NCBI RefSeq assembly: GCF_000314735.2
Contig: NZ_KB375270.1
Location: forward strand, 620,001-684,000
DNA length: 64,000 nucleotides
Source of the DNA: Afipia felis ATCC 53690
GTDB taxonomy: Bacteria > Pseudomonadota > Alphaproteobacteria > Rhizobiales > Xanthobacteraceae
Direction: 5' to 3'
Shown here: one piece after another, positions 1 to 64,000 of the stretch
How positions within the stretch are numbered: the stretch's first letter is position 1
Layout of the letters: every line of letters begins with the position of its first letter
Position numbers and translations under genes: made by a program
Notes under the pieces: generated by a model
Seen by the model: the letters and a program-made list of their open reading frames with translations, nothing else
Told to the model about the DNA's origin: nothing
Database searches by the model: none

Positions 1-2
1 TC

Positions 3-242
3 TCGCCGCCTGAAAGCGCGGTCGTTACCGGTGCCGGGCGGCTGCAGTTCTATTCGGCTCCCAATAACCGTTGCCCGATGCACGGCGTTTTCGTTGTCCC
101 AAAAGATGCGTTGATTGCCTACGCTCGGTCTGCCGATGGCTGGTCGTCCGTGATGTATTTGAACCCGCGAACGGGCGAGGACGTCTCTGGCTGGGTCAGA
201 TCGGCTCGATTGAAGGCGACCGGCAGGGTCGCTCCGCGATAA
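3..242 (+). CDS. C-terminal part of an SH3-like domain protein (partial)
   Basis: An open frame enters from the left edge and ends with TAA at 240–242, giving 79 residues with no start in the window. The sequence reads as one bacterial SH3-like barrel: a beta-rich stretch beginning LQFYSAPN, a Cys-containing turn (NRCPMHG), then YARSADGWSSVMY and a terminal GWVRSARLK strand. The GW motif near the end is typical of SH3b domains, which usually sit in exported, cell-wall-associated proteins. The N-terminus, and so any signal peptide or catalytic domain, is outside the window. An overlapping reading frame at 71–256 is a shadow of this one. The domain assignment is by pattern and not certain. Confidence 0.6.
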   Translation, partial: SPPESAVVTGAGRLQFYSAPNNRCPMHGVFVVPKDALIAYARSADGWSSVMYLNPRTGEDVSGWVRSARLKATGRVAPR

Positions 243-506
243 TAGAAGCGCGATAGAGCATGGTGACGCGCTGCACCGCACGCTGGCAGGGTGGCGCCGG
301 TGCAACGAATGTTGCGAAGCCGCCACAGTTTTTGAACATTTAACCCTCGTCGTAGTAACCCCTTGCGCGCGCCGCGATTTGGCCACACGCCTCCATGAAA
401 TCATGTTCATGTAGCGTGGATGCGTTAGTCCGCCGCGTGAAGATTGCGAAAGCCCGCTGTTTTTAGGGGTTTTGAGCGAAAGGGCTGCCGCGGCGAAGGT
501 TTTGAA

Positions 507-2231
507 ATGGACGCGAAGACCAACATCAAGGCGAGACTGCCGAGCCGTCATGTGACGGAAGGTCCGGCCCGCGCCCCCCATCGCTCCTACCTCTACGCCA
601 TGGGCCTCACCACCGAGCAGATCCACCAGCCGTTCGTCGGCGTGGCGTCCTGCTGGAATGAGGCCGCGCCCTGCAATATTTCGCTGATGCGCCAGGCCCA
701 GGCCGTGAAAAAGGGCGTCGCCTCCGCTGGTGGCACCCCGCGCGAGTTCTGTACCATCACCGTCACCGACGGCATCGCCATGGGACACGAGGGCATGCGG
801 TCTTCGCTGCCGTCGCGCGAGGTGATCGCCGATTCCGTCGAACTCACCATCCGCGGCCATTCCTACGACGCGTTGGTCGGGCTCGCGGGCTGCGACAAGT
901 CCCTGCCGGGCATGATGATGGCGATGTGCCGTCTCAACGTGCCCTCGATCTTCATCTATGGCGGCTCGATCCTGCCCGGCAATTTCCGCGGCCAGCAGGT
1001 CACCGTGCAGGACATGTTCGAGGCCGTCGGCAAGCACTCGGTCGGCGAGATGTCGGACGCCGACCTGGACGAAATCGAGCGCGTGGCATGCCCCTCGGCG
1101 GGTGCCTGCGGCGCGCAGTTCACTGCCAACACCATGGCGACTGTCTCCGAGGCGATCGGCCTCGCGCTGCCGTACTCGGCGGGCGCTCCTGCTCCTTACG
1201 AAATCCGCGACTCCTTCTGCGCGACGGCCGGCGAGAAGGTCATGGAATTGATCGCCAAGAATATCCGCCCGCGCGACATCGTCACCCGCAAGGCGCTGGA
1301 AAACGCTGCCGCCGTGGTCGCGGCCTCCGGCGGCTCGACCAATGCGGCGCTGCATCTGCCCGCCATCGCGCATGAATGCGGCATCGAATTCGACCTGTTC
1401 GACGTGGCCGAAATCTTCAAAAAGACACCATATGTCGCGGATTTGAAGCCGGGCGGCCGTTATGTAGCCAAAGACATGTTCGAAGCTGGCGGCATCCCGC
1501 TGCTGATGAAGACGCTCCTGGATCACGGTTATATGCACGGTGACTGCATGACGGTCACCGGGCGGACGATTGCCGAGAACCTCGCCAGCGTGAAATGGAA
1601 TCCGCATCAGGATGTGGTGCGCCCCGCCGACAAGCCGATCACGGTGACCGGTGGCGTCGTGGGCATGAAGGGCAACCTCGCTCCCGACGGCGCGATCGTG
1701 AAAGTGGCTGGAATGTCCGTCCTGAAGTTCACCGGTCCGGCGCGTGTCTTCGATTGCGAAGAGGACGCGTTCGAGGCCGTGGAGAAACGGACCTACAAGG
1801 AAGGCGAGGTCATCGTCATCCGCTACGAGGGCCCTAAGGGTGGCCCCGGCATGCGCGAGATGCTCGCCACTACCGCTGCACTTTACGGGCAGGGGATGGG
1901 CGCCAAGGTCGCGCTCATCACGGATGGCCGTTTCTCCGGCGCGACGCGCGGCTTCTGCGTCGGCCATGTCGGCCCCGAGGCTGCAGTCGGAGGGCCGATC
2001 GGCCTTATCCGAAATGGGGACATTATCGAACTTGATGCCGAGGCCGGGGCGCTCAATGTGAAGTTGAGTGACGCTGAATTGGCCGAGCGGCGGAAAGCCT
2101 GGAAACCGCGGGAAACCGGCACGGGTTCCGGGGCACTCTGGAAGTATGCCCAGCAGGTCGGACCTGCGGTCAAGGGCGCGGTGACCCACCCAGGACGGGC
2201 GGGTGAAAAGAGTTGCTATGCGGATATTTAA
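507..2231 (+). CDS. ilvD: Dihydroxy-acid dehydratase IlvD
   Basis: IlvD dehydrates 2,3-dihydroxy-isovalerate and -methylvalerate to the 2-keto acids in valine and isoleucine biosynthesis (cytoplasmic Fe-S enzyme). The protein is 574 residues, the usual family length. Visible signatures are VGVASCW (C49), [11 protein letters not shown] (C129, with the lysine that is carbamylated in related enzymes) and [11 protein letters not shown] (C201); the three cysteines are the expected cluster ligands. An in-frame ATG at 444 would add 21 unconserved residues; the ATG at 507 follows a purine-rich GAAGG and matches the [19 protein letters not shown] start expected for the family. Its 3' end overlaps the next gene. 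Confidence 0.96.
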
Positions 2232-3033
2232 GGGTTGCGTCTTGACCGCGTGTGCGACCATCGCAGTTTTTGCGATGACGCGGACCTACGCTTTCGATGG
2301 CACGGTCGATCCTGACGGTGCGACCGCCCCGCTCGGAGCGGTGACCACGTCGTCCGGCGTCGCGGTGGTAAAGAAGACCCTGCCGCCGAACAGCAACGCG
2401 CTGACCGCCCTGCAATATGCCGCCGAAGACGGCCATGCCGCCGCCCAATGGAAACTCGGCAAGATGTTCGCCGATGGCGTCGGCGTCGAGCGCGACGATC
2501 TGCGCGCCTTCGATTATTTCAGCCGGATCGCCAACCAACACGCCGAAGACAATCCGGGAGCGCCGCAGGCCAACATCGTGGCCAACGCGTTCGTGGCGCT
2601 CGGCCGCTACTACATCACCGGCATCGCCAATTCGAACATCAAGCGCGACCCGGAGCGGGCGCGGGAGATGTTCTCTTACGCCGCGTCCTATTTCGGCAGC
2701 GCCGAGGCGCAATACAGCCTCGCGCGGATGTATCTCGAGGGCAAAGGCATCCAGCGCGATGTGAAGTATGGTGTGCGCTGGCTTGGTCTCGCGGCCCACA
2801 AGGGCCAGCACGAGGCGCAGGCGCTTCTCGGCCAGATGCTGTTCAACGGCGACCATCTGCAGCGGCAGGCTGCACGCGGCCTGATGTGGCTGACGCTGGC
2901 GCAGGAAAGCGCCACGCCGGACGAGAAGTGGATTCACCAGAGCTACAACGAGGCGCTGTCCAAGGCCTCCGAAGACGACCGCGCCATGGCCCTGCAGATG
3001 CTGCAGCGCTGGGTGCAGGGTCGCCGCGACTGA
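2203..3033 (+). CDS. Sel1-repeat periplasmic protein, ExoR-like
   Basis: A 276-residue protein with an N-terminal hydrophobic signal (about residues 8–29, cleavage likely after TRTYA) followed by Sel1-type TPR repeats: [28 protein letters not shown] and [13 protein letters not shown]. The closing block ([10 protein letters not shown], then [14 protein letters not shown]) resembles the C-terminus of rhizobial ExoR, the periplasmic inhibitor of the ExoS/ChvI two-component system that controls exopolysaccharide and envelope stress genes. GTG at 2203 has AGGA seven bases upstream and overlaps the end of ilvD by 29 bases; ATG at 2218 is an alternative start. The family is well supported. ExoR function is inference, since no ExoS/ChvI genes are in view. 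Confidence 0.75.
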
Positions 3034-3051
3034 TCTGAGCGAAAGCTCCAC

Positions 3052-3834
3052 CTAAAAATTAAGATCCGCCCATACCGGCACGTGATCCGAGGCTTTTTCC
3101 CAGCCGCGCACATGCTTGTCGATGCCGACCGCCTGCAGACGATCACTCGCTGGTGGCGACATCAGGAGATGGTCGATGCGGATGCCGTTGTTCTTCTGCC
3201 AGGCGCCGGCCTGATAATCCCAGAATGTGTACTGCTGCGGCGCGTCCGAGGTTGCACGGAAGGCATCGGTGAGGCCGAGGTTAAGCAGCGTCTGGAATTT
3301 GTCGCGGGTCTGCGGCAGGAACAGCGCGTCGCCGAGCCAGGCCTGCGGATTGTAGACGTCGGCAGGCGTCGGAATGACGTTGAAATCGCCCGCCAGCACG
3401 AACGGCTCTTCTGATTTCAGCCGGTCGCGCGCATAGTCGATCAGCCGGTCCATCCATCGCAGCTTGTACGGATATTTCTCCGTGTTCACCGGATTGCCGT
3501 TCGGCAGATAGAGGCAAGCGAGGCGGAAGGTGCCGTCCTTGTGCGACACCACGCCTTCAAGAAAGCGCGCGTGCAGGTCCTCGGGATCGCCCGCAAGCTG
3601 CGGTTTGGTTTCCTCGAAGCGATATTTGGAGAGCAGGGCAACGCCGTTGAAGGTCTTCTGCCCGTGAGTCACCACGTTGTAGCCGAGTGCCTCGATCGGC
3701 TCGCGCGGAAACGCGTCATCGAGGCATTTGATTTCCTGCAGGCAGACCAGATCTGGCTCGCGCTCCTTCAGCCATGTCAGCAAATGGTCGAGGCGCTGGC
3801 GCACCGAGTTGACGTTCCATGTCGCGATGCGCAT
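3052..3834 (-). CDS. xthA: Exodeoxyribonuclease III
   Basis: A 260-residue EEP-fold (exonuclease–endonuclease–phosphatase) DNA repair enzyme acting on abasic sites and 3' ends. Diagnostic motifs are MRIATWNVNSVRQRL at the start, LQEIKC (metal-binding Glu), AGDFNVIP (catalytic Asp and Asn) and the terminal ASDHVPVWADL (Asp-His pair). An in-frame ATG at 3867 would add 11 residues inside the upstream gene; the ATG at 3834 puts the conserved MRIATWN first. It lies directly downstream of erpA on the minus strand and is probably co-transcribed with it. Confidence 0.95.
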   Translation of the reverse strand: MRIATWNVNSVRQRLDHLLTWLKEREPDLVCLQEIKCLDDAFPREPIEALGYNVVTHGQKTFNGVALLSKYRFEETKPQLAGDPEDLHARFLEGVVSHKDGTFRLACLYLPNGNPVNTEKYPYKLRWMDRLIDYARDRLKSEEPFVLAGDFNVIPTPADVYNPQAWLGDALFLPQTRDKFQTLLNLGLTDAFRATSDAPQQYTFWDYQAGAWQKNNGIRIDHLLMSPPASDRLQAVGIDKHVRGWEKASDHVPVWADLNF

Positions 3835-3842
3835 GGGCGGCG

Positions 3843-4172
3843 TCAGATCGAGAAGCTGATGCCGCAACCGCAGGAGGCGGTGGCGTTCGGATTGTTGACG
3901 CGGAACGATGCACCAATCAGGTCATCGACGAAGTCGAGTTCGGAGTCCGCGAGGAACGGAGCCGAAGAGGGATCGACCAGTACTACGGCGTTATCGCGCA
4001 CGATCACCAGATCGTCCTCGGCCTGGGTCTTGTCGATATCGAATTTGTACTGGAAGCCGGAGCAGCCGCCGCCCTCGACGCTGATGCGGAGCTTGGCGCC
4101 TTCGCCTTCGCCTTTCAGGATTTCGCCAATCCGCCGCGCCGCCCGCTCGGAAATTGTCACATTCGCGGTCAC
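3843..4172 (-). CDS. erpA: Iron-sulfur cluster insertion protein ErpA (HesB/IscA family)
   Basis: A 109-residue A-type Fe-S carrier. The three cluster-binding cysteines are present in the family spacing: GGGCSGFQY, then ASCGCGISF near the C-terminus. Start and stop give the normal compact length. It is divergent from dgt with about 95 bases between, and precedes xthA by 8 bases on the minus strand. ErpA and IscA are hard to separate by sequence alone. The usual rhizobial annotation beside xthA and dgt is ErpA. Confidence 0.9.
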   Translation of the reverse strand: MTANVTISERAARRIGEILKGEGEGAKLRISVEGGGCSGFQYKFDIDKTQAEDDLVIVRDNAVVLVDPSSAPFLADSELDFVDDLIGASFRVNNPNATASCGCGISFSI

Positions 4173-4267
4173 GTCCGCTCTCCCTCAGAATCCGGAAGTT
4201 TGAATCTGTTCCGGTCCATAGTTAAGTACTCACCACGCCAGAATCAAACGCCAAAGGAGCGTCCCCA

Positions 4268-5473
4268 ATGTCCGTGGGGCGGGCGGCACCTGCCGCACCT
4301 TACCGCTGCGACCCAGACCTGAGCCGCGGCCGCCGGTTCGATGAGCCGCCAAGCCGCCACCGCAGCGCTTTCCGCCGCGATTGCGACCGGGTGATCCATT
4401 CCACCGCGTTCCGCCGCCTCAAGCACAAGACGCAGGTATTCGTCTTCCACGAGGGCGATCATTATCGCACCCGGCTGACCCACAGTCTGGAGGTGGCGCA
4501 GATCGCCCGTGCGCTGGCGCGCCAACTGGGGCTGGACGAGGATCTCACCGAGACGTTGGCGCTCGCGCATGACCTCGGCCATCCGCCGTTCGGCCATGCG
4601 GGCGAGCGTGCGCTCGACGCTTGCCTGAAAGATCAAGGCGGGTTTGACCACAATGCGCAGTCGCTGCGCGTCGTCACCTCGCTCGAACGCCGCTATCCGG
4701 CCTTCGACGGGCTGAACCTGACCTGGGAATCGCTCGAGGGCATCGTCAAGCACAACGGCCCGCTCATTGGCCGCGATGGCCATCCGCTCGGGCATTACGC
4801 ATCCCATGGTCTGCCGGTGGGGATCACGAATTACAACGCGGTGCACGACCTCGAACTGTCGTCCTATGCCTCGTTGGAAGCGCAGGTCGCGGCAATTTCC
4901 GACGATATCGCCTACAATGCCCATGACATCGACGATGGCCTGCGCGCGGGCCTATTCACTATTGCCGACCTCAACGCCGTCCCGCTGATCGCCGATCTCA
5001 ATGGGCGGATTCTCTCGCGCTTTCCGGGCATCGACGAGGCGCGTCATGGCGCTGAACTCGTGCGCGAACTGATCTCGTACTGGATTGAGTCCGCGTTCTC
5101 CGAAACGATGCGGCGGATCGCATCGGCCGCGCCGCGAACCGTGGAAGACGTGCGCCACGGCGGCGGCCCGCTGGCGGCCTTCAATCCGAAGGCGCAGGGC
5201 GCGGACCGGGCGATCAAGCAATTCCTGTGGGACCGGATGTACCGCCATGACCGCGTGATGCGGGTGATGATCGAGGCGGAAGCTGTCGTCGCGGACCTGT
5301 TCGCGCACTACAGCCGCCACCCGGACGACCTGCCTTCCGATTGGGCGCATGGGGATGCTGGCGACGACGAGGAGGACACGCGTCGGATCGGCAATTTCAT
5401 CGCCGGAATGACCGACCGCTATGCCATTACAGAGCACCAGAGGCTTTTTGACTCGACCCCGGAATTGCGTTAG
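4268..5473 (+). CDS. dgt: Deoxyguanosinetriphosphate triphosphohydrolase-like protein
   Basis: A 401-residue HD-domain dNTPase releasing tripolyphosphate from dNTPs. The HD metal site is visible as [15 protein letters not shown] and the adjacent [15 protein letters not shown], with the upstream RDRDRV-type element seen as [23 protein letters not shown]. The 401 residues match the shorter alphaproteobacterial dGTPase-like subfamily, not E. coli Dgt (about 505). It starts just after the divergent erpA promoter region and is followed by argS after about 50 bases. Confidence 0.94.
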
Positions 5474-5523
5474 GCGCGCAGGGGAATTTGGCCGATTATG
5501 GCCGCCGTTACAGGAGAATCGCG

Positions 5524-7317
5524 TTGTCCGTCCCGACCCAGCCGGCCCATCTTTTCGCGGATATTCTCGGCCGGGTTCATAGCGTCTGCCGCGATCTGAT
5601 GACCGAAGGCGTGCTGCCGCAAGGCATCGACCTGTCGCGGGTCGTGGTAGAACCGCCGAAGGATGCGACCCACGGCGACATGGCGACCAACGCCGCGATG
5701 GTGCTGGCGAAAGAGGCGAAGGCGAAGCCGCGCGATCTCGCCGACAGGATCAGCGACAAGCTGCGGACCGATCCGCTGGTGCTGGCCGCGAGCGTCGCGG
5801 GGCCGGGCTTCATCAATCTCACGCTGAAGAACGAGGCATGGTTCGACGCGCTGCGCACAGTGCTGCAGGCGGGTGATGCCTACGGCCGTTCGCAGATCGG
5901 TGCGGACGAGAAGGTCAATGTTGAATACGTCTCCGCCAACCCGACCGGGCCGATGCATGTCGGTCACTGTCGAGGCGCCGTGTTCGGCGATGCGCTTGCG
6001 ACGCTGCTCGCGTCTGCGGGCTATGCGGTGACCAAGGAATATTACATCAACGATGCCGGTGCGCAGGTCGATGTACTCGCGCGCTCGGCGCATCTGCGCT
6101 ACCGCGAGGCGCTCGGCGAAAATATCGGCGAAATTCCCGAGGGGCTTTATCCCGGCGACTATCTCAAGCCGGTCGGCGACGCGCTCGCGCGCGAGTATGG
6201 CGACAAGCTCGCGAAGCAGCCTGAGGCTGAGTGGCTTCCGCTCGTGCGCGACAAAGCCATTGTGATGATGATGGAGATGATCCGCGGTGATCTCGCGGCA
6301 CTCAACATCAAGCATGACGTGTTCTTTTCGGAGCGCTCGCTGATCGCGGGCGGCACCGATCAGGTCGGCGCGACGATCGCGGGTCTGCGTGTGAAGGGCG
6401 ATGTCTATGAGGGGCGCCTGCCGCCGCCGAAAGGTGCGCCGGTCGAGGATTACGAAGATCGCGAGCAGACACTCTTTCGCGCCACCGCGTTCGGTGACGA
6501 TGTCGATCGACCGCTGAAGAAGTCGGATGGCTCCTATACCTACTTCGCCTCCGACATCGCCTATCACAAGAACAAGTTCGACCGCGGCTTCCACAATATG
6601 GTGGACGTGTGGGGCGCCGATCACGGCGGCTACATCAAGCGCGTGCAGGCCGCGATCAAGGCGGTGACGGCGGGCGAGGGCGAACTCGACGTCAAGATCG
6701 TGCAGCTCGTGCGGCTGCTGCGAAACGGCGAGCCGGTGAAAATGTCGAAGCGCGCGGGTGACTTCGTCACGCTGCGTGAAGTGGTGGATGAAGTCGGCTC
6801 AGATGCCGTGCGCTTTATGATGCTGTTCCGCAAGAACGATGCGGTGCTCGATTTCGACCTCGCCAAGGTGCTGGAGCAGTCCAAGGACAATCCGGTTTTC
6901 TACGTGCAGTACGGCCACGCGCGCGGACACTCGGTGTTCAAAAACGCCCGCGCCACGGTTCCCGATCTGCCTGAGGATGACGGCAAGCGGCGCGCCTGGC
7001 TGGGCGCGGCTGATGTTGAGCGGCTAACCGATCCGGTGGAATTGTCGCTGATCCGCCAGCTTGCTTTGTTCCCGCGCACGCTGGAAGCGGCCGCCTTGGC
7101 TCATGAGCCGCACCGCATCGCATTCTATCTCTATGATCTTGCAAGCGAGTTCCACGCGCTCTGGACCAAGGGCCGCGATGCGCCTCATTTACGCTTCATT
7201 ATAGATAATGATGCTGGAATTACCATTGCGCGACTGGCCTTGGTGCAAGGCGTCGTCTCGGTTCTGGCATCCGGCCTCGCCGTGCTCGGCGTCCATGCTC
7301 CGAACGAGATGCGATGA
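5524..7317 (+). CDS. argS: Arginine--tRNA ligase
   Basis: A class I aminoacyl-tRNA synthetase of 597 residues. It shows the N-terminal Add1-type domain, the HIGH equivalent in [18 protein letters not shown], the KMSKS equivalent in [16 protein letters not shown], and the C-terminal anticodon-binding DALR domain ([14 protein letters not shown]). The start is a TTG at 5524 with AGGAG seven bases upstream. Another in-frame TTG at 5488 would add 12 residues and has no clear ribosome site. No internal breaks are seen. Confidence 0.95.
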
Positions 7318-7420
7318 AGGTGACTGTCTGCCCATTCGGGGATGATGTGGCGGCAGCCAGGAACGGCAAACTGGATTATGTTGCGTGAGTCTGCCGTCTC
7401 CGCAGGGGATGCGAGATCAC

Positions 7421-8959
7421 ATGTCTGAACGATACCGTGACAGGCCTTTTCCGCCCGATGATCGGGACTACACTCATGCGCCCCAGCAGGGCGCGGACGA
7501 CCCGCTGGCCGAATTGGCCCGGCTGATCGGCCAGACCGATCCGTATTCGAACTTTGGTCGCCAGCAGGCTGCCGAGCCCGCCACCGCTCACGAGGAGCCG
7601 GGCTATGACAATCAGCCCGACCCGCACGACGATATGGGGTACGATCCCCATCACGGCGAACCGCCGCTGCCGTCCTGGATGCGTCCGCGCGATCCCGAGC
7701 CGCAGCAGTCTGCACCCGCGCACGACGATTACAGCTATCCGGCCGCTATGCCGGAGAACACCTACAATCGCCATTCCGGCTACCGGCTCGGTTACGAAAC
7801 CTCGCGGTTCGATTCGCCGCAGCAGGAGGCTGAGGCTTCCTATGCGGAGGGCGGCCAGAGCCATTACGACGACGGCGCCTATCGTCAGGACGCTTACGGG
7901 CAGGGTGCCTACGCGCAGGATGGTTATGCTCAGGGTGGATACGATCAACCTCAATATGCGCAGGGTCAGGATCGCTACGATCAGGTTCTCTACGGTGAGC
8001 AGCCCCGTCACCGGCAGGGCAACACGCCTTATGCCGCCTACGATCAGGGCTATGACGAGGATGGCTACGATCAGGGTTATGCCGACCAGCCGGAGCAGCC
8101 GAAGCGCGGCGGGATGATGACGGTCGTGGCCGTGCTTGCGCTCGCCGTGCTCGGCACGGCCGGTGCCTATGCCTATCGCTCGATCGCGGGTTCGCCGCGC
8201 AGCGGAGAGCCGCCGATCATCAAGGCCGATGTCAGCCCGAACAAGGTCATTCCTGAAAAGCAGACAAGCGAGAAGCAGATCTACGACCGCATCGGCGACA
8301 AGTCCGGCGAGCGGATGGTGTCCCGCGAGGAGCAGCCGGTCGATGTCGACGCCCGTTCCGGCGGGCCGCGGGTGGTGTTTCCGCCGCTGACCCAGAACCC
8401 GTCGCCACCGTCCGGCGCATCGGTTTCGCCTGCGACCCGACCCACGGGGCCCGGAGTTGCCAACGGAACTCTCAGCGGCGAGGTTCCGCGTCGGATCCGC
8501 ACCGTCAGCATCCGTCCCGACCAGACTGACGTGACGTCGCAGACAAACGCTGTTCCGCCTGCACCCGCGCCGGTGCAGTCGACGCCCGCAAGGGCTCCGG
8601 CCGCACAGGCGGCTCCCTCGAATGCGCCGCTTGCCCTTTCGCCTCAGGCGGCGCCTGAGCCACGCTCCCGTGTTGCCTCGCTGGCGGCCCCAGCGGGCGT
8701 ACCCACGGTGTCCGGTTCCTATGTCCAGATCTCCTCGCAGCGCTCGGAGGCCGACGCCATGACCTCCTACAGGGTCCTGCAGGGCAAGTATCCGGGTATC
8801 CTCGGCTCGCGGCATCCGACCGTGCGCCGGGCCGATCTCGGTTCCAAGGGGGTATACTACCGCGCCTTGGTGGGACCGTTCGCCTCGACTGACGAAGCCA
8901 CCCAGTTCTGCGTGAACCTGCAATCGGCAGGGGGTAAGTGCATCGTCCAGAGGAATTAA
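7421..8959 (+). CDS. SPOR-domain cell-division protein with Tyr/Gly/Gln-rich cytoplasmic region
   Basis: A 512-residue bitopic membrane protein. Residues about 1–225 are acidic and cytoplasmic, starting MSERYRDRPFPPDD, with a low-complexity stretch of repeated YxQGxYxQDGY units (about 130–220). One transmembrane helix follows (about 231–252, VVAVLALAVLGTAGAYAY), then a Pro/Ala-rich linker, and a C-terminal SPOR domain (about 437–512, GSYVQISSQRSEADA to CIVQRN) that binds denuded septal peptidoglycan. The ATG at 7421 is preferred over the upstream GTG at 7385. It precedes nagZ, which recycles peptidoglycan, a common pairing in this family of bacteria. Confidence 0.88.
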   Translation: MSERYRDRPFPPDDRDYTHAPQQGADDPLAELARLIGQTDPYSNFGRQQAAEPATAHEEPGYDNQPDPHDDMGYDPHHGEPPLPSWMRPRDPEPQQSAPAHDDYSYPAAMPENTYNRHSGYRLGYETSRFDSPQQEAEASYAEGGQSHYDDGAYRQDAYGQGAYAQDGYAQGGYDQPQYAQGQDRYDQVLYGEQPRHRQGNTPYAAYDQGYDEDGYDQGYADQPEQPKRGGMMTVVAVLALAVLGTAGAYAYRSIAGSPRSGEPPIIKADVSPNKVIPEKQTSEKQIYDRIGDKSGERMVSREEQPVDVDARSGGPRVVFPPLTQNPSPPSGASVSPATRPTGPGVANGTLSGEVPRRIRTVSIRPDQTDVTSQTNAVPPAPAPVQSTPARAPAAQAAPSNAPLALSPQAAPEPRSRVASLAAPAGVPTVSGSYVQISSQRSEADAMTSYRVLQGKYPGILGSRHPTVRRADLGSKGVYYRALVGPFASTDEATQFCVNLQSAGGKCIVQRN

Positions 8960-9006
8960 CGGCCGTTTCCTTGACCCTTGAGGCGGCCACGGGCTAATCG
9001 CCCCTG

Positions 9007-10029
9007 ATGGCCGTCCGAGCTTTCATCACCGGCGTTTCCGGCCCCGTCCTGACCGACGGGGAGCGCGCGTTCCTGCGCGCGGAACAGCCGTGGGGTTTCA
9101 TCCTGTTCAAGCGCAACGTCGAGAACCCGGCGCAAGTCGCTGCTCTGGCTGCGGAGTTGCGCACCGCCGTGGACCGCCCCGACGCGCCCGTCCTGATCGA
9201 TCAGGAAGGTGGCCGGGTGCAGCGGTTGGGGCCGCCGCACTGGCCGCGCTATCCCGCAGGTGCCGTGTTCGGCGCACTGTATGACCAGTCTCCGGAAAGA
9301 GGCTTGCGGGCGGCATGGCTGTCGTCCCGCCTGATCGCGGCCGACCTCGATGCGCTCGGCATCAGCGTCGATTGCCTGCCGCTGGCCGACGTTCCGGTGG
9401 CCGGGGCTGACGCGGTGATCGGCGACCGTGCCTATGGCACGACGCCGGAGAAGGTCGCGACCATCGCCCGCGCGGTGACTGACGGGTTGCTTGCCGGTGG
9501 AATTTTACCGATTCTGAAGCACATTCCCGGCCACGGCCGCGCGACTGCCGACAGTCATTTGCGGCTGCCAACCGTGGACACGCCGCGCGCGGAACTGGAG
9601 CGCACCGATTTCGTGGCGTTTTCGCGCCTCGCGGATCTGCCGATGGCGATGACCGCACATGTTGTGTTTAGCGCCCTCGATGCCGCCCAACCGGCGACCA
9701 CTTCTGCGACAATCATTGATCAGGTGATTCGCGGCGCGATGAATTTTCAAGGCTTGCTCATGAGCGATGACGTCTCGATGAATGCGCTGAGCGGCACGAT
9801 CGCCGAGCGCACCCGCGCGAGCCTCAAAGCGGGCTGCGATGTCGCGCTTCATTGCAACGGCAACATGGACGAGATGCGCGCGGTAGCCGCGGAAGCACCC
9901 GTGCTCACGGGCAAGGCGTTGCAGCGCGCTGACCGTGCGCTGGCCGCCCGCAAGCCGCCGCAGCCGTTCGAAGCCGACGCCGGGCGCGCGGAGCTTGATG
10001 AACTGATCGCACAGGCGGGGATCGCATGA
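9007..10029 (+). CDS. nagZ: Beta-N-acetylhexosaminidase NagZ
   Basis: A 340-residue GH3 enzyme that removes GlcNAc from anhydromuropeptides in the cytoplasm during peptidoglycan recycling. Motifs are LIDQEGGRVQRL, the KHIPGHGRATADSH loop carrying the catalytic His/Asp dyad, and LLMSDDVSMNAL with the nucleophilic Asp. The length is typical of single-domain NagZ. It overlaps the start of scpA by 4 bases, so it is translationally coupled to the condensin genes. Confidence 0.95.
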   Translation: MAVRAFITGVSGPVLTDGERAFLRAEQPWGFILFKRNVENPAQVAALAAELRTAVDRPDAPVLIDQEGGRVQRLGPPHWPRYPAGAVFGALYDQSPERGLRAAWLSSRLIAADLDALGISVDCLPLADVPVAGADAVIGDRAYGTTPEKVATIARAVTDGLLAGGILPILKHIPGHGRATADSHLRLPTVDTPRAELERTDFVAFSRLADLPMAMTAHVVFSALDAAQPATTSATIIDQVIRGAMNFQGLLMSDDVSMNALSGTIAERTRASLKAGCDVALHCNGNMDEMRAVAAEAPVLTGKALQRADRALAARKPPQPFEADAGRAELDELIAQAGIA

Positions 10030-10856
10030 GCGCCGAGATTCTATCCTTCGAGACTGGACAGCCTGCGGGCAACGCCGAGCGCGCACAGGACGAGCCGGCG
10101 CTGGTTGTTGACGTCGAGGGCTATGAAGGTCCGCTCGATCTTCTGCTCGCGCTTGCCCGTCAGCAGAAGGTCGACCTCGCCAAGATTTCTATTCTCGCGC
10201 TCGCCGACCAGTATCTCGTTTTCATTGAAGCCGCGCGCAAGCTGCGGCTCGAACTCGCTGCCGACTATCTGGTGATGGCGGCATGGCTTGCGTATCTCAA
10301 ATCGCGTCTGCTGCTGCCCGAGCCGCCGACGCCGGACGGGCCGAGCGCCGAGGACATGGCGAGCGCGCTCGCCAACCGCCTGCGCCGCCTCGAGCAGATC
10401 CGCGAAGCCTCGAACCGCCTGATGACGCGCCCGCAACTGCGCCGTGACATCTTTCCGCGCGGCTTTCCCGAGCAGATCGCCCAGATCAAGCATCCGCAGT
10501 GGAATGCGACGCTCTACGACCTGCTGTCGGCCTATGCCGCGCAGCGCCAGCAGCGCGTGCTTGCGACCGTGCATCTGGCGCGCCGTACGGTCTGGTCGCT
10601 CGCGGAAGCGCGTGCCTCGCTGGAGCGGCTGGCAGGCATCGCCGAGGACTGGAGCCGGCTCGACGAGTACCTCATCGCTTACGTGATCGATCCCTCGCAG
10701 CGCGCCACGGTGATGGCTTCGAGTTTTGCAGCGGCGCTCGAACTGGTGCGCGAGGGCGTGGTCGATATTCATCAGCAGGACGCATTCGCGCCGATCTATT
10801 TTCGTAAGCATGCGGGCGGGCAGGGTGCTCCCGAACCGCAAGCCCCGATCGAGTAA
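10026..10856 (+). CDS. scpA: Segregation and condensation protein A (kleisin)
   Basis: A 276-residue kleisin subunit of the SMC–ScpAB condensin. The N-terminal block YEGPLDLLLALARQQKVDLAKISI is the family signature, followed by the LADQYLVFIEAARKLRLELAADYLVMAAWLAYLKSR-type helices (shown here only in part) and a C-terminal winged-helix region ending before GGQGAPEP. It overlaps nagZ by 4 bases and lies 21 bases before scpB, the usual alphaproteobacterial operon. Confidence 0.94.
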   Translation: MSAEILSFETGQPAGNAERAQDEPALVVDVEGYEGPLDLLLALARQQKVDLAKISILALADQYLVFIEAARKLRLELAADYLVMAAWLAYLKSRLLLPEPPTPDGPSAEDMASALANRLRRLEQIREASNRLMTRPQLRRDIFPRGFPEQIAQIKHPQWNATLYDLLSAYAAQRQQRVLATVHLARRTVWSLAEARASLERLAGIAEDWSRLDEYLIAYVIDPSQRATVMASSFAAALELVREGVVDIHQQDAFAPIYFRKHAGGQGAPEPQAPIE

Positions 10857-10877
10857 GTGGAAGAAGGAGAGCCCGTC

Positions 10878-11735
10878 ATGGCCACCAATCTGGCTACCAA
10901 GCACGTCGAGGACCACGATCCTTCGCACGACGAGACGGTGGAATCCTCGCACGAGACGGCCGAAGTTTCACATCAGGCGGTTGAGTCTTCGCATGAGGCA
11001 GAGCCCGCGCACGAGGTCATCGAAACTTCGGAGGCGGAAGCCTCCGCGCCTGTAGTGGCGCAGCGTCCAGAAGAACTGCGTCTTCTCGAAGCGATGCTGT
11101 TTGCCTCCACCGAGCCGCTCGATACGGCCTCGCTTGCCAAGCGTCTGCCGGACGGCGCGGATGTGAAATCGCTGCTCGAACAGTTGCAGGCGGATTACGC
11201 GATGCGCGGCGTCAATCTCGTGCGCGTCGCCAACAAATGGACATTCCGCACTGCCGCCGATCTGTCGTGGCTGATGACGCGCGAGAGCACCGAGACCCGG
11301 CGTCTGTCGCGCGCGGCGATCGAGACGCTGGCGATCATCGCTTATCACCAGCCGGTGACGCGTGCCGAGATCGAAGAAATCCGCGGCGTCATCACCTCAA
11401 AGGGCACGCTCGACGTGCTGCTGGAGACTGGCTGGATTCGTCCACGCGGCCGTCGCAAGACGCCTGGCCGCCCGCTGACTTTCGGCACCACGGAAGCGTT
11501 CCTGTCCCAGTTCAGCCTGGAGCAGCTGGGCGATCTGCCGGGCCTCGACGAGCTGAAGGGTTCGGGCCTGCTTGATACCCGTCTGCCGACCGGCTTCAGC
11601 GTGCCGTCGCCGTCGGACGATCCGGCGCTGCGTGAAGACGAAGAGCCGCTGGAGTCAGGCGACGATCTGCAGCTGACGCTCGCGCCGCTTCCGGATCCTG
11701 AGGAGCCTGCCCCCGAGGAGCCCACGGGAGAGTGA
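10878..11735 (+). CDS. scpB: Segregation and condensation protein B
   Basis: A 285-residue partner of ScpA with two winged-helix domains. LLEAMLFASTEPL opens domain 1, and ETLAIIAYHQPVTRAEIEEIRGV followed by GRPLTFGTTEAFL is the ScpB signature. The N-terminus carries an unusual His/Glu/Ser-rich extension of about 60 residues built on repeated SSHE(T/A) units, and the C-terminus is acidic and proline-rich. The start at 10878 follows an AGGAG nine bases upstream; a GTG at 10857 would add seven residues. Confidence 0.93.
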   Translation: MATNLATKHVEDHDPSHDETVESSHETAEVSHQAVESSHEAEPAHEVIETSEAEASAPVVAQRPEELRLLEAMLFASTEPLDTASLAKRLPDGADVKSLLEQLQADYAMRGVNLVRVANKWTFRTAADLSWLMTRESTETRRLSRAAIETLAIIAYHQPVTRAEIEEIRGVITSKGTLDVLLETGWIRPRGRRKTPGRPLTFGTTEAFLSQFSLEQLGDLPGLDELKGSGLLDTRLPTGFSVPSPSDDPALREDEEPLESGDDLQLTLAPLPDPEEPAPEEPTGE

Positions 11736-11838
11736 TCGGCCGCGTGTAACGCACGTCGTCTCACCCGCGTAGACCTTTCGAAGCCCGTGACGGATGTGGT
11801 GTCGTGACGGGCCCGTGCGATCAACGCGAGTCCTGACA

Positions 11839-13614
11839 ATGCTTCTTTTCGTCCTGGCCTATCTCGGCGGCGTGCTGACCATCATCAGCCCCTGCATTCT
11901 TCCCGTTTTGCCGTTCGTGTTCGCCCGGGCCGACCGGCCGTTTCTGAAAAGCGGCCTGCCGATGCTGATCGGCATGGCGCTGACATTCGCCATTGTCGCG
12001 ACGCTCGCCGCTGTTGCCGGTGGGTGGGCGGTCGCGGCCAACGAATACGGCCGGATCGCCGCCTTGGTGCTGCTCGCGTTGTTCGGCATTGCGCTGCTGT
12101 TTCCCGCCATCGCGGATCGCGTTACGCAACCGCTGGTCGCTCTTGGCGGACGGCTGTCGCAATCGGCAGATGGTTCGTCGGGTGGCTTCGTGCCCTCGCT
12201 GCTGCTCGGTGTCGCGACGGGGCTGTTGTGGGCGCCCTGCGCGGGGCCGGTTCTGGGATTGATCCTGACAGGTGCCGCGCTGCAAGGCGCCAACATCCAG
12301 ACCACGTTCCTGCTGCTGGCTTATGCGGCAGGTGCTGCGACCTCGCTGGCGCTGGCGCTCCTTGTCGGCGGACGTGTGTTTGCCGCAATGAAGCGCTCGC
12401 TCGGCGCGGGCGAATGGGTGCGGCGCGGCCTCGGCGTGCTGGTGCTCGTGGCTGTTGCCGCCATCGCGCTCGGCGTCGACACCAATTATCTCGCCAATGT
12501 CTCGCTGGCGCAGACCTCTGCCGTCGAGCAGACGCTGATCGACAAAATGCGCGGGCCGAACAACACCGCGATGACGCCTGCAGGCGGCGCCATGCAGCCG
12601 AACCCGTCGATGATGATGAAGGCGAACGCACCGCATGAGAGTGCGAGGGCTTTGCCGGTGGAGGGCACGATGCCCTCGCTCGACGGTGCGGTCGAATGGC
12701 TGAATTCAAAGCCGCTCACGGCGGAAGCATTGCGCGGCAAGGTGGTTCTGGTCGATTTCTGGACCTATTCCTGCATCAACTGCCTGCGCACCATTCCCTA
12801 TGTCCGCGCGTGGGCGGAGAAGTACAAGAACGACGGTCTCGTGGTGATCGGCGTGCACACACCGGAATTCGCCTTCGAGAAACAGCCAGCCAACGTCAAG
12901 AAGGCGGTAGCCGATCTCAAGATTGATTATCCCGTCGCGATCGACAACAATTACGCGATCTGGCGCGCGTTCGATAACATGTACTGGCCCGCGCATTATT
13001 TTATCGATGCGCAGGGCCGCATCCGTCACCACCATTTCGGCGAAGGCGAATACGCCAAATCCGAGGAGGTGATCCGGCAGTTGTTGCGCGAGGCAGGAAA
13101 GAATGTTCCGGAGCAACTGACGGACGTGCGCGGCACCGGCGCGGAAGCGGCGCCGGACATGGCGAACATCAAATCGCCCGAGACCTATCTCGGTTATGAC
13201 CGAGCCGAGAACTTCATGTCGCCGGGCGGTGCGGTACGCGATGAAAGCCATGATTATGCGGCGGGCGTTCTCAAGCTGAACGATTGGTCGCTTGCAGGCT
13301 CATGGACCGTCGATCCGGAGAATGCCGCGCTCGACAGGGCAGGTGGCGCGATCCGTTACCGCTTCCATGCCCGCGATCTGCATCTGGTGCTCGGGTCGGG
13401 AACGGACGGCAAGCCCGTTCGTTTCAAGGTAACGATTGATGGCGCCGTGCCCGGCGCGGATCATGGCGTCGATACCGATGCTAACGGCGAGGGGATTGTG
13501 ACCGGACAGCGGCTTTATCAGTTGGTCCGGCAGCAAGGCGAGGTCCGCGACCGGACCTTCGAGATTCAGTTCCTCGATCCCGGCGTGCAGGCCTTCGCCT
13601 TCACCTTTGGTTGA
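11839..13614 (+). CDS. DipZ-type CcdA–thioredoxin fusion (cytochrome c biogenesis/thiol-redox protein)
   Basis: A 591-residue membrane protein in three parts. Residues about 1–225 are a CcdA-like six-helix electron carrier (GGVLTIISPCILPVLPF and GLLWAPCAGPVLG carry the redox cysteines). Residues about 280–430 form an extracytoplasmic TlpA/thioredoxin-like domain with active site YSCINCLRT (C312, C315). Residues about 455–591 form a beta-rich C-terminal domain (YLGYDRAENFMSPGG to QAFAFTFG) like the carbohydrate-binding-type module in mycobacterial DipZ. It should pass electrons from cytoplasmic thioredoxin to exported thiols. The ATG at 11839 is preferred over the GTG at 11794, which adds non-hydrophobic residues. 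Confidence 0.88.
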   Translation: MLLFVLAYLGGVLTIISPCILPVLPFVFARADRPFLKSGLPMLIGMALTFAIVATLAAVAGGWAVAANEYGRIAALVLLALFGIALLFPAIADRVTQPLVALGGRLSQSADGSSGGFVPSLLLGVATGLLWAPCAGPVLGLILTGAALQGANIQTTFLLLAYAAGAATSLALALLVGGRVFAAMKRSLGAGEWVRRGLGVLVLVAVAAIALGVDTNYLANVSLAQTSAVEQTLIDKMRGPNNTAMTPAGGAMQPNPSMMMKANAPHESARALPVEGTMPSLDGAVEWLNSKPLTAEALRGKVVLVDFWTYSCINCLRTIPYVRAWAEKYKNDGLVVIGVHTPEFAFEKQPANVKKAVADLKIDYPVAIDNNYAIWRAFDNMYWPAHYFIDAQGRIRHHHFGEGEYAKSEEVIRQLLREAGKNVPEQLTDVRGTGAEAAPDMANIKSPETYLGYDRAENFMSPGGAVRDESHDYAAGVLKLNDWSLAGSWTVDPENAALDRAGGAIRYRFHARDLHLVLGSGTDGKPVRFKVTIDGAVPGADHGVDTDANGEGIVTGQRLYQLVRQQGEVRDRTFEIQFLDPGVQAFAFTFG

Positions 13615-13785
13615 AGGCAGGGTTGCGTTTTCTGTCCTGATTTTAACGATCCGGGGAACGAGAGCTGCCGAAACGCGGCCTGAATGCCGCAATCCGGCTT
13701 AAGTTCTTGTTTTCGGACCCTTCAGCGCCTAGGTTCGAGGCCAATCGGCCGGCCAACCCGGCAATGCGTTTACGTGGAGGACACA

Positions 13786-14028
13786 ATGGGTTCGATGAGC
13801 ATTTGGCACTGGATCGTCGTCATCGGCGTGGTCCTTCTGTTGTTCGGTCGCGGCAAGATTTCCGATCTGATGGGCGACGTCGCGCAGGGCATCAAGGCCT
13901 TCAAGAAGGGCATGGCGGACGACGACAAGCCGGCCGAGAAGTCCGAGCCGGTGAAGACCATCGACAGCACGTCCACGCCGCCGCAGGCGACTGCGCCGCG
14001 TCAGGATGTCGGCAGCAACGCCGTCTGA
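13786..14028 (+). CDS. tatA: Sec-independent protein translocase TatA
   Basis: An 80-residue single-span Tat pore subunit. It has a transmembrane helix (about residues 6–22, [17 protein letters not shown]), the conserved hinge and amphipathic helix ([19 protein letters not shown]), then a charged tail. A GTGGAGG ribosome site lies five bases before the ATG; the longer reading frame from 13684 is not supported. It is the first gene of tatABC. Confidence 0.95.
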
Positions 14029-14085
14029 GCCTCGCCGGAATTAATCGCGACAGCGAAGCGGCGCTCACGCGAAGCGGAATGATTG

Positions 14086-14520
14086 ATGTTCGATATCGGG
14101 TGGAGTGAACTGGTCGTCATCGGCGTGGTCGCGCTGATCGCCATCGGTCCGAAAGAACTGCCTGGTGTGCTGCGCATGATCGGCCAGTGGGTCGGCAAGG
14201 CCAGACGCATGGCCGCCGATTTCCAGGGTCAGTTCAACGAGGCGATGCGCGAGGCCGAAATGGCCGACATCAAGAAATCGTTCGACGATATCAGCGCCGC
14301 CTCGCGCGATCTGCACCCGACGAAACTTCTGGCCTCGCTGGAAGAACATGCCCGCGAGCGCGAGGAAGAGGAGCGCTCCGCGCAAACCACCACCGCGGCG
14401 CCTGCTTCCGAACCCCCATCTGTTGAATCCGCCGCTGCTCCCGTCGAAGGGCAGGCGCCCGCGTTGATGAAGCAGACCCCAGACGCGCCGCCGACCGCGC
14501 CGGAATCCAAAGCCTCATGA
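14086..14520 (+). CDS. tatB: Sec-independent protein translocase TatB
   Basis: A 144-residue TatB. It starts [30 protein letters not shown], a TM helix with the family Glu and Gly-Pro hinge (quoted part by part: [13 protein letters not shown], then [11 protein letters not shown]), followed by a long amphipathic helix and an Ala/Pro-rich tail. TatB forms the TatBC receptor for twin-arginine substrates. The ATG at 14086 follows a TTG at 14083; the ATG is the conserved start. It overlaps tatC by 4 bases. Confidence 0.94.
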
Positions 14521-15344
14521 GCGCCGACGACATCGAAGCCAGCAAGGCGCCATTGATGGAGCACCTGATCGAGCTGCGTTCGCGGCTCATCAAGGCATTG
14601 CTCGGTTTCGGCCTCGCTTTCATCCTGTGTTTCGTGTTCGCCAAGCAGATCTACAACGTGCTGGTATGGCCGTTCGTGTGGGTCGCGGGTCCTGAGAACT
14701 CGAAGTTCATCTACACCGCGCTGCTGGAATACTTCATCACGCAGCTCAAGCTTGCTCTGTTCGGCGCGGGTTTCATCTCTTTTCCCATCGTGGCGACGCA
14801 GATTTACAAGTTCGTCGCGCCCGGCCTCTACAAGCACGAGCGCGGCGCGTTCCTGCCGTATCTGATCGCAACGCCGTTCTTCTTCGTGCTCGGTGCGATG
14901 CTGGTCTACTTCCTCGTGTTGCCGATGCTGATCCGCTTCTCGCTCGGCATGCAGCAGGCAGGGGGAGCCGAGACGGCACAGATCGCGCTGTTGCCCAAGG
15001 TTGGTGAATATCTGTCGCTGATGATGTCGCTGGTGTTCGCCTTCGGCATCGCGTTCCAGTTGCCGGTGGTGCTAACGCTGCTCGGCCGCATCGGCGTGCT
15101 GACGGCGGCGCAACTGCGCGCCAAGCGGCGGTATTTCATCGTGGTCGCCTTCATCATCGCGGCGGTGCTGACGCCGCCCGACGTCATCAGCCAGGCCTCA
15201 CTCGCGCTGCCGTTGCTGCTCCTCTACGAGGGCTCGATCATCGCGGTCTCGATCGTCGAGAAGAACGCAGCCAAGCGAAAAGCGGCCCAGACGCCACCGG
15301 AAGCGCCGTCTGAGACGCCACCGGCGCTGCCGCCAGCCGAATAA
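14517..15344 (+). CDS. tatC: Sec-independent protein translocase TatC
   Basis: A 275-residue polytopic inner-membrane protein, the signal-peptide receptor of the Tat system. The N-terminus [18 protein letters not shown] is the TatC signature, and six hydrophobic segments are visible. The C-terminus adds a short Ala/Pro-rich tail after KRKAAQTP. It overlaps tatB by ATGA and is followed by a 127-base gap before serS. A plausible client in this window is the Tat-signal FAH-family protein at 31046–31834. Confidence 0.95.
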
Positions 15345-15471
15345 GACCCGGCACGCCCGCTTTTGCTATTCTTGCGGAAACCCCTGCGATTCGGGCTTTC
15401 GCACGCCGCCGAGTTGTTCTAACCCCACCTTTTCCGAAGAGCCGCGGCCGCCAGCCGCGACGGATATCACC

Positions 15472-16779
15472 ATGCATGACATTCGATCCATTCGCGATAA
15501 CCCTGCCGCTTTCGACGCGGCGCTGAAGCGCCGGGGCCTCGAGCCGCTGTCGGCGTCGTTGCTTGCGATCGACGAGAAACGACGCGGTGCGATCCAGGAG
15601 GCCGAGCAGGCCTTGGCGCGGCGCAACGCGGCCTCGAAGGAAATCGGCGAAGCGAAGAAGATCAAGGACGCCACGCGCGCCGATGCGCTGATGAACGAGG
15701 TTGCGGCCCTTAAAGCGAAGCTTCCGGAAATGGAAGCGGCGGCGAAAGGGTTCGAGGACGAACTGAAAACCGCGCTTGCGCAGATCCCGAATCTGCCGCT
15801 CGACGAGGTGCCGGATGGTGCCGACGAACACGGCAACGTGCAGCACCATGTCTACGGCGCGGCGCGCAACTATTCCTTCAAGCCGAAGGAGCATGTCGCG
15901 CTCGGTGAAGGTCTCGGTTTCATGGATTTCGAGACGGCGGCGAAGCTGTCTGGCGCGCGCTTTGTCGTGCTGAAGAAGGGACTGGCGCGGCTTGAGCGCG
16001 CCATCGGCCAGTTCTTCCTCGACGTGCACACCGGCGAGCATGGCTATACCGAAGTCAATCCGCCGCTGCTGGTGCGCGACGATGCGATGTTCGGCACCGC
16101 GCAGTTGCCGAAATTTCGCGATGATCAGTTTGCCGCCGGATCGCTGGATGCTGAGGGGCAGGGCTACTGGCTCATCCCCACGGCCGAGGTGCCGCTGACG
16201 AACCTCGTTCGCGAATCCATCCTCGATGAAAAAGAATTGCCGATGCGCCTCACTGCGTTGACGCCGTGCTTCCGTGCGGAAGCAGGCGCTGCAGGGCGCG
16301 ACACACGCGGCATGATCCGCCAGCATCAGTTCACCAAGGTCGAGCTTGTCTCGATCACGACGCCGGACGAGTCGAAGAACGAGCACGAGCGTATGCTATC
16401 TTGCGCCGAGGAAGTGCTGAAGCGCCTCGGCCTGCATTACCGGGTGATGACGCTGTGCACCGGCGACATGGGCTTCGCGTCACAAAAGACCTACGACATC
16501 GAAGTATGGATGCCGGGGCAGGGCGAGGGCGGCATGTTCCGGGAAATTTCGTCGTGCTCCGTGTGCGGCGACTTCCAGGCGCGGCGCATGGATGCGCGCT
16601 ATCGCGGCCCCGACAACAAGCCGCGCTTCGTCCACACGCTGAACGGCTCAGGCACGGCGGTCGGCCGCGCGCTGATCGCAGTGATGGAAACCTATCAGCA
16701 GGAAGATGGCTCGATCGCGGTGCCGGACGTGCTGCAACCTTACATGGGCGGTCTGAAGATGATCGCGAAGGACAATTGA
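15472..16779 (+). CDS. serS: Serine--tRNA ligase
   Basis: A 435-residue class II synthetase. [24 protein letters not shown] opens the N-terminal tRNA-binding coiled coil (about residues 30–105; seen in part as [18 protein letters not shown]). The catalytic core has motif 2 ([25 protein letters not shown] region; [14 protein letters not shown] is visible) and motif 3 ([20 protein letters not shown]). Five bases separate it from surE, so the two are likely co-transcribed. Confidence 0.95.
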
Positions 16780-16783
16780 GACG

Positions 16784-17548
16784 ATGCGTATTCTCTGCAC
16801 GAATGACGACGGCATTCACGCGCCGGGCATCAAGGTCAACGAGGAGATCGCGCGGCAATTGTCGGACGATGTCTGGATCGTCGCGCCCGAGCTCGATCAG
16901 TCGGGCGTATCGCATTCGCTGTCGCTGAACGATCCGTTGCGTTTGCGCGAAATCGACGACCGTCATTTCGCCGTGCACGGCACGCCGACCGATTGCGTCA
17001 TCATGGGCTCGCGTCACGTGCTGCCGGGCTGGCCGGATCTCGTGATCTCCGGCGTCAACAAGGGCCGCAACGTCGCGGAGGATGTTGTCTATTCCGGCAC
17101 CATCGCGGGCGCACTGGAAGGCACCATTCTCGGCCTGCCTTCGTTCGCGCTGTCGCAGGAATTCGGCGGCCGCGAAAATCGCAACAAGCCGATGTGGGAC
17201 GTTGCGCGCGCCTATGGCGCCGACATCATCCGCAAGGTGATGAAGCTCGGTGTGCCGCACGACACCGTCATCAACATCAACTTCCCCGCCTGCCGGCCTG
17301 AGGAAGTGAAGGGCATCGTGGTGGCGCGTCAGGGCAAACGCAATCAGGGCTTCCTGCGCATCGACGGACGCGAGGACGGTCGCGGCAATCCCTATTACTG
17401 GATCGGTTTCCAGGCCTTCGAGAAGATCGATCCGCCGGGTGAGGGCACAGATCTGGCCGCGCTCGACGGCAATTACGTCTCGGTCACGCCGTTGCGGCTC
17501 GACCGCACGGATGTCGCGTTTTCCACGGAATTGAAAAAGCTGTTCTGA
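16784..17548 (+). CDS. surE: 5'/3'-nucleotidase SurE
   Basis: A 254-residue stationary-phase survival protein, a metal-dependent nucleoside monophosphatase. The N-terminal MRILCTNDDGIHAPGI contains the metal-binding Asp-Asp pair. HGTPTDCVIMG and SGVNKGRNVAEDVVYSGTIAGA carry the remaining active-site Asn/Ser residues. It sits between serS and pcm, the standard surE–pcm neighbourhood, but here a minus-strand response regulator is inserted before pcm. Confidence 0.95.
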   Translation: MRILCTNDDGIHAPGIKVNEEIARQLSDDVWIVAPELDQSGVSHSLSLNDPLRLREIDDRHFAVHGTPTDCVIMGSRHVLPGWPDLVISGVNKGRNVAEDVVYSGTIAGALEGTILGLPSFALSQEFGGRENRNKPMWDVARAYGADIIRKVMKLGVPHDTVININFPACRPEEVKGIVVARQGKRNQGFLRIDGREDGRGNPYYWIGFQAFEKIDPPGEGTDLAALDGNYVSVTPLRLDRTDVAFSTELKKLF

Positions 17549-17551
17549 GAA

Positions 17552-17926
17552 TTACGCCGCTTCGCCGCGTAGCGTAACCTCTATCATCTTCGCCAGCGTT
17601 TCCATCTGGAACGGCTTTTGAAGTGCGGGGCGGTCGCGGAATTTTTCCGGTAGTCCCTGTACGCCATAGCCGGTGGCGAACACGAAGGGACGGTTGCGCA
17701 TCTGCACCGCTTCGGCGACAGGTGAGATCACCTTCCCGTTGACGTTGACGTCGAGAATGGCGATGTCGAAATTGGTGCACTGAACGAGGCGCACGGCCTC
17801 GTCGATATCGCCGGCCTCTGCGACGACCTGATAGCCAAGTTCCTCCAGCATATCGGAGACCATCATCCTGATCATCACTTCGTCTTCGACCAGGAACACG
17901 GATCGCCGCCGTTCGCCGCTGCTCAC
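17552..17926 (-). CDS. Single-domain (CheY-like) response regulator
   Basis: About 124 residues forming one receiver domain with no output domain. RRSVFLVEDEVMIRMMV gives the acidic pocket, FDIAILDVNVNG the phosphoacceptor Asp, FATGY the Thr/Ser switch region and LQKPFQMETLA the conserved Lys. The likely start is a GTG at 17926 after a GGGGTAGAG; an ATG at 18040 would add 38 non-domain residues. It lies between surE and pcm on the opposite strand. Its kinase is not in the window. Confidence 0.83.
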   Translation of the reverse strand: MSSGERRRSVFLVEDEVMIRMMVSDMLEELGYQVVAEAGDIDEAVRLVQCTNFDIAILDVNVNGKVISPVAEAVQMRNRPFVFATGYGVQGLPEKFRDRPALQKPFQMETLAKMIEVTLRGEAA

Positions 17927-18063
17927 CAACTCTACCCCCGCCTGTCGGACTTTCGCGGGCGGATCATAGGAGGGTTTCGGGAGTTCGTCACCTGTTCTTG
18001 TTCCCGGTGAATGGATAGAAAAAAGGCGGAAACCAACCACTTATAGAGAATCCGATATAACCT

Positions 18064-18738
18064 ATGTTTATCGGATGGAAGATGATGGCAGCGTCAGGGC
18101 AATCGGGGCGGGAGAAGCTCAACTTTCAGCTGACTTTGCGGCGGCGCGGGATCAGCGATCAGGCGATTTTGCGCGCGCTGGAAGACGTGCCACGCGACCT
18201 GTTCGTCGATCCGCGCGACAGGGAGTTCGCCTATGCCGACACCGCCCTCGGCATCGCCTGCGGCCAGACCATCAGTCAGCCTTACGTCGTCGCCTATATG
18301 ACAGAACAGTTGCGGACGCATCCGCGCCATCGCGTGCTCGAGATCGGCACCGGCTCCGGCTATCAGGCCGCGGTGCTGTCGCGCCTGTGCCGGATCGTCG
18401 TGACGGTTGAGCGCTATCGCACGCTGGTGGATACGGCGCGGCGGCGTTTCTCGTCACTCGGTTACAACAACATCGAAGTTGTGTTCGGCGACGGCTATGA
18501 TGTTGCGCAAACGCTCGGCATGTTCGATCGCATCATCGTCACGGCGGCGATGGAGGAAATTCCGGAGTCATTGATGGAGTTGTTGGAGCCGGGCGGCATC
18601 CTGATCGCGCCGGTCGGCCCGCAGGGCGGTGCGCAGCAACTCGTGCGGCTGCGCAAGACGGAAGAGGGGATCGCGCGCGACGAACTGATCCCTGTGCGCT
18701 TCGTCCCCGCGCTAAAGGGACTCGCGAAAGAATTGTAA
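18064..18738 (+). CDS. pcm: Protein-L-isoaspartate O-methyltransferase
   Basis: A 224-residue SAM-dependent enzyme that methylates isoaspartyl residues for protein repair. Visible elements are [27 protein letters not shown] (substrate loop) and [16 protein letters not shown] (SAM motif I), followed by [14 protein letters not shown]. Several nearby ATGs (18064, 18082, 18085) could be the start; the first is kept but later ones fit the family as well. It is followed by 187 bases with no gene. Confidence 0.93.
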
Positions 18739-18925
18739 GACCCGCCAGTCAGGTTCCGTCGTCCCATTGCGAGACGCATGGGGAGGGAACCTGGCTCGCT
18801 ACGAAAATAGTAACCATAAATTCCCGCTACCCCTTTGTGTTCAAGGGCATGCGCGATGCTTAAAGGGTTATTTACTGCACGGCTGTTTACTCAATTTAGT
18901 GCCAGTTGCGTACCAGTGAGTAACC

Positions 18926-20248
18926 ATGTCCCGTCTTCTCGATTTGTTAGGCGCGCGCCGCGCTCCGTCTCTTGCGGTGATGGCGCTGGTCTCCGTCAGC
19001 TTTGGCGGATGTAGCGCGGATTACGACTCGCGCTTCTCGGACAACTCCCTCCAGAATCCTTTCGCCTCGCAGCGGTCTGAGACGACCGGTTCGGTGCGCC
19101 AGAACAATTATGCCCAGCGCGAGTTGCCGCAATATTCGCGGCCCGCGACTGCGCCGGTGGTGTCGGCGCCGCTGTCATATCCGGTGGCGCAGGGCTCGTC
19201 GGGTGGTGGGCGCGGTATGTCATCCTACACGCCGCCGGCTTCAAACCCGATCGAGCACACCGGCAGCGTCGCGCCGCGTTCGGTCGCAGCGACCCGTGAG
19301 GGTGGCACGCGGATCATCGTTGGCACCAGCGACACGCTCGAAGGGCTCGCGCGCCGCTACAATGTTTCGACCGCGGAGATCATGCGCGCCAATGGCTATC
19401 ATGGCCCACGTGCGCTTTCGCCCGGACAGTCGCTCATCATTCCGAAGCGCGCCGCTCATGCGGAGGCGCCTGCTCTCAGCCAGGCGCCTGCGACCCGCGC
19501 GGCCGCGATGCCCTCCAGCGTGCACGTTGCTGGTCGTGGCGATACGTTGATGAACATCTCCCGGCGCAATCATATCTCCGTTCAGGAACTGGCGCGGGCG
19601 AACAATCTTCCGGTGACGGCGCAGCTCAAGATCGGCGACCGCATCACCGTGCCATCCTCGTCGAAGACGCTCGCCGTCGCGCAAGCGGCGGCGCAGCCGG
19701 CGCGTCCTGCCGTGGCAGCAGCCCCGCAGCCACAGCCTGTTGCGGCAAAACCGGTGGTGACCGCCGCCGCCGAGCCGGTTCAGAAGGTGCGGATGGCGAC
19801 CGAGACCAAGGAAATCGAGCAGACCCATGCCCAGTCGTCGGTGAAGACAGCCGAGGCCACCAACGCCTTGCCGACCTTCCGCTGGCCAGTGCGCGGCCGG
19901 GTGATTGCGGGCTACGGGGCCAAGACCAACGGCAAGCAGAATGACGGCATCAATGTCGCGGTGCCGGAAGGTACGCCGATCAAGGCGGCGGAAGACGGCG
20001 TCGTGGCTTACTCGGGCAATGAGCTCAAGGGCTATGGCAACCTGATCCTGGTGCGGCACGCCAGCGGATACGTCACCGCGTATGCCCACGCGAGTGAACT
20101 GATGGTGAAGCGCGGAGATACGATCAAGCGCGGCCAGGTCATTGCCAAATCGGGTCAGTCGGGAGAGGTGGGGTCGCCGCAACTCCACTTCGAAATCCGC
20201 AAGGGTTCTTCGCCCGTCGACCCGCTTCAATTCCTCAACGGCGCCTGA
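18926..20248 (+). CDS. LysM/M23 lipoprotein, NlpD/DipM-like, with degenerate peptidase site
   Basis: A 440-residue envelope protein. The lipobox SFGGC places the lipidated Cys at 29. A long Ser/Pro-rich linker leads to LysM 1 (about 126–172), LysM 2 (about 198–243) and a LytM/M23 domain (about 338–425). Zinc ligands are altered: the usual H-x(3)-D reads N339 DGI N343, and the usual H-x-H reads Q419 L H421. Such degenerate LytM proteins (EnvC, NlpD, Caulobacter DipM) activate amidases at division sites and do not cut peptidoglycan themselves. It follows pcm, as nlpD does in many proteobacteria. Confidence 0.9.
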   Translation: MSRLLDLLGARRAPSLAVMALVSVSFGGCSADYDSRFSDNSLQNPFASQRSETTGSVRQNNYAQRELPQYSRPATAPVVSAPLSYPVAQGSSGGGRGMSSYTPPASNPIEHTGSVAPRSVAATREGGTRIIVGTSDTLEGLARRYNVSTAEIMRANGYHGPRALSPGQSLIIPKRAAHAEAPALSQAPATRAAAMPSSVHVAGRGDTLMNISRRNHISVQELARANNLPVTAQLKIGDRITVPSSSKTLAVAQAAAQPARPAVAAAPQPQPVAAKPVVTAAAEPVQKVRMATETKEIEQTHAQSSVKTAEATNALPTFRWPVRGRVIAGYGAKTNGKQNDGINVAVPEGTPIKAAEDGVVAYSGNELKGYGNLILVRHASGYVTAYAHASELMVKRGDTIKRGQVIAKSGQSGEVGSPQLHFEIRKGSSPVDPLQFLNGA

Positions 20249-20260
20249 GCGGCGCCGTTT
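20239..20260 (+). terminator. Hairpin overlapping the stop of the LysM/M23 gene
   Basis: ACGGCGCC and GGCGCCGT form an 8-bp stem with a five-base loop around the stop codon, followed by only TTT. It is a weak intrinsic terminator on its own; a second, stronger hairpin lies just downstream. Confidence 0.4.
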
Positions 20261-20275
20261 CCTTCTCCGCTTGAC

Positions 20276-20310
20276 GAAAAGGGTGACGCATTCCGACGCG
20301 TCACCTTTTC
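20276..20310. terminator. Strong rho-independent terminator
   Basis: GAAAAGGGTGACGC and GCGTCACCTTTTC form a long stem (one bulged G), with A-rich left and T-rich right flanks. It can act in either direction and ends the 18.9–20.2 kb transcript. Confidence 0.7.
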
Positions 20311-20497
20311 TTCACCCGCCATCTGTATACCGACTGCACATCATCGGATCTGCCTCGGCCGACGGGGCAAGACGCTGCTGGCCAGGTAGCGTTCAACGGC
20401 GGTGTTGCTTATTCCCCCGGTCTGGGATTTATTTCGTTCCGCTCGGAACGAGCTCTGGCAGCCGTGTTTGTTGCGGCTGTTGGTTGAGGAAAATGTC

Positions 20498-20740
20498 ATG
20501 CGTATCGTGGCTTTGCTCATTCTGGCTGCGGCTTTTGCCGCGCCCGCGTCCGCCGAACCCACCTTCCTGAAACGCGAACCGCTGGTTCTCCCGCCTTATG
20601 TCTCGGTGCTCGTCGACACCAAGACCTGCGGCGCCGGCATGGTGATGCGGGTGAGGGGTGCGATCGCGGGGCGGGAACGCCAGCGCACCTGCGTGCCGAT
20701 GGGGTCGATCCAGGCCCGCAACGGCGGCGACCTGCTGTAA
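20498..20740 (+). CDS. Small secreted protein (DUF6719-like)
   Basis: An 80-residue protein. MRIVALLILAAAFAAPASA is a signal peptide with an AxA cleavage site. The mature part (EPTFLKREPLVLPPYVSVLV, then KTCGAGMVMRVRG and RQRTCVPMG) has two cysteines that could form a disulfide. It resembles small conserved Bradyrhizobium secreted proteins annotated DUF6719; that match is from memory. The ATG at 20498 has GAGG upstream. It is transcribed alone and followed by a GC-rich hairpin near 20768–20790. The function is unknown. Confidence 0.75.
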   Translation: MRIVALLILAAAFAAPASAEPTFLKREPLVLPPYVSVLVDTKTCGAGMVMRVRGAIAGRERQRTCVPMGSIQARNGGDLL

Positions 20741-20830
20741 GGGCAGGCTGAGTTCAGATCTGACGGCCCCGGAGCGCTGGACGCTCCGGGTTGTGTAGCC
20801 GTCACTCTCTGAAAATCACTTATTCCAGAA

Positions 20831-21826
20831 TTATTTGGCCAGTTTGACGCGATGGCGTCCGGCCAGTTCCTGCACGAATTGCCAGGCGACGCGGCCGGAC
20901 CGCGAGCCGCGGGTGGTGGACCATTCCAGCGCCTCGCGCTCGAGTTCGTCAGGCGGCAGTTTTACGCCATAATGAGCGCAATAACCCTTCACCATCTCCA
21001 GATATTCTTCCTGGCTGCATTTGTGGAAGCCCAGCCACAGGCCGAAGCGGTCCGACAGCGAGACCTTCTCCTCGACCGCTTCGCCGGGATTGATCGCGGT
21101 CGAGCGCTCGTTCTCGATCATCTCGCGCGCGAGCAGATGGCGGCGATTGGAGGTGGCGTAGAGGATGACGTTTTCTGGCCGGCCTTCGATGCCGCCTTCC
21201 AGCACCGCCTTGAGCGATTTGTAGGAGGCGTCCTGGCCGTCGAAGGATAGGTCGTCGCAGAACACGATGATGTGGAATTCGGACTGCCGCAGCAGCGCCA
21301 TCAGTGCGGGCAGGCTTTCGATGTCCTCGCGGTGGATTTCGATCAGCTTCAGCGTGCCGCGCACGCCGTCCATATTGTTGACGGTCGCATGCGCGGCCTT
21401 CACCAGCGAGGACTTGCCCATGCCGCGCGCGCCCCACAACAGCGCGTTGTTCGCGGGCAGGCCGCGAGCGAAGCGCTCGGTGTTCTCGATCAGGATGTCG
21501 CGCATCCGGTCGACGCCCTTCAGCAGGTCGAGCTCGACGCGGCTGACCTTCGGGACCGGGATCAGATGTCCGTTCGGCTGCCAGACGAACGCCTCCGCCG
21601 TGCGCAGCGATTCTGGCGTCGAGACTGCCTGGCTCGATTTCGGCAGGCCGGCCGCGATGGCCTCAAGCGCGCGGGCGATCCGCTCCTCGATTCCCTCCGG
21701 TTTGGCCGTCGCGCGCTTTGCCGCAGCCACCACCGGCTTGAGGGTGCGGGTGCTGCCCTTGGCAGGGGCAGAATTGCGGGCGGGGCGGTTTTTGGAGGAG
21801 GGCGTCTTGCGCGTCGTTTTGGCCAT
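20831..21826 (-). CDS. DUF815-family AAA ATPase
   Basis: A 331-residue P-loop protein with a Lys/Arg/Ala-rich N-terminal tail. Walker A is WGARGMGKSSLVKA and Walker B HIIVFCDDLSFD; ATSNRRHLL and SLSDRFGLWLGF are the sensor-type regions characteristic of DUF815 ATPases. The cellular role is not established. The ATG at 21826 (MAKTTRKTPSSK) is preferred over one at 21892 that adds a Cys/Arg-rich extension. It is divergent from yajC–secDF, a placement common in related genomes. Confidence 0.88.
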   Translation of the reverse strand: MAKTTRKTPSSKNRPARNSAPAKGSTRTLKPVVAAAKRATAKPEGIEERIARALEAIAAGLPKSSQAVSTPESLRTAEAFVWQPNGHLIPVPKVSRVELDLLKGVDRMRDILIENTERFARGLPANNALLWGARGMGKSSLVKAAHATVNNMDGVRGTLKLIEIHREDIESLPALMALLRQSEFHIIVFCDDLSFDGQDASYKSLKAVLEGGIEGRPENVILYATSNRRHLLAREMIENERSTAINPGEAVEEKVSLSDRFGLWLGFHKCSQEEYLEMVKGYCAHYGVKLPPDELEREALEWSTTRGSRSGRVAWQFVQELAGRHRVKLAK

Positions 21827-22015
21827 GATTCCGGTCGTTTCCGTTGATTGTGGCGGCACCCTAAGCGAGCGGCACGCGCCCCGGCAACCCATGGAAATGA
21901 CGGGGTGGCCAGCGTTGCAATTGGGGCGCTGGCCGCTATAGTCCGCGCAAATTTACCCCTCCGAATGGCCTCGAACCGGCCTTCCGCCGGCCAGCCCTAG
22001 CAAGGAATATTGCGT

Positions 22016-22360
22016 ATGTTCATTACCCCTGCCTTCGCCCAGGCTGCCGGAGCTGCCGGCGACACCAACTCCATGCTGATGTCGCTCCTGCCGTTCGCGA
22101 TGATTTTCGTCATCATGTATTTCCTGATCCTGCGCCCGCAGCAGCGCAAGGCGAAGGAGCATGCCAATCTGGTGAAGAACATCCGTCGCGGTGACACCGT
22201 GGTGACCAATGGCGGCCTCGTCGGCAAGGTGACGAAGGTCGTCGACGACGACCAGATCGAGATGGAAGTCTCCGACGGCGTGCGCATTCGCCAGATGCGG
22301 CAGATGATCGCCACCGTCCGCTCCAAGGGCGAGCCGACCTCAGAGGCTGCCGCCAGCTGA
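22016..22360 (+). CDS. yajC: Preprotein translocase subunit YajC
   Basis: A 114-residue single-span protein of the SecDF–YajC holotranslocon. MFITPAFAQAAGAAG opens the protein, one TM helix follows (about residues 24–42, FAMIFVIMYFLILRP), then the conserved QRKAKEHANLVKNIRRGD and a VVTNGGLVGKV beta domain. The ATG at 22016 has AAGGA nine bases upstream; the TTG at 22010 is too close to it. It lies 40 bases before secD. Confidence 0.94.
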   Translation: MFITPAFAQAAGAAGDTNSMLMSLLPFAMIFVIMYFLILRPQQRKAKEHANLVKNIRRGDTVVTNGGLVGKVTKVVDDDQIEMEVSDGVRIRQMRQMIATVRSKGEPTSEAAAS

Positions 22361-22400
22361 GACTGGCGCAAGCCTTCCTGTGACCTGACGGGTTGACCGA

Positions 22401-23999
22401 ATGCTTTATTTTACCCGATGGAAAGCCCTCGCGGTCATTCTCACGGCTCTGGTCGTGTGCCTGTGCGCGGTACCGAACTTCTTCTCGGAAGCGACCGTCA
22501 AGACATGGCCATCCTGGGCGCAGCGCCGCCTCGTGTTGGGCCTCGACCTGCAAGGCGGCTCGCATCTGCTGCTCGAAGTCGATGCCAATTCGGTCAAGAA
22601 GGACAAGCTCGATCAGGTGCGCGACGATGCACGCCGCACGTTGCGCGAGGCCAAGATCGGTTACACCGGGCTCGGCATCAAGGGCGACAATGTAGAGGTC
22701 AGGGTCAAGGAAGCCGATCTTGCGACGGCGCTGTCGAAGCTGCGTGAACTGTCCCAGCCGATCGGCGGCATTCTCGGTGGCAACGGCCAGCGAACGCTGG
22801 AAGTCTCCGACGCGGGAGGTGGCCTGATCCGTCTCACGGTGCCGCAGGCCGCGATTCTCGATCGTGTCCGGCAGGCCGTCGACCAGTCGATCCAGATCAT
22901 CGAAAAACGCGTCAACGAACTCGGCACGGTCGAGCCCCTGATTCAGCGTCAGGGCGTGGATCGCGTGCTGGTGCAGGTGCCAGGTCTGCAGGACCCGACC
23001 CGTCTCAAGGAAATCCTCGGCAAGACCGCGAAGATGGATTTCCGCATGGTCGACACCACCGTGTCGCCCGAGCAGGCGCTGCAGGGACGGGTGCCGCCGG
23101 ATTCCGAAGTGCTGAAGGGTTCCGAGCCGCCGCACATCCCTTATGTCATCAAGAAGCAGGTTCTGGTGTCGGGTGCGGACCTCACCGATGCTCAGCCGAG
23201 TTTCGACCAGCGCACCGGCCAGCCGGTCGTCTCGTTCCGCTTCAACGGCACCGGCGCCCGCAAATTCGCGCAGGCGACCACCGAGAACGTGAAGCAACCC
23301 TTTGCGATCGTGCTCGACAATGAAGTGATTTCCGCGCCGGTCATCCAGGAGCCGATCACCGGCGGCTCGGGGCAGATCTCCGGCAACTTCACGGTGCAGC
23401 AAGCCAACGATCTCGCGATTCTGCTGCGTGCGGGCGCGCTGCCTGCGCCGCTCACGATCATCGAGGAACGCACCGTCGGTCCCGGCCTCGGCCAGGACTC
23501 GATCGCCGCAGGCGAACTCGCATCCTATGTCGGTTCGGTGCTCGTCATCGTGTTCATGACGCTGACCTATCGCCTGTTCGGCCTGTTCGCCAACATTGCG
23601 GTCGCGGTCAACGTCGCGATGATTTTCGGCGTCCTGTCGCTCCTCAACGCCACGCTGACGCTGCCCGGCATCGCGGGCATCGTGCTCACGGTCGGTATCG
23701 CGGTCGACTCCAACGTGCTGATTTACGAGCGCATCCGGGAAGAGGTGCGCCACGGCCGCAACGCGATCTCCGCGATCGACGCGGGCTTCTCGCGCGCGCT
23801 GGCGACCATTCTCGATTCCAACATCACCACCTTCATCGCTGCCGCCGTGCTGTTCTATATCGGCACGGGCCCGGTGCGCGGCTTCGCCGTGACGCTCGGC
23901 ATCGGCATCGTCACCACCGTGTTCACGGCATTCACCGTCACGCGCCTGATCGTCGCCTCCTGGGTGCGATGGAAACGGCCGCAGACCGTGCCGATGTAA
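22401..23999 (+). CDS. secD: Protein translocase subunit SecD
   Basis: A 532-residue RND-fold subunit that uses the proton gradient to pull exported proteins across the inner membrane. It has TM1 at about 9–27, a large periplasmic P1 region containing GLDLQGGSHLLLEVD, VEKRVNELGT-like blocks (IIEKRVNELGTVEPLI) and a C-terminal bundle of five helices (AVDSNVLIYERIREE is the TM4-region signature). Residue count and motif order are normal. secF follows 12 bases later. Confidence 0.96.
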   Translation: MLYFTRWKALAVILTALVVCLCAVPNFFSEATVKTWPSWAQRRLVLGLDLQGGSHLLLEVDANSVKKDKLDQVRDDARRTLREAKIGYTGLGIKGDNVEVRVKEADLATALSKLRELSQPIGGILGGNGQRTLEVSDAGGGLIRLTVPQAAILDRVRQAVDQSIQIIEKRVNELGTVEPLIQRQGVDRVLVQVPGLQDPTRLKEILGKTAKMDFRMVDTTVSPEQALQGRVPPDSEVLKGSEPPHIPYVIKKQVLVSGADLTDAQPSFDQRTGQPVVSFRFNGTGARKFAQATTENVKQPFAIVLDNEVISAPVIQEPITGGSGQISGNFTVQQANDLAILLRAGALPAPLTIIEERTVGPGLGQDSIAAGELASYVGSVLVIVFMTLTYRLFGLFANIAVAVNVAMIFGVLSLLNATLTLPGIAGIVLTVGIAVDSNVLIYERIREEVRHGRNAISAIDAGFSRALATILDSNITTFIAAAVLFYIGTGPVRGFAVTLGIGIVTTVFTAFTVTRLIVASWVRWKRPQTVPM

Positions 24000-24011
24000 G
24001 GAATTGCCGCC

Positions 24012-25070
24012 GTGACAATGCCCCATATCGTTATTCTCGGCCTCGCGGTTTTCATCGTCATTCTGACGGTGCTGTGCGTCTACGGCGTCATTCCCGCGCT
24101 GCGTGTGGTGCCGGACGACACGACGCTGCATTTCATGGACCTGCGGCGCTTCAGCTTTCCGATCTCGGCGGTCCTGTCGATCCTCGCGATCACGCTGTAC
24201 TTTACCCACGGTCTGAATTTCGGCATCGACTTCAAGGGCGGCACGCTGCTTGAAATTCAGGAGAAATCCGGTCCTGCCGATCTCGCCAAGCTGCGCAGCG
24301 ATCTCGGCAAGCTCGATCTCGGCGACGTGCAGTTGCAGCAGTTTGGCGGCCCAGCCAACGTGCTGATCCGTATTGCCGAGCAGCCGGGCGGCGACGCCGC
24401 GCAGCAGGCGGCGGTGCAGAAGGTGCGCGGAACACTGGGCGATTCAGTCGAATATCGCCGCGTCGAGGTGGTCGGTCCGCGCGTATCGGGCGAACTGCTC
24501 GCCTATGGCACGCTGGGCCTGATGCTCGCGATCGTCGGCATCCTGCTTTATCTCTGGTTCCGGTTCGAATGGCAGTTCGCGCTGGGCGCGATGGTCGCCA
24601 ACGTCCACGACATCGTGCTGACCATCGGCTTCATGTCGATCACGCAGATCGATTTCGATCTCACCAGCATCGCGGCGTTGCTCACCATTCTCGGCTATTC
24701 GCTGAACGACACGGTCGTGATCTACGACCGCATCCGCGAACTGCTGCGGCGCTACAAGAAGATGCCGATGGAAGACCTGCTGAACCAGTCGGTGAACTCG
24801 ACGCTGTCGCGCTCGATCATCACCCATGTCACGGTGACGCTGGCCTTGCTCGCGCTGCTCTTGTTCGGCGGCAAGGCGATCCACTCGTTCGCGGCGACCA
24901 TGATGTTCGGCGTCGTGCTGGTCGGCACCTATACGTCGATCTTCATCGCGGCGCCGATGCTGATCTATCTCGGCGTCGGTACGCACCGGATGGGAATTAC
25001 GGGTGAGCCTGACGAGAAGCCCGAGAAACCTGCCAAGTCTGCCAGCTCCTCCAAGTCGTCCAAGCCGTGA
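24012..25070 (+). CDS. secF: Protein translocase subunit SecF
   Basis: A 352-residue partner of SecD. HGLNFGIDFKGGTLLEI is the SecF signature, and VVIYDRIRELLRRYKK with SVNSTLSRSIITH marks the TM4–TM5 region. An extra hydrophobic N-terminal segment (about residues 4–28) precedes the usual TM1, a feature seen in related alphaproteobacteria. The start is a GTG at 24012, eight bases after AAGGA; an ATG lies two codons in. It overlaps the next gene by 4 bases. Confidence 0.95.
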   Translation: MTMPHIVILGLAVFIVILTVLCVYGVIPALRVVPDDTTLHFMDLRRFSFPISAVLSILAITLYFTHGLNFGIDFKGGTLLEIQEKSGPADLAKLRSDLGKLDLGDVQLQQFGGPANVLIRIAEQPGGDAAQQAAVQKVRGTLGDSVEYRRVEVVGPRVSGELLAYGTLGLMLAIVGILLYLWFRFEWQFALGAMVANVHDIVLTIGFMSITQIDFDLTSIAALLTILGYSLNDTVVIYDRIRELLRRYKKMPMEDLLNQSVNSTLSRSIITHVTVTLALLALLLFGGKAIHSFAATMMFGVVLVGTYTSIFIAAPMLIYLGVGTHRMGITGEPDEKPEKPAKSASSSKSSKP

Positions 25071-25450
25071 GCGGGGCCGCGCCTGCGGTTCCGCACTTTC
25101 CGCGCCCGGCGCCGATCGATGCTTATGGGCAGGGCGGGTTCCGCTTCGCCGACATGTCGCATCGTGGCTCGCTGTTGTGCCTGCCGGACGGCATCTGGGC
25201 GTGGCCGGTCACGCAGGCCGGCGAGATCGATGAATCTTCGCTCGCGCGCGTGTTCGAAAACGCGCAGGCCATCGACACGTTGATTCTCGGTACCGGCCGC
25301 GACATCTGGCGGCCCGAGCCTGCCTTGCGCGAAGCACTGCGCGCAGTTCAAATCGTGCTTGACCCGATGCAGACCGGCTCGGCCATCACCACCTACAACA
25401 TCATGCTGGGCGAAGGCCGCCGGGTGGCGGCGGCGCTGATCGCGGTATGA
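25067..25450 (+). CDS. Mth938-like (DUF498) domain protein
   Basis: A 127-residue protein of the Mth938/NDUFAF3 fold: IDAYGQGGFRFADMSHRGSL at the start (seen as YGQGGFRFADM), IDTLILGTGRD in the middle, and the GSAITTYNIMLGEGRRVAAAL end. Human NDUFAF3 and NDUFAF6 are both complex I assembly factors, and here their bacterial relatives are adjacent and overlapping, downstream of secF. A role in respiratory complex assembly or membrane insertion is inference. Confidence 0.87.
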   Translation: MSGAAPAVPHFPRPAPIDAYGQGGFRFADMSHRGSLLCLPDGIWAWPVTQAGEIDESSLARVFENAQAIDTLILGTGRDIWRPEPALREALRAVQIVLDPMQTGSAITTYNIMLGEGRRVAAALIAV

Positions 25451-26310
25451 GCGGGGCCGATGTGAGCGGCGCGGACGACGCCTCCTATTGCGCGCAACTG
25501 GTGCGCGATCATGATTTCGAACGTTACGCGGCGACGCTGTTTGTGCCGCCGCGTGCGCGGCGTCCGTTGCTGGCGCTCTACGCTTTCAACACCGAGCTGC
25601 GCCGCATTCGCGATCATGTCAGCCAGCCGCTGCCGGGCGAGATCCGTCTGCAATGGTGGCGCGACCTGGTCGACGGTGACGCGCGCGGCAGCGTCGAGGC
25701 GAACCCCGTCGCCGCTGAACTGATGGCTGCTGCCGCCAATCACGACCTGCCTCGAAACGAGTTGTCGCGGCTCGTCGATGCGCGGGTGTTCGACCTCTAT
25801 GACGATCCGATGCTGTCGCTCGATATGCTGGAGCGCTATTGCGACGACACGGCAGGGCGATTGTTCAGCCTGAGTGCACGCATTCTCGGCGGGAAGTCCG
25901 ATGCGGTTGGGCACGCCGCGCATCATACCGGCATCGCGCAGGGAATTGTCCGGGCAATCCAGGGATTGCCGCTGCATGCCGCACGCAAGCAGCTTTACCT
26001 GCCGCAGGACGTGTTGAACGAATCCGGTGCGAAGGAAGCGGATCTTTTCGCCGGACGATCCACGCCGCAGTTGCAGGCGGCCATCACGCGTCTGTCGGAC
26101 GTCGCGCGGAGCCATCTCGGCAAGGCGATGGATTTGCTCATTGCGGTGCCTGCGGATGCGAAGCGGATTTTCCTGCCGCTCGCGTTGGTGCGTCGCGCGC
26201 TCGATCTCGCCCGACCTGCGGAGGATCCGTTCGCACTGGTGCCTGTGTCTCGCCTGCGGATGCTGTGGACGCTGTGGCGCGCGTCGAAGTCGGAAGCGTT
26301 TCGCAGCTAG
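25447..26310 (+). CDS. Squalene/phytoene synthase-fold protein (NDUFAF6-like)
   Basis: A 287-residue all-helical protein of the trans-isoprenyl diphosphate synthase family. It has the [18 protein letters not shown] opening, [11 protein letters not shown], a first Asp-rich-like region ([10 protein letters not shown]) and [12 protein letters not shown]. It lacks the full DxxxD sets of true squalene synthases and sits in the secDF cluster away from hopanoid genes, so the NDUFAF6-like subgroup fits better than HpnC/HpnD. Its stop overlaps the convergent trmFO stop by four bases. Confidence 0.8.
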
Positions 26311-27740
26311 GCCGCGTTCGCGACCGCCAACGTGTTTGAAATCCACGCATCCAGATCAGCCAATGCCCGCGCGCTCATCGCCTGCTTTTTGGCGATGGTC
26401 TTTTCATTGCCGCGCAGCCGCGTGCCGTCGGCCTTTTTCGTCGGGTTCTGGGCGAGCGGCGGAAACAGGCCAAAATTGATGTTCATCGGCTGGAACGAGC
26501 GCGGCCCGGCATCGACCGCTTCGATATGGCCGCCGGTGATGTGATTGAGCAGCGCGCCGAGCGCCGTGGTTGGTGGTGGTGGCGCGATGGGGCGTGCGAG
26601 CGCCTCGTGCGCGGCGAACAGTCCGGTCAGAAGTCCGATGCCAGCCGACTCCACATAGCCCTCACAACCTGTCATCTGCCCGGCGAAGCGCAGGCGCGGC
26701 TGAGCGCGTAATCGCAACTGCGCATCGAGCAATTTCGGAGAATTGAGGAATGTGTTGCGGTGCAGACCGCCGAGGCGCGCGAACTCGGCCTGTTCGAGGC
26801 CGGGGATCATGCGCAGCACTTCGGTCTGCGCGCCGTATTTCAGTTTCGTCTGGAATCCGACGATATTGTAGAGCGTACCGAGCTTATTGTCCTGGCGAAG
26901 CTGGACGATGGCATAAGGCTTCACGGTCGGGTTATGCGCATTGGTGAGGCCGACCGGCTTCATCGGGCCGTGGCGCAGTGTTTCAGGCCCGCGCGCGGCC
27001 ATGACTTCGATCGGCAGGCAACCGTCGAAATAGGGCGTGTTGCTTTCCCACTCCTTGAAGTCGGTCTTCTCGCCCGCGATCAGGGCGGCGACGAACGCCT
27101 CGTACTGCTCGCGCGACAGCGGGCAATTGATGTAGTCGGCGCCGTTGCCGCCGGGGCCGACCTTGTCGTAGCGCGACTGAAACCACGCCTTCGACATGTC
27201 GATGGAGTCACGATGCACGATCGGCGCGATAGCATCGAAGAAGGCGAGCGAATCCTCGCCGCTTAGCGCGCGGACGGCATCCGCCAGCGCGGGCGAGGTG
27301 AGAGGGCCGGTCGCAACGATGACGTTGCCCCATTCGGCAGGCGGCAGGCCTGCGATTTCCTCGCGGCGGATCTCGATCAGCGGATGGTCTGACAACGCAG
27401 CACTGACGGCGATGGAAAAGCCTTCGCGATCCACCGCAAGTGCGCCGCCGGCCGGAACCTGATGGGCATCCGCGGAGACCATGATGAGCGAGTTCAGCTT
27501 GCGCAGTTCGGCATGCAGCAGGCCGACAGCGTTGTTCGCGGCATCGTCGGAGCGGAACGAATTCGAGCAGACGAGTTCGGCGAGGCTATCAGTCCGGTGC
27601 GCGTCGGTCGTGCGGGTGGGGCGCATTTCGTGCAGCACGACGCGTTGTCCACGCGTCGCAATCTGCCATGCGGCTTCGGAGCCTGCGAGGCCGCCGCCAA
27701 TGACGTGGACAGGTTCTGTTTTGTGAGAAAGATCGGTCAT
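26307..27740 (-). CDS. trmFO: tRNA (uracil-54-C5)-methyltransferase, folate/FAD-dependent TrmFO
   Basis: A 477-residue flavoprotein that makes m5U54 in the T-loop of tRNAs with methylenetetrahydrofolate. [13 protein letters not shown] is the FAD-binding fold, [11 protein letters not shown] carries one catalytic Cys, and [20 protein letters not shown] carries the second together with the C-terminal FAD contact (seen as [13 protein letters not shown]). It starts at 27740 and is convergent with the 25.4 kb gene. Confidence 0.95.
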
Positions 27741-27813
27741 GGCCCAGCACTAAGGCCAGTCGGCTGACAGCGCAACGGCGAGGGTGGGCGTATTTTTGGA
27801 AGCAAAAACAACA

Positions 27814-27837
27814 AACGCCCGCTCAAAGGCGGGCGTT
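27814..27837 (-). terminator. Rho-independent terminator of the DUF1127 gene
   Basis: AACGCCCGC and GCGGGCGTT form a 9-bp stem with a TCAAAG-type loop. On the minus strand it is followed by TTGTTGTTTTT. It lies 35 bases past the stop of the DUF1127 gene and before the trmFO promoter. Confidence 0.75.
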
Positions 27838-27871
27838 CGTCGTAGTCGGTACGATCGTTCAGAAGAACGTC

Positions 27872-28030
27872 TTAGGCGGCCTTGCGATAGGCACCCGCCG
27901 CGACGCGCTCAATGTCGCCACGATCGATGCCGATATCGGCCAGCTCGCGCTCGCTGAGCTCCGAAAGCTCGCGATAAGCGCGATTGTAGTCACGGAACGC
28001 CTTGATGATGCGAACGAGAGAGAGGATCAT
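27872..28030 (-). CDS. DUF1127 small protein
   Basis: A 52-residue peptide, MILSLVRIIKAFRDYNRAYRELSELSERELADIGIDRGDIERVA in outline, with the DUF1127 core SELSERELADIGIDRGDI at residues about 22–40. Such Arg-rich micro-proteins in alphaproteobacteria bind RNA or modulate stress and phosphate or copper responses. The ATG at 28030 has AAGGGTGA eight bases upstream; a longer frame from 28114 is not supported. It is monocistronic with its own terminator. Confidence 0.88.
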   Translation of the reverse strand: MILSLVRIIKAFRDYNRAYRELSELSERELADIGIDRGDIERVAAGAYRKAA

Positions 28031-28493
28031 GGTAGTCACCCTTGATTTGCAGTTCAATCCTTGCGAACTGGATGAACCATGTAATAATCCTTTTTTCCTG
28101 GCATACCAGAGCAATTGGTGCGGTGCAGCTAGGATCTAAACGCATGCCTCTGTCGGTAATATACGCTTTTAATCGGTGAGGCGGACTTAAATTATTATGA
28201 TTCTATAAACATAAGCATGGCGGTCGGTCTTTTTGGCGGAACTCGATGTTTTTCTAACGTATGCAATAGGTGCATGAACCGAATATGAATAAATGAATTA
28301 AAGATCGTTTTTTGAATGGAGGTTCAGGCTCCAATAGGAGCAGCTATGAGATTTCTCCCGTTGTTTTGGACGCGCTTTCAAGGAACATTCCAGAGGTCTT
28401 CAAACCGTCTTGAAGCTGTTTTTATAAACGGCTCCTAAAAGGCTCCGGGAACGCAGAGAGCGTTCCAAGGACAATTCCCAAGGACAATCTCCG
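28031..28493. other. 463-base AT-rich intergenic region
   Basis: This region between the DUF1127 gene and the copper-chaperone gene is AT-richer than its surroundings (28.2–28.3 kb in particular). It should hold the DUF1127 promoter (minus strand) and the promoter of the copper chaperone. It contains a 30-codon candidate leader ORF (28346–28438), a GGCTCC direct repeat around 28430–28446 and a 7-bp stem-loop at 28448–28466. No larger gene is visible on either strand. Confidence 0.6.
28346..28438 (+). CDS. Candidate 30-residue leader peptide upstream of the copper chaperone
   Basis: ATG at 28346 lies five bases after a clear AGGAG and opens a 30-codon frame (MRFLPLFWTRFQ to FINGS) ending 55 bases before the PCu(A)C gene. 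A GGAACGC/GCGTTCC hairpin follows. The arrangement (good ribosome site, short ORF, hairpin, structural gene) is that of a regulatory leader, but the peptide has no Cys or recognised motif. It may also be chance. Confidence 0.3.
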   Translation: MRFLPLFWTRFQGTFQRSSNRLEAVFINGS

Positions 28494-29075
28494 ATGACCC
28501 TCCGCTTCTCTCCGTTGCGAACGAGCTTCGCGGGTGCAGCCATGTTCGGCATGCTCGCTGCACCTTCCGCTGTCCAGGCTCAGGACCATTCCGACCATCC
28601 GGCAATGACGATGAGTCCATCGATGACAATGAAGCCAGCAATGGCGATGAAGCAGGCATCTGCGAGCGGGCCGCAGTTCAAGGCGGGTGATCTGACTGTC
28701 ACGGCGCCCTGGAGCCGCGCGACGCCCAAGGGCGCGAAGATCGGTGCAGGATATCTGACGATCCAGAACAACGGCACCGCGCCTGACAAGCTCGTCGGCG
28801 TCGAGTCCGTGGTGGCGGGCAAGACGGAAATTCACGAGATGTCGATGACCGACGGCGTGATGAAGATGCGGCCGGTGACCGGCGGCGTCACCATCGAGCC
28901 CGGCAAAAGCGTCGTGCTTGGTCCGTCCGGTTATCATCTGATGCTGATGGATCTGAAAAATCCGCTCGAGCAGGGCCAGTCGTTTGACGCCACGCTGCGT
29001 TTCGAGAAGGCCGGGCCGTTAAAGGTCACGTTCCAGGTCGGCGGGATTGGCGCGGGGAGTGCGCCGAAGCACTGA
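28494..29075 (+). CDS. Periplasmic copper chaperone PCu(A)C
   Basis: A 193-residue exported protein. The signal peptide is about residues 1–29 (cleavage near VQAQD), followed by a Met/His-rich segment (DHSDHPAMTMSPSMTMKPAM in outline) and the PCuAC domain. The Cu(I) site pattern is complete: HEMSMTDGVMKMRPV and, further on, YHLMLMDL. PCuAC proteins deliver copper to cytochrome oxidase, often together with Sco. The N-terminal Met/His region may be a second copper site, as the C-terminal one is in other members. No sco or cox gene is adjacent. Confidence 0.9.
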   Translation: MTLRFSPLRTSFAGAAMFGMLAAPSAVQAQDHSDHPAMTMSPSMTMKPAMAMKQASASGPQFKAGDLTVTAPWSRATPKGAKIGAGYLTIQNNGTAPDKLVGVESVVAGKTEIHEMSMTDGVMKMRPVTGGVTIEPGKSVVLGPSGYHLMLMDLKNPLEQGQSFDATLRFEKAGPLKVTFQVGGIGAGSAPKH

Positions 29076-29240
29076 TCGTCACAACTGGTGCCAAATCTAC
29101 ATAGACGGCGTCAAATCTGCACAGAACATGTCGCGCGCGTTCCCGGCCGATAGGCCGGGCGCGCGAGCGTGATCGTAAGGGGCGGAGCGCAGTGTTAGCC
29201 TGCGCTTAGCGTATGTTTGCCTTCGCAGATGCCGACCCGG

Positions 29241-30143
29241 TTACCTGAGCCAAGAGATCAGATTGACCGGGAAATCGGCTGCGTAGCGTTTCTCTCGCGG
29301 CGGTTGCGCAGGCTCCCGGTACGGTTGCGTGGCGGGCTCCACGGCGGCGCGGTAGAGATGCCAGGTTGCGTGACCGAGTACCGGCACCACCACCGCAAGG
29401 CCGAGGAACAGGGGCAGTGACCCCAGAACCAGCAGGGCTGCGACAATAAGTCCCCACGTCACCATCACCTGCGGATTTTCCGCGACCACTTTCATCGAGA
29501 CAGTCATCGCTTGCGCTGCGCTGGCGTGCCGATCCAGCATCAGCGGGAAGGCGACGACGCTAATGCACAGCGCGACAATCGCAAACAGCAGGCCGACACC
29601 GCAGCCGAGCAGGATCAGCGTCCAGCCTTGCCGCGTGGTTAGCACCATGCCGATAAAATCTGGAATGCGCGCGGCCGGAGCGTAACCGAAGCAGGCGATA
29701 TAAATTGCCTGCGCCGTTGCCACCCAGACGGCGAACAGGATCAGCAGCATCGCGCCCAGGGCGAGCATCGCGCCAAGCGAAGGAGATGACAGGACGTGCA
29801 GGGCGTCGGATGCCGTCGGATTTTGTCCGGCCTCGCGGCGGCGGCTGAGTTCGTAAAGCCCGATGGCGGCGAACGGCCCGAGCAATGCAAAGCCTGCGGC
29901 CAATGGGAATAGCAGCGGCAGCACCGAATAGCCGTGGATGAGCCGTGCGACGATGAGACCGATGACTGGGTAGATCAGCGCCAGGATGATCGCGTGTGAC
30001 GGCAGCGCGACAAAATCCTCCCAGCCTGCACGGAGGGCGGCGGACAGGTCGGACATGTGAATGCGCCGCACGACGGGCAAGCCATTGGGCGGGGAGACGG
30101 CGACGGGCAGGGTATTGCCGGAAGATGGATAAGTGGAAGACAT
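29241..30143 (-). CDS. DUF2189 integral membrane protein
   Basis: A 300-residue membrane protein with about six hydrophobic helices. After a Pro-rich N-terminus, VRRIHMSDLSAALRAGWEDF is the DUF2189 opening, and GFALLGPFAAIGLYELSRRRE is a typical central segment (seen as LLGPFAAIGLYELSRR). The ATG at 30143 has GGGAG eight bases upstream. The function is unknown. The C-terminal tail is rich in Arg/Pro/Gln. Confidence 0.8.
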   Translation of the reverse strand: MSSTYPSSGNTLPVAVSPPNGLPVVRRIHMSDLSAALRAGWEDFVALPSHAIILALIYPVIGLIVARLIHGYSVLPLLFPLAAGFALLGPFAAIGLYELSRRREAGQNPTASDALHVLSSPSLGAMLALGAMLLILFAVWVATAQAIYIACFGYAPAARIPDFIGMVLTTRQGWTLILLGCGVGLLFAIVALCISVVAFPLMLDRHASAAQAMTVSMKVVAENPQVMVTWGLIVAALLVLGSLPLFLGLAVVVPVLGHATWHLYRAAVEPATQPYREPAQPPREKRYAADFPVNLISWLR

Positions 30144-30452
30144 GACAGAGGCTCCCGTTCGATGGCGGTTGACGCGATGTTCGCGACCGTGACCACGCGG
30201 AAGCAACGCGCGTCTGATGTGAGGAGGCTAAACCTTCCCTGAGAGGAACAAACTCACGGTTCGGTGAATTTGTTCCGACCGGAGTCCAAACAAGGGGCGC
30301 ATCCTTATACCGTCTTCAAACTTTCATTGGCCTGACATGATGGCCAGCCGATGACGGGTGTATTGGCAAGCTGCACGCCGTAAGGCAGACTTTCCATCAG
30401 GTGACGCTCGCGGCGCCGATACTTTGATTCAAATCGCAAGCAGGAGTTCAGC

Positions 30453-30821
30453 ATGAGCATTTTTTCCAAGATCATGGGCGCTATTTTCGGAACGACCAGC
30501 GCACAGGCGGCCGAACCCGCCGGGGGCGCGGGCTCGGCAGGCGCCGGAGCTCCGGCGGCGCAGACCGTCGATGTGGCGCCGATCCTCGATGCGGCCGTGA
30601 AGGCCAAGGGTGAGAAGCTCGAATGGCGCACCTCGATCGTCGACCTGATGAAGGCGCTCGATATCGATTCCAGTCTCGCCGCGCGCAAGGAGCTCGCCAA
30701 GGAGCTGAACTACACCGGCGACACCAACGATTCTGCGTCGATGAACATCTGGCTGCACAAGCAAGTCATGGATAAGCTCGCGGCCAACGGTGGCAAGCTG
30801 CCGCCTGACATCAAGCATTGA
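30453..30821 (+). CDS. DUF3597 protein
   Basis: A 122-residue protein: MSIFSKIMGAIFG, an Ala/Gly-rich linker, then the DUF3597 domain (VDVAPILDAAVKAKGEKLEW, SIVDLMKALDIDSSLAARKELAKEL, NIWLHKQVMDKLAANGGKLP in order). The DUF3597 domain is a small helical module like LysM-associated or BON-associated partners; its role is unknown. An AGGAG lies eight bases before the ATG, and a strong terminator follows. Confidence 0.88.
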   Translation: MSIFSKIMGAIFGTTSAQAAEPAGGAGSAGAGAPAAQTVDVAPILDAAVKAKGEKLEWRTSIVDLMKALDIDSSLAARKELAKELNYTGDTNDSASMNIWLHKQVMDKLAANGGKLPPDIKH

Positions 30822-30846
30822 TCGTTTTCTGAACGATTTTCTCACG

Positions 30847-30877
30847 AGGCCCGTCGCGTTCGCGCGGCGGGCCTTTT
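30847..30877 (+). terminator. Rho-independent terminator after the DUF3597 gene
   Basis: AGGCCCG-T-CGCG and CGCG-G-CGGGCCT pair around a TTCG loop and are followed by TTTTGTTTCT. It lies 26 bases past the stop. Confidence 0.8.
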
Positions 30878-31045
30878 GTTTCTCGGCGTCCGGCATTCGG
30901 GTGGCAGATCGGCGTTGACGGAAATGTGTAGGTCCCGGCGCGGGTCATCAATTTGGAGAGATGACGGCGCACCGGCAGCCGGGTATGAAAATGCATTCAA
31001 ACGAGGCCGAGCCAACGGCCCGATGGGAAACAAAAGGAAAATCAA

Positions 31046-31834
31046 ATGACGAATATCGATCGACGTACCGTTTTGGCTGGCAGCGCGGTGGCGCTCGCAG
31101 GCACGGCATTAGCAACCCCGGCGACAGCGCAGGGGACTGCCAAAACGCTGTTCGAAGTGGCGCAGGTGACGATTCCGGTCGAGGGCCAGAGCGAGGTGTT
31201 TCCGGTGCGGCGCATCTATTGCATCGGGCGCAACTATGCCGCGCACGCGCTGGAGCGCGGCTCCGATCCGACGCGCGAGCCGCCGTTCTTCTTCCAGAAG
31301 CCGACCGACGCCATCCAGAACGTCAAGCCGGGCACTGTCGCCGATCATCCGTATCCGTCGTTGACCAAGAATTATCACCACGAGGTCGAACTCGTGGCGG
31401 CCCTGAAATCCGGCGGCACCAATATCCCGCCTGAGAAGGCACTGGACTGTGTGTTCGGCTACACCGTCGGCCTCGACATGACCCGTCGCGATCTTCAGAA
31501 TGAGATGGCGGGCATGAAGAAGCCATGGGAAATCGGCAAGAGCTTCGACCACGCCGCAGTGCTCGGCCCGCTGCATCCGGCTTCCAAGGTTGGCCACCCG
31601 ACCAAGGGCGAGATATCACTCGCTGTGAACGGCAAGGTGCGGCAGGACTCCGATCTCAGCAAAATGATCTGGAGCGTCGCCGAACAGATTTCGAAACTGT
31701 CGGAAGCCTTCGAATTGAAGGCGGGGGACATCATCTATTCCGGTACGCCGGAAAATGTCGGTCCGGTGGTGAAGGGTGACGTGCTGCTCGCCAAGATCGC
31801 AGGCTTCCCGGATATGTCGATCAAGATCGTCTGA
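31046..31834 (+). CDS. Fumarylacetoacetate hydrolase-family protein with Tat signal
   Basis: A 262-residue FAH-fold protein. The N-terminus (IDRRTVLAGSAVALAGTALA) has twin arginines followed by a hydrophobic h-region and an ATA/AQG cleavage region, a good Tat signal. The catalytic domain follows: RIYCIGRNYAAHALE, PFFFQKPTDAI, YHHEVELVAAL (metal-binding E-x-E equivalents), FGYTVGLDMTRRDLQ, and DIIYSGTPENVGPV at the C-terminus. Relatives are acylpyruvases or hydratases acting in the cytoplasm; export would put this one in the periplasm. The substrate is unknown. Confidence 0.88.
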   Translation: MTNIDRRTVLAGSAVALAGTALATPATAQGTAKTLFEVAQVTIPVEGQSEVFPVRRIYCIGRNYAAHALERGSDPTREPPFFFQKPTDAIQNVKPGTVADHPYPSLTKNYHHEVELVAALKSGGTNIPPEKALDCVFGYTVGLDMTRRDLQNEMAGMKKPWEIGKSFDHAAVLGPLHPASKVGHPTKGEISLAVNGKVRQDSDLSKMIWSVAEQISKLSEAFELKAGDIIYSGTPENVGPVVKGDVLLAKIAGFPDMSIKIV

Positions 31835-31849
31835 TCCCGATTCCAAATC

Positions 31850-31879
31850 AAAAAGCCCGCCATCGGCGGGCTTTTTTTC
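31850..31879. terminator. Bidirectional rho-independent terminator
   Basis: AAAAAGCCCGCC-ATC-GGCGGGCTTTTTTT: a perfect GC stem with A-run and T-run on either side, between the convergent FAH-family gene and the first mini-GNAT. Confidence 0.9.
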
Positions 31880-31885
31880 TGCGCC

Positions 31886-32170
31886 TCAAGGCTTGAGGTC
31901 TGAGTATTCGGAATGCCGCGCAAGGAACGCCTCGGCGTAGCTGCAAACCGGCACCACCTTGAGACCATCGCGCCGGATCAGTTCCAGCGCGCCGCTCATG
32001 ACTTTGGCGGCAATTCCCTGACCGCGCAGCGCCAGCGGCGTCTCGACGTGCAGGATGAACAACGTATCGCCCTCGCGACGATAGGTTGCAAAGGCGGTGT
32101 CGCCGTTCATCTTCATTTCGTAACGGCTCAGAGAGGTGTTGTCGTGAACGTCCTGCAGCATCTGGCTCAT
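31886..32170 (-). CDS. Mini-GNAT N-acetyltransferase (YjdJ/CG-type), copy 1
   Basis: A 94-residue protein of the single-domain GNAT type (Acetyltransf_CG). LSRYEMKMNGDTAFATYRRE is the beta meander, LHVETPLALRGQGIAAKVM gives the acetyl-CoA loop (RGQGIA), and LKVVPVCSYAEAFLARHSEY the conserved end (seen as VVPVCSYAEAFLARH). It is a clear paralogue of the next gene. The substrate of this family is not known. Confidence 0.85.
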   Translation of the reverse strand: MSQMLQDVHDNTSLSRYEMKMNGDTAFATYRREGDTLFILHVETPLALRGQGIAAKVMSGALELIRRDGLKVVPVCSYAEAFLARHSEYSDLKP

Positions 32171-32218
32171 CGTACTCTTTATCCGTGGTCGTAATTTGCG
32201 CTGGTGGTGAGCGACCGG

Positions 32219-32503
32219 CTATTTCAGCAGGTCGGCATAGTCCGTGTGCTTTTCGATATAGGCTTTTACAAACGGGCATTGCGGGACAACCTTGAGGTGT
32301 CTCGCGCGCACGTCGTCGAGCGCACCTTTCACCAACTGCGAACCGATGCCGCGCCCGCCCAGTTCCTTCGGAACTTCGGTATGGGTAAAGGTGATGACGC
32401 CGTCCGACAGCCTGTAATAGGCGCCCGCGAGATAGCCGTCGACGGTCAGCTCGTAGCGGCTTTCAGCGGGATTGTCCTGAACCGTGCCGGTTGCGTCGCT
32501 CAT
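32219..32503 (-). CDS. Mini-GNAT N-acetyltransferase (YjdJ/CG-type), copy 2
   Basis: 94 residues with the same layout as copy 1: SRYELTVDGYLAGAYYRLSD, EVPKELGGRGIGSQLVKGAL with the acetyl-CoA loop GGRGIG, and VVPQCPFVKAYIEKHTDY. The ATG at 32503 has GAGGAG upstream; a frame reaching back to 32755 is not supported. It is 48 bases from copy 1 in the same direction, consistent with a tandem duplication followed by divergence. Confidence 0.86.
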   Translation of the reverse strand: MSDATGTVQDNPAESRYELTVDGYLAGAYYRLSDGVITFTHTEVPKELGGRGIGSQLVKGALDDVRARHLKVVPQCPFVKAYIEKHTDYADLLK

Positions 32504-32725
32504 TCGTGTCTCCTCGTTGTCCGGAAAGCCGACATGGACCGGATATGCCTCAATGATCTGGATCGGGCCTGTTCCGCGACAACAAAGCTGGGCGGATGGC
32601 TCTTGTAAAGGCGCAGGGCCTTCATAGGTTTTCGTGAAGACATACCTCTGCGGCCGACCGGTCGTGACGGTTGAAGTCGCCTCGTTCAGGCCGCCGCCGT
32701 ATGCCTCTTGATACAGGAGGTTTCC

Positions 32726-33133
32726 ATGTCTGGCGCTCGGTTCTTCGACACTCATCGCACGTGGGAGGACTGGGTCGGGATGCTGCTCGGCATCCTGATC
32801 GCCGTTTCTCCCTGGATGACCGGAGAGACGAACTACGGTCTCGGACTGCTGCCCGATCCGGGATTGGCTCTCATTAACACAGCGGTCGTGGGCATCCTCA
32901 TCATCGGCCTGTCGCAGCTTGAATACATCGCGTTGCGGCGCTGGGAGGAGGGCTGCGAGATGGCGCTCGCCATCTGGCTGATTATGTCGCCCTACGTCTT
33001 CGGATATTCGACCGATGGCGTGCTACGGTTTTACCATGCTGCTTTCGGCGGCGCGGTCTTCCTGCTTGCGGCGCTGAAGCTGTGGCAGGACTGGGAGTTG
33101 TCCGATCGGGATTTGGCCCGGCACGGGCAATAA
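32726..33133 (+). CDS. SPW-repeat membrane protein
   Basis: A 135-residue integral membrane protein with two SPW units: ILIAVSPWMTGE and LIMSPYVFGYST. About four helices are visible. AGGAGG lies six bases before the ATG at 32726. The family is widespread in rhizobia; the function is unknown. It is divergent from the mini-GNAT genes and convergent with uvrA. Confidence 0.85.
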   Translation: MSGARFFDTHRTWEDWVGMLLGILIAVSPWMTGETNYGLGLLPDPGLALINTAVVGILIIGLSQLEYIALRRWEEGCEMALAIWLIMSPYVFGYSTDGVLRFYHAAFGGAVFLLAALKLWQDWELSDRDLARHGQ

Positions 33134-33214
33134 AACTCTGTCCGAATGACAGGGTTTGAGGGTTTGATGTTCAGGCGTCCGATGAGATCGGCCGCCTGAA
33201 CAAGTTTGTGAGTC

Positions 33215-36196
<2,982 letters not shown>

Positions 36197-36285
36197 GATC
36201 AGTTCCAGCGGGCCGGGCACAAGCAAGAACGCCGTGCCGGGCAAAACCGGATCGTGCGTCAGGCATAAGAGGATGGCCGTGACTG

Positions 36286-36300
36286 GAACGTAGGAAGAAC
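36286..36300 (-). promoter_or_regulatory. LexA (SOS) box upstream of uvrA
   Basis: On the minus strand the sequence is GTTCTTCCTACGTTC, an exact match to the alphaproteobacterial LexA operator GTTC-N7-GTTC. It lies 90 bases upstream of the uvrA start. This spacing fits SOS control of uvrA. Confidence 0.75.
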
Positions 36301-36423
36301 GGAGGGAAATTTCCAGTGTCGGCTTTGCCAGATCACCGGAATCATTTGAGATCCGAGTGATTGATCCATGAGGGTTTCACGCGCGGAACGACCGGACACA
36401 CTGTGTGGTGTTCGTTGGAGGCA

Positions 36424-36455
36424 ACAAAAAAGGCCGGCTTTCGCCGGCCTTTTCG
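36424..36455 (-). terminator. Rho-independent terminator of the porin gene
   Basis: AAGGCCGGC-GAAA-GCCGGCCTT on the minus strand, followed by TTTTGTTGC, about 30 bases past the porin stop. The stem is a perfect 9 bp. Confidence 0.9.
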
Positions 36456-36482
36456 TTGGATCGCGTGAGCGATCAGCAAGTC

Positions 36483-37187
36483 TTAGTAGCGGGCAACAAC
36501 CGGGCCACCCCAGTTGAAGTGGTAGTTGATGCCGGCCTTCACAGTGTGAAGGTCGTCGCTGTAGCGCACGGTACCGGGAGCAAACGCCACGGTGGTGTGA
36601 TCGAAGTTGTAATACTGGTACTCGATCTTCGCCGACCAGGCCGGAGCGAACATGTATTCGAGGCCAGCGCCGACGGTGTAGCCAGTGTCCTTGCGGTCAA
36701 CCAGGGCCAGCGAGGTCGAGTCGATGCCGCCGTTGTCGCGGAATGCAACACCGCCCTTGGCGTAGATCATGCCAGGACCCCAGGTGTAGCCGAGACGGCC
36801 AGTGACCGAAGCCAGCCAGTCGTTCTTGATGCGGATCGCATCGGTGCCGTCGCTGAAGGTATGACGGTTGCTCGACAGGCCGTTGAATTCGCCCTCGAGA
36901 CCGACAACCCAGTTCGGAGCGAACTGGTAGTTGGCGCCGACAACGCCGCCGCCGAGGAACGAGCTGTCGTTACGGGTGCCGACAATAGCCGCGTTATCCG
37001 TGGTGAAGCCGCTCGAGCCCTGGAACGCGCCGCCAACCTGGGCACCGATGTAGAAACCGGTCCAGTTGTAGATCGGGGCAACGTAAGCCGGCGGAGCCTT
37101 GGTATAGGGGCGGGCCGCGAGGTCAGCAGCGAACACCGAGGTCGAGCTCAGAGCCGCGACAGTGGCTGCAAGAAGGATCTTTTTCAT
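36483..37187 (-). CDS. Outer-membrane beta-barrel protein, Omp25/Omp31 type
   Basis: A 234-residue porin-like protein. The signal peptide MKKILLAATVAALSSTSVFA is followed by the DLAARPYTKAPPAYVAPIYNW proline-rich start typical of the family (seen as DLAARPYTKAPP), NWTGFYIGAQVGGAF, alternating hydrophobic strands, and the terminal KAGINYHFNWGGPVVARY ending in an aromatic-type strand. The ATG at 37187 has GGAGAAG seven bases upstream. It is transcribed alone, with a strong terminator and a long upstream region. Confidence 0.92.
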   Translation of the reverse strand: MKKILLAATVAALSSTSVFAADLAARPYTKAPPAYVAPIYNWTGFYIGAQVGGAFQGSSGFTTDNAAIVGTRNDSSFLGGGVVGANYQFAPNWVVGLEGEFNGLSSNRHTFSDGTDAIRIKNDWLASVTGRLGYTWGPGMIYAKGGVAFRDNGGIDSTSLALVDRKDTGYTVGAGLEYMFAPAWSAKIEYQYYNFDHTTVAFAPGTVRYSDDLHTVKAGINYHFNWGGPVVARY

Positions 37188-37659
37188 TTTTACTTCTCCA
37201 AAAACCGTGTCCCAGGTCTGTCCCAAGAGCGCGGGGTGTCCAGATTGCGTCCGCCGGGGTCAGCGCCACGCAGGTGGAATGATGAATTCCGATGCCCCGA
37301 TCTATAACCCGGATTCCCTGAAAAAGCCGTGTCGCAAATATCACAGTCAGACGCGATGTTTTGAGTTCCAAAGTTCCACTTAAGAATTTGGAAACGCTAA
37401 TTTTTCTTCAATTTTAGTTCCATCGATTTTGATCACAAAATGGTGAGTTTTTGCGCCGCGTTAAAAGCCATGTCGATCCAAGGACTTGCGCGGAACAAAA
37501 CGGGTACGTATAAATGCTGACGGATATGCGCGCGTCGTATTGGTGTGGATAAGGGCGTCCTCGGAGCACGGAAGCTCCACCGCGGCGTTTCGATGTGTCC
37601 GCGAGTAGGCTTAGGTGCCGGGCTGGCGCATAGGTGGCGCCTTGGTGGAGATTGAAGAT
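37188..37659. other. 472-base divergent intergenic region, porin/ssb
   Basis: The promoter regions of the porin (minus) and ssb (plus) lie here. The porin side is AT-rich near 37330–37440 and has an inverted repeat TTCCAAA…TTTGGAA (about 37368–37396). A LexA-like site is at 37493–37507. No gene is visible. Confidence 0.5.
37493..37507 (-). promoter_or_regulatory. Imperfect LexA-like box upstream of ssb
   Basis: The minus strand reads GTAC-N7-GTTC (GTACCCGTTTTGTTC), one base off the GTTC-N7-GTTC operator, 153 bases before ssb. Direct SOS control of ssb is common in alphaproteobacteria, but one mismatch and the distance make this tentative. Confidence 0.35.
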
Positions 37660-38145
37660 ATGGCAGGCAGCGTCAACAAGGTCATTCTGGTGGGCAACCT
37701 CGGGGCGGATCCCGATGTCCGGCGCACCCAGGACGGTCGGCCGATCGTCAATCTGAGCATCGCGACCTCCGATACCTGGCGCGACAAGAATACTGGCGAG
37801 CGGAAGGAGAAGACCGAGTGGCATCGCGTCGTCATCTTCAATGAAGGGCTTTGCAAGGTCGCGGAGCAGTATCTGAAGAAGGGCGCGAAGGTTTATGTCG
37901 AAGGTGCGCTCCAGACCCGGAAGTGGCAGGACAAGGACGGCAAGGACAAATATTCGACCGAAGTCGTCCTGCAGGGCTTCAACTCGACGCTGACCATGCT
38001 CGATGGTCGTGGCGGTGGAGGAGGAGGCGGTTCGTTCGCCAGCGACGAGGGCGGCGGCTCCTTCGGCTCCGGCGGTCCGTCGCAGCGCCGTTCGGTCCCG
38101 GCCTCCGGCGGCCGTGATGACATGAATGACGACATTCCTTTCTAA
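37660..38145 (+). CDS. ssb: Single-stranded DNA-binding protein
   Basis: A 161-residue SSB. The OB fold runs from [20 protein letters not shown] through WHRVVIF to [20 protein letters not shown] Gly/Ser-rich linker follows, and the C-terminal acidic tip DDIPF recruits partner proteins. The ATG at 37660 has GGAG upstream; the frame reaching 37615 adds an unconserved leader. The stop abuts the convergent marC stop directly, with no terminator between. Confidence 0.95.
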
Positions 38146-38769
38146 TCATCCAAAGGCGGCGCGGCCGCCATCGATGACGAACTGCACGGCGAGGGCAGCA
38201 AGCACCACGCCGAGCAGTCGTGACATCACGACATTACCGGTAACGCCGAGCAGCCGCGCCACGCGGCCTGCAAACACGAATGCAATCGCGCAGACGACGG
38301 CAATCACGATAATGATGCCGACGAGCGTCAGCAAAGGCGCTGGTTCAGCCTTGGTCTGTCCCGCCAGCAGTAGGGTGGCTGTGATGGCGCCGGGACCCGC
38401 GATCAGCGGGATCGCCAGCGGAAACGCGGCGATGTTGCGGGCATGTTCCTCAATGGCCTGTTCGGCCTGCCGTGCCTCGCGGGCCGGGCGGATGCCGAAC
38501 ACCATCTCGCCGGCAATAACGAACAACAGGATGCCGCCGGAAATCCGAAATGCGGGCAGGCCGATGCCGAGCCGCGCCAGCAGCCAGTTTCCGACCAGTG
38601 CGGTACCGATCAGGATTGCTCCGGCGATGACTGCGGCGCGATAGCCGGCGGCACGACGAACGGCCGGTGGCAACCCATGCGTGACAGACAGGAACGCCGG
38701 CGTGATTCCGATCGGATCAACCACGACGAACAACGTCACCAGCGCATTGAGAGCGTATTCGGGAAGCAT
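38146..38769 (-). CDS. MarC-family integral membrane protein
   Basis: A 207-residue protein of the UPF0056/MarC family with six hydrophobic helices. The opening YALNALVTLFVVVDPIGITPAFL (seen as LFVVVDPIGITPAFLS) is the family signature, and FPLAIPLIAGPGAITATLLL the second half-repeat. The name comes from an old multiple-antibiotic-resistance link that was later discounted; the function is unknown. It is convergent with ssb. Confidence 0.9.
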   Translation of the reverse strand: MLPEYALNALVTLFVVVDPIGITPAFLSVTHGLPPAVRRAAGYRAAVIAGAILIGTALVGNWLLARLGIGLPAFRISGGILLFVIAGEMVFGIRPAREARQAEQAIEEHARNIAAFPLAIPLIAGPGAITATLLLAGQTKAEPAPLLTLVGIIIVIAVVCAIAFVFAGRVARLLGVTGNVVMSRLLGVVLAALAVQFVIDGGRAAFG

Positions 38770-39001
38770 GGATACCCCGCAGAACGGCAGCCCGTGTTGC
38801 CGGATTTTACGACGTCAGCCACGCGCGCGCACGATTTTGCCGATCCATTTTCGACAGGCCGTGCCTGAATTGTGCGCTCTGAAATCGGCTTTGACGAACG
38901 CTTTCGGCGGGGCGTGAAGGCGGCGCCCGAAGGGGCTCAATATCATCCTGCAAATGACTGAAAATACTTGACTATTCCCGCTGTATTTTGGCCCGAATAG
39001 A

Positions 39002-39031
39002 TTGGCGAAAAACTACGATTCAGCCTATATA
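39002..39031 (+). promoter_or_regulatory. Candidate sigma-70-type promoter of gyrA
   Basis: TTGGCG at 39002–39007 and TATATA at 39026–39031 are separated by 18 bases and lie 35 bases before the gyrA start. The TATATA is part of CCTATATAGG. The rest of the 296-base gap before gyrA has no gene. Confidence 0.35.
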
Positions 39032-39065
39032 GGCGGGACATTTTGCACCCTCAGGATTCGCTCCC

Positions 39066-41780
39066 TTGACCGACCCGAAAGATCCGGCGGACGACAGCTC
39101 TGGTCCCGTCGACATCAAGCCCGTCTCGATCTCTGATGAGATGAAGCGCTCGTATCTCGATTACGCGATGAGCGTGATCGTGTCGCGTGCGCTGCCAGAT
39201 GCGCGAGACGGCTTGAAGCCGGTGCATCGACGCATTCTCTACGGCATGTATGAGAACGGCTTCGAGTGGAATAAGCCGTACCGCAAGTCGGCGCGCACGG
39301 TCGGCGACGTTATCGGTAAGTATCACCCGCACGGCGACCAGTCGGTTTACGATGCCTTGGTGCGCATGGCGCAGGACTTCTCCATGCGCGTGCCACTGAT
39401 CGACGGTCAGGGCAATTTCGGTTCGGTCGATGGCGATATGCCCGCGGCGATGCGCTACACCGAGTCGCGGCTGCAGAAGATTTCGCATTCGCTGCTCGAC
39501 GATATCGACAAGGACACAGTCGACTTCCAGCCGAACTACGATTCCTCCGAACGCGAGCCGAAGGTTCTACCGGCGAAGTTTCCCAATCTTCTCGTCAACG
39601 GCGCCGGCGGCATTGCGGTCGGCATGGCAACCAACATTCCGCCGCACAATCTCGGCGAGGTGATCGATGCCTGCATCGCGTTGATCGACAATCCCGCGCT
39701 TGGCATTGACGATCTCATCAATATCGTGCCGGGACCGGACTTCCCGACCGGCGGCATCATTCTCGGCAAGCAGGGTATCCGCTCGGCCTATCATCTCGGC
39801 CGTGGCTCGATTGTGATGCGCGGCAAGGTCTCCATCGAGACCATTCGCAAGGATCGCGAAGCGATCGTCGTCTCCGAAATTCCCTATCAGGTGAATAAGG
39901 CGACGATGGTGGAGCGTATCGCCGAACTCGTTCGCGACAAGAAGATCGAGGGCATTTCCGACCTGCGCGACGAATCCGACCGTGACGGCTATCGCGTCGT
40001 CGTCGAATTGAAGCGTGACGCGGTGCCGGACGTGGTGCTGAATCAGCTTTATAAGTTCACGCCATTGCAGACGAGCTTCGGCGCCAACATGGTGGCGCTC
40101 GATGCAGGCCGTCCGCAGGTGATGAATCTGAAGGACCTGCTGACGATTTTTGTCGCGTTCCGCGAGAACGTCGTCTCCCGGCGCACGAAATTCCTGCTCA
40201 ACAAGGCGCGCGACCGTGCGCATATCCTGGTCGGTCTCGCCATTGCCGTCGCCAATATCGACGAGATCATCAAGGTCATCCGTACCTCGCCCGATCCGGC
40301 GACGGCACGGGATACCTTGATGTCGCGCGACTGGCCGGCGAAGGACGTCGCGACCATGATGATGCTGATCGACGATCCGCGCCATCGTATCGCCGAGGAC
40401 GGCACCGCGCGGCTGTCGATGGAACAGGCCAAGGCCATCCTCGATCTGCGCCTGCAGCGTCTCACGGCGCTCGGTCGCGACGAGATCGCCGAAGAACTCG
40501 ACAAGCTCGCTGTCGAGATCGCCGATTATCTCGATATCCTGCGTTCGCGGGCGCGCGTGCAGGGCATCGTCCGCGATGAACTGACGGCGGTGAAGAACGA
40601 ATTCGCGACGCCGCGCCGCACTGTGATCGTCGATCAGGAAGGCGAAGTCGAGGACGAGGACCTGATCCAGCGCGAGGACATGGTCGTGACCGTGTCGCAC
40701 GCGGGTTACGTCAAGCGTGTGCCGCTTTCGACCTATCGCGCGCAGAAGCGCGGCGGCAAGGGTCGCTCCGGCATGCAGACGCGCGACGAGGATTTCGTCT
40801 CGCGGCTGTTCGTCGCCTCGACGCATACGCCGGTTCTGTTCTTCTCCTCGCGCGGGCAGGTCTACAAGGAGAAGGTCTGGCGGCTGCCGATGGCGGCGCC
40901 GAACGCGCGCGGCAAGGCGCTCATCAATATCCTGCCGATGGAGCAGGGCGAGCGCATCACCACCATCATGCCGCTGCCGGAGGATGAATCCTCGTGGAGC
41001 GAGCTCGACGTGATGTTCGCCACCACCGGCGGTAATGTCCGGCGCAACAAGCTATCGGATTTCGTCGAGGTCCGCCGTTCCGGCATCATCGCGATGAAGC
41101 TGGACGAGGGCGAGGCGATCGTCGACGTGCAGATTGCGAAGGAAAGCGACGACGTGCTGCTGACGGCGGCGGGCGGACAGTGCATCCGCTTCCCGGTTAC
41201 CGACGTGCGCGTGTTCCAGGGCCGCACCTCGATGGGTGTACGCGGTATCAATCTTGGTGATGGCGACAAGCTGATTTCGCTCACCATCCTTCGCCACATG
41301 GATGTCAACGCTGACGAGCGCGCCGCCTATCTGCGCCGCGCCAACGCGGTACGCCGCGGCGGCGTCGAGGACGAGGTGGGCACGGACAACGAGGAGGCGA
41401 CCGGCGCGATCGAACTCGGCGAGCAACGTTATGTCGAGATGTCGGCCAACGAGCAGTTCGTGCTGACCATCAGCGAGAACGGCTACGGCAAGCGCACCTC
41501 GTCTTACGAGTATCGAACCACGGGACGCGGCGGAAAGGGCATCGTCGCGATGTCGGTCAACGGCCGCAACGGCAAGCTCGTGGCGTCGTTCCCTGTCGAG
41601 GACAGCGACCAGATCATGCTGGTGACTGACAAGGGCCAGCTCATCCGCTGTCCGGTGGAAGACATTCGCATCGCGGGCCGCTCGACGCAGGGCGTGACCG
41701 TGTTCAACACCGCCGATGACGAACGTGTGGTGTCGGTCGAGCATCTCTCGGACGAAGCGGAAAACGGCAACGGCGAGTAA
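39066..41780 (+). CDS. gyrA: DNA gyrase subunit A
   Basis: A 904-residue type II topoisomerase subunit. [17 protein letters not shown], the quinolone-region [17 protein letters not shown], the active-site Tyr131 in [10 protein letters not shown], and the GyrA box QKRGGKGR are all present, so this is GyrA and not ParC. At the position of E. coli Ser83 there is Gln92; the Asp87 equivalent (Asp96) is kept. The start is a TTG at 39066, about nine bases after AGGA. The C-terminal domain is full length. A hairpin follows the stop. Confidence 0.96.
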
Positions 41781-41804
41781 CCGGGCGATACAATCGCCCG
41801 GTTA
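41778..41804 (+). terminator. Hairpin terminator after gyrA
   Basis: TAACCGGGCGAT and ATCGCCCGGTTA form a 12-bp perfect stem around the stop codon with an ACA loop. The T-tract is poor (TCGTCGG), so termination may be partial. Confidence 0.6.
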
Positions 41805-41871
41805 TCGTCGGAAAATGGATCTGCTGGCCGCCGGATTGAACGGCGGCCCCTACAGGATGGCTTTACCGTAG

Positions 41872-42750
41872 CTAATCGAGCGAATGTTTCGCGGCGATGA
41901 CGTTCGACCAAAAAGCCGGAATGCCGTCCAACGGCTCGAGCCAGAAATTGTAATTGGACCTCAGGCGCTTCAATTCGCGACCAAGGCGTCCGTCGATGGT
42001 GTCGCCGGTTTCGCGAATGGCATAGAGATGCCGGTAGCCGTACTGCTGAAGCACACCATAGGCTTCAGCGCCGGGTCCCGTTTGATCGCTTTCAAATACA
42101 ATGATTGGCGAATGATCCGTCAGGGTTTGCTTCAGTCCCTTGAAGACCGACGCTTCGAATCCTTCGACATCGCATTTTACAAATCCGATGCGGCGTCGGC
42201 CGTTTGCGATTTCCGGATCGATTTCCCGCAGCAGATTGTCACCGTTCTTGACCTGCAGGTCGATGGTCGAGGCGCCTTTGATCGCGAATGAGCCGTGTCC
42301 GTCGTTACCTTCGCTATCCTGTGTAAACGGCAGAACCGCATCTTCCGGGCCGAGTCCGACGCGCTGTACTTTGACGTTCCGGCAATTCGACAAAACAATA
42401 TTGGCTTCCAGTAGCGCCGCGACCGACGGGTTCGGCTCGAATGCGATGACGTCGCGGAAGAGCTTCGAAAAAACGACGGCGTGATTGCCGATGTTGGCTC
42501 CGATATCGAGCGCCGTCGTGTTGGAGAGACCTTGTGATTCAATAAGCCGTCTCAGGATCGTCAGTTCGTGGCGTTCGTAGAAGCCATTTGCGATCACGTT
42601 CATGCCGACGAAATCAGTCGGGATCACTGCAAATTTGCCGAAATCGGCGCGCCGCTTCGCTGCGTGCCTGACCAGGGTTTTGACAACGAACTCTCTCACA
42701 CGCTCCACGACATAATGCGAGCGTTCGATCGTGACGCCATCGATGGCCAT
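41872..42750 (-). CDS. FkbM-family methyltransferase
   Basis: A 292-residue SAM-dependent methyltransferase. TALDIGANIGNHAVVFSKLF is SAM motif I with the FkbM flavour; VIAFEPNPSVAALLEAN and FVKCDVEGFEASVFKGL complete the fold. Such enzymes methylate sugars or lipids of surface polysaccharides and small metabolites. It is AT-richer than its neighbours and divergent from an acyltransferase, forming a small surface-modification pair wedged between gyrA and coaD. Confidence 0.88.
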   Translation of the reverse strand: MAIDGVTIERSHYVVERVREFVVKTLVRHAAKRRADFGKFAVIPTDFVGMNVIANGFYERHELTILRRLIESQGLSNTTALDIGANIGNHAVVFSKLFRDVIAFEPNPSVAALLEANIVLSNCRNVKVQRVGLGPEDAVLPFTQDSEGNDGHGSFAIKGASTIDLQVKNGDNLLREIDPEIANGRRRIGFVKCDVEGFEASVFKGLKQTLTDHSPIIVFESDQTGPGAEAYGVLQQYGYRHLYAIRETGDTIDGRLGRELKRLRSNYNFWLEPLDGIPAFWSNVIAAKHSLD

Positions 42751-42984
42751 GCGCGCCTCCCATTCGATAAAAATTTACGCATCGCAATCTAGGGGAGCGC
42801 TTGGCAGGCTAATAGCTGCTGTCGCCGATCACTTACGATTAACCCTATTACGGCAACTTTTAATTAAAGTAGAGACATGCCCGTTTACCGCATTAATTAA
42901 AATTACGATGGATCGTTGTGTGATCCACATTCGTGGCGTCTATGTTTTCGGAGGACCGATTAGCAAGGTTGCTGAAATCGGACG

Positions 42985-44145
42985 ATGGGAAACTTGGCAT
43001 TGCAAGGCACTGCATCATTATATCGTTTGGAGATATTGCCTCTAACGTCGCTGCGCTTTTTTGCGGCGGTCTATGTGGTCATTTTTCATTATTGGACGTC
43101 ATATCATCTCAGTGACACCAGGCCGTTGATTGTCGAACTGGGGCATACCGGTGTTACGTTCTTCTTTCTTCTGTCGGGCTTCATTCTGTCTTACAGCTAT
43201 AATGACGGTGGCCGCTTTCCGAAGGATGGGCACGTCAAATTCTATCTTGCGAGGTTTGCCCGCATATATCCGGTCTACATCGCCACTATTGTCGTGATGT
43301 TTCCGGCACTTTTTCTTCTGAGAAATAGTGGCGTCGCCGATCAGGTCTATCGGGAGATTTGGGCGGTTACCGCACCTTTCGCGCTGCATGCCTGGATTCC
43401 GGGCGCGGCTTGTTCATTGAATTGCCCCAATTGGTCCATCTCCACCGAAGCGTTTTTTTATCTTCTTTTCCCGCTGTTTTTCGAGCCCGTTTACAGACGG
43501 CCTGTTCTCGTGATTGTGCTGGCCTTTGCCATAATGGCGATAACATGGTTCACGCAGATCGAAAGCTGGCTTGACACAGGACGCTCGCTTGAAGCGATGA
43601 GGACAGTCACTTTTGCTTCCGATCCAGCCGGTGACTTACAGATGCAGCTATTCTCTTATTTTCCGCTAACGCGTTTTCCGGAATTCCTGATCGGCATAGG
43701 CCTTTATGGGCTTTGGAAGCAGGGCGCGGATCAAATCGCTGCACGACAGCTTTATCTTGTCGCCGGTGTCGGTGCGTTGCTTATATTGGCGACCGCACAT
43801 TGGGTGCCGGAAAATGTTCTACGAACAGGCTGGAGTGTAATCTGCTTTGCTCCACTTGTTCTGGCCGCGGCCAACACGCGTTCTGGATTTCTGTCTAGGC
43901 CGGATATTGTCTGGCTCGGAAAGATCTCATTTGCACTCTATCTGGTGCATTCACCGGTCGATTCATATCTGCGAACGGTTGACCGTATGGCGCTGGGCTC
44001 GAGATTGTCAGAGATGCCATTCCTATTTTGCAGCATTGCGATCGTGATCGCGCTGATTTCAGCTGCGCTGCTGTTTCATTGTGTCGAGGAGCCTGCAAGA
44101 AGGATCATTCTTGCGTCGGTCAAACGCAGCAGAACAACTTGTTAG
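42985..44145 (+). CDS. Acyltransferase 3 family membrane protein
   Basis: A 386-residue multi-pass inner-membrane O-acyltransferase (OafA/NodX type). LTSLRFFAAVYVVIFHYW gives the catalytic His region, FFLLSGFILSYSYN and ARFARIYPVYI the RxxR helix, and NWSISTEAFFYLLFPLFF the mid-domain signature. It probably acetylates a surface polysaccharide. The start at 42985 is tentative (MGNLALQGTASLYRLEILPL precedes the domain). Lower GC and intergenic AT-rich sequence (42.75–42.98 kb) suggest acquisition. Confidence 0.87.
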   Translation: MGNLALQGTASLYRLEILPLTSLRFFAAVYVVIFHYWTSYHLSDTRPLIVELGHTGVTFFFLLSGFILSYSYNDGGRFPKDGHVKFYLARFARIYPVYIATIVVMFPALFLLRNSGVADQVYREIWAVTAPFALHAWIPGAACSLNCPNWSISTEAFFYLLFPLFFEPVYRRPVLVIVLAFAIMAITWFTQIESWLDTGRSLEAMRTVTFASDPAGDLQMQLFSYFPLTRFPEFLIGIGLYGLWKQGADQIAARQLYLVAGVGALLILATAHWVPENVLRTGWSVICFAPLVLAAANTRSGFLSRPDIVWLGKISFALYLVHSPVDSYLRTVDRMALGSRLSEMPFLFCSIAIVIALISAALLFHCVEEPARRIILASVKRSRTTC

Positions 44146-44202
44146 TAGCGGCGAAATGCCAAGGGCCTGTGATTTCCGAGGGGTTAGGAAAACGGTCCTC
44201 TC

Positions 44203-44481
44203 CTAGCGCGGGGCAACCACGCGAATATGGGTAAGCACCGGCCGAGGCGTTGCATCCCCGCGTCGCAAGCACGCGGCGGAAATGTTCGGCCAGTCCTGCT
44301 GGGCGCAATCGGCGCTCGCGAGCGTCAGTCTGTCGCCGCGTGTGAGGGCAGCCGGTTCGCTGGCTTCCACCTGCGGAGCGAAAGTCGGCAGCGAGATCAA
44401 CACAACGCCGGCAAATGCGGCCAAGGCTGCTGCAGCACCCAGAATTTTCGGTGGATCGGCCAGTTTCGCGTCCAGCATCAT
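44203..44481 (-). CDS. Small exported or membrane-anchored protein of unknown function
   Basis: A 92-residue protein. MMLDAKLADPPKILG leads into one hydrophobic helix (about residues 12–34), then an extracytoplasmic part ending CAQQDWPNISAACLRRGD and VLTHIRVVAPR. The C-x(3)-W-P…CL pattern is like small conserved secreted proteins of Bradyrhizobium relatives. The start is the ATG pair at 44478/44481 after GGGAGATGGG. A much longer minus-strand frame back to 45432 is antisense to coaD and not real. It is divergent from coaD. Confidence 0.65.
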   Translation of the reverse strand: MMLDAKLADPPKILGAAAALAAFAGVVLISLPTFAPQVEASEPAALTRGDRLTLASADCAQQDWPNISAACLRRGDATPRPVLTHIRVVAPR

Positions 44482-44634
44482 GTCCCATCTCCCGCGCCCT
44501 CGGACGCTTCCGGAGAAGACGCGGCTGAGCCGGATTGGTTCGTGGCAATTGGGGGCGGGGCGCAGAAAAATAATCGGTAACCGTATGGGAACCGGCTCGC
44601 TTGCGGCCCTCCGCCGGGCGGGGTAGGAGGAAGA

Positions 44635-45132
44635 ATGGCTCGTGTCGCACTTTATCCGGGGTCGTTCGATCCCGTCACCAATGGCCACGTCGACGTGGTG
44701 CGCCAGGCCTGCAGCCTGGTCGACCGGCTGATCGTGGCGATCGGCGTACATCCCGGCAAGGCGCCGTTGTTCTCCATCGAGGAGCGCCGCGCCATGATCG
44801 TGGAGGTGTTCGCCCCGCTCGCAGCCTCGACGGGCTGCGCCATCGAATGCGTGACCTTCGACAATTTGACCGTCACGGCGGCCCAGAAAGCCGGTGCTTC
44901 GATCCTGATCCGGGGGCTGCGCGACGGCACCGATCTGGATTACGAGATGCAGATTGCCGGCATGAACCAGACCCTGGTGCCGGACGTGCAGACGATTTTT
45001 ATTCCGGCCTCCGCCACAGTTCGCCCGATCACCGCCACGCTTGTGCGCCAGATTGCGAGTATGGGCGGCGATGTATCGGCTTTCGTCCCGAAAGCGGTCG
45101 CGGCCCGTCTCAAGGCGAAATTCCCGTACTAA
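44635..45132 (+). CDS. coaD: Phosphopantetheine adenylyltransferase
   Basis: A 165-residue enzyme of coenzyme A synthesis. [19 protein letters not shown] includes the (T/N)GH nucleotide-binding motif, with [22 protein letters not shown] next and [20 protein letters not shown] as the second motif (seen in parts). The length is normal. It heads a coaD–ppi–ppiB–queA–tgt run that is conserved downstream of gyrA in relatives. Confidence 0.94.
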
Positions 45133-45216
45133 CCTTCGCGTGGCGGCGCGCTTCCCGACCAGCGCAACCTGCTCGCGACCTGCATTAAACCTTTTCCCAA
45201 CGCCAACGGAGTTTTC

Positions 45217-45759
45217 ATGATCAGACTGCTTGCCGTCCTCGGTGCCCTGATGCTGGCGGCGCCGGCCTTTGCCCAGAAGCTGCCCGCGAACCTCGACAAG
45301 GCCAACGCCATCGTCATCGACACCACCAAGGGTCGCGTCGTGGTGCAACTGCGTACCGATCTTGCGCCGGGCCATGCCGAGCGCATCAAGCAGCTCGCCC
45401 GCGACGGCTACTACAACAACGTACCGTTCCATCGTGTCATTGAGGGCTTCATGGCGCAGACCGGCGACGGCAAGAACTTCAACGGCACCGGCGGCTCGAA
45501 ATATCCGAACCTGAAGGCGGAATTCTCCAACGTGCCGTTTACGCGCGGCGTCGTCGGCATGGCACGCTCAAGCGATCCGAATTCGGCGAACTCGCAGTTC
45601 TTCATTATGTTCAACGACTACCCGTCGTTGAACGGCAAATACACCGTGATCGGTCAGGTCGTGTCGGGCATGGACGTCGTGGACAAGCTCAAGCGTGGCG
45701 AGCCGGTGCAGGACCCCGACAAGATGGTCAAGGTGCAGGTCGCCTCCGACATCAAGTAA
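45217..45759 (+). CDS. Periplasmic peptidyl-prolyl cis-trans isomerase (cyclophilin)
   Basis: A 180-residue cyclophilin with signal peptide MIRLLAVLGALMLAAPAFAQ. The catalytic domain has VPFHRVIEGFMAQTGDG (active-site Arg/Phe), GVVGMARSSDPNSANSQFFIMF, and a C-terminal VVDKLKRGEPVQDPDKMVKV. It folds exported proteins. It is paired with the cytosolic cyclophilin that follows after 52 bases. Confidence 0.93.
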   Translation: MIRLLAVLGALMLAAPAFAQKLPANLDKANAIVIDTTKGRVVVQLRTDLAPGHAERIKQLARDGYYNNVPFHRVIEGFMAQTGDGKNFNGTGGSKYPNLKAEFSNVPFTRGVVGMARSSDPNSANSQFFIMFNDYPSLNGKYTVIGQVVSGMDVVDKLKRGEPVQDPDKMVKVQVASDIK

Positions 45760-45811
45760 TCGCTGCACCGCCTTGCGGCATTTTCATTCGTTCAAGAAGG
45801 AAAGAAAAATC

Positions 45812-46276
45812 ATGGCAGACAACGACAACACTCTCATTCTGGAAACCACGCAGGGCGAGGTGACCATCGAAATGCTTCCCGACCTTGCGCCCGGCCATGT
45901 CGCGCGCATCAAGGAACTGGTGCGTGAAGGTTTCTACGACGGCATCGTCTTTCACCGCGTGATCGATGGCTTTATGGCACAGACCGGCTGCCCGCACGGC
46001 ACGGGCACCGGCGGCTCGGGCAAGAAGCTGAAGGCCGAATTCAATGCCGAGCCGCATGTGCGCGGTACGGTGTCGATGGCGCGCGCCGCCAACCCGGATT
46101 CCGGCGACAGCCAGTTCTTCATCTGTTTCGAGGACGCCCGCTTCCTAGACAACCAGTACACTGTCTGGGGCAAGGTGATCTCCGGCATGGAAAACGTCGA
46201 CAAGATCAAGCGCGGTGAGCCGGTGCAGAACCCCGACAAGATCGTCAAGGCGCATATGGCAGCCGACGCCGCGTAA
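45812..46276 (+). CDS. ppiB: Cytosolic peptidyl-prolyl cis-trans isomerase (cyclophilin)
   Basis: A 154-residue cyclophilin without a signal peptide, paralogous to the previous gene. IVFHRVIDGFMAQTGCPHGTG, VSMARAANPDSGDSQFFICF and KRGEPVQNPDKIVKA are visible. The ATG at 45812 follows AAGGAAAG; the frame from 45695 overlaps the upstream gene and is not used. A terminator lies 28 bases past the stop. Confidence 0.93.
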   Translation: MADNDNTLILETTQGEVTIEMLPDLAPGHVARIKELVREGFYDGIVFHRVIDGFMAQTGCPHGTGTGGSGKKLKAEFNAEPHVRGTVSMARAANPDSGDSQFFICFEDARFLDNQYTVWGKVISGMENVDKIKRGEPVQNPDKIVKAHMAADAA

Positions 46277-46303
46277 CCGCCATCCAGCAGCTTTGCATTA
46301 CTT

Positions 46304-46328
46304 CATGCCCGGCCTTGCGCCGGGCATG
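46304..46328 (+). terminator. Hairpin terminator after ppiB
   Basis: CATGCCCGGC and GCCGGGCATG form a perfect 10-bp stem with a CTTGC loop; ATTGTTTGG follows. It separates the cyclophilins from queA, though some read-through is possible. Confidence 0.65.
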
Positions 46329-46393
46329 ATTGTTTGGGTGACCCTCAACATAGAAGTTGCCCGGCCGGGGCTGGAGGGTCATAACGGGCCATC

Positions 46394-47479
46394 ATGCGTA
46401 CCGATTTGTTCGATTTTGATCTCCCTCCAGAGAGCATTGCCCTGCGTCCCGTCGAGCCCCGCGAGAGCGCCCGGCTTCTGGTGGTGCGGCCCCGCGTCGG
46501 CCTCGAGGATTATACGGTGCGCGACCTGCCGGATCTGTTGCGCGCCGGCGACCAGCTTGTCGTCAACGACACCAAGGTGATCGCAGCGCAATTGTCGGGA
46601 CGCAGGATCGGCGGGGCGACCGAGCCGCGCATCGATGTAACGCTCATCAAACGCGTCGACGGCTCGCGCTGGCAGGCACTGGTGCGGCCCGCGCGCAAGC
46701 TTGCGGAGGGCGATGTCGTTCGCTTCGGCAATGAGGGACGGGTGTGTCTGCTTGGCACTCTCGATGCGACCGTGGAGGCCAAGGGCGAGGCTGGCGAAAT
46801 CACGCTGGCGTTCGCGTTTCATGGCCCGGTGCTCGATCAGGCCATCGCCGATCTCGGCGCGCCGCCACTGCCGCCCTATATCGCCTCGCGCCGCGCGCCT
46901 GACGAAAAGGATGTCGGCGACTATCAGACAATGTTCGCCAAACACGAAGGCGCGGTTGCGGCCCCGACGGCCGGGCTGCATTTCACGCCCGCACTCGAGG
47001 CCGCGCTCGCATCGCGCGGCATTGGTGTGCAGCGTCTGACGTTGCATGTCGGGGCGGGCACGTTCCTGCCGGTGAAGGCCGATGATACCGAAGACCACAA
47101 GATGCATTCCGAGTGGGGCAGCATCTCGGCGGAAACGGCGGATGTTCTCAACAATGCGCGCGCCAAGGGCGGTCGCATCGTTGCGGTCGGCTCGACCGCA
47201 ATGCGACTTCTGGAAAGTGCTGCAGATGAGAATGGCACCATCCAGCCTTTCACCGGTGAGACGGCGATCTTCATCACGCCGGGCTATCGGTTTCGTGCGG
47301 TCGATGTGATGATGACGAACTTCCATCTGCCGCGCTCAACCTTGTTCATGCTGGTTTCGGCCTTTTCGGGGCTGGAGACGATGCGCGCGTCCTATGCGCA
47401 TGCCATCGAAAAAGGTTATCGATTCTATTCCTACGGTGATGCCTGCTTGCTGTTCGCCGACAAAGGCCACGCTGCATGA
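46394..47479 (+). CDS. queA: S-adenosylmethionine:tRNA ribosyltransferase-isomerase
   Basis: A 361-residue enzyme that transfers ribosyl from SAM to preQ1-tRNA, forming epoxyqueuosine. [19 protein letters not shown] is the family start, with [26 protein letters not shown] and [21 protein letters not shown] further along. It overlaps tgt by 4 bases, so the two queuosine steps are coupled. Confidence 0.95.
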
Positions 47480-48609
47480 GCGTCGCTAATCACTTCAAGC
47501 TGCTTGGCCGCGACGGCGAAGCGCGCACCGGCGTGCTAACGACGCCGCACGGTGAGGTACGTACCCCAGCCTTCATGCCGGTCGGCACCGCGGGCGCGAT
47601 GAAGGGCATCCACTGGCGCGACATCCGCGAGACCGGTGCCGACATCGTGCTCGGCAACACCTATCATCTGATGCTGCGCCCGACGGCGGAGCGCATCGCG
47701 GCGCTTGGCGGCTTGCAGACATTCACCGGCTGGAAAGGGCCGATGCTCACCGATTCCGGCGGCTTTCAGGTGATGTCGCTGTCGAAGCTACGCAAGGTTA
47801 CGGAGCAGGGCGTCCGCTTCAAGTCGCACATCGACGGCGCGGTGCTCGATCTTACGCCGGAACGCGCCATCGAAGTGCAGCGTCTGTTCGGTTCGGATAT
47901 CGCGATGCAGCTCGACGAGTGCGTGCGGTTGCCCGCGCCGCGTGGCGAGGTCGAGCGCGCGATGCAACTGTCGCTGCGCTGGGCGGAGCGCTGCAAGCGC
48001 GCTTTCGAGACTGCGCCGCCGGGCCACATGCTGTTCGGTATCGTGCAGGGCGGCGATGTTGCCGAACTACGGCGGCGGAGTGCGGCTGCGCTCGGCGAAA
48101 TCGGTTTTCACGGTTATGCGGTAGGCGGACTCGCGGTTGGTGAGCCGCAAGAGGTGATGCTGGCGATGATCGAGGAGGCCGCGCCGCTGCTGCCGCAGGA
48201 TCGCCCGCGCTACCTGATGGGTGTCGGTACGCCGGACGACATGATCGAAGCGGTCGCACGCGGCATCGACATGTTCGATTGCGTTCTGCCGACACGGAAC
48301 GGTCGCCATGGCCACGCCTTCACGCGCCGCGGCGTCATCAACCTGCGCAACGCCCGCCATGCCGACGATCCGCGTCCGCTGGACGAGGAAAGCCCGTGGC
48401 TGCCCGCGCGCAGCTATTCGCGCGCCTATCTGCATCATCTGGTGAAAGCGGGCGAGGCGCTTGGTGCGATGCTGTTGTCCGAGATCAACATCGCCTATTT
48501 TCAGACACTGATGAGCGACATCCGCGATGCGATCGCAGCCGGTACCTTCGCGGATTTTCGTGCTGTAACGAAAGCGGGCTGGGCGGCGGGCGATCTGCCA
48601 CCGCGTTAG
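47476..48609 (+). CDS. tgt: Queuine tRNA-ribosyltransferase lacking the zinc site
   Basis: A 377-residue TGT that swaps guanine-34 for preQ1 in tRNAs with GUN anticodons. [29 protein letters not shown] (Asp general acid/base), [10 protein letters not shown] and [12 protein letters not shown] are intact, with the second Asp in [18 protein letters not shown]. The C-terminal zinc site is gone: where others have CDCYTC there is S306-P-W-L-P-A311, and the fourth ligand His is I337 in LSEINIAYF. The fold around it (YSRAYLHHL) is conserved. Its stop overlaps the convergent small gene. Confidence 0.94.
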
Positions 48610-48836
48610 AAATCAGCCTGCTTGGGGGCGTCCGGACAATCCTTCAGCGTATGCTTGGTCACGAAGCCGTGGCCGCAAGTATCGCAGGTCCACAGGTAGC
48701 TCACGACATTGTCGGAGAAGGCCGAGGCTTCGGCGGCGACCATCGTGTCGGCGCAGATCGCGCAGATCATACGCTCGGCTCCGCGCTGAAACGAGAACGG
48801 CGCGAGCGTCGGGCGGATTTCAGCAGTAGCCGTCAT
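48606..48836 (-). CDS. Small zinc-ribbon-like protein
   Basis: 76 residues with two CxxC pairs, [10 protein letters not shown] and [11 protein letters not shown], typical of a zinc ribbon, plus a lone Cys near the end (KDCPDA). No family is recognised. Its stop overlaps the tgt stop by four bases in convergent orientation. Confidence 0.65.
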
Positions 48837-49043
48837 CGGGACCTCCCTCTGGTTAGCGTCGTTGATCGGCGGTACTACTAAAGCCTACACCCGTACTTTG
48901 AAGAAGGCGCAACACAAATGCGTTTGTTTTGCGATTTGTTCTATCGCAATGCACACATCCGCGTGTTCGGGTCTTTGCGTAACGGAGAAAAGACAGATTA
49001 AATGATTGCCTGTTTTTGAATTCCATTTCGCCAGGAGCGCGCC

Positions 49044-50024
49044 ATGAATTCGTCGCCGGACAAGACCGTTTCCAAGTGCCATGTCGGGCGGGGCGGCATT
49101 TACGATAGCATCGTCGATGCAGCGGGTTGCACGCCGATCGTGCGGCTGCGGCGGTTGCCGGAACAGCAAGGTGTCTCCGCCACGATTTTAGCCAAACTTG
49201 AATATTTCAACCCAGCCGCCAGCGTGAAGGACCGCATTGGCGCTGCGATGGTAAAGGCCATGGAAGAGGCCGGAGCCATCAACAAGGACACGGTGCTGAT
49301 CGAGCCGACCTCCGGCAACACCGGCATCGCGCTTGCTTTTGTCGCTGCCTCGCGCGGCTATCGCCTCAAACTCGTGATGCCGGATTCAATGTCGGTTGAG
49401 CGGCGCAAGATGCTCGCCTTCCTCGGTGCTGAGATCGTACTTACGCCGGCGGCGCAGGGGATGAAGGGGGCGATTGCGACCGCCGAGGAACTGGTGCGCA
49501 CCACGCCGAACGCCGTAATGCCGCAGCAGTTCAAGAACCCGGCCAACCCGAGCGTGCACCGCCGCACGACGGCGGAGGAGATCTGGAACGACACCGCGGG
49601 CAACCTCGATATTTTCGTGGCGGGTGTCGGCACCGGCGGCACGATCACCGGCGTCGGTCAGGTGCTGAAGCCGAGGAAGCCGTCGCTGCAGATCGTCGCG
49701 GTCGAGCCGGAGGAAAGCCCGGTGCTGTCCGGTGGCAAGCATTCACCCCACAAAATTCAGGGGCTCGGCGCGGGCTTCGTGCCGGATATCCTCGACCGCT
49801 CGGTGATCGATGAGGTCGTGACGGTGAACAGCACTAAGGCGATCGAGATGTCGCGATCTCTCGCACGCATGGAGGGGATCGCGGGCGGCATCTCCTCAGG
49901 CGCTGCGGTCGCGGCAGCGCTCGAGCTCGGCAAGAGGCCGGAAAATGCCAGCAAGACGATTCTCACGGTGATTCCGTCTTTTGCCGAGCGTTATCTCTCG
50001 ACGGTGCTGTTCGAGGATATCTGA
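49044..50024 (+). CDS. cysK: Cysteine synthase A
   Basis: A 326-residue PLP enzyme that makes cysteine from O-acetylserine and sulfide. The PLP lysine is in [14 protein letters not shown], the substrate loop is [13 protein letters not shown], and the phosphate-binding [15 protein letters not shown] and the C-terminal [13 protein letters not shown] are intact. CysK and CysM are close; length and motif set favour CysK. The 207 bases upstream hold no gene. Confidence 0.94.
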
Positions 50025-50278
50025 CGAGTAGCCCTTTGGGCGATATCACTGTGGTTCTGCTGGTTTGCGGTGTTTAAGCACCGCGAATTGGTCGGGGCGG
50101 GGCCTTTTGAGCGGTCGTCCCGTCGCTGGCATCAGCCATTGGGCTAAAATGCATGCGAAGTAGATGTTTACCGTTTTAGCCTAACATACACTTTCATCGC
50201 GCCTGAGATTCGGGCCGTGCGTTCTTGTGTCTTCGCATTTTCATCACCGTCGAATCTGTTGATGGGATCTGATCCGAG

Positions 50279-51721
50279 ATGACAAATCCGCAGCCGCTTC
50301 ATGCGCAAACCTTAGCCGCGCCGGAGCGCGCGCAGACATCGACCATCTCGGAAAGGCTGGTCGATGAACTTGGAAATGGTCTTGGCAATCTCGGCGTCGA
50401 ACTCGCGGATGTGCTGGGCAACCTGCACGATGTCGCAAGCCGCGTCTCGCGGCAGTCCGAACAGTTTGGCCATTTGCAGCAGACCGCCGACACCATGGTC
50501 ACGGCCAACCGCAACATCGACGGCGCGGCGCGCACGGTGCAATCGTTCACGGCCAACGCGGCTGCTGAAATCACGGAATCGCGCGAGGTCGTCACCTCAG
50601 CGGTTGAAAATATTACCGGGCTTGTCAGCGCCGTCAGCCGGATCGAAGGCAGGCTTGCGGCGATCAGTCAGGTTCTGTCGCAGGTCGGCAAGGTGTCGGG
50701 CACCATTGAGACCATCGCCAAGCAGACCAATCTTCTCGCGCTCAACGCCACGATCGAGGCGGCGCGTGCGGGTGATGCCGGACGGGGCTTTGCGGTCGTT
50801 GCCAGCGAAGTGAAGAACCTTGCTGAAGCGACGCGGCAGGCGACCTTGCAGATCGGCCAGACTGTGCACAACCTCGACGGCGAGGTCGGTCGCCTGATCG
50901 AGGACAGCGAGGTTGCGACCCGTTACGCCAAGGATGCGGGTGAGGGCGCCAATCATATTCAAGGTACGATCAATCGCGTCCATGAGGGATTTGCGACCGT
51001 CGAGCGCGACATCACAGCGATTGCGACGGCCGCCACCGCCAACATGCAGCACTGCGACGTAGTGCTCGCCGAACTGGGCGATCTTGCCAAGGGTGTGGAC
51101 CTGTCGTCCAGCGACCTCAAGCATGCTGACGATCGTGTCGAAGGGTTGCTTGGCGCCTCCGAGACGCTCATCAAGGCGATCGCCGAGAGCGGCGTCGAGA
51201 CTTCGGACACGCCTTTCATTGAGGCGGCAGTCGAGACGGCGGAGAAAGTCAGCCGGGCATTCGAGGCCGCGATCGCGTGCGGCGAGATTACCGAGCAACA
51301 ATTTTTCGATCAGACCTATCGGGAAATCGAGGGTAGTAACCCCACGCAATATCTTTCCGCCTATGTAGAGCTGACGGACCGGATCCTGCCACCGATCCAG
51401 GATCCCGTTCAGAAAATGGATTCACGCGTGATGTTTAGCGTTTCATTCGCGCGCGATGGGTATCTGCCGACGCACAATCCGAATTACCGGCACCCGCAGG
51501 GCGATGACCCGGTCTGGAACGCTGCCAATTGCCGGAACCGGCGAATCTTCAAGGATCGCGCGGTCGAAAAGGCTGCCGCCAGCACGGCGCCGTTCCTGTT
51601 GCAGACCTATCGCCGCGACATGGGCAACGGCCAGTTCGCGCTGCTGAAGGACGTATCGGCCCCGATCCGCATCCGGGGCCACCATTGGGGAAGCTTCCGG
51701 ATCGGCTTTCGTCAGGCGTGA
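50279..51721 (+). CDS. Soluble methyl-accepting chemotaxis protein with C-terminal sensor region
   Basis: A 480-residue chemoreceptor with no transmembrane helix. The signalling coiled coil is in the N-terminal half (about 30–290), with the hairpin tip [23 protein letters not shown] visible in part ([21 protein letters not shown]). After about residue 310 comes a separate domain ([60 protein letters not shown] in order) that resembles the sensory part of other rhizobial soluble MCPs. The ligand is unknown. It sits just before the tRNA-Lys/att site but is likely core. Confidence 0.86.
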
Positions 51722-51859
51722 CCGTCCCATTTCGCTGCGCCAAGCCTAGAAGATTGAACTGACTGGCAAAAAAGCCGTTGAGGGAGGTCATCAAGGAGCC
51801 TGTTTTCGGCTCTCATGGCTTGACCCGTGGGAGTGAGACCCCTACACACCGCGACGAGT

Positions 51860-51935
51860 GAGCGCGTAGCTCAGGTGGTAGAGCACGTGACTTTTAATCA
51901 TGGGGTCGAGGGTTCGAGTCCCTCCGCGCTCACCA
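51860..51935 (+). tRNA. tRNA-Lys (UUU)
   Basis: 76 bases including an encoded CCA. The acceptor pairs GAGCGCG/CGCGCTC, the D arm is GCTC…GAGC, the anticodon loop CTTTTAA has TTT at 51893–51895, and the T arm is GAGGG-TTCGAGT-CCCTC. Its 3' half (51889–51935) is duplicated at 60169–60215 as the right attachment site of an integrated element, and the gene stays intact at the left end. Confidence 0.96.
51889..51935 (+). repeat. Left attachment site (attL) in tRNA-Lys
   Basis: 47 bases running from two bases before the anticodon loop (GACTTTTAA…) to the CCA end, identical to 60169–60215. It restores the tRNA gene at the left junction. Bases before and after differ between copies. Confidence 0.92.
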
Positions 51936-51969
51936 ATTCTATCATGATATCATAGTATTGCATGATAAG

Positions 51970-51998
51970 TGGCCGGATATTCTCGGCCATATTTTTTT
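51970..51998 (+). terminator. Rho-independent terminator downstream of tRNA-Lys
   Basis: TGGCCG and CGGCCA form a 6-bp stem with an eight-base loop, followed by TATTTTTTT. It lies inside the element, 35 bases past the tRNA, so the element supplies the tRNA's terminator. Confidence 0.75.
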
Positions 51999-52198
51999 GT
52001 GTCCGTCTCATGTCCGCAAATTGCTAGCCTGTGAATCCAATTCTGACCGAGAAACGACACGCGACGTTTTCCAGATGACAAGGATTGACCGCTCAAGACG
52101 TTCACGATACGTTCCAAATGTGCTGATGCCAGTAATCAGGGGATTTACTTCGCTGGCGTTTACCGAGAGGAGCACGCTCTAACCGAGCTAAATCCGCT

Positions 52199-52415
52199 AC
52201 CTTCGGGAGAAGGTTGATCGTGCGATGGCACGATAGGACAGGTTCCTAGGCTGGACTCTTTGAGCGGCCGGAAAATGTGGATGGCGAAGTGAGCCGGTAA
52301 ATCCTGTGGGATCTAGCAGGAACGCTCAGTGCGAGCGCCGGAGAGAGAACTGAACGCCCGAAAGGGCCCCATTCAGGTCTCGATCCGTTGCGCCTTAACC
52401 GTTGCGACGAGACCT
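52199..52415 (+). ncRNA. Candidate structured RNA upstream of the AlpA-like gene
   Basis: At least five stem-loops lie in 217 bases without an ORF: ACCTTC-GGGA-GAAGGT (52199–52214), ATCGTGC-GATG-GCACGAT (52217–52234), TCCTG…CAGGA (52302–52321), CGCTC-AGTGC-GAGCG (52323–52337), CTGAA-C-GCCC-GAAA-GGGC-CCCA-TTCAG (52350–52376) and AGGTCTCG…CGAGACCT (52375–52415). Two loops are GNRA tetraloops. The last stem ends just before the ribosome site of the AlpA-like gene. It may be a 5' leader or an independent RNA; no known family is recognised. Confidence 0.4.
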
Positions 52416-52433
52416 CAAAAGGAGATCATCGCA

Positions 52434-52667
52434 ATGGCTGCAGAAGTCAGCAATCACCCTGAATCAATACTCGACGGCTATGTGCTGGAAAGCGACTTTG
52501 CAAAGAGCGCAAAAGTCCATCCAAGAACCATCGCGCGGTATCGCACAAAGCCAGATGGGCTGCCCTACCTCGAATTTGGCGGACGAATCTACATTCCTAT
52601 CATCGAGGCGCGGGCATGGCTCAGCGAGCAGGTGAAGCGCCCGAATCCGCGCCGTAGAGCAGCGTGA
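52434..52667 (+). CDS. AlpA/MerR-type helix-turn-helix regulator of the element
   Basis: A 77-residue DNA-binding protein. YVLESDFAKSAKVHPRTIARY is a winged-helix start with the turn around KVHPRTIARYR, then GLPYLEFGGRIYIPIIEARAWL, the substrate-strand pattern of AlpA/excisionase-like proteins (seen as LPYLEFGGRIYIP). A strong AAGGAG lies ten bases before ATG 52434. In P4-type elements such proteins control the integrase or act as excisionase. It is adjacent to the DUF6074-like gene. Confidence 0.8.
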   Translation: MAAEVSNHPESILDGYVLESDFAKSAKVHPRTIARYRTKPDGLPYLEFGGRIYIPIIEARAWLSEQVKRPNPRRRAA

Positions 52668-52668
52668 C

Positions 52669-52917
52669 ATGGCGACCATCCTTCCGTTTCCGCTCGCAAG
52701 TCGGCGGGTGATGATTGAGAAGCAGGCGCGATATGCCGCCGAACTCAATCCTGATGCTGCTGAACGGCATATCCAGCAGCAACTCAAGGTTCAAGCTGAC
52801 AGCATGCGTCGTCGCGGCGTCGATGAGGACATCATCGCCCGCGAACTTCGCTGCATGGAAACAGCCATTCGGTCGGCTTTGTGCAGGGCATCGATGGGAC
52901 TAGGAGGCCGCACTTGA
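52669..52917 (+). CDS. Small phage-type protein (DUF6074-like)
   Basis: 82 residues opening MATILPFPLASRRVMIEKQA, with a mostly helical body (AAERHIQQQLKVQADSMRRRG) and a Cys-containing end. The ILPFPLxxRR start is typical of DUF6074 proteins seen in rhizobial prophages; this match is from memory. It starts one base after the AlpA-like stop and overlaps the next gene's TTG, so the three are one transcript. Confidence 0.65.
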   Translation: MATILPFPLASRRVMIEKQARYAAELNPDAAERHIQQQLKVQADSMRRRGVDEDIIARELRCMETAIRSALCRASMGLGGRT

Positions 52918-53501
52918 GCGCGCTTCCATCACTGACAGAAACGCAAAGGGTCCGGCGACAACAACGTCGCTTCATCAAAGACGGATCGGTGCCGGAAAAC
53001 GCACTGATATGGCGCGGCAACCGGGCCCGCGGGAAGGCGCTGCGACTTTGGCGTTCAAGCGTCAGCAGGGCATTTTCCGCTCGTCCTCGATGCCTGAGAG
53101 TTGCATGGATGCTCGAATGGTTATTCGGCAAGAAAGGCTACGCATTTCCCACAGACGCCTTTCTCGGGAACGAGCTCGGTATGAACCAGGACCATGTTCA
53201 AGAGGCATTGAAGGATCTCGAACGGGGAGGGGCGATCATCCGCGCGAGCGTTTTCGTCCGCGACAAGCCCGAACGCCGCATCTGGCCAAACGAGTCAATC
53301 TTACCCCCTGACACAAGGGGTAAGGTTACCCCCCGCCGGCGGGCCAATGACCCCCCTGACGCAAGGGGACAGACATCTCAAGAAGGAAGCAACTTCCCAA
53401 AAACGTTTCTATCGCGGACGGTTTTGGAGGCCCGAAGGGCCGCCCAAATCAACCAGCAACGAGAGCGTCGCACCGTCGAAAGCCCTGAGGACGCGGCGTG
53501 A
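52914..53501 (+). CDS. Winged-helix protein of the element
   Basis: 195 residues. The start is TTG at 52914, six bases after AGGAGG, overlapping the previous stop. After an Arg-rich N-terminus, WMLEWLFGKKGYAFPTDAFLG and MNQDHVQEALKDLERGGAII form a winged helix-turn-helix like replication-initiator or MarR-type domains. The tail carries a short repeat around TPPDTRGKVTP/DPPDARGQTS. Such proteins replace replication or regulatory genes in small elements. The role is inference. Confidence 0.65.
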   Translation: MSALPSLTETQRVRRQQRRFIKDGSVPENALIWRGNRARGKALRLWRSSVSRAFSARPRCLRVAWMLEWLFGKKGYAFPTDAFLGNELGMNQDHVQEALKDLERGGAIIRASVFVRDKPERRIWPNESILPPDTRGKVTPRRRANDPPDARGQTSQEGSNFPKTFLSRTVLEARRAAQINQQRERRTVESPEDAA

Positions 53502-53532
53502 TACGGCGGTCAATTAGCAATGCTTCGCATGA

Positions 53533-53577
53533 GCCCGCCTTGGCGGGCGTATGGGGTCAAGGGGGCAAGCCCCCTTG
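53533..53577. repeat. Two adjacent hairpins
   Basis: GCCCGCC-TT-GGCGGGC at 53533–53548 and CAAGGGGG-CAAG-CCCCCTTG at 53558–53577. The second recurs near mobilization genes in rhizobial plasmids and islands (recalled, not checked). They are followed by a ribosome site and a 21-codon frame at about 53616 that stops early. They could be terminators for the AlpA operon, or an oriT-like remnant. Confidence 0.5.
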
Positions 53578-53712
53578 CCTTACTCTTGCTAAAACTTTCA
53601 CATGAAGGAGAACGCAGTGTCGCCCGGATCAAGTGCGGCAACGGGGTTTGGGTGTCGCTTGAGTCGAGTCTATCTAGGGTAAAAAATACTTTTCATTCAG
53701 CCGAGGTACTTC

Positions 53713-54324
53713 ATGGAAAGAAGCGCGTGGCCAAAATTTGACGCGGGGAACGCAAACCATCTTCATGCCATCGGGGTAATAGCGGTGACCTACGTTCAGT
53801 TTGAGCGAAGCGTTGAAAGTATGTTTTTGCACCATCCTGCGAACAAGCTCATACCAAATGACCTTTTGACCCGCTACTTTCTCACCCTCAATGAGGAACA
53901 ACGGATTAAGGCGATCCATCAATTTTACAGCGAAGCTGAAAAAGATCAGCAGGTAGTCTACGCAGCTCACAATGTCCTTAAATTTTTCGACTGGGCTCAT
54001 GATACGCGCAACAAAGTCCTTCACTCCGAACGATATCCTGCTGGCGTCGGGGCAGATGCTGACAGGTTTTATGCGACCAAACGCGCAAGCAAGAGGGATC
54101 CATCCTCAAAGTATATTACTCTTGACCTCGATACGCTCAGGTCCATTGCTGACCGCATGCGGGAGGGCATCGTCGCGTCCGCAGAAATTAACATTCATGT
54201 GAGGTATCGCGACGAAAGCCATACGACAGAGAGTAAATGGATTTTGCCTTATCTGAACTCCAGCGGCCTTAAGCTTCTGCCGATTCCGGAGCGTATCAAG
54301 CTAGCCGATTATCCTTGGGGATGA
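53713..54324 (+). CDS. Putative HEPN-domain protein (cargo gene)
   Basis: 203 residues, mostly helical in the first half (NHLHAIGVIAVTYVQFERSV, LTRYFLTLNEEQRIKAIHQF), then FFDWAHDTRNKVLHSE. R99-N-K-V-L-H104 matches the R-x4-H active-site signature of HEPN ribonucleases, with the Asn next to Arg as in most active members. The C-terminal third is beta-rich and unfamiliar. It is AT-richer than its neighbours and has GAGG before the ATG. No antitoxin partner (MNT) is adjacent. HEPN membership is inference from the motif and helical context. Confidence 0.55.
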   Translation: MERSAWPKFDAGNANHLHAIGVIAVTYVQFERSVESMFLHHPANKLIPNDLLTRYFLTLNEEQRIKAIHQFYSEAEKDQQVVYAAHNVLKFFDWAHDTRNKVLHSERYPAGVGADADRFYATKRASKRDPSSKYITLDLDTLRSIADRMREGIVASAEINIHVRYRDESHTTESKWILPYLNSSGLKLLPIPERIKLADYPWG

Positions 54325-54578
54325 AGCCATTTCGACTTTCGTCCGCTACGGCCTCTTAGGTCGTATCGTGCGCTGATTGTTAGGCGGTGCTTCGCGAGTG
54401 AGATTTTAGCAGCTTCATTGTGTCTGACATGCACCGACTGTTGCTGACACAAGATACTTAATCATGCGCGTCATCATGACAAAACACTGAAATTATTGAC
54501 GAACTAATTCGTGCTGATATCTGTGTCCGTATCGCGTCCGCGTTGGACGAGGAAACGCAACGGATTTTCGCGCGATCG

Positions 54579-55184
54579 ATGACGTCACGAATTACTAGAG
54601 CCCGCTGTTCAATTTGTTCACATTCCGACCGGGCGCGGATTGAGATGGCGCGCATCAGCGGTGCCAGCCTCGACTGCATCGCAGCGACCTTCAACGTTCA
54701 CCGTGACGCGGTGTGGCGGCATTGCACGAAGCACGTCAGCGACGAGCAGCGCTCCATGTACCTGGCCGACGTCGATCTGACGGCTCTAGCGGCCCGCGCC
54801 AATGCCGAGAACATGAGCCTGATGGACTATCTCGCTATCGTGCGCGGGACGCTCATGGCGCAGATGCAGGTCGCTGCTGGCGTCAATGACCGGTCCAGTA
54901 CCGCGGCTCTGGCTGGCAAGCTGAATGAAACCTTGAAGCTGATCGGGCAGTTCACCGGCGAACTGATGAGGATCAGCCCGGCCCACATCACGAACAACTC
55001 GATCGTATTCATGAGCAGCCCGCTCTATGCGGAGCTCGAACGGATGCTGATCACCACGCTTTCCGAGCATCCAGAAGCCCTCGCAAAGGTCGTGGATGGC
55101 CTTCGGGCATTGGAGGCAAAAGCACCCGCGCCGGACATGTCAGCGATTGCTGCTCCTTTGCTGGAGCACCAGCATGCAGCCTAA
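54579..55184 (+). CDS. Small-terminase-like / DNA-binding phage protein
   Basis: 201 residues. RARCSICSHSDRARIEMA is a CxxC-containing start, ASLDCIAATFNVHRDAVWRH a helix-turn-helix, and the rest helical with AALAGKLNETLKLIGQF. It overlaps the large terminase by 11 bases, which points to the small terminase subunit that recognises phage DNA. The ATG at 54579 is chosen; a TTG at 54543 adds 12 residues. No ribosome site is convincing for either. Confidence 0.65.
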   Translation: MTSRITRARCSICSHSDRARIEMARISGASLDCIAATFNVHRDAVWRHCTKHVSDEQRSMYLADVDLTALAARANAENMSLMDYLAIVRGTLMAQMQVAAGVNDRSSTAALAGKLNETLKLIGQFTGELMRISPAHITNNSIVFMSSPLYAELERMLITTLSEHPEALAKVVDGLRALEAKAPAPDMSAIAAPLLEHQHAA

Positions 55185-56247
55185 CGCACAGATGTTTGGC
55201 AAGTTGGCGGATGCGCTTTCGACAAGTTGGCGCGTCTTGGCCCGGCCGTCGCAGTTGCCACCTGATGGCGATTGGAACGGATGGCTGGTGATGGCCGGCC
55301 GTGGCTTTGGCAAGACCAGAACCGGCGCCGAATGGGTCAAAGAACAGGTTGAGGCTGGTACTGCCAAGCGCATTGCGCTGATCGCACCGACGAGCGCCGA
55401 TGCCAGAGACACGATGGTCGAAGGCGAGAGCGGAATTCTCTCCATCTCGTCGACATGGTGTCGCCCCGACTATGAGCCGTCCAAGCGTCGTCTGACGTGG
55501 CCGAATGGCGCGGTGGCATCCACCTTCAGTTCTGAGGAAGCGGATCGCCTGCGTGGTCCCCAGTTCGATCTAGCATGGGCTGACGAGTTGGCGGTCTGGA
55601 ACGAGCCGCAAGCAACGTGGGATATGCTGATGTTCGGCCTTCGTCTGGGCAAGCATCCGCGCTGGCTGGCGACGACAACGCCGAAGCCGATCAAACTTCT
55701 CAAGGAACTGCTCACGCGCGAAGGAAAGGACGTCGTTGTCACGCGAGGATCGACGTTCGAGAACGAAGCCAACTTGGCCGCTCCCTTTCTGACAGCCATC
55801 AGGAAGCGCTACGAGGGCACAAGGCTGGGTAGACAGGAATTGAATGCCGAACTGCTGTCCGACACACCCGGCGCGTTGTGGCAGCTAGACCAACTCGACA
55901 AATGCAGGGTTAAGCGCGCCCCTGAGCTTAAACGGATCGTGGTGGCGATCGATCCTGCTGTTAGCAACAACGAAGGGTCCGACGAAACCGGAATCATCGT
56001 CGCCGGCATCGATCACAACGAACACGGATATCTGCTGGAGGATTGTTCGGGCCGATACGCCCCACACGAATGGGCGGCCAAAGCCACTGCAGCTTATCGG
56101 AGATGCAGCGCAGATCGGATCATCGCTGAGAAGAACCAGGGCGGCGATATGGTCGAGAACACGCTGCGGATGATTGATCGCAGCATCCCGTGTCATTCGG
56201 CCTGCAATATTGACCCCGTAAGCCGGGGGATCGGCGTCCAAAATTGA
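55174..56247 (+). pseudogene. Large terminase subunit, truncated by IS21-family insertion
   Basis: DNA-packaging motor of a tailed phage. Residues 1–339 are native: Walker A AGRGFGKTRTG (K47), Walker B LAWADE (D137-E138), and the nuclease acids D260 (VAIDPAVS) and E319 (IIAEKNQGG). The IS begins at 56191; the last 18 codons to the stop at 56247 come from the IS end. The third nuclease Asp and the C-terminus are gone, so packaging activity is lost. The ATG at 55174 has GGAG upstream. No continuation appears after the IS. Confidence 0.88.
56191..56201 (+). repeat. Left terminal inverted repeat of the IS
   Basis: TGTCATTCGGC at the left boundary, matching the reverse complement of 58658–58668 at 10 of 11 bases; it interrupts the terminase frame. 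Confidence 0.85.
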
Positions 56248-56303
56248 CCCCCTACCATTAGCCTGTTGCGCTGCCTGCTTCGTAACAAAGCAGGTGGTCG
56301 GAG

Positions 56304-57803
56304 ATGCTGATCGTGGAGACGATTGCGCGGATACGGCGTGAGCACTTCATCAAGGGCAAGACGATCAAGGAGATTGCCCGGGACCTGAAGGTGTCACGGA
56401 ACACGGTGCGGAAGGTGCTGAGGTCGGGAGAGACCTCATTTGAGTACGAGCGTGTTGTCCAGCCGAGGCCCAAGCTCGGAAGATGGGCAACGGAGCTCGA
56501 CGTGTTGCTGGCGGCAAATGCGACCAAGGCCGCTCGCGAGCGACTGACGCTGATCCGGATCTTCGAAGAGCTGCGCGGGCGTGGATACGACGGTGGCTAC
56601 GATGCCGTGCGGCGTTACGCCAGACGATGGAGTACGGACCGTGGACAATCGACGGCTGCGGCCTATGTCCCGCTGAGCTTTGCGCCTGGGGAAGCTTATC
56701 AGTTCGACTGGAGCCACGAGGTAGTTCTGCTTAATGGCGTGACGGTGATGGTGAAGGCCGCCCACGTCCGGCTGTGCCATAGCCGTATGTTGTTTGTGCG
56801 GTGCTATCCGCGTGAGACGCAGGAGATGGTGTTCGACGCTCACGATCGGGCGTTCGCGCTGTTCAAAGGCACCTGCGGGCGCGGCATCTACGATAACATG
56901 AAGACCGCGGTCGAGACGATCTTCGTCGGCAAAGGTCGTCTCTACAACCGCCGCTTCATGCAGATGTGCAGCCATTACCTCGTCGACCCGGTGGCCTGCA
57001 CGCCGGCATCAGGCTGGGAGAAGGGCCAGGTCGAGAACCAGGTCGGCCTTGTCCGCGAGCGCTTCTTCACACCGCGGCTTCGGTTCAAAACTCTCGACGA
57101 GTTGAACGCCTGGCTGCTGGACAAGTGCATCGCCTACACGAAGGCACACCGTCATCCGGAACTGACCGAGCAGACGATCTGGGAGGTGTTCGAAGCCGAA
57201 CGCCCAAAGCTGGTTCCCTATGCGGGCCGGTTCGACGGATTCCATGCGGTTCCGGCATCGGTCTCGAAGACCTGCCTGGTCCGCTTCGACAACAACAAGT
57301 ACTCGGTCGCGGCCAGCGCCGTCGGGCGGCCGGTCGAGGTTCATGCTTACGCTGACCGCATCGTTATCCGCCAGGACGGACGTATCGTTGCCGAGCATCC
57401 GCGCGCCTTCAGTCGTGGCGAGACGACCTATGATCCTTGGCATTACGTGCCGGTGCTGGCTCGCAAACCCGGCGCCTTGCGCAACGGCGCTCCCTTCAAG
57501 GACTGGGTGCTGCCGGCTGCGATCGAGCGCATACGGCGCAAGCTTGCCGGTGCCGATGATGGCAACCGGCAGATGGTCGACATCCTCAACGCAGTTCTGA
57601 CCGACGGTCTGCCCGCTGTCGAGGTGGCCTGTGCCGAGGCGATCGTCCAAGGCGTCCATTCCGCCGATGTCGTGCTCAATATCCTGGCTCGGCAACGAGA
57701 GCCCACTCCACCCGCCAACATCATGACGCCGGCTGCGCTGACGTTGTGCCATGCCCCGATCGCCGACTGTGCCCGCTACGACAATCTGAGGAGAACCATC
57801 TGA
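56304..57803 (+). CDS. istA: IS21-family transposase IstA
   Basis: 499 residues. [22 protein letters not shown] is the N-terminal helix-turn-helix (about 20–45). The DDE/RNaseH core has [26 protein letters not shown] and [18 protein letters not shown] with the Glu. The C-terminal domain ([20 protein letters not shown]) is the Mu-type SH3-like barrel. Its stop overlaps the istB start by one base (TGATG), and GGAG precedes the ATG. It looks intact. Confidence 0.95.
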
Positions 57804-58666
57804 TGGAACGTACTCAACTCTTCGACCTCATGGGTGAGCTCAAGCTCTATGGCATGAAGGCCGCCTTCGACGAGATCATGACGACTGCGATCAAGCGTCA
57901 GCATGAACCCCAGCGCATTGTCGGCGACCTGCTCAATGCCGAGATCAACGAGAAGCAGGCCCGCTCGATCAAGTACCAACTCACCATCGCCAAACTTCCC
58001 CTTGCGAAGGACCTTGAGGACTTCCAGTTCACGGGCACTCCCATCAACCAGACGCTGGTCAATGACCTTGCCAGCGGCGGCTTCATCGCCCAGCAGCGCA
58101 ATGCCGTCCTGATCGGCGGCACCGGCACCGGCAAAACTCATCTGGCCATCGCCATCGCCAGAAGCTGCATCCGATCCGGTGCCCGCGGGCGCTTCTATAA
58201 TGTGGTCGACCTCGTGAACCGCCTGGAGATCGAGACCCGAAGCGGACGGCAGGGTCGGGTCGCCGAGCATTTGACCCGGATGGACTTCATCGTCCTCGAC
58301 GAACTGGGCTACCTGCCGTTCGCACAATCCGGTGGCCAATTGCTGTTCCACCTCATCAGCCGGCTCTACGAGCGCACTTCCGTCGTCGTCACCACCAATC
58401 TGGCATTTGGCGAATGGCCCAGCGTGTTCGGCGACGCGAAGATGACGACCGCGTTGCTCGACCGTCTGACTCACCATTGCGACATCGTCGAGACCGGTAA
58501 CGACAGCTGGCGCTTCAAAAGCCGCGACGACGATCAAGCCACTCGCGCTCGTCTCGTCTCCGCAACCCCGGCCGGCTCCGACGACACGAGCGCTACCGCC
58601 AAACCAGCCCGATCAAAGGGGTCAAAATTGGACGCCGATCCGGGGTCAAATTTGAACGCCGATTGA
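57803..58666 (+). CDS. istB: IS21-family helper ATPase IstB
   Basis: 287 residues, AAA+ helper of IstA. Walker A is [19 protein letters not shown], Walker [33 protein letters not shown] is the sensor region. The C-terminal tail (about 265–287, [20 protein letters not shown]) runs into the IS terminal repeats, a longer end than usual. GAGGAG precedes the start. The gene is intact. Confidence 0.95.
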
Positions 58667-58668
58667 CA
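58658..58668 (-). repeat. Right terminal inverted repeat of the IS
   Basis: GCCGATTGACA at the right boundary; its reverse complement matches the left end. TTAAGATCTG follows, unlike the left flank. Confidence 0.85.
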
Positions 58669-58766
58669 TTAAGATCTGTTTTCTACCCCGCACACCGACG
58701 TCGGTCTGGCGCTCCAACACTAATTCAACGCGGATGACGCAAGTCATAGAGTTACTTGCGTTTGCG

Positions 58767-60005
58767 CTACCGGGCAGATCCAAGGGAAATAACTTCGGCC
58801 GACGCGCCGCTTCCATCAACGATCAATCCGACACGCTCCGTAGCAGTTCGCAGCGGATCATCGAACAAGTGGGCATAGCGAGCCGTGGTGGCCGGCTGAG
58901 TGTGCCCGAGCAACTGTCCGATGATTGGAAGCGACATGCCTGAGCTTGCCAGAATGCTCGCGTAGCTATGGCGTAGATCATGTACGCGGACTGCCTTTGG
59001 ACCGATTAGCTTTGCTGCCTTACAGATTTCATCCCAAGGGCCTTTGATGCCTTCGCGTGGTCCACCGTTCACGCGACCGACAAAAACCCATTTCGGTAGT
59101 TCAGTGCCAGCTTTCTTTGCCGCAGCCTTCGCCTCCGTATGCAGGGTCGAGAGTAACTGCCGGGCAGGCGCCGAAAGCGGCACACGATGCTCGGTCTTTT
59201 GCTTGGTGGTGTGGCCCGGCTTAGTCCAGACGCCTTCCTTGAGATCGAACTGATCCCAAGTCGCGTTCAAAACCTCGCCACGACGCGCTCCGGTGAGCAG
59301 CAGTAAGCGAATTATGTTCGCGGCCTGCTTGTCCTCATGCGCATTCACGGCTGCCAGTAGGGCTTTAATCTCGTCTGGCGATAGGTAGCGGTGCCGCTTA
59401 ACCTCCTGGTTACGCTCGACGCCCTTGGCTGGATTATCGGTGCGCCATTGCCAACGGATTGCAAGGTTGAACATTTTGGACAGTACGGCGAGCGCGCGAT
59501 TGGCAGCGTAGGGGCCTCCATCGCGGGTGATGCTGTGGTGCAGATCGTCGATGTCGCTGAACGTGACCTCGGAAACCTTGCGGTGTTTGAATTTGGGCAG
59601 AATCCATTTGTCGATCATACCCTCGTAAAGGGCAGTGGTGCTCTCACGGTTCTTGCGCTCGGAATGCTCCTCGAGAAACTTTTTGGTCATGTCAGCGACC
59701 GTCTTAGCGTCACGGTCAGCCTCTTTTTCGGCCATGGGGTCTTCGCCCCGGTCGATCCTGCGGCGCAGTTCTTCAGCCTCCTGACGGGCTGCCGTGGTCT
59801 TCCACGTCGGATACTGGCCAATGGTGAATCGCCGCTCGCGTCCGGTACGGGTGCGGTAGTTCAAAATGAAGGATCGGGCGCCAGCCGCAGTCACGCGAAC
59901 GCCGAAACCTCGCACCGCTTTTTCCCCGCCGTCATAAGTGACGCGGTTGCCTTTATCCGGGGAAGGGAGGTCTTTCACGATGCTATCTGTCAGTTTCTTC
60001 GACAT
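58767..60005 (-). CDS. Site-specific tyrosine integrase (P4-type)
   Basis: A 412-residue recombinase. It has the N-terminal DUF4102 arm-binding domain (about 1–90, KLTDSIVKDLPSPDKGNR), a core-binding SAM-like region (about 100–195) and a catalytic domain with R241 (LLTGARRGEVL), Lys in KQKTEHRVPL, H342-x-x-R345 (HDLRHSYAS), H368 (LLGHTQPATTARYAHL) and Tyr377. All catalytic residues are present, so it is probably active. The ATG at 60005 (MSKKLTD) is used; one at 60041 adds 12 residues. It transcribes away from attR, 164 bases off. Confidence 0.94.
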   Translation of the reverse strand: MSKKLTDSIVKDLPSPDKGNRVTYDGGEKAVRGFGVRVTAAGARSFILNYRTRTGRERRFTIGQYPTWKTTAARQEAEELRRRIDRGEDPMAEKEADRDAKTVADMTKKFLEEHSERKNRESTTALYEGMIDKWILPKFKHRKVSEVTFSDIDDLHHSITRDGGPYAANRALAVLSKMFNLAIRWQWRTDNPAKGVERNQEVKRHRYLSPDEIKALLAAVNAHEDKQAANIIRLLLLTGARRGEVLNATWDQFDLKEGVWTKPGHTTKQKTEHRVPLSAPARQLLSTLHTEAKAAAKKAGTELPKWVFVGRVNGGPREGIKGPWDEICKAAKLIGPKAVRVHDLRHSYASILASSGMSLPIIGQLLGHTQPATTARYAHLFDDPLRTATERVGLIVDGSGASAEVISLGSAR

Positions 60006-60168
60006 CTCGTGTCCGCCTTGTGTCCGCACAAAGAAAGGCATTCGGTGTCACTGACTGTCTAACCGATGTTATGATTTGTCAAACACGGTCCTTTTAGGAT
60101 CAACGTGTTATGCGCGGACACAGCGCTTTTCCAATAATTTCATATGGATGGCTGAAACGCCAAAAACC

Positions 60169-60215
60169 GACTTTTAATCATGGGGTCGAGGGTTCGAGTC
60201 CCTCCGCGCTCACCA
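60169..60215 (+). repeat. Right attachment site (attR)
   Basis: The 47-base duplicate of the tRNA-Lys 3' part, 164 bases upstream of the integrase start. The 5' part of a tRNA is missing (bases before are AAAAACC), so this is not a tRNA gene. Confidence 0.92.
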
Positions 60216-60326
60216 TTGATTTGGTTTAACAAATTCCATTTTTAAGAGCTTAGATGTAGCTCAAAGTTTGCCGTGGGGTAACGTCCCGGGTAACAGAATC
60301 GCTTGTCGCGCTCGTGAAGTTCCGCG

Positions 60327-60569
60327 ATGGCCTATAAATCTGCGAAAGAGTTGGCCGACAGCTTGGCCCGGTGCCGCAAGCGCGCCGCGGTGGACGATGG
60401 CTATGTCCGGGAGACCGTCACGCTGCCGCGCGAGGAGGCGAGGGCGAGAGCCCGCCTGTGGCTCGATCGCTGGCCGGCTGCGGCCTACATGTCCGAGGTC
60501 GAGTGGTGGCAAGAATTGCCCGGCGATCGGATCCAATTTCGGATGTGGAGATCGCATTCTGCCGATTGA
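60327..60569 (+). CDS. Small conserved protein of unknown function
   Basis: An 80-residue soluble protein: MAYKSAKELADSLARCRKRA, then VTLPREEARARARLWLDRWP and AAYMSEVEWWQELPGDRIQF. It has coding-like codon use, GAAG before the ATG, and an Arg/Trp-rich middle. It resembles small conserved Bradyrhizobiaceae proteins. Its chromosomal neighbour across the element would have been the MCP gene. No domain is recognised. Confidence 0.6.
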   Translation: MAYKSAKELADSLARCRKRAAVDDGYVRETVTLPREEARARARLWLDRWPAAAYMSEVEWWQELPGDRIQFRMWRSHSAD

Positions 60570-60652
60570 GTACGCTGAGGAATACATCCTCGGATTCGAC
60601 ATCTCACATGAGAACGAAAATTATCTTCGCCATTGCGGCCATACCGCTTCTT

Positions 60653-61966
60653 TCATTCGTGCCGATGCATGAACGAGGCGTGCTTGGTGTCGCGCATGGT
60701 TGAATAGATCAGTAGCGAAAGGAAAATGACGCCGGAAAGATAGAAGTAAAACCAGCTCTCATGTCCAATGCTTTTGCACCAAAGGGCTATGGCCGGGGCG
60801 GTGCCGCCAAAAAGGGATACAGTAATCGCATAAGGAATGCCTACTCCGAGAGCGCGGACGTTCGTAGGAAATAGCTCGGCTTTGACGACCGCATTGATCG
60901 ACGTATAGCCAGCAACGAATACCCATGCCGCGCAAATGAGAGCAAAGGCGGCGAACGGTGATTTTGTAGTTTGCAGCGTGAACAGCAGCGGGACAGTGAA
61001 CAGTGTCCCGGCTATGCCGAAAAACATAAGCATCGGCTTCCTGCCTATGCGGTCGGAAATGGCCCCATAGATGGGCTGTAAGACTGAGGCGAACACGAGT
61101 GAACCAAAAATGACGATGGTGGTTTGTGTCGCATCGAGACCGACAGTCAACCGGACGAACGTTTGCATATAGGTCGTAAACGTATAGAACGCGGCCGTGC
61201 CTCCGGCGGTGAGTCCGGCGACCAAAAGCAGCTCGCGAGGAAATTTTAAGAGATCTCCAATCGTCCCGCGGCGAACGCCGGCCCTCTGAGCGGCAGCAAA
61301 CGCGTCAGTTTCATGCATTTCACGGCGCATCACGGCAGTAAAAATCGCAAGCATGGCGCCGATGACAAACGGAATGCGCCAGCCCCAAGCCTTCAGTTCA
61401 GCTTCCGTCAGAAACACGTACTGAAGAAGCATCAGAACGATGATGGCGGTCAACTGCCCACCTATCAATGTTACGTATTGAAAGCTCGAGTAAAATCCGC
61501 GATGCTTTTCATCGGCTACTTCACTCAAATACGTTGCGCTCGTTCCGTATTCGCCACCGAGGCTCAACCCTTCGATAATGCGCGCGACCGCGAGCAGGGC
61601 CGGTGCCGCAAGTCCTATCGTTGCATAAGTCGGCGTTGCAGCGATGATCAGCGAACCGAAACACATACAAACAACTGAAAGTGTAAGGGAGAGCTTTCGG
61701 CCATATCGGTCAGCTAGATAGCCGAACAGCCAGCCACCTAACGGGCGCATCAGGAATGTTGCAGCAAACAACACTGCGGCGTTGAGTTGCTGAACAACGG
61801 GGTCGCTTTGGGGGAAGAAAGCTGGCGCAAAGTATAGCGCGAATGCTGTGTAGGCATAAAAGTCGTACCATTCGACGAGATTGCCGGCTGAGCCGATAAA
61901 GATCGCCTTGACCCTCTTTCGCACGTCAGTGAAATGCAGGTGATCGTCGCTGGTCGTTGAGGTCAT
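60653..61966 (-). CDS. MFS metabolite:H+ symporter, KgtP-like
   Basis: A 437-residue 12-helix transporter. AGNLVEWYDFYAYTAFALYF is the MHS-subfamily TM1, FGYLADRYGRKLSLTLSV the loop 2–3 motif, and ARIIEGLSLGGEYGTSATYL the TM4 signature, as in alpha-ketoglutarate permease KgtP and related dicarboxylate carriers. The substrate is a small carboxylate by family analogy only. It is transcribed alone. Confidence 0.87.
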   Translation of the reverse strand: MTSTTSDDHLHFTDVRKRVKAIFIGSAGNLVEWYDFYAYTAFALYFAPAFFPQSDPVVQQLNAAVLFAATFLMRPLGGWLFGYLADRYGRKLSLTLSVVCMCFGSLIIAATPTYATIGLAAPALLAVARIIEGLSLGGEYGTSATYLSEVADEKHRGFYSSFQYVTLIGGQLTAIIVLMLLQYVFLTEAELKAWGWRIPFVIGAMLAIFTAVMRREMHETDAFAAAQRAGVRRGTIGDLLKFPRELLLVAGLTAGGTAAFYTFTTYMQTFVRLTVGLDATQTTIVIFGSLVFASVLQPIYGAISDRIGRKPMLMFFGIAGTLFTVPLLFTLQTTKSPFAAFALICAAWVFVAGYTSINAVVKAELFPTNVRALGVGIPYAITVSLFGGTAPAIALWCKSIGHESWFYFYLSGVIFLSLLIYSTMRDTKHASFMHRHE

Positions 61967-62275
61967 AAGCTACATTCCAAAAAAATGCTGCGGGTGGTGG
62001 GTCAGAACTGTCGTGTGGCATAAAATCAAGCAGTAGAAGTAACGGCGCGTGTCGTTCGCTGTGTCGTAACAGCAGAAATAACAGGGACACGAAATCTGCA
62101 CGTCTTACAGAACTATGAATTACGCTCGATGGCATGCAAGGTTCCACGCTGCGCTGCAAATTCGTGCACGAACGACATTCCGTCATGCTGGTTGCGCTCG
62201 CCTGTGCCATCGGACGAAGCGAATTACGGTCGGCAGATTGAGTATGCCGTAAGGCATCCGCAGATTCGAAAGACC
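61967..62275. other. 309-base region without a gene
   Basis: It lies between the divergent MFS promoter and the SNase pseudogene. Short frames on both strands lack ribosome sites and family motifs. Nothing more is seen. Confidence 0.5.
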
Positions 62276-62795
62276 ATGAACATCAGATCATCCATCATCG
62301 CCGGGAGCATTCCTGCTCTTTGTTGCCCCAGCGTCCTGCCCAACCAATCGTCGGCCAAGCCTCTATCATCGATGGCGACACTATCGAGATCCATGGACAT
62401 CGCATTCGACTGTGGAGAAACGACGTGCCGGAATCCTCCCGGCTTTGTCGAAACGCCAATAGCGATCTGTACCGATGCGGAGCCGATGCTGCCAACAAGC
62501 TGGCGAGCTTCACCTCAATTAAGACTGTTAGCTGCACGTCGGTTGATCGGGATCGCTATGTGCATCGTGGCGCAGTGCTCGGTCGGTGCGGTGGATATGG
62601 CGGGAGTGGCTGGTCCGGTCTAGCCTAGCGCTGGATTGGCTCCGGTAGTCACGTGGCTGTTACGGAGAGGCGCAGTAGAGCGCCAGCCGGGCCGGGAAGG
62701 GTATCTGGTCCGGAACGTGGGCGGTGCCATGGGAGTACCGGGCCTGCGTCAGCGGCGGTGGTCGCCCGGAAGTCTGCTCGGACGGGGAGAGGTAG
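62276..62795 (+). pseudogene. Decayed thermonuclease (SNase)-family gene
   Basis: Joined across frames, the sequence gives an exported SNase protein. A signal-like MNIRSSIIAGSIPA is followed after a shift by VGQASIIDGDTIEIHGHRIR and SSRLCRNANSDLYRCGADAA, then shifts to VAQCSVGAVD, and shifts again to LDWLR-stop-SRGCYGEAQ-stop-SASRAGKGIWSGTW and PWEYRACVSGGGRP. At least three frame breaks and two in-frame stops are present, so it is not functional. The catalytic acidic/Arg positions around GDTIEI are partly retained. Confidence 0.8.
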
Positions 62796-62881
62796 GGCGG
62801 CGTACAGCAGTGTACGGCAGCTGAGGAGTGCGGATGGATATATCCGGTTCACGGTGCGGCCTTGAGAGCCTGCGACCGACG

Positions 62882-63175
62882 TCACCTATCGACGTCTACG
62901 ATCGCACCGGTGCGCGCATCGACATCGACTTCCATATAGCTTCCGGCAACGTCATAGCCCTCGATCTGCCACTCGTTCCCCCATTTGTTCGTGTTGGACA
63001 CGGAAACCAGCCCAATCCCGTTGGCGATATCGACAGCCGTTTGAAGCGGCAGCGGTCCAGCCTGGGTGTAAATCTCGGTCACTGGTTCCTGAACGTAACC
63101 GAGGTCGGCGGCCGACGCGGGAACGGTCAATCCGATCATGACCAAAGCGACGGCTGGAATCAGATTATTTCGCAT
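62882..63175 (-). CDS. PepSY-domain small secreted protein
   Basis: A 97-residue exported protein. The signal peptide is about MRNNLIPAVALVMIGLTVPA. The mature part (PLPLQTAVDIANGIGLVSVS, WQIEGYDVAGSYMEVDVDAR, TGAIVDVD in order) is a PepSY domain. PepSY proteins are common in the periplasm beside metal-efflux and two-component genes. The ATG at 63175 follows GGAGAACGATC; the longer frame from 63298 is not used. It is divergent from the metal-efflux-like genes. Confidence 0.83.
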   Translation of the reverse strand: MRNNLIPAVALVMIGLTVPASAADLGYVQEPVTEIYTQAGPLPLQTAVDIANGIGLVSVSNTNKWGNEWQIEGYDVAGSYMEVDVDARTGAIVDVDR

Positions 63176-63461
63176 GATCGTTCTCCAAAACGCGTTCAGA
63201 CATTGTTGACACGCCTCAGCAAAACGCATGGTGGCGGAAGGCTGTTCCGCGTCGCCTCGTGACCATTTCCAGGCCATCAGATGGCGGGAAACTGTCACTT
63301 CTGTCAGCCTCGCAATTTTCGTTGCGGTATATCTGCAAGTTCAAAATACGTTTCTCACCTTAAACGGATGAGTGCCATGGCACACTGTAACAATGTTGCG
63401 CGTCGACATTGAGCCGGTCACGTGTTAGCGACACCCTCAGGTCGATCCGAAAGACGTCGCA

Positions 63462-63821
63462 GTGACTTCATCCTTTCATCTTCAACGCCTGCCGCTGCTG
63501 CGCCTTTCGCGCAGGTTCTTCTCGGCATTTGTGTTGATGATGTACCTTCTGGCGGGGGCGCTGCACGGATTCTGTGATCTGGATGTCGCCAATAATTCCG
63601 GCCCATCGATCATCACCTCGATGAAGAATGATTTTAGCCACGACGGAAAGGGCGCTATCGCCGAGCATCATTGCCATGGCTGCTTTTCGGTGGCGCTCCC
63701 CGAATTGGCTGCCACCTCACTTTTGATCGAGCCGACGCAGAAGCTGTTTGCCGCGAATAGCGTTCTTAGCCAAGGACTGTCGCCCGGAATCGATCCTCCC
63801 CCGCCAAAATTGCTTGCCTGA
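63462..63821 (+). CDS. Small His/Cys-containing membrane protein upstream of an efflux operon
   Basis: 119 residues from GTG 63462. Basic N-terminus, one hydrophobic helix (about 19–37, FFSAFVLMMYLLAGALHGF), then an outside segment with HDGKGAIAEHHCHGCFSVAL, a likely metal-binding HHCHGC cluster. It is placed like the small CzcI-type accessory proteins in front of heavy-metal efflux genes. The family is not recognised, and the start could be a few codons later. Confidence 0.6.
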   Translation: MTSSFHLQRLPLLRLSRRFFSAFVLMMYLLAGALHGFCDLDVANNSGPSIITSMKNDFSHDGKGAIAEHHCHGCFSVALPELAATSLLIEPTQKLFAANSVLSQGLSPGIDPPPPKLLA

Positions 63822-63877
63822 ACGTTGCCGCTGGAGCGCTTCGCGTTCCTACTATGTCGTTCGTCAGGTAATTCCAC

Positions 63878-64000
63878 ATGTTATTCAAAACCGCCGCGCG
63901 CCTTGCGTGCGCGACGGCACTGCTGGTCAGCCCAGGGCTGATGGCGGTGTCGCATTCGCAGACTCTCACTTTGAGAGCCGCACTCCAACGCGCACTCGCC
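63878..64000 (+). CDS. TolC/CusC-type outer-membrane efflux protein (N-terminal fragment)
   Basis: 41 codons from ATG 63878 to the right edge. A signal peptide (LACATALLVSPGLMAV) and the LTLRAALQRALA start that is typical of OEP/TolC family proteins are visible. The rest lies outside the window. Its partner genes (RND pump and adaptor) are expected to the right, by analogy with cusCBA/czcCBA. Confidence 0.7.
   Translation, partial: MLFKTAARLACATALLVSPGLMAVSHSQTLTLRAALQRALA

Follow-up and report, generated by a model that had tools for sequence, protein, structure and literature searches.

The stretch of DNA analysed (the window) comprises 64,000 nt of Afipia felis ATCC 53690 (assembly GCF_000314735.2, contig NZ_KB375270.1, positions 620,001-684,000, forward strand). 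The only tRNA gene predicted in it by ARAGORN, tRNA-Lys(ttt) at 51860-51935 (+), lies whole at the left end of an integrated element and is the integration target. The 3' part of this gene (51889-51935) recurs as an exact 47-bp copy at 60169-60215, as the first-pass annotation had reported together with the location of the element in tRNA-Lys. Since the repeat is the 3' part of the only tRNA gene of the window, chance is an unrealistic source. The earlier figure of about 5.8 kb without the insertion sequence was reproduced (8,280 bp minus an IS of 2,478 bp). Two direct repeats of TGTCCG, 11 bp apart, at 52000-52016 (+) are possibly arm-binding sites of the integrase, and a TGTCCG site on the minus strand near the integrase-side end (60115-60120) may act likewise. 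Counting both strands, the 8,233-bp element has ten copies of the hexamer. A similar pair is located near the tRNA-side ends of the relatives G397 and G278. In G397 the sites near either end are placed much as in the window, in G278 those near the tRNA-side end.

Beside the right att copy, a tyrosine integrase of 424 aa is encoded in a single open frame at 58767-60041 (-; PF00589, PF13356, phrog_1). Its Phage_integrase, arm-binding and core-binding domains are present and the catalytic residues R, H-x-x-R, H and Y, read by eye, are all kept, in agreement with the earlier call of an intact integrase. An AlpA-like regulator or excisionase (112 aa, 52329-52667, +), also predicted earlier, was assigned by phrog_66 (E 3.5e-6) and by likeness to a gene of G397 (51% identity over 67 residues); it gave no Pfam match. 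It is followed by a DUF6074 protein (82 aa, 52669-52917, +; PF19551, E 4.6e-15) and by a helix-turn-helix protein (206 aa, 52881-53501, +) weakly similar to phage replication-initiation proteins (phrog_26369, E 4e-4; phrog_345, E 6e-4). The DUF6074 protein matched a head protease at E 0.02 only and was left out of the head-gene count. The replication-like gene is rare (three of 292 genomes, own genome included). The product of orfX (203 aa, 53713-54324, +) matched no Pfam or PHROG family and is possibly cargo. Besides the terminase, no head or tail genes were recognised inside the borders, in line with the earlier statement that capsid, portal and tail genes are lacking. Apart from int, alpA, terS and terL, no gene of the element had a counterpart in the examined relatives.

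A TerS-like small terminase of 213 aa is encoded at 54543-55184 (+), with a profile match starting at 54579. It was assigned by its length and by terL following immediately after it; neither Pfam nor PHROG offered a fitting family, and one transposase family matched at E 0.02. Of terL, only the 5' part is left at 55174-56190 (+), with the ATPase domain (Terminase_6N, E 6.6e-32) and part of the nuclease domain (Terminase_6C, positions 2-79 of 155). The tail SPDRxDALVWxL, which each of the five aligned intact relatives has, is missing. An IS21-family element of 2,478 bp follows at 56191-58668 (+; istA 56304-57803, istB 57746-58666); the genome has two further copies without a single difference along the 2,478 bases, which fixes the start of the IS at 56191. 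It has no target duplication, and one of the three copies is flanked by a duplication of 7 bp. No terL tail was found beyond the IS. The terminase gene is thus cut and the window copy damaged: the terminase genes noted earlier between the repeats are there, but the break in terL had been missed. Exchange between IS copies was considered as the source of the lost terL end and was rejected, as, by eye, neither of the other two copies has flanks that complement those of the window copy. The block from alpA to terL is opposite in orientation to the integrase, unlike in 18 of the 19 relatives with both genes recognised.

Two of the three genomes closest by left flank (G255 and G221, same genus; the third, G154, was left out) carry, within 15-19 kb, the 47-mer once, at the corresponding tRNA-Lys, and none of the element marker proteins tested was found there. 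They were not accepted as clean empty sites, because their right flanks differ from that of the window; the window's right flank is not next to the tRNA in the relatives looked at.

Of 265 genomes in genus g25, 29 matched a TerS profile, as did six of 397 in an order-wide sample, and a single-sequence query gave ten of 296 genomes of a same-family sample; the order-wide and same-family figures also count the genome of the window itself and some weak, partial hits. The order-wide search added G583 as a strong relative, plus four weak ones. The first-pass annotation, which expected such elements to be uncommon in this clade, was therefore about right. A genome and metagenome set contained 100 proteins related to TerS, the nearest being P0001 (95%), P0003 (90%), P0005 (87%) and P0002 (82%). 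Among 50,697 phage records only two matched, both archaeal virus records (28%), and two IMG/VR scans based on short exact peptides gave nothing.

Stretches of 13-36 kb were read for 37 relatives, 35 of them found by TerS and two by the integrase. TerS places without long stretches were left out (G011, G212, G284, G528, the second place of G346, G815, G648, G724 and G884), and a 5.9-kb contig (G146) and the integrase finds G063 and G061 were omitted from maps and marker tests. A repeated tRNA 3' end lies at the integrase-side end in 17 of the 37 relatives. These bounded elements measure 9.9-18.4 kb (13 of the 17 between 14.2 and 16.3 kb) and are integrated in tRNA-Lys (G129, G119, G397, G278, G583, and G009 with a repeat of only 19 nt), tRNA-Arg (G371, G303, G340, G461, G477, G518), tRNA-Gln (G428, G354, G471, G493) or tRNA-Ser (G338, 22-nt repeat). 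G373, with a TerS fragment only and a 31-nt tRNA repeat 1.2 kb away, was not counted among the 17. In the other 20, no tRNA-end repeat spanning an element-sized stretch was found; many of the 37 stretches miss at least one element end. Wherever the gene map of a relative shows TerS (23 relatives), TerL comes next, and in 17 of 37, about half of the loci, the large terminase is split between separate ATPase and nuclease-like genes. In the part of the relatives searched, AlpA-like genes were recognised in G397, G446 and a few others, as in the window, and in G397, G338 and G119 a gene overlaps int by 4 nt. PADLOC, applied to 114 of 211 element proteins, reported three families with one protein each. 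Group C2 is a conserved, mostly helical protein; its G397 version (233 aa), when modelled (mean pLDDT 84, pTM 0.64), gave no PDB or BFVD match at E <= 0.001.

Relatives with the full phage gene set and the same borders had been named in advance as the finding that would make the element a mere remnant. That finding did not turn up: in the tRNA-Lys relatives with related integrases, G397 (53%, 15.5 kb) and G278 (45%, 16.1 kb), no full phage gene set was found. Nor was such a set found around the same TerS-TerL pair among the 37 relatives, the 50,697 phage records or the two IMG/VR scans (short exact peptides). Marker searches in the 37 relatives detected one portal (G129), one capsid (G009) and ten tape-measure-like genes; 34 are without portal, head protease, scaffold and capsid by these markers, the exceptions being G129, G009 and G278. 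G278 contains a head-protease-like and a tape-measure-like gene. Among the families listed for 211 non-core proteins of 16 relatives (PHROG, Pfam), one portal and one major-head match appeared. Across 26 genomes, PF05065 fell inside an element only in G009, where protease, capsid and a terminase-like gene lie within about 15 kb. One gene of G420 resembles a gene of unassigned function near viral head genes, and one ClpP-protease-like protein occurs among the scanned element proteins.

As a control, the gene directly after TerL was compared with that of viral relatives, using profiles built from the portals of TerL's own viral relatives. A portal directly follows TerL in 50 of 65 viral relatives, whereas none of the tested types does so in any of the 37 element relatives. 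PF04860 gave no match at the element places of 24 genomes, but was dropped as evidence because 24 viral records gave none either; the gene after TerL in viral records is mostly a portal of other families. Divergent portals and capsids can therefore escape profiles. Elements of the capsid-forming PICI kind, with own heads and packaging, stolen tails and capsid genes too divergent to be recognised, would agree with the gene content of G009 and with the TerS and TerL that cf-PICIs carry according to passages of PMC10690885. We regard this as very unlikely, given the 34 relatives without head markers and a gene after TerL that is never a portal of the tested types.

The TerL tree was computed with unsplit proteins; the split ones (17 of 37 relatives) were left out. 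Fourteen of 16 unsplit element TerLs, that of the window included, form one branch (support 100/99) apart from 66 viral TerLs, and the remaining two (G333, G518) were placed among viral rows. A second TerL of the same genome shares 47% identity with the window TerL; beside it lie the sole PF04860 portal of the genome and one of two PF05065 capsids, a putatively GTA-like locus. This relationship would fit an element that loads its DNA into host GTA particles. GTA heads hold about 4 kb, too little for 15 kb, and the PF04860 portal is absent from 12 of 24 genomes with such elements; such loading appears improbable in the extreme.

Ordinary prophage decay was weighed as the main alternative: the window element and its relatives would be remnants of temperate phages, with head and tail genes deleted independently in each genome. 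Incomplete prophages were analysed in a survey of Hyphomicrobiales (PMC11080155), the window copy is plainly damaged, and two relatives have TerLs nested among viral ones. The capsid and protease of G009, the portal of G129, the head-protease-like gene of G278, the G420 gene, the ClpP-like protein and the ten tape-measure-like genes also fit a mosaic prophage decay. According to passages of that survey, however, terminase genes are preferentially lost, the reverse of what was seen here. The comparable size of 17 relatives, their recurring order of genes and their duplicated tRNA ends, the single branch of most unsplit TerLs, the near absence of TerS from the phage records searched and the lack of a portal behind TerL in all 37 relatives argue against decay as well, and we consider it unlikely.

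Taken together, the results indicate a satellite lineage as well as a reduced copy. The first-pass annotation had offered these as alternatives, a prophage reduced by deletion or a compact satellite that keeps packaging genes; both parts are retained, with the qualification that the kin differ from ordinary prophages. The element is probably a rearranged member, disabled by the IS, of a group of phage satellites that integrate in tRNA genes of Bradyrhizobium and related genera, bring their own terminase and borrow the heads of a helper. Bounded relatives are mostly about 14-16 kb; borders, gene content, TerS-TerL adjacency and the broken terL were directly seen, as were the near-general lack of recognisable portal and capsid genes among relatives and the common branch of 14 of 16 unsplit element TerLs. 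In such elements the integrase, probably with the AlpA-like protein, would excise the DNA at the duplicated tRNA end, the replication module would copy it, and TerS and TerL would select it and pump it into empty heads of a helper phage. Borrowed heads are proposed because portal and capsid genes were unfound in nearly all relatives. In the window copy the end of terL is gone, probably along with other genes. The IS21-family insertion accompanies the loss of the terL end, and an inversion plus a deletion would account for the remaining 5.8 kb. With a broken terL, this copy should be unable to package with its own terminase; it might still excise, since neither the integrase frame nor either end region looks damaged. 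A packaging motor with almost never a recognisable shell gene suggests a little-known use of the particles of other viruses. In the literature searches, no listed title or abstract describes such a family, and a narrow search on split large terminases returned no paper. This TerS offers a marker for finding such elements in this clade of soil and plant-associated bacteria.

Among the general features of phage satellites, a site-specific integrase and att repeats are present in the window, with att-type repeats in 17 of 37 relatives; a full structural gene set is absent from the window and from the relatives scanned. PICIs carry an AlpA-like regulator and replication genes, and are in general not known to have a TerL; here a truncated terL lies in the window and TerL follows TerS in the 23 mapped relatives. 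Chromosomal integration and a size near 15 kb are shared with PICIs (SaPI1, in passages of PMC4936722), as is TerS, which some PICIs carry. Passages of PMC10690885 describe PICIs as using the helper terminase with at most a TerS of their own, whereas the present elements also have TerL. PICMIs of Vibrionaceae resemble them in int, AlpA, a replication gene, the lack of head genes and a gene overlapping int by 4 nt (passages of PMC10803314). PICMI115, in contrast, has six genes and, in the same passages, lacks homologues of genes that redirect packaging, such as terS, while the present elements are larger and carry TerS and TerL. The PICMI prototype has int, alpA and primase at fis; the present elements sit in tRNA genes. 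Satellite AH14b of Pseudomonas sp. ANT_H14, of similar make-up (16.8 kb; integrase, AlpA-like protein, primase, no structural genes), is packaged in helper heads, as is proposed here, but the passages of PMC4936722 on it identify no terminase gene. VEIMEs and tycheposons are integrative elements proposed as marine phage satellites in passages of PMC11389934. With cf-PICIs the elements share TerS and TerL (TerL broken in the window copy), but cf-PICIs code for capsid, protease, portal and connectors (passages of PMC10690885), and here no capsid, protease or portal was recognised in the window, with one capsid and one portal among 37 relatives. We give an even chance to a separate satellite family that is the mirror image of cf-PICIs, with a complete terminase of its own (TerL split in about half of the loci), in some members a tape-measure-like gene, and the head taken from the helper. 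The element TerL would then have to dock on a helper portal, and TerS and TerL without recognisable heads raise the question of whether a satellite motor works on a foreign portal, which bears on the specificity of terminase-portal docking. Known satellites, in the passages of the cited papers, either borrow the large terminase of the helper or bring terminase and heads together.

Relatives of the element were found mainly through its small terminase, TerS. The TerS search gave 100 protein matches, the best of them 95% identical. A single TerS query matched 10 of 296 genomes in a same-family sample, and the TerS profile A1 matched 29 of 265 genomes of the genus g25 and 6 of 397 genomes of an order sample, with the genome of the window counted in the family and order samples. 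Bradyrhizobium sp. JYMT SZCCT0428 was one of the TerS-bearing relatives. Long stretches were taken around TerS at 36 places and around four integrases. Three (genomes G146, G063 and G061) were not carried on, leaving 37 stretches of 13-36 kb, 35 obtained through TerS and two (G278 and G009) through the integrase; G446 and G332 were each counted twice, with two places each.

A tRNA gene whose 3' end recurs on the integrase side was detected in 17 of the 37 relatives. The bounded elements measured 9.9 kb (G493), 10.4 kb (G354), 14.3 kb (G461), 14.9 kb (G119, and G009 with a short repeat of 19 nt), 15.5 kb (G371, G397), 15.6 kb (G340), 15.7 kb (G129), 15.9 kb (G583), 16.0 kb (G518, limited by two tRNA-Arg genes), 16.1 kb (G477, G428, G278), 16.2 kb (G471), 18.2 kb (G303) and 18.4 kb (G338, short repeat of 22 nt). 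No repeated tRNA end was seen in the other 20 stretches, partly because stretches or contigs end.

Gene groups were mapped in 27 relatives and the window. With the window counted, an integrase was recognised in 23 mapped sequences and TerS in 24, with the large terminase (TerL) directly behind every TerS; the TerS of G332b and G496 was overlooked by the simple gene picker. AAA_25, D5-like and Toprim genes were common among the relatives. Among viral relatives, 65 loci extended 1.5 kb or more past TerL, and in 50 of these a portal gene came after it. Profiles of these portals (phrog_113 and phrog_156) gave no match in any of the 37 relatives. The sole portal found among the 37 was that of G129 (phrog_145, DUF4055), and the sole capsid that of G009. 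PF05065, sought in 26 genomes, was present somewhere in 14 and inside an element in one. Tape-measure-like genes were found in 10 of the 37, and a G420 gene matched a viral gene group without assigned role that lies about 3.4 kb past TerL in phages. From 16 relatives, 211 non-core proteins of 95 residues or more were scanned against the libraries; one of the four scans was complete and the others comprised the best 25 of 65, 51 and 32 families, respectively, beyond which lie weaker single matches.

The group C9 gene (locus L134:4317-5075 and relatives; about 220-310 residues) is conserved in six mapped relatives and lies close to tape-measure-like genes in several. By eye, the start of its protein resembles proteasome-like hydrolases, and the G129 copy had no match among 50,697 phage records.

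In 11 mapped relatives (including L134:10693-12137 and L135:10145-11547) the large terminase is encoded in two pieces, one gene for the ATPase portion (about 250 residues) and one for a nuclease-like portion (about 228); the two genes overlap by 10 nt in eight loci, 4 nt in two and 23 nt in one. The halves were also separate tblastn matches in six further loci (L241-L244, L246 and L249). Those of L134 match phrog_7579 (terminase, 239) and phrog_27743 (function not assigned, 233), families of similar length, so a split TerL probably occurs in known viruses as well. A TerL tree was based on 66 viral sequences, left after removal of near copies from the best 80 IMG/VR matches listed for the window TerL, together with 16 unsplit TerLs of elements (that of the window entered twice) and a second TerL encoded in the same genome as the window's. 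Fourteen element TerLs formed one branch (support 100/99) in this tree, which has long branches, viral rows picked for closeness to the window TerL, and split TerLs left out. Those of G333 (L247) and G518 (L248) formed a separate group amid the viral rows.

For the element in the window, the first-pass annotation had placed the repeat, tRNA, integrase, AlpA-like gene and terminase genes, all of which were borne out at their positions. The repeat is the 3' end of tRNA-Lys, matching the expectation for a tyrosine integrase target, and the element starts at 51889 or 51936 and ends at 60168 or 60215. Its genes run from an alpA-like gene through DUF6074, a helix-turn-helix gene with weak likeness to replication initiators, an unknown gene, terS and the truncated terL to an IS21-family element and, on the opposite strand, the integrase. 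TGTCCG sites are present at both ends of this element and of G397, at comparable distances from the att core, and a similar pair at the tRNA-side end of G278. Since the hexamer is frequent (10 on either strand of the 8,233-bp element, 3 of them at these ends), the case for end sites leans on the arrangement that the window element shares with G397 and G278. By eye, G119 and G129, whose integrases are of other kinds, have different short repeats at their ends. The window element looks whole at its ends, although its middle is not.

The product of orfX (53713-54324) contains RNKVLH, by eye akin to the HEPN ribonuclease motif; orfX may be defence cargo. Outside the right att copy, the frame 62320-62628 looks by eye like a staphylococcal-nuclease fragment, and one SNase-family protein was among the scanned proteins of the relatives' elements.

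The window terL stops at 56190, and the IS21-family element (2,478 bp) occupies 56191-58668. Two more fully identical copies (L262, L263) were looked up in the same genome, which therefore holds at least three; their identity suggests recent IS activity. A 7-bp target duplication is present at one of the three copies and absent from the window copy and one other. Translating the sequence 3' of the IS revealed no terL tail; hence, sequence adjoining the IS has been lost. The lost tail carries a motif kept in all five intact relatives aligned, which, by comparison with large-terminase nucleases, probably includes a catalytic aspartate. Integrase and terS share a strand in 18 of the 19 relatives with both genes recognised (exception G451), and are on opposed strands in the window element. 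The simplest story for this copy would be an inversion and a deletion beside the IS, in either order.

A second element is located outside the window beside tRNA-Ser of the same genome (L250, G000:C1:759000-778900). Besides an integrase and a gene resembling those for replication initiation, it carries genes for a head protease, a capsid and a tape measure; neither a relative of the window TerL nor a PF04860 portal was found there. The integrase of G451, a relative in which TerS-TerL is present and no capsid was recognised in 19.9 kb, shares 76% identity with the one encoded by this second element.

The proposed cycle is modelled on known satellites, as described in PMC10690885, PMC10803314, PMC11389934 and PMC4936722. 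AlpA would be switched on by helper entry or induction, the integrase would excise the element, the element's own replication gene would copy its DNA, and its own TerS-TerL would load this DNA into helper heads. For the window copy, packaging must either fail or rely on the TerL of a helper. The element differs from phage-inducible chromosomal islands (PICI) in that TerL is present and from capsid-forming PICI in that heads are absent, and is therefore placed as a separate variant of the satellite kind, a member of neither. In many PICMI, satellites of Vibrionaceae, the iolg gene overlaps the integrase (PMC10803314); similarly, G397 (L172:5382), G338 (L166:7371) and G119 (L135:2452) each have a gene with a 4-nt overlap at the integrase stop.
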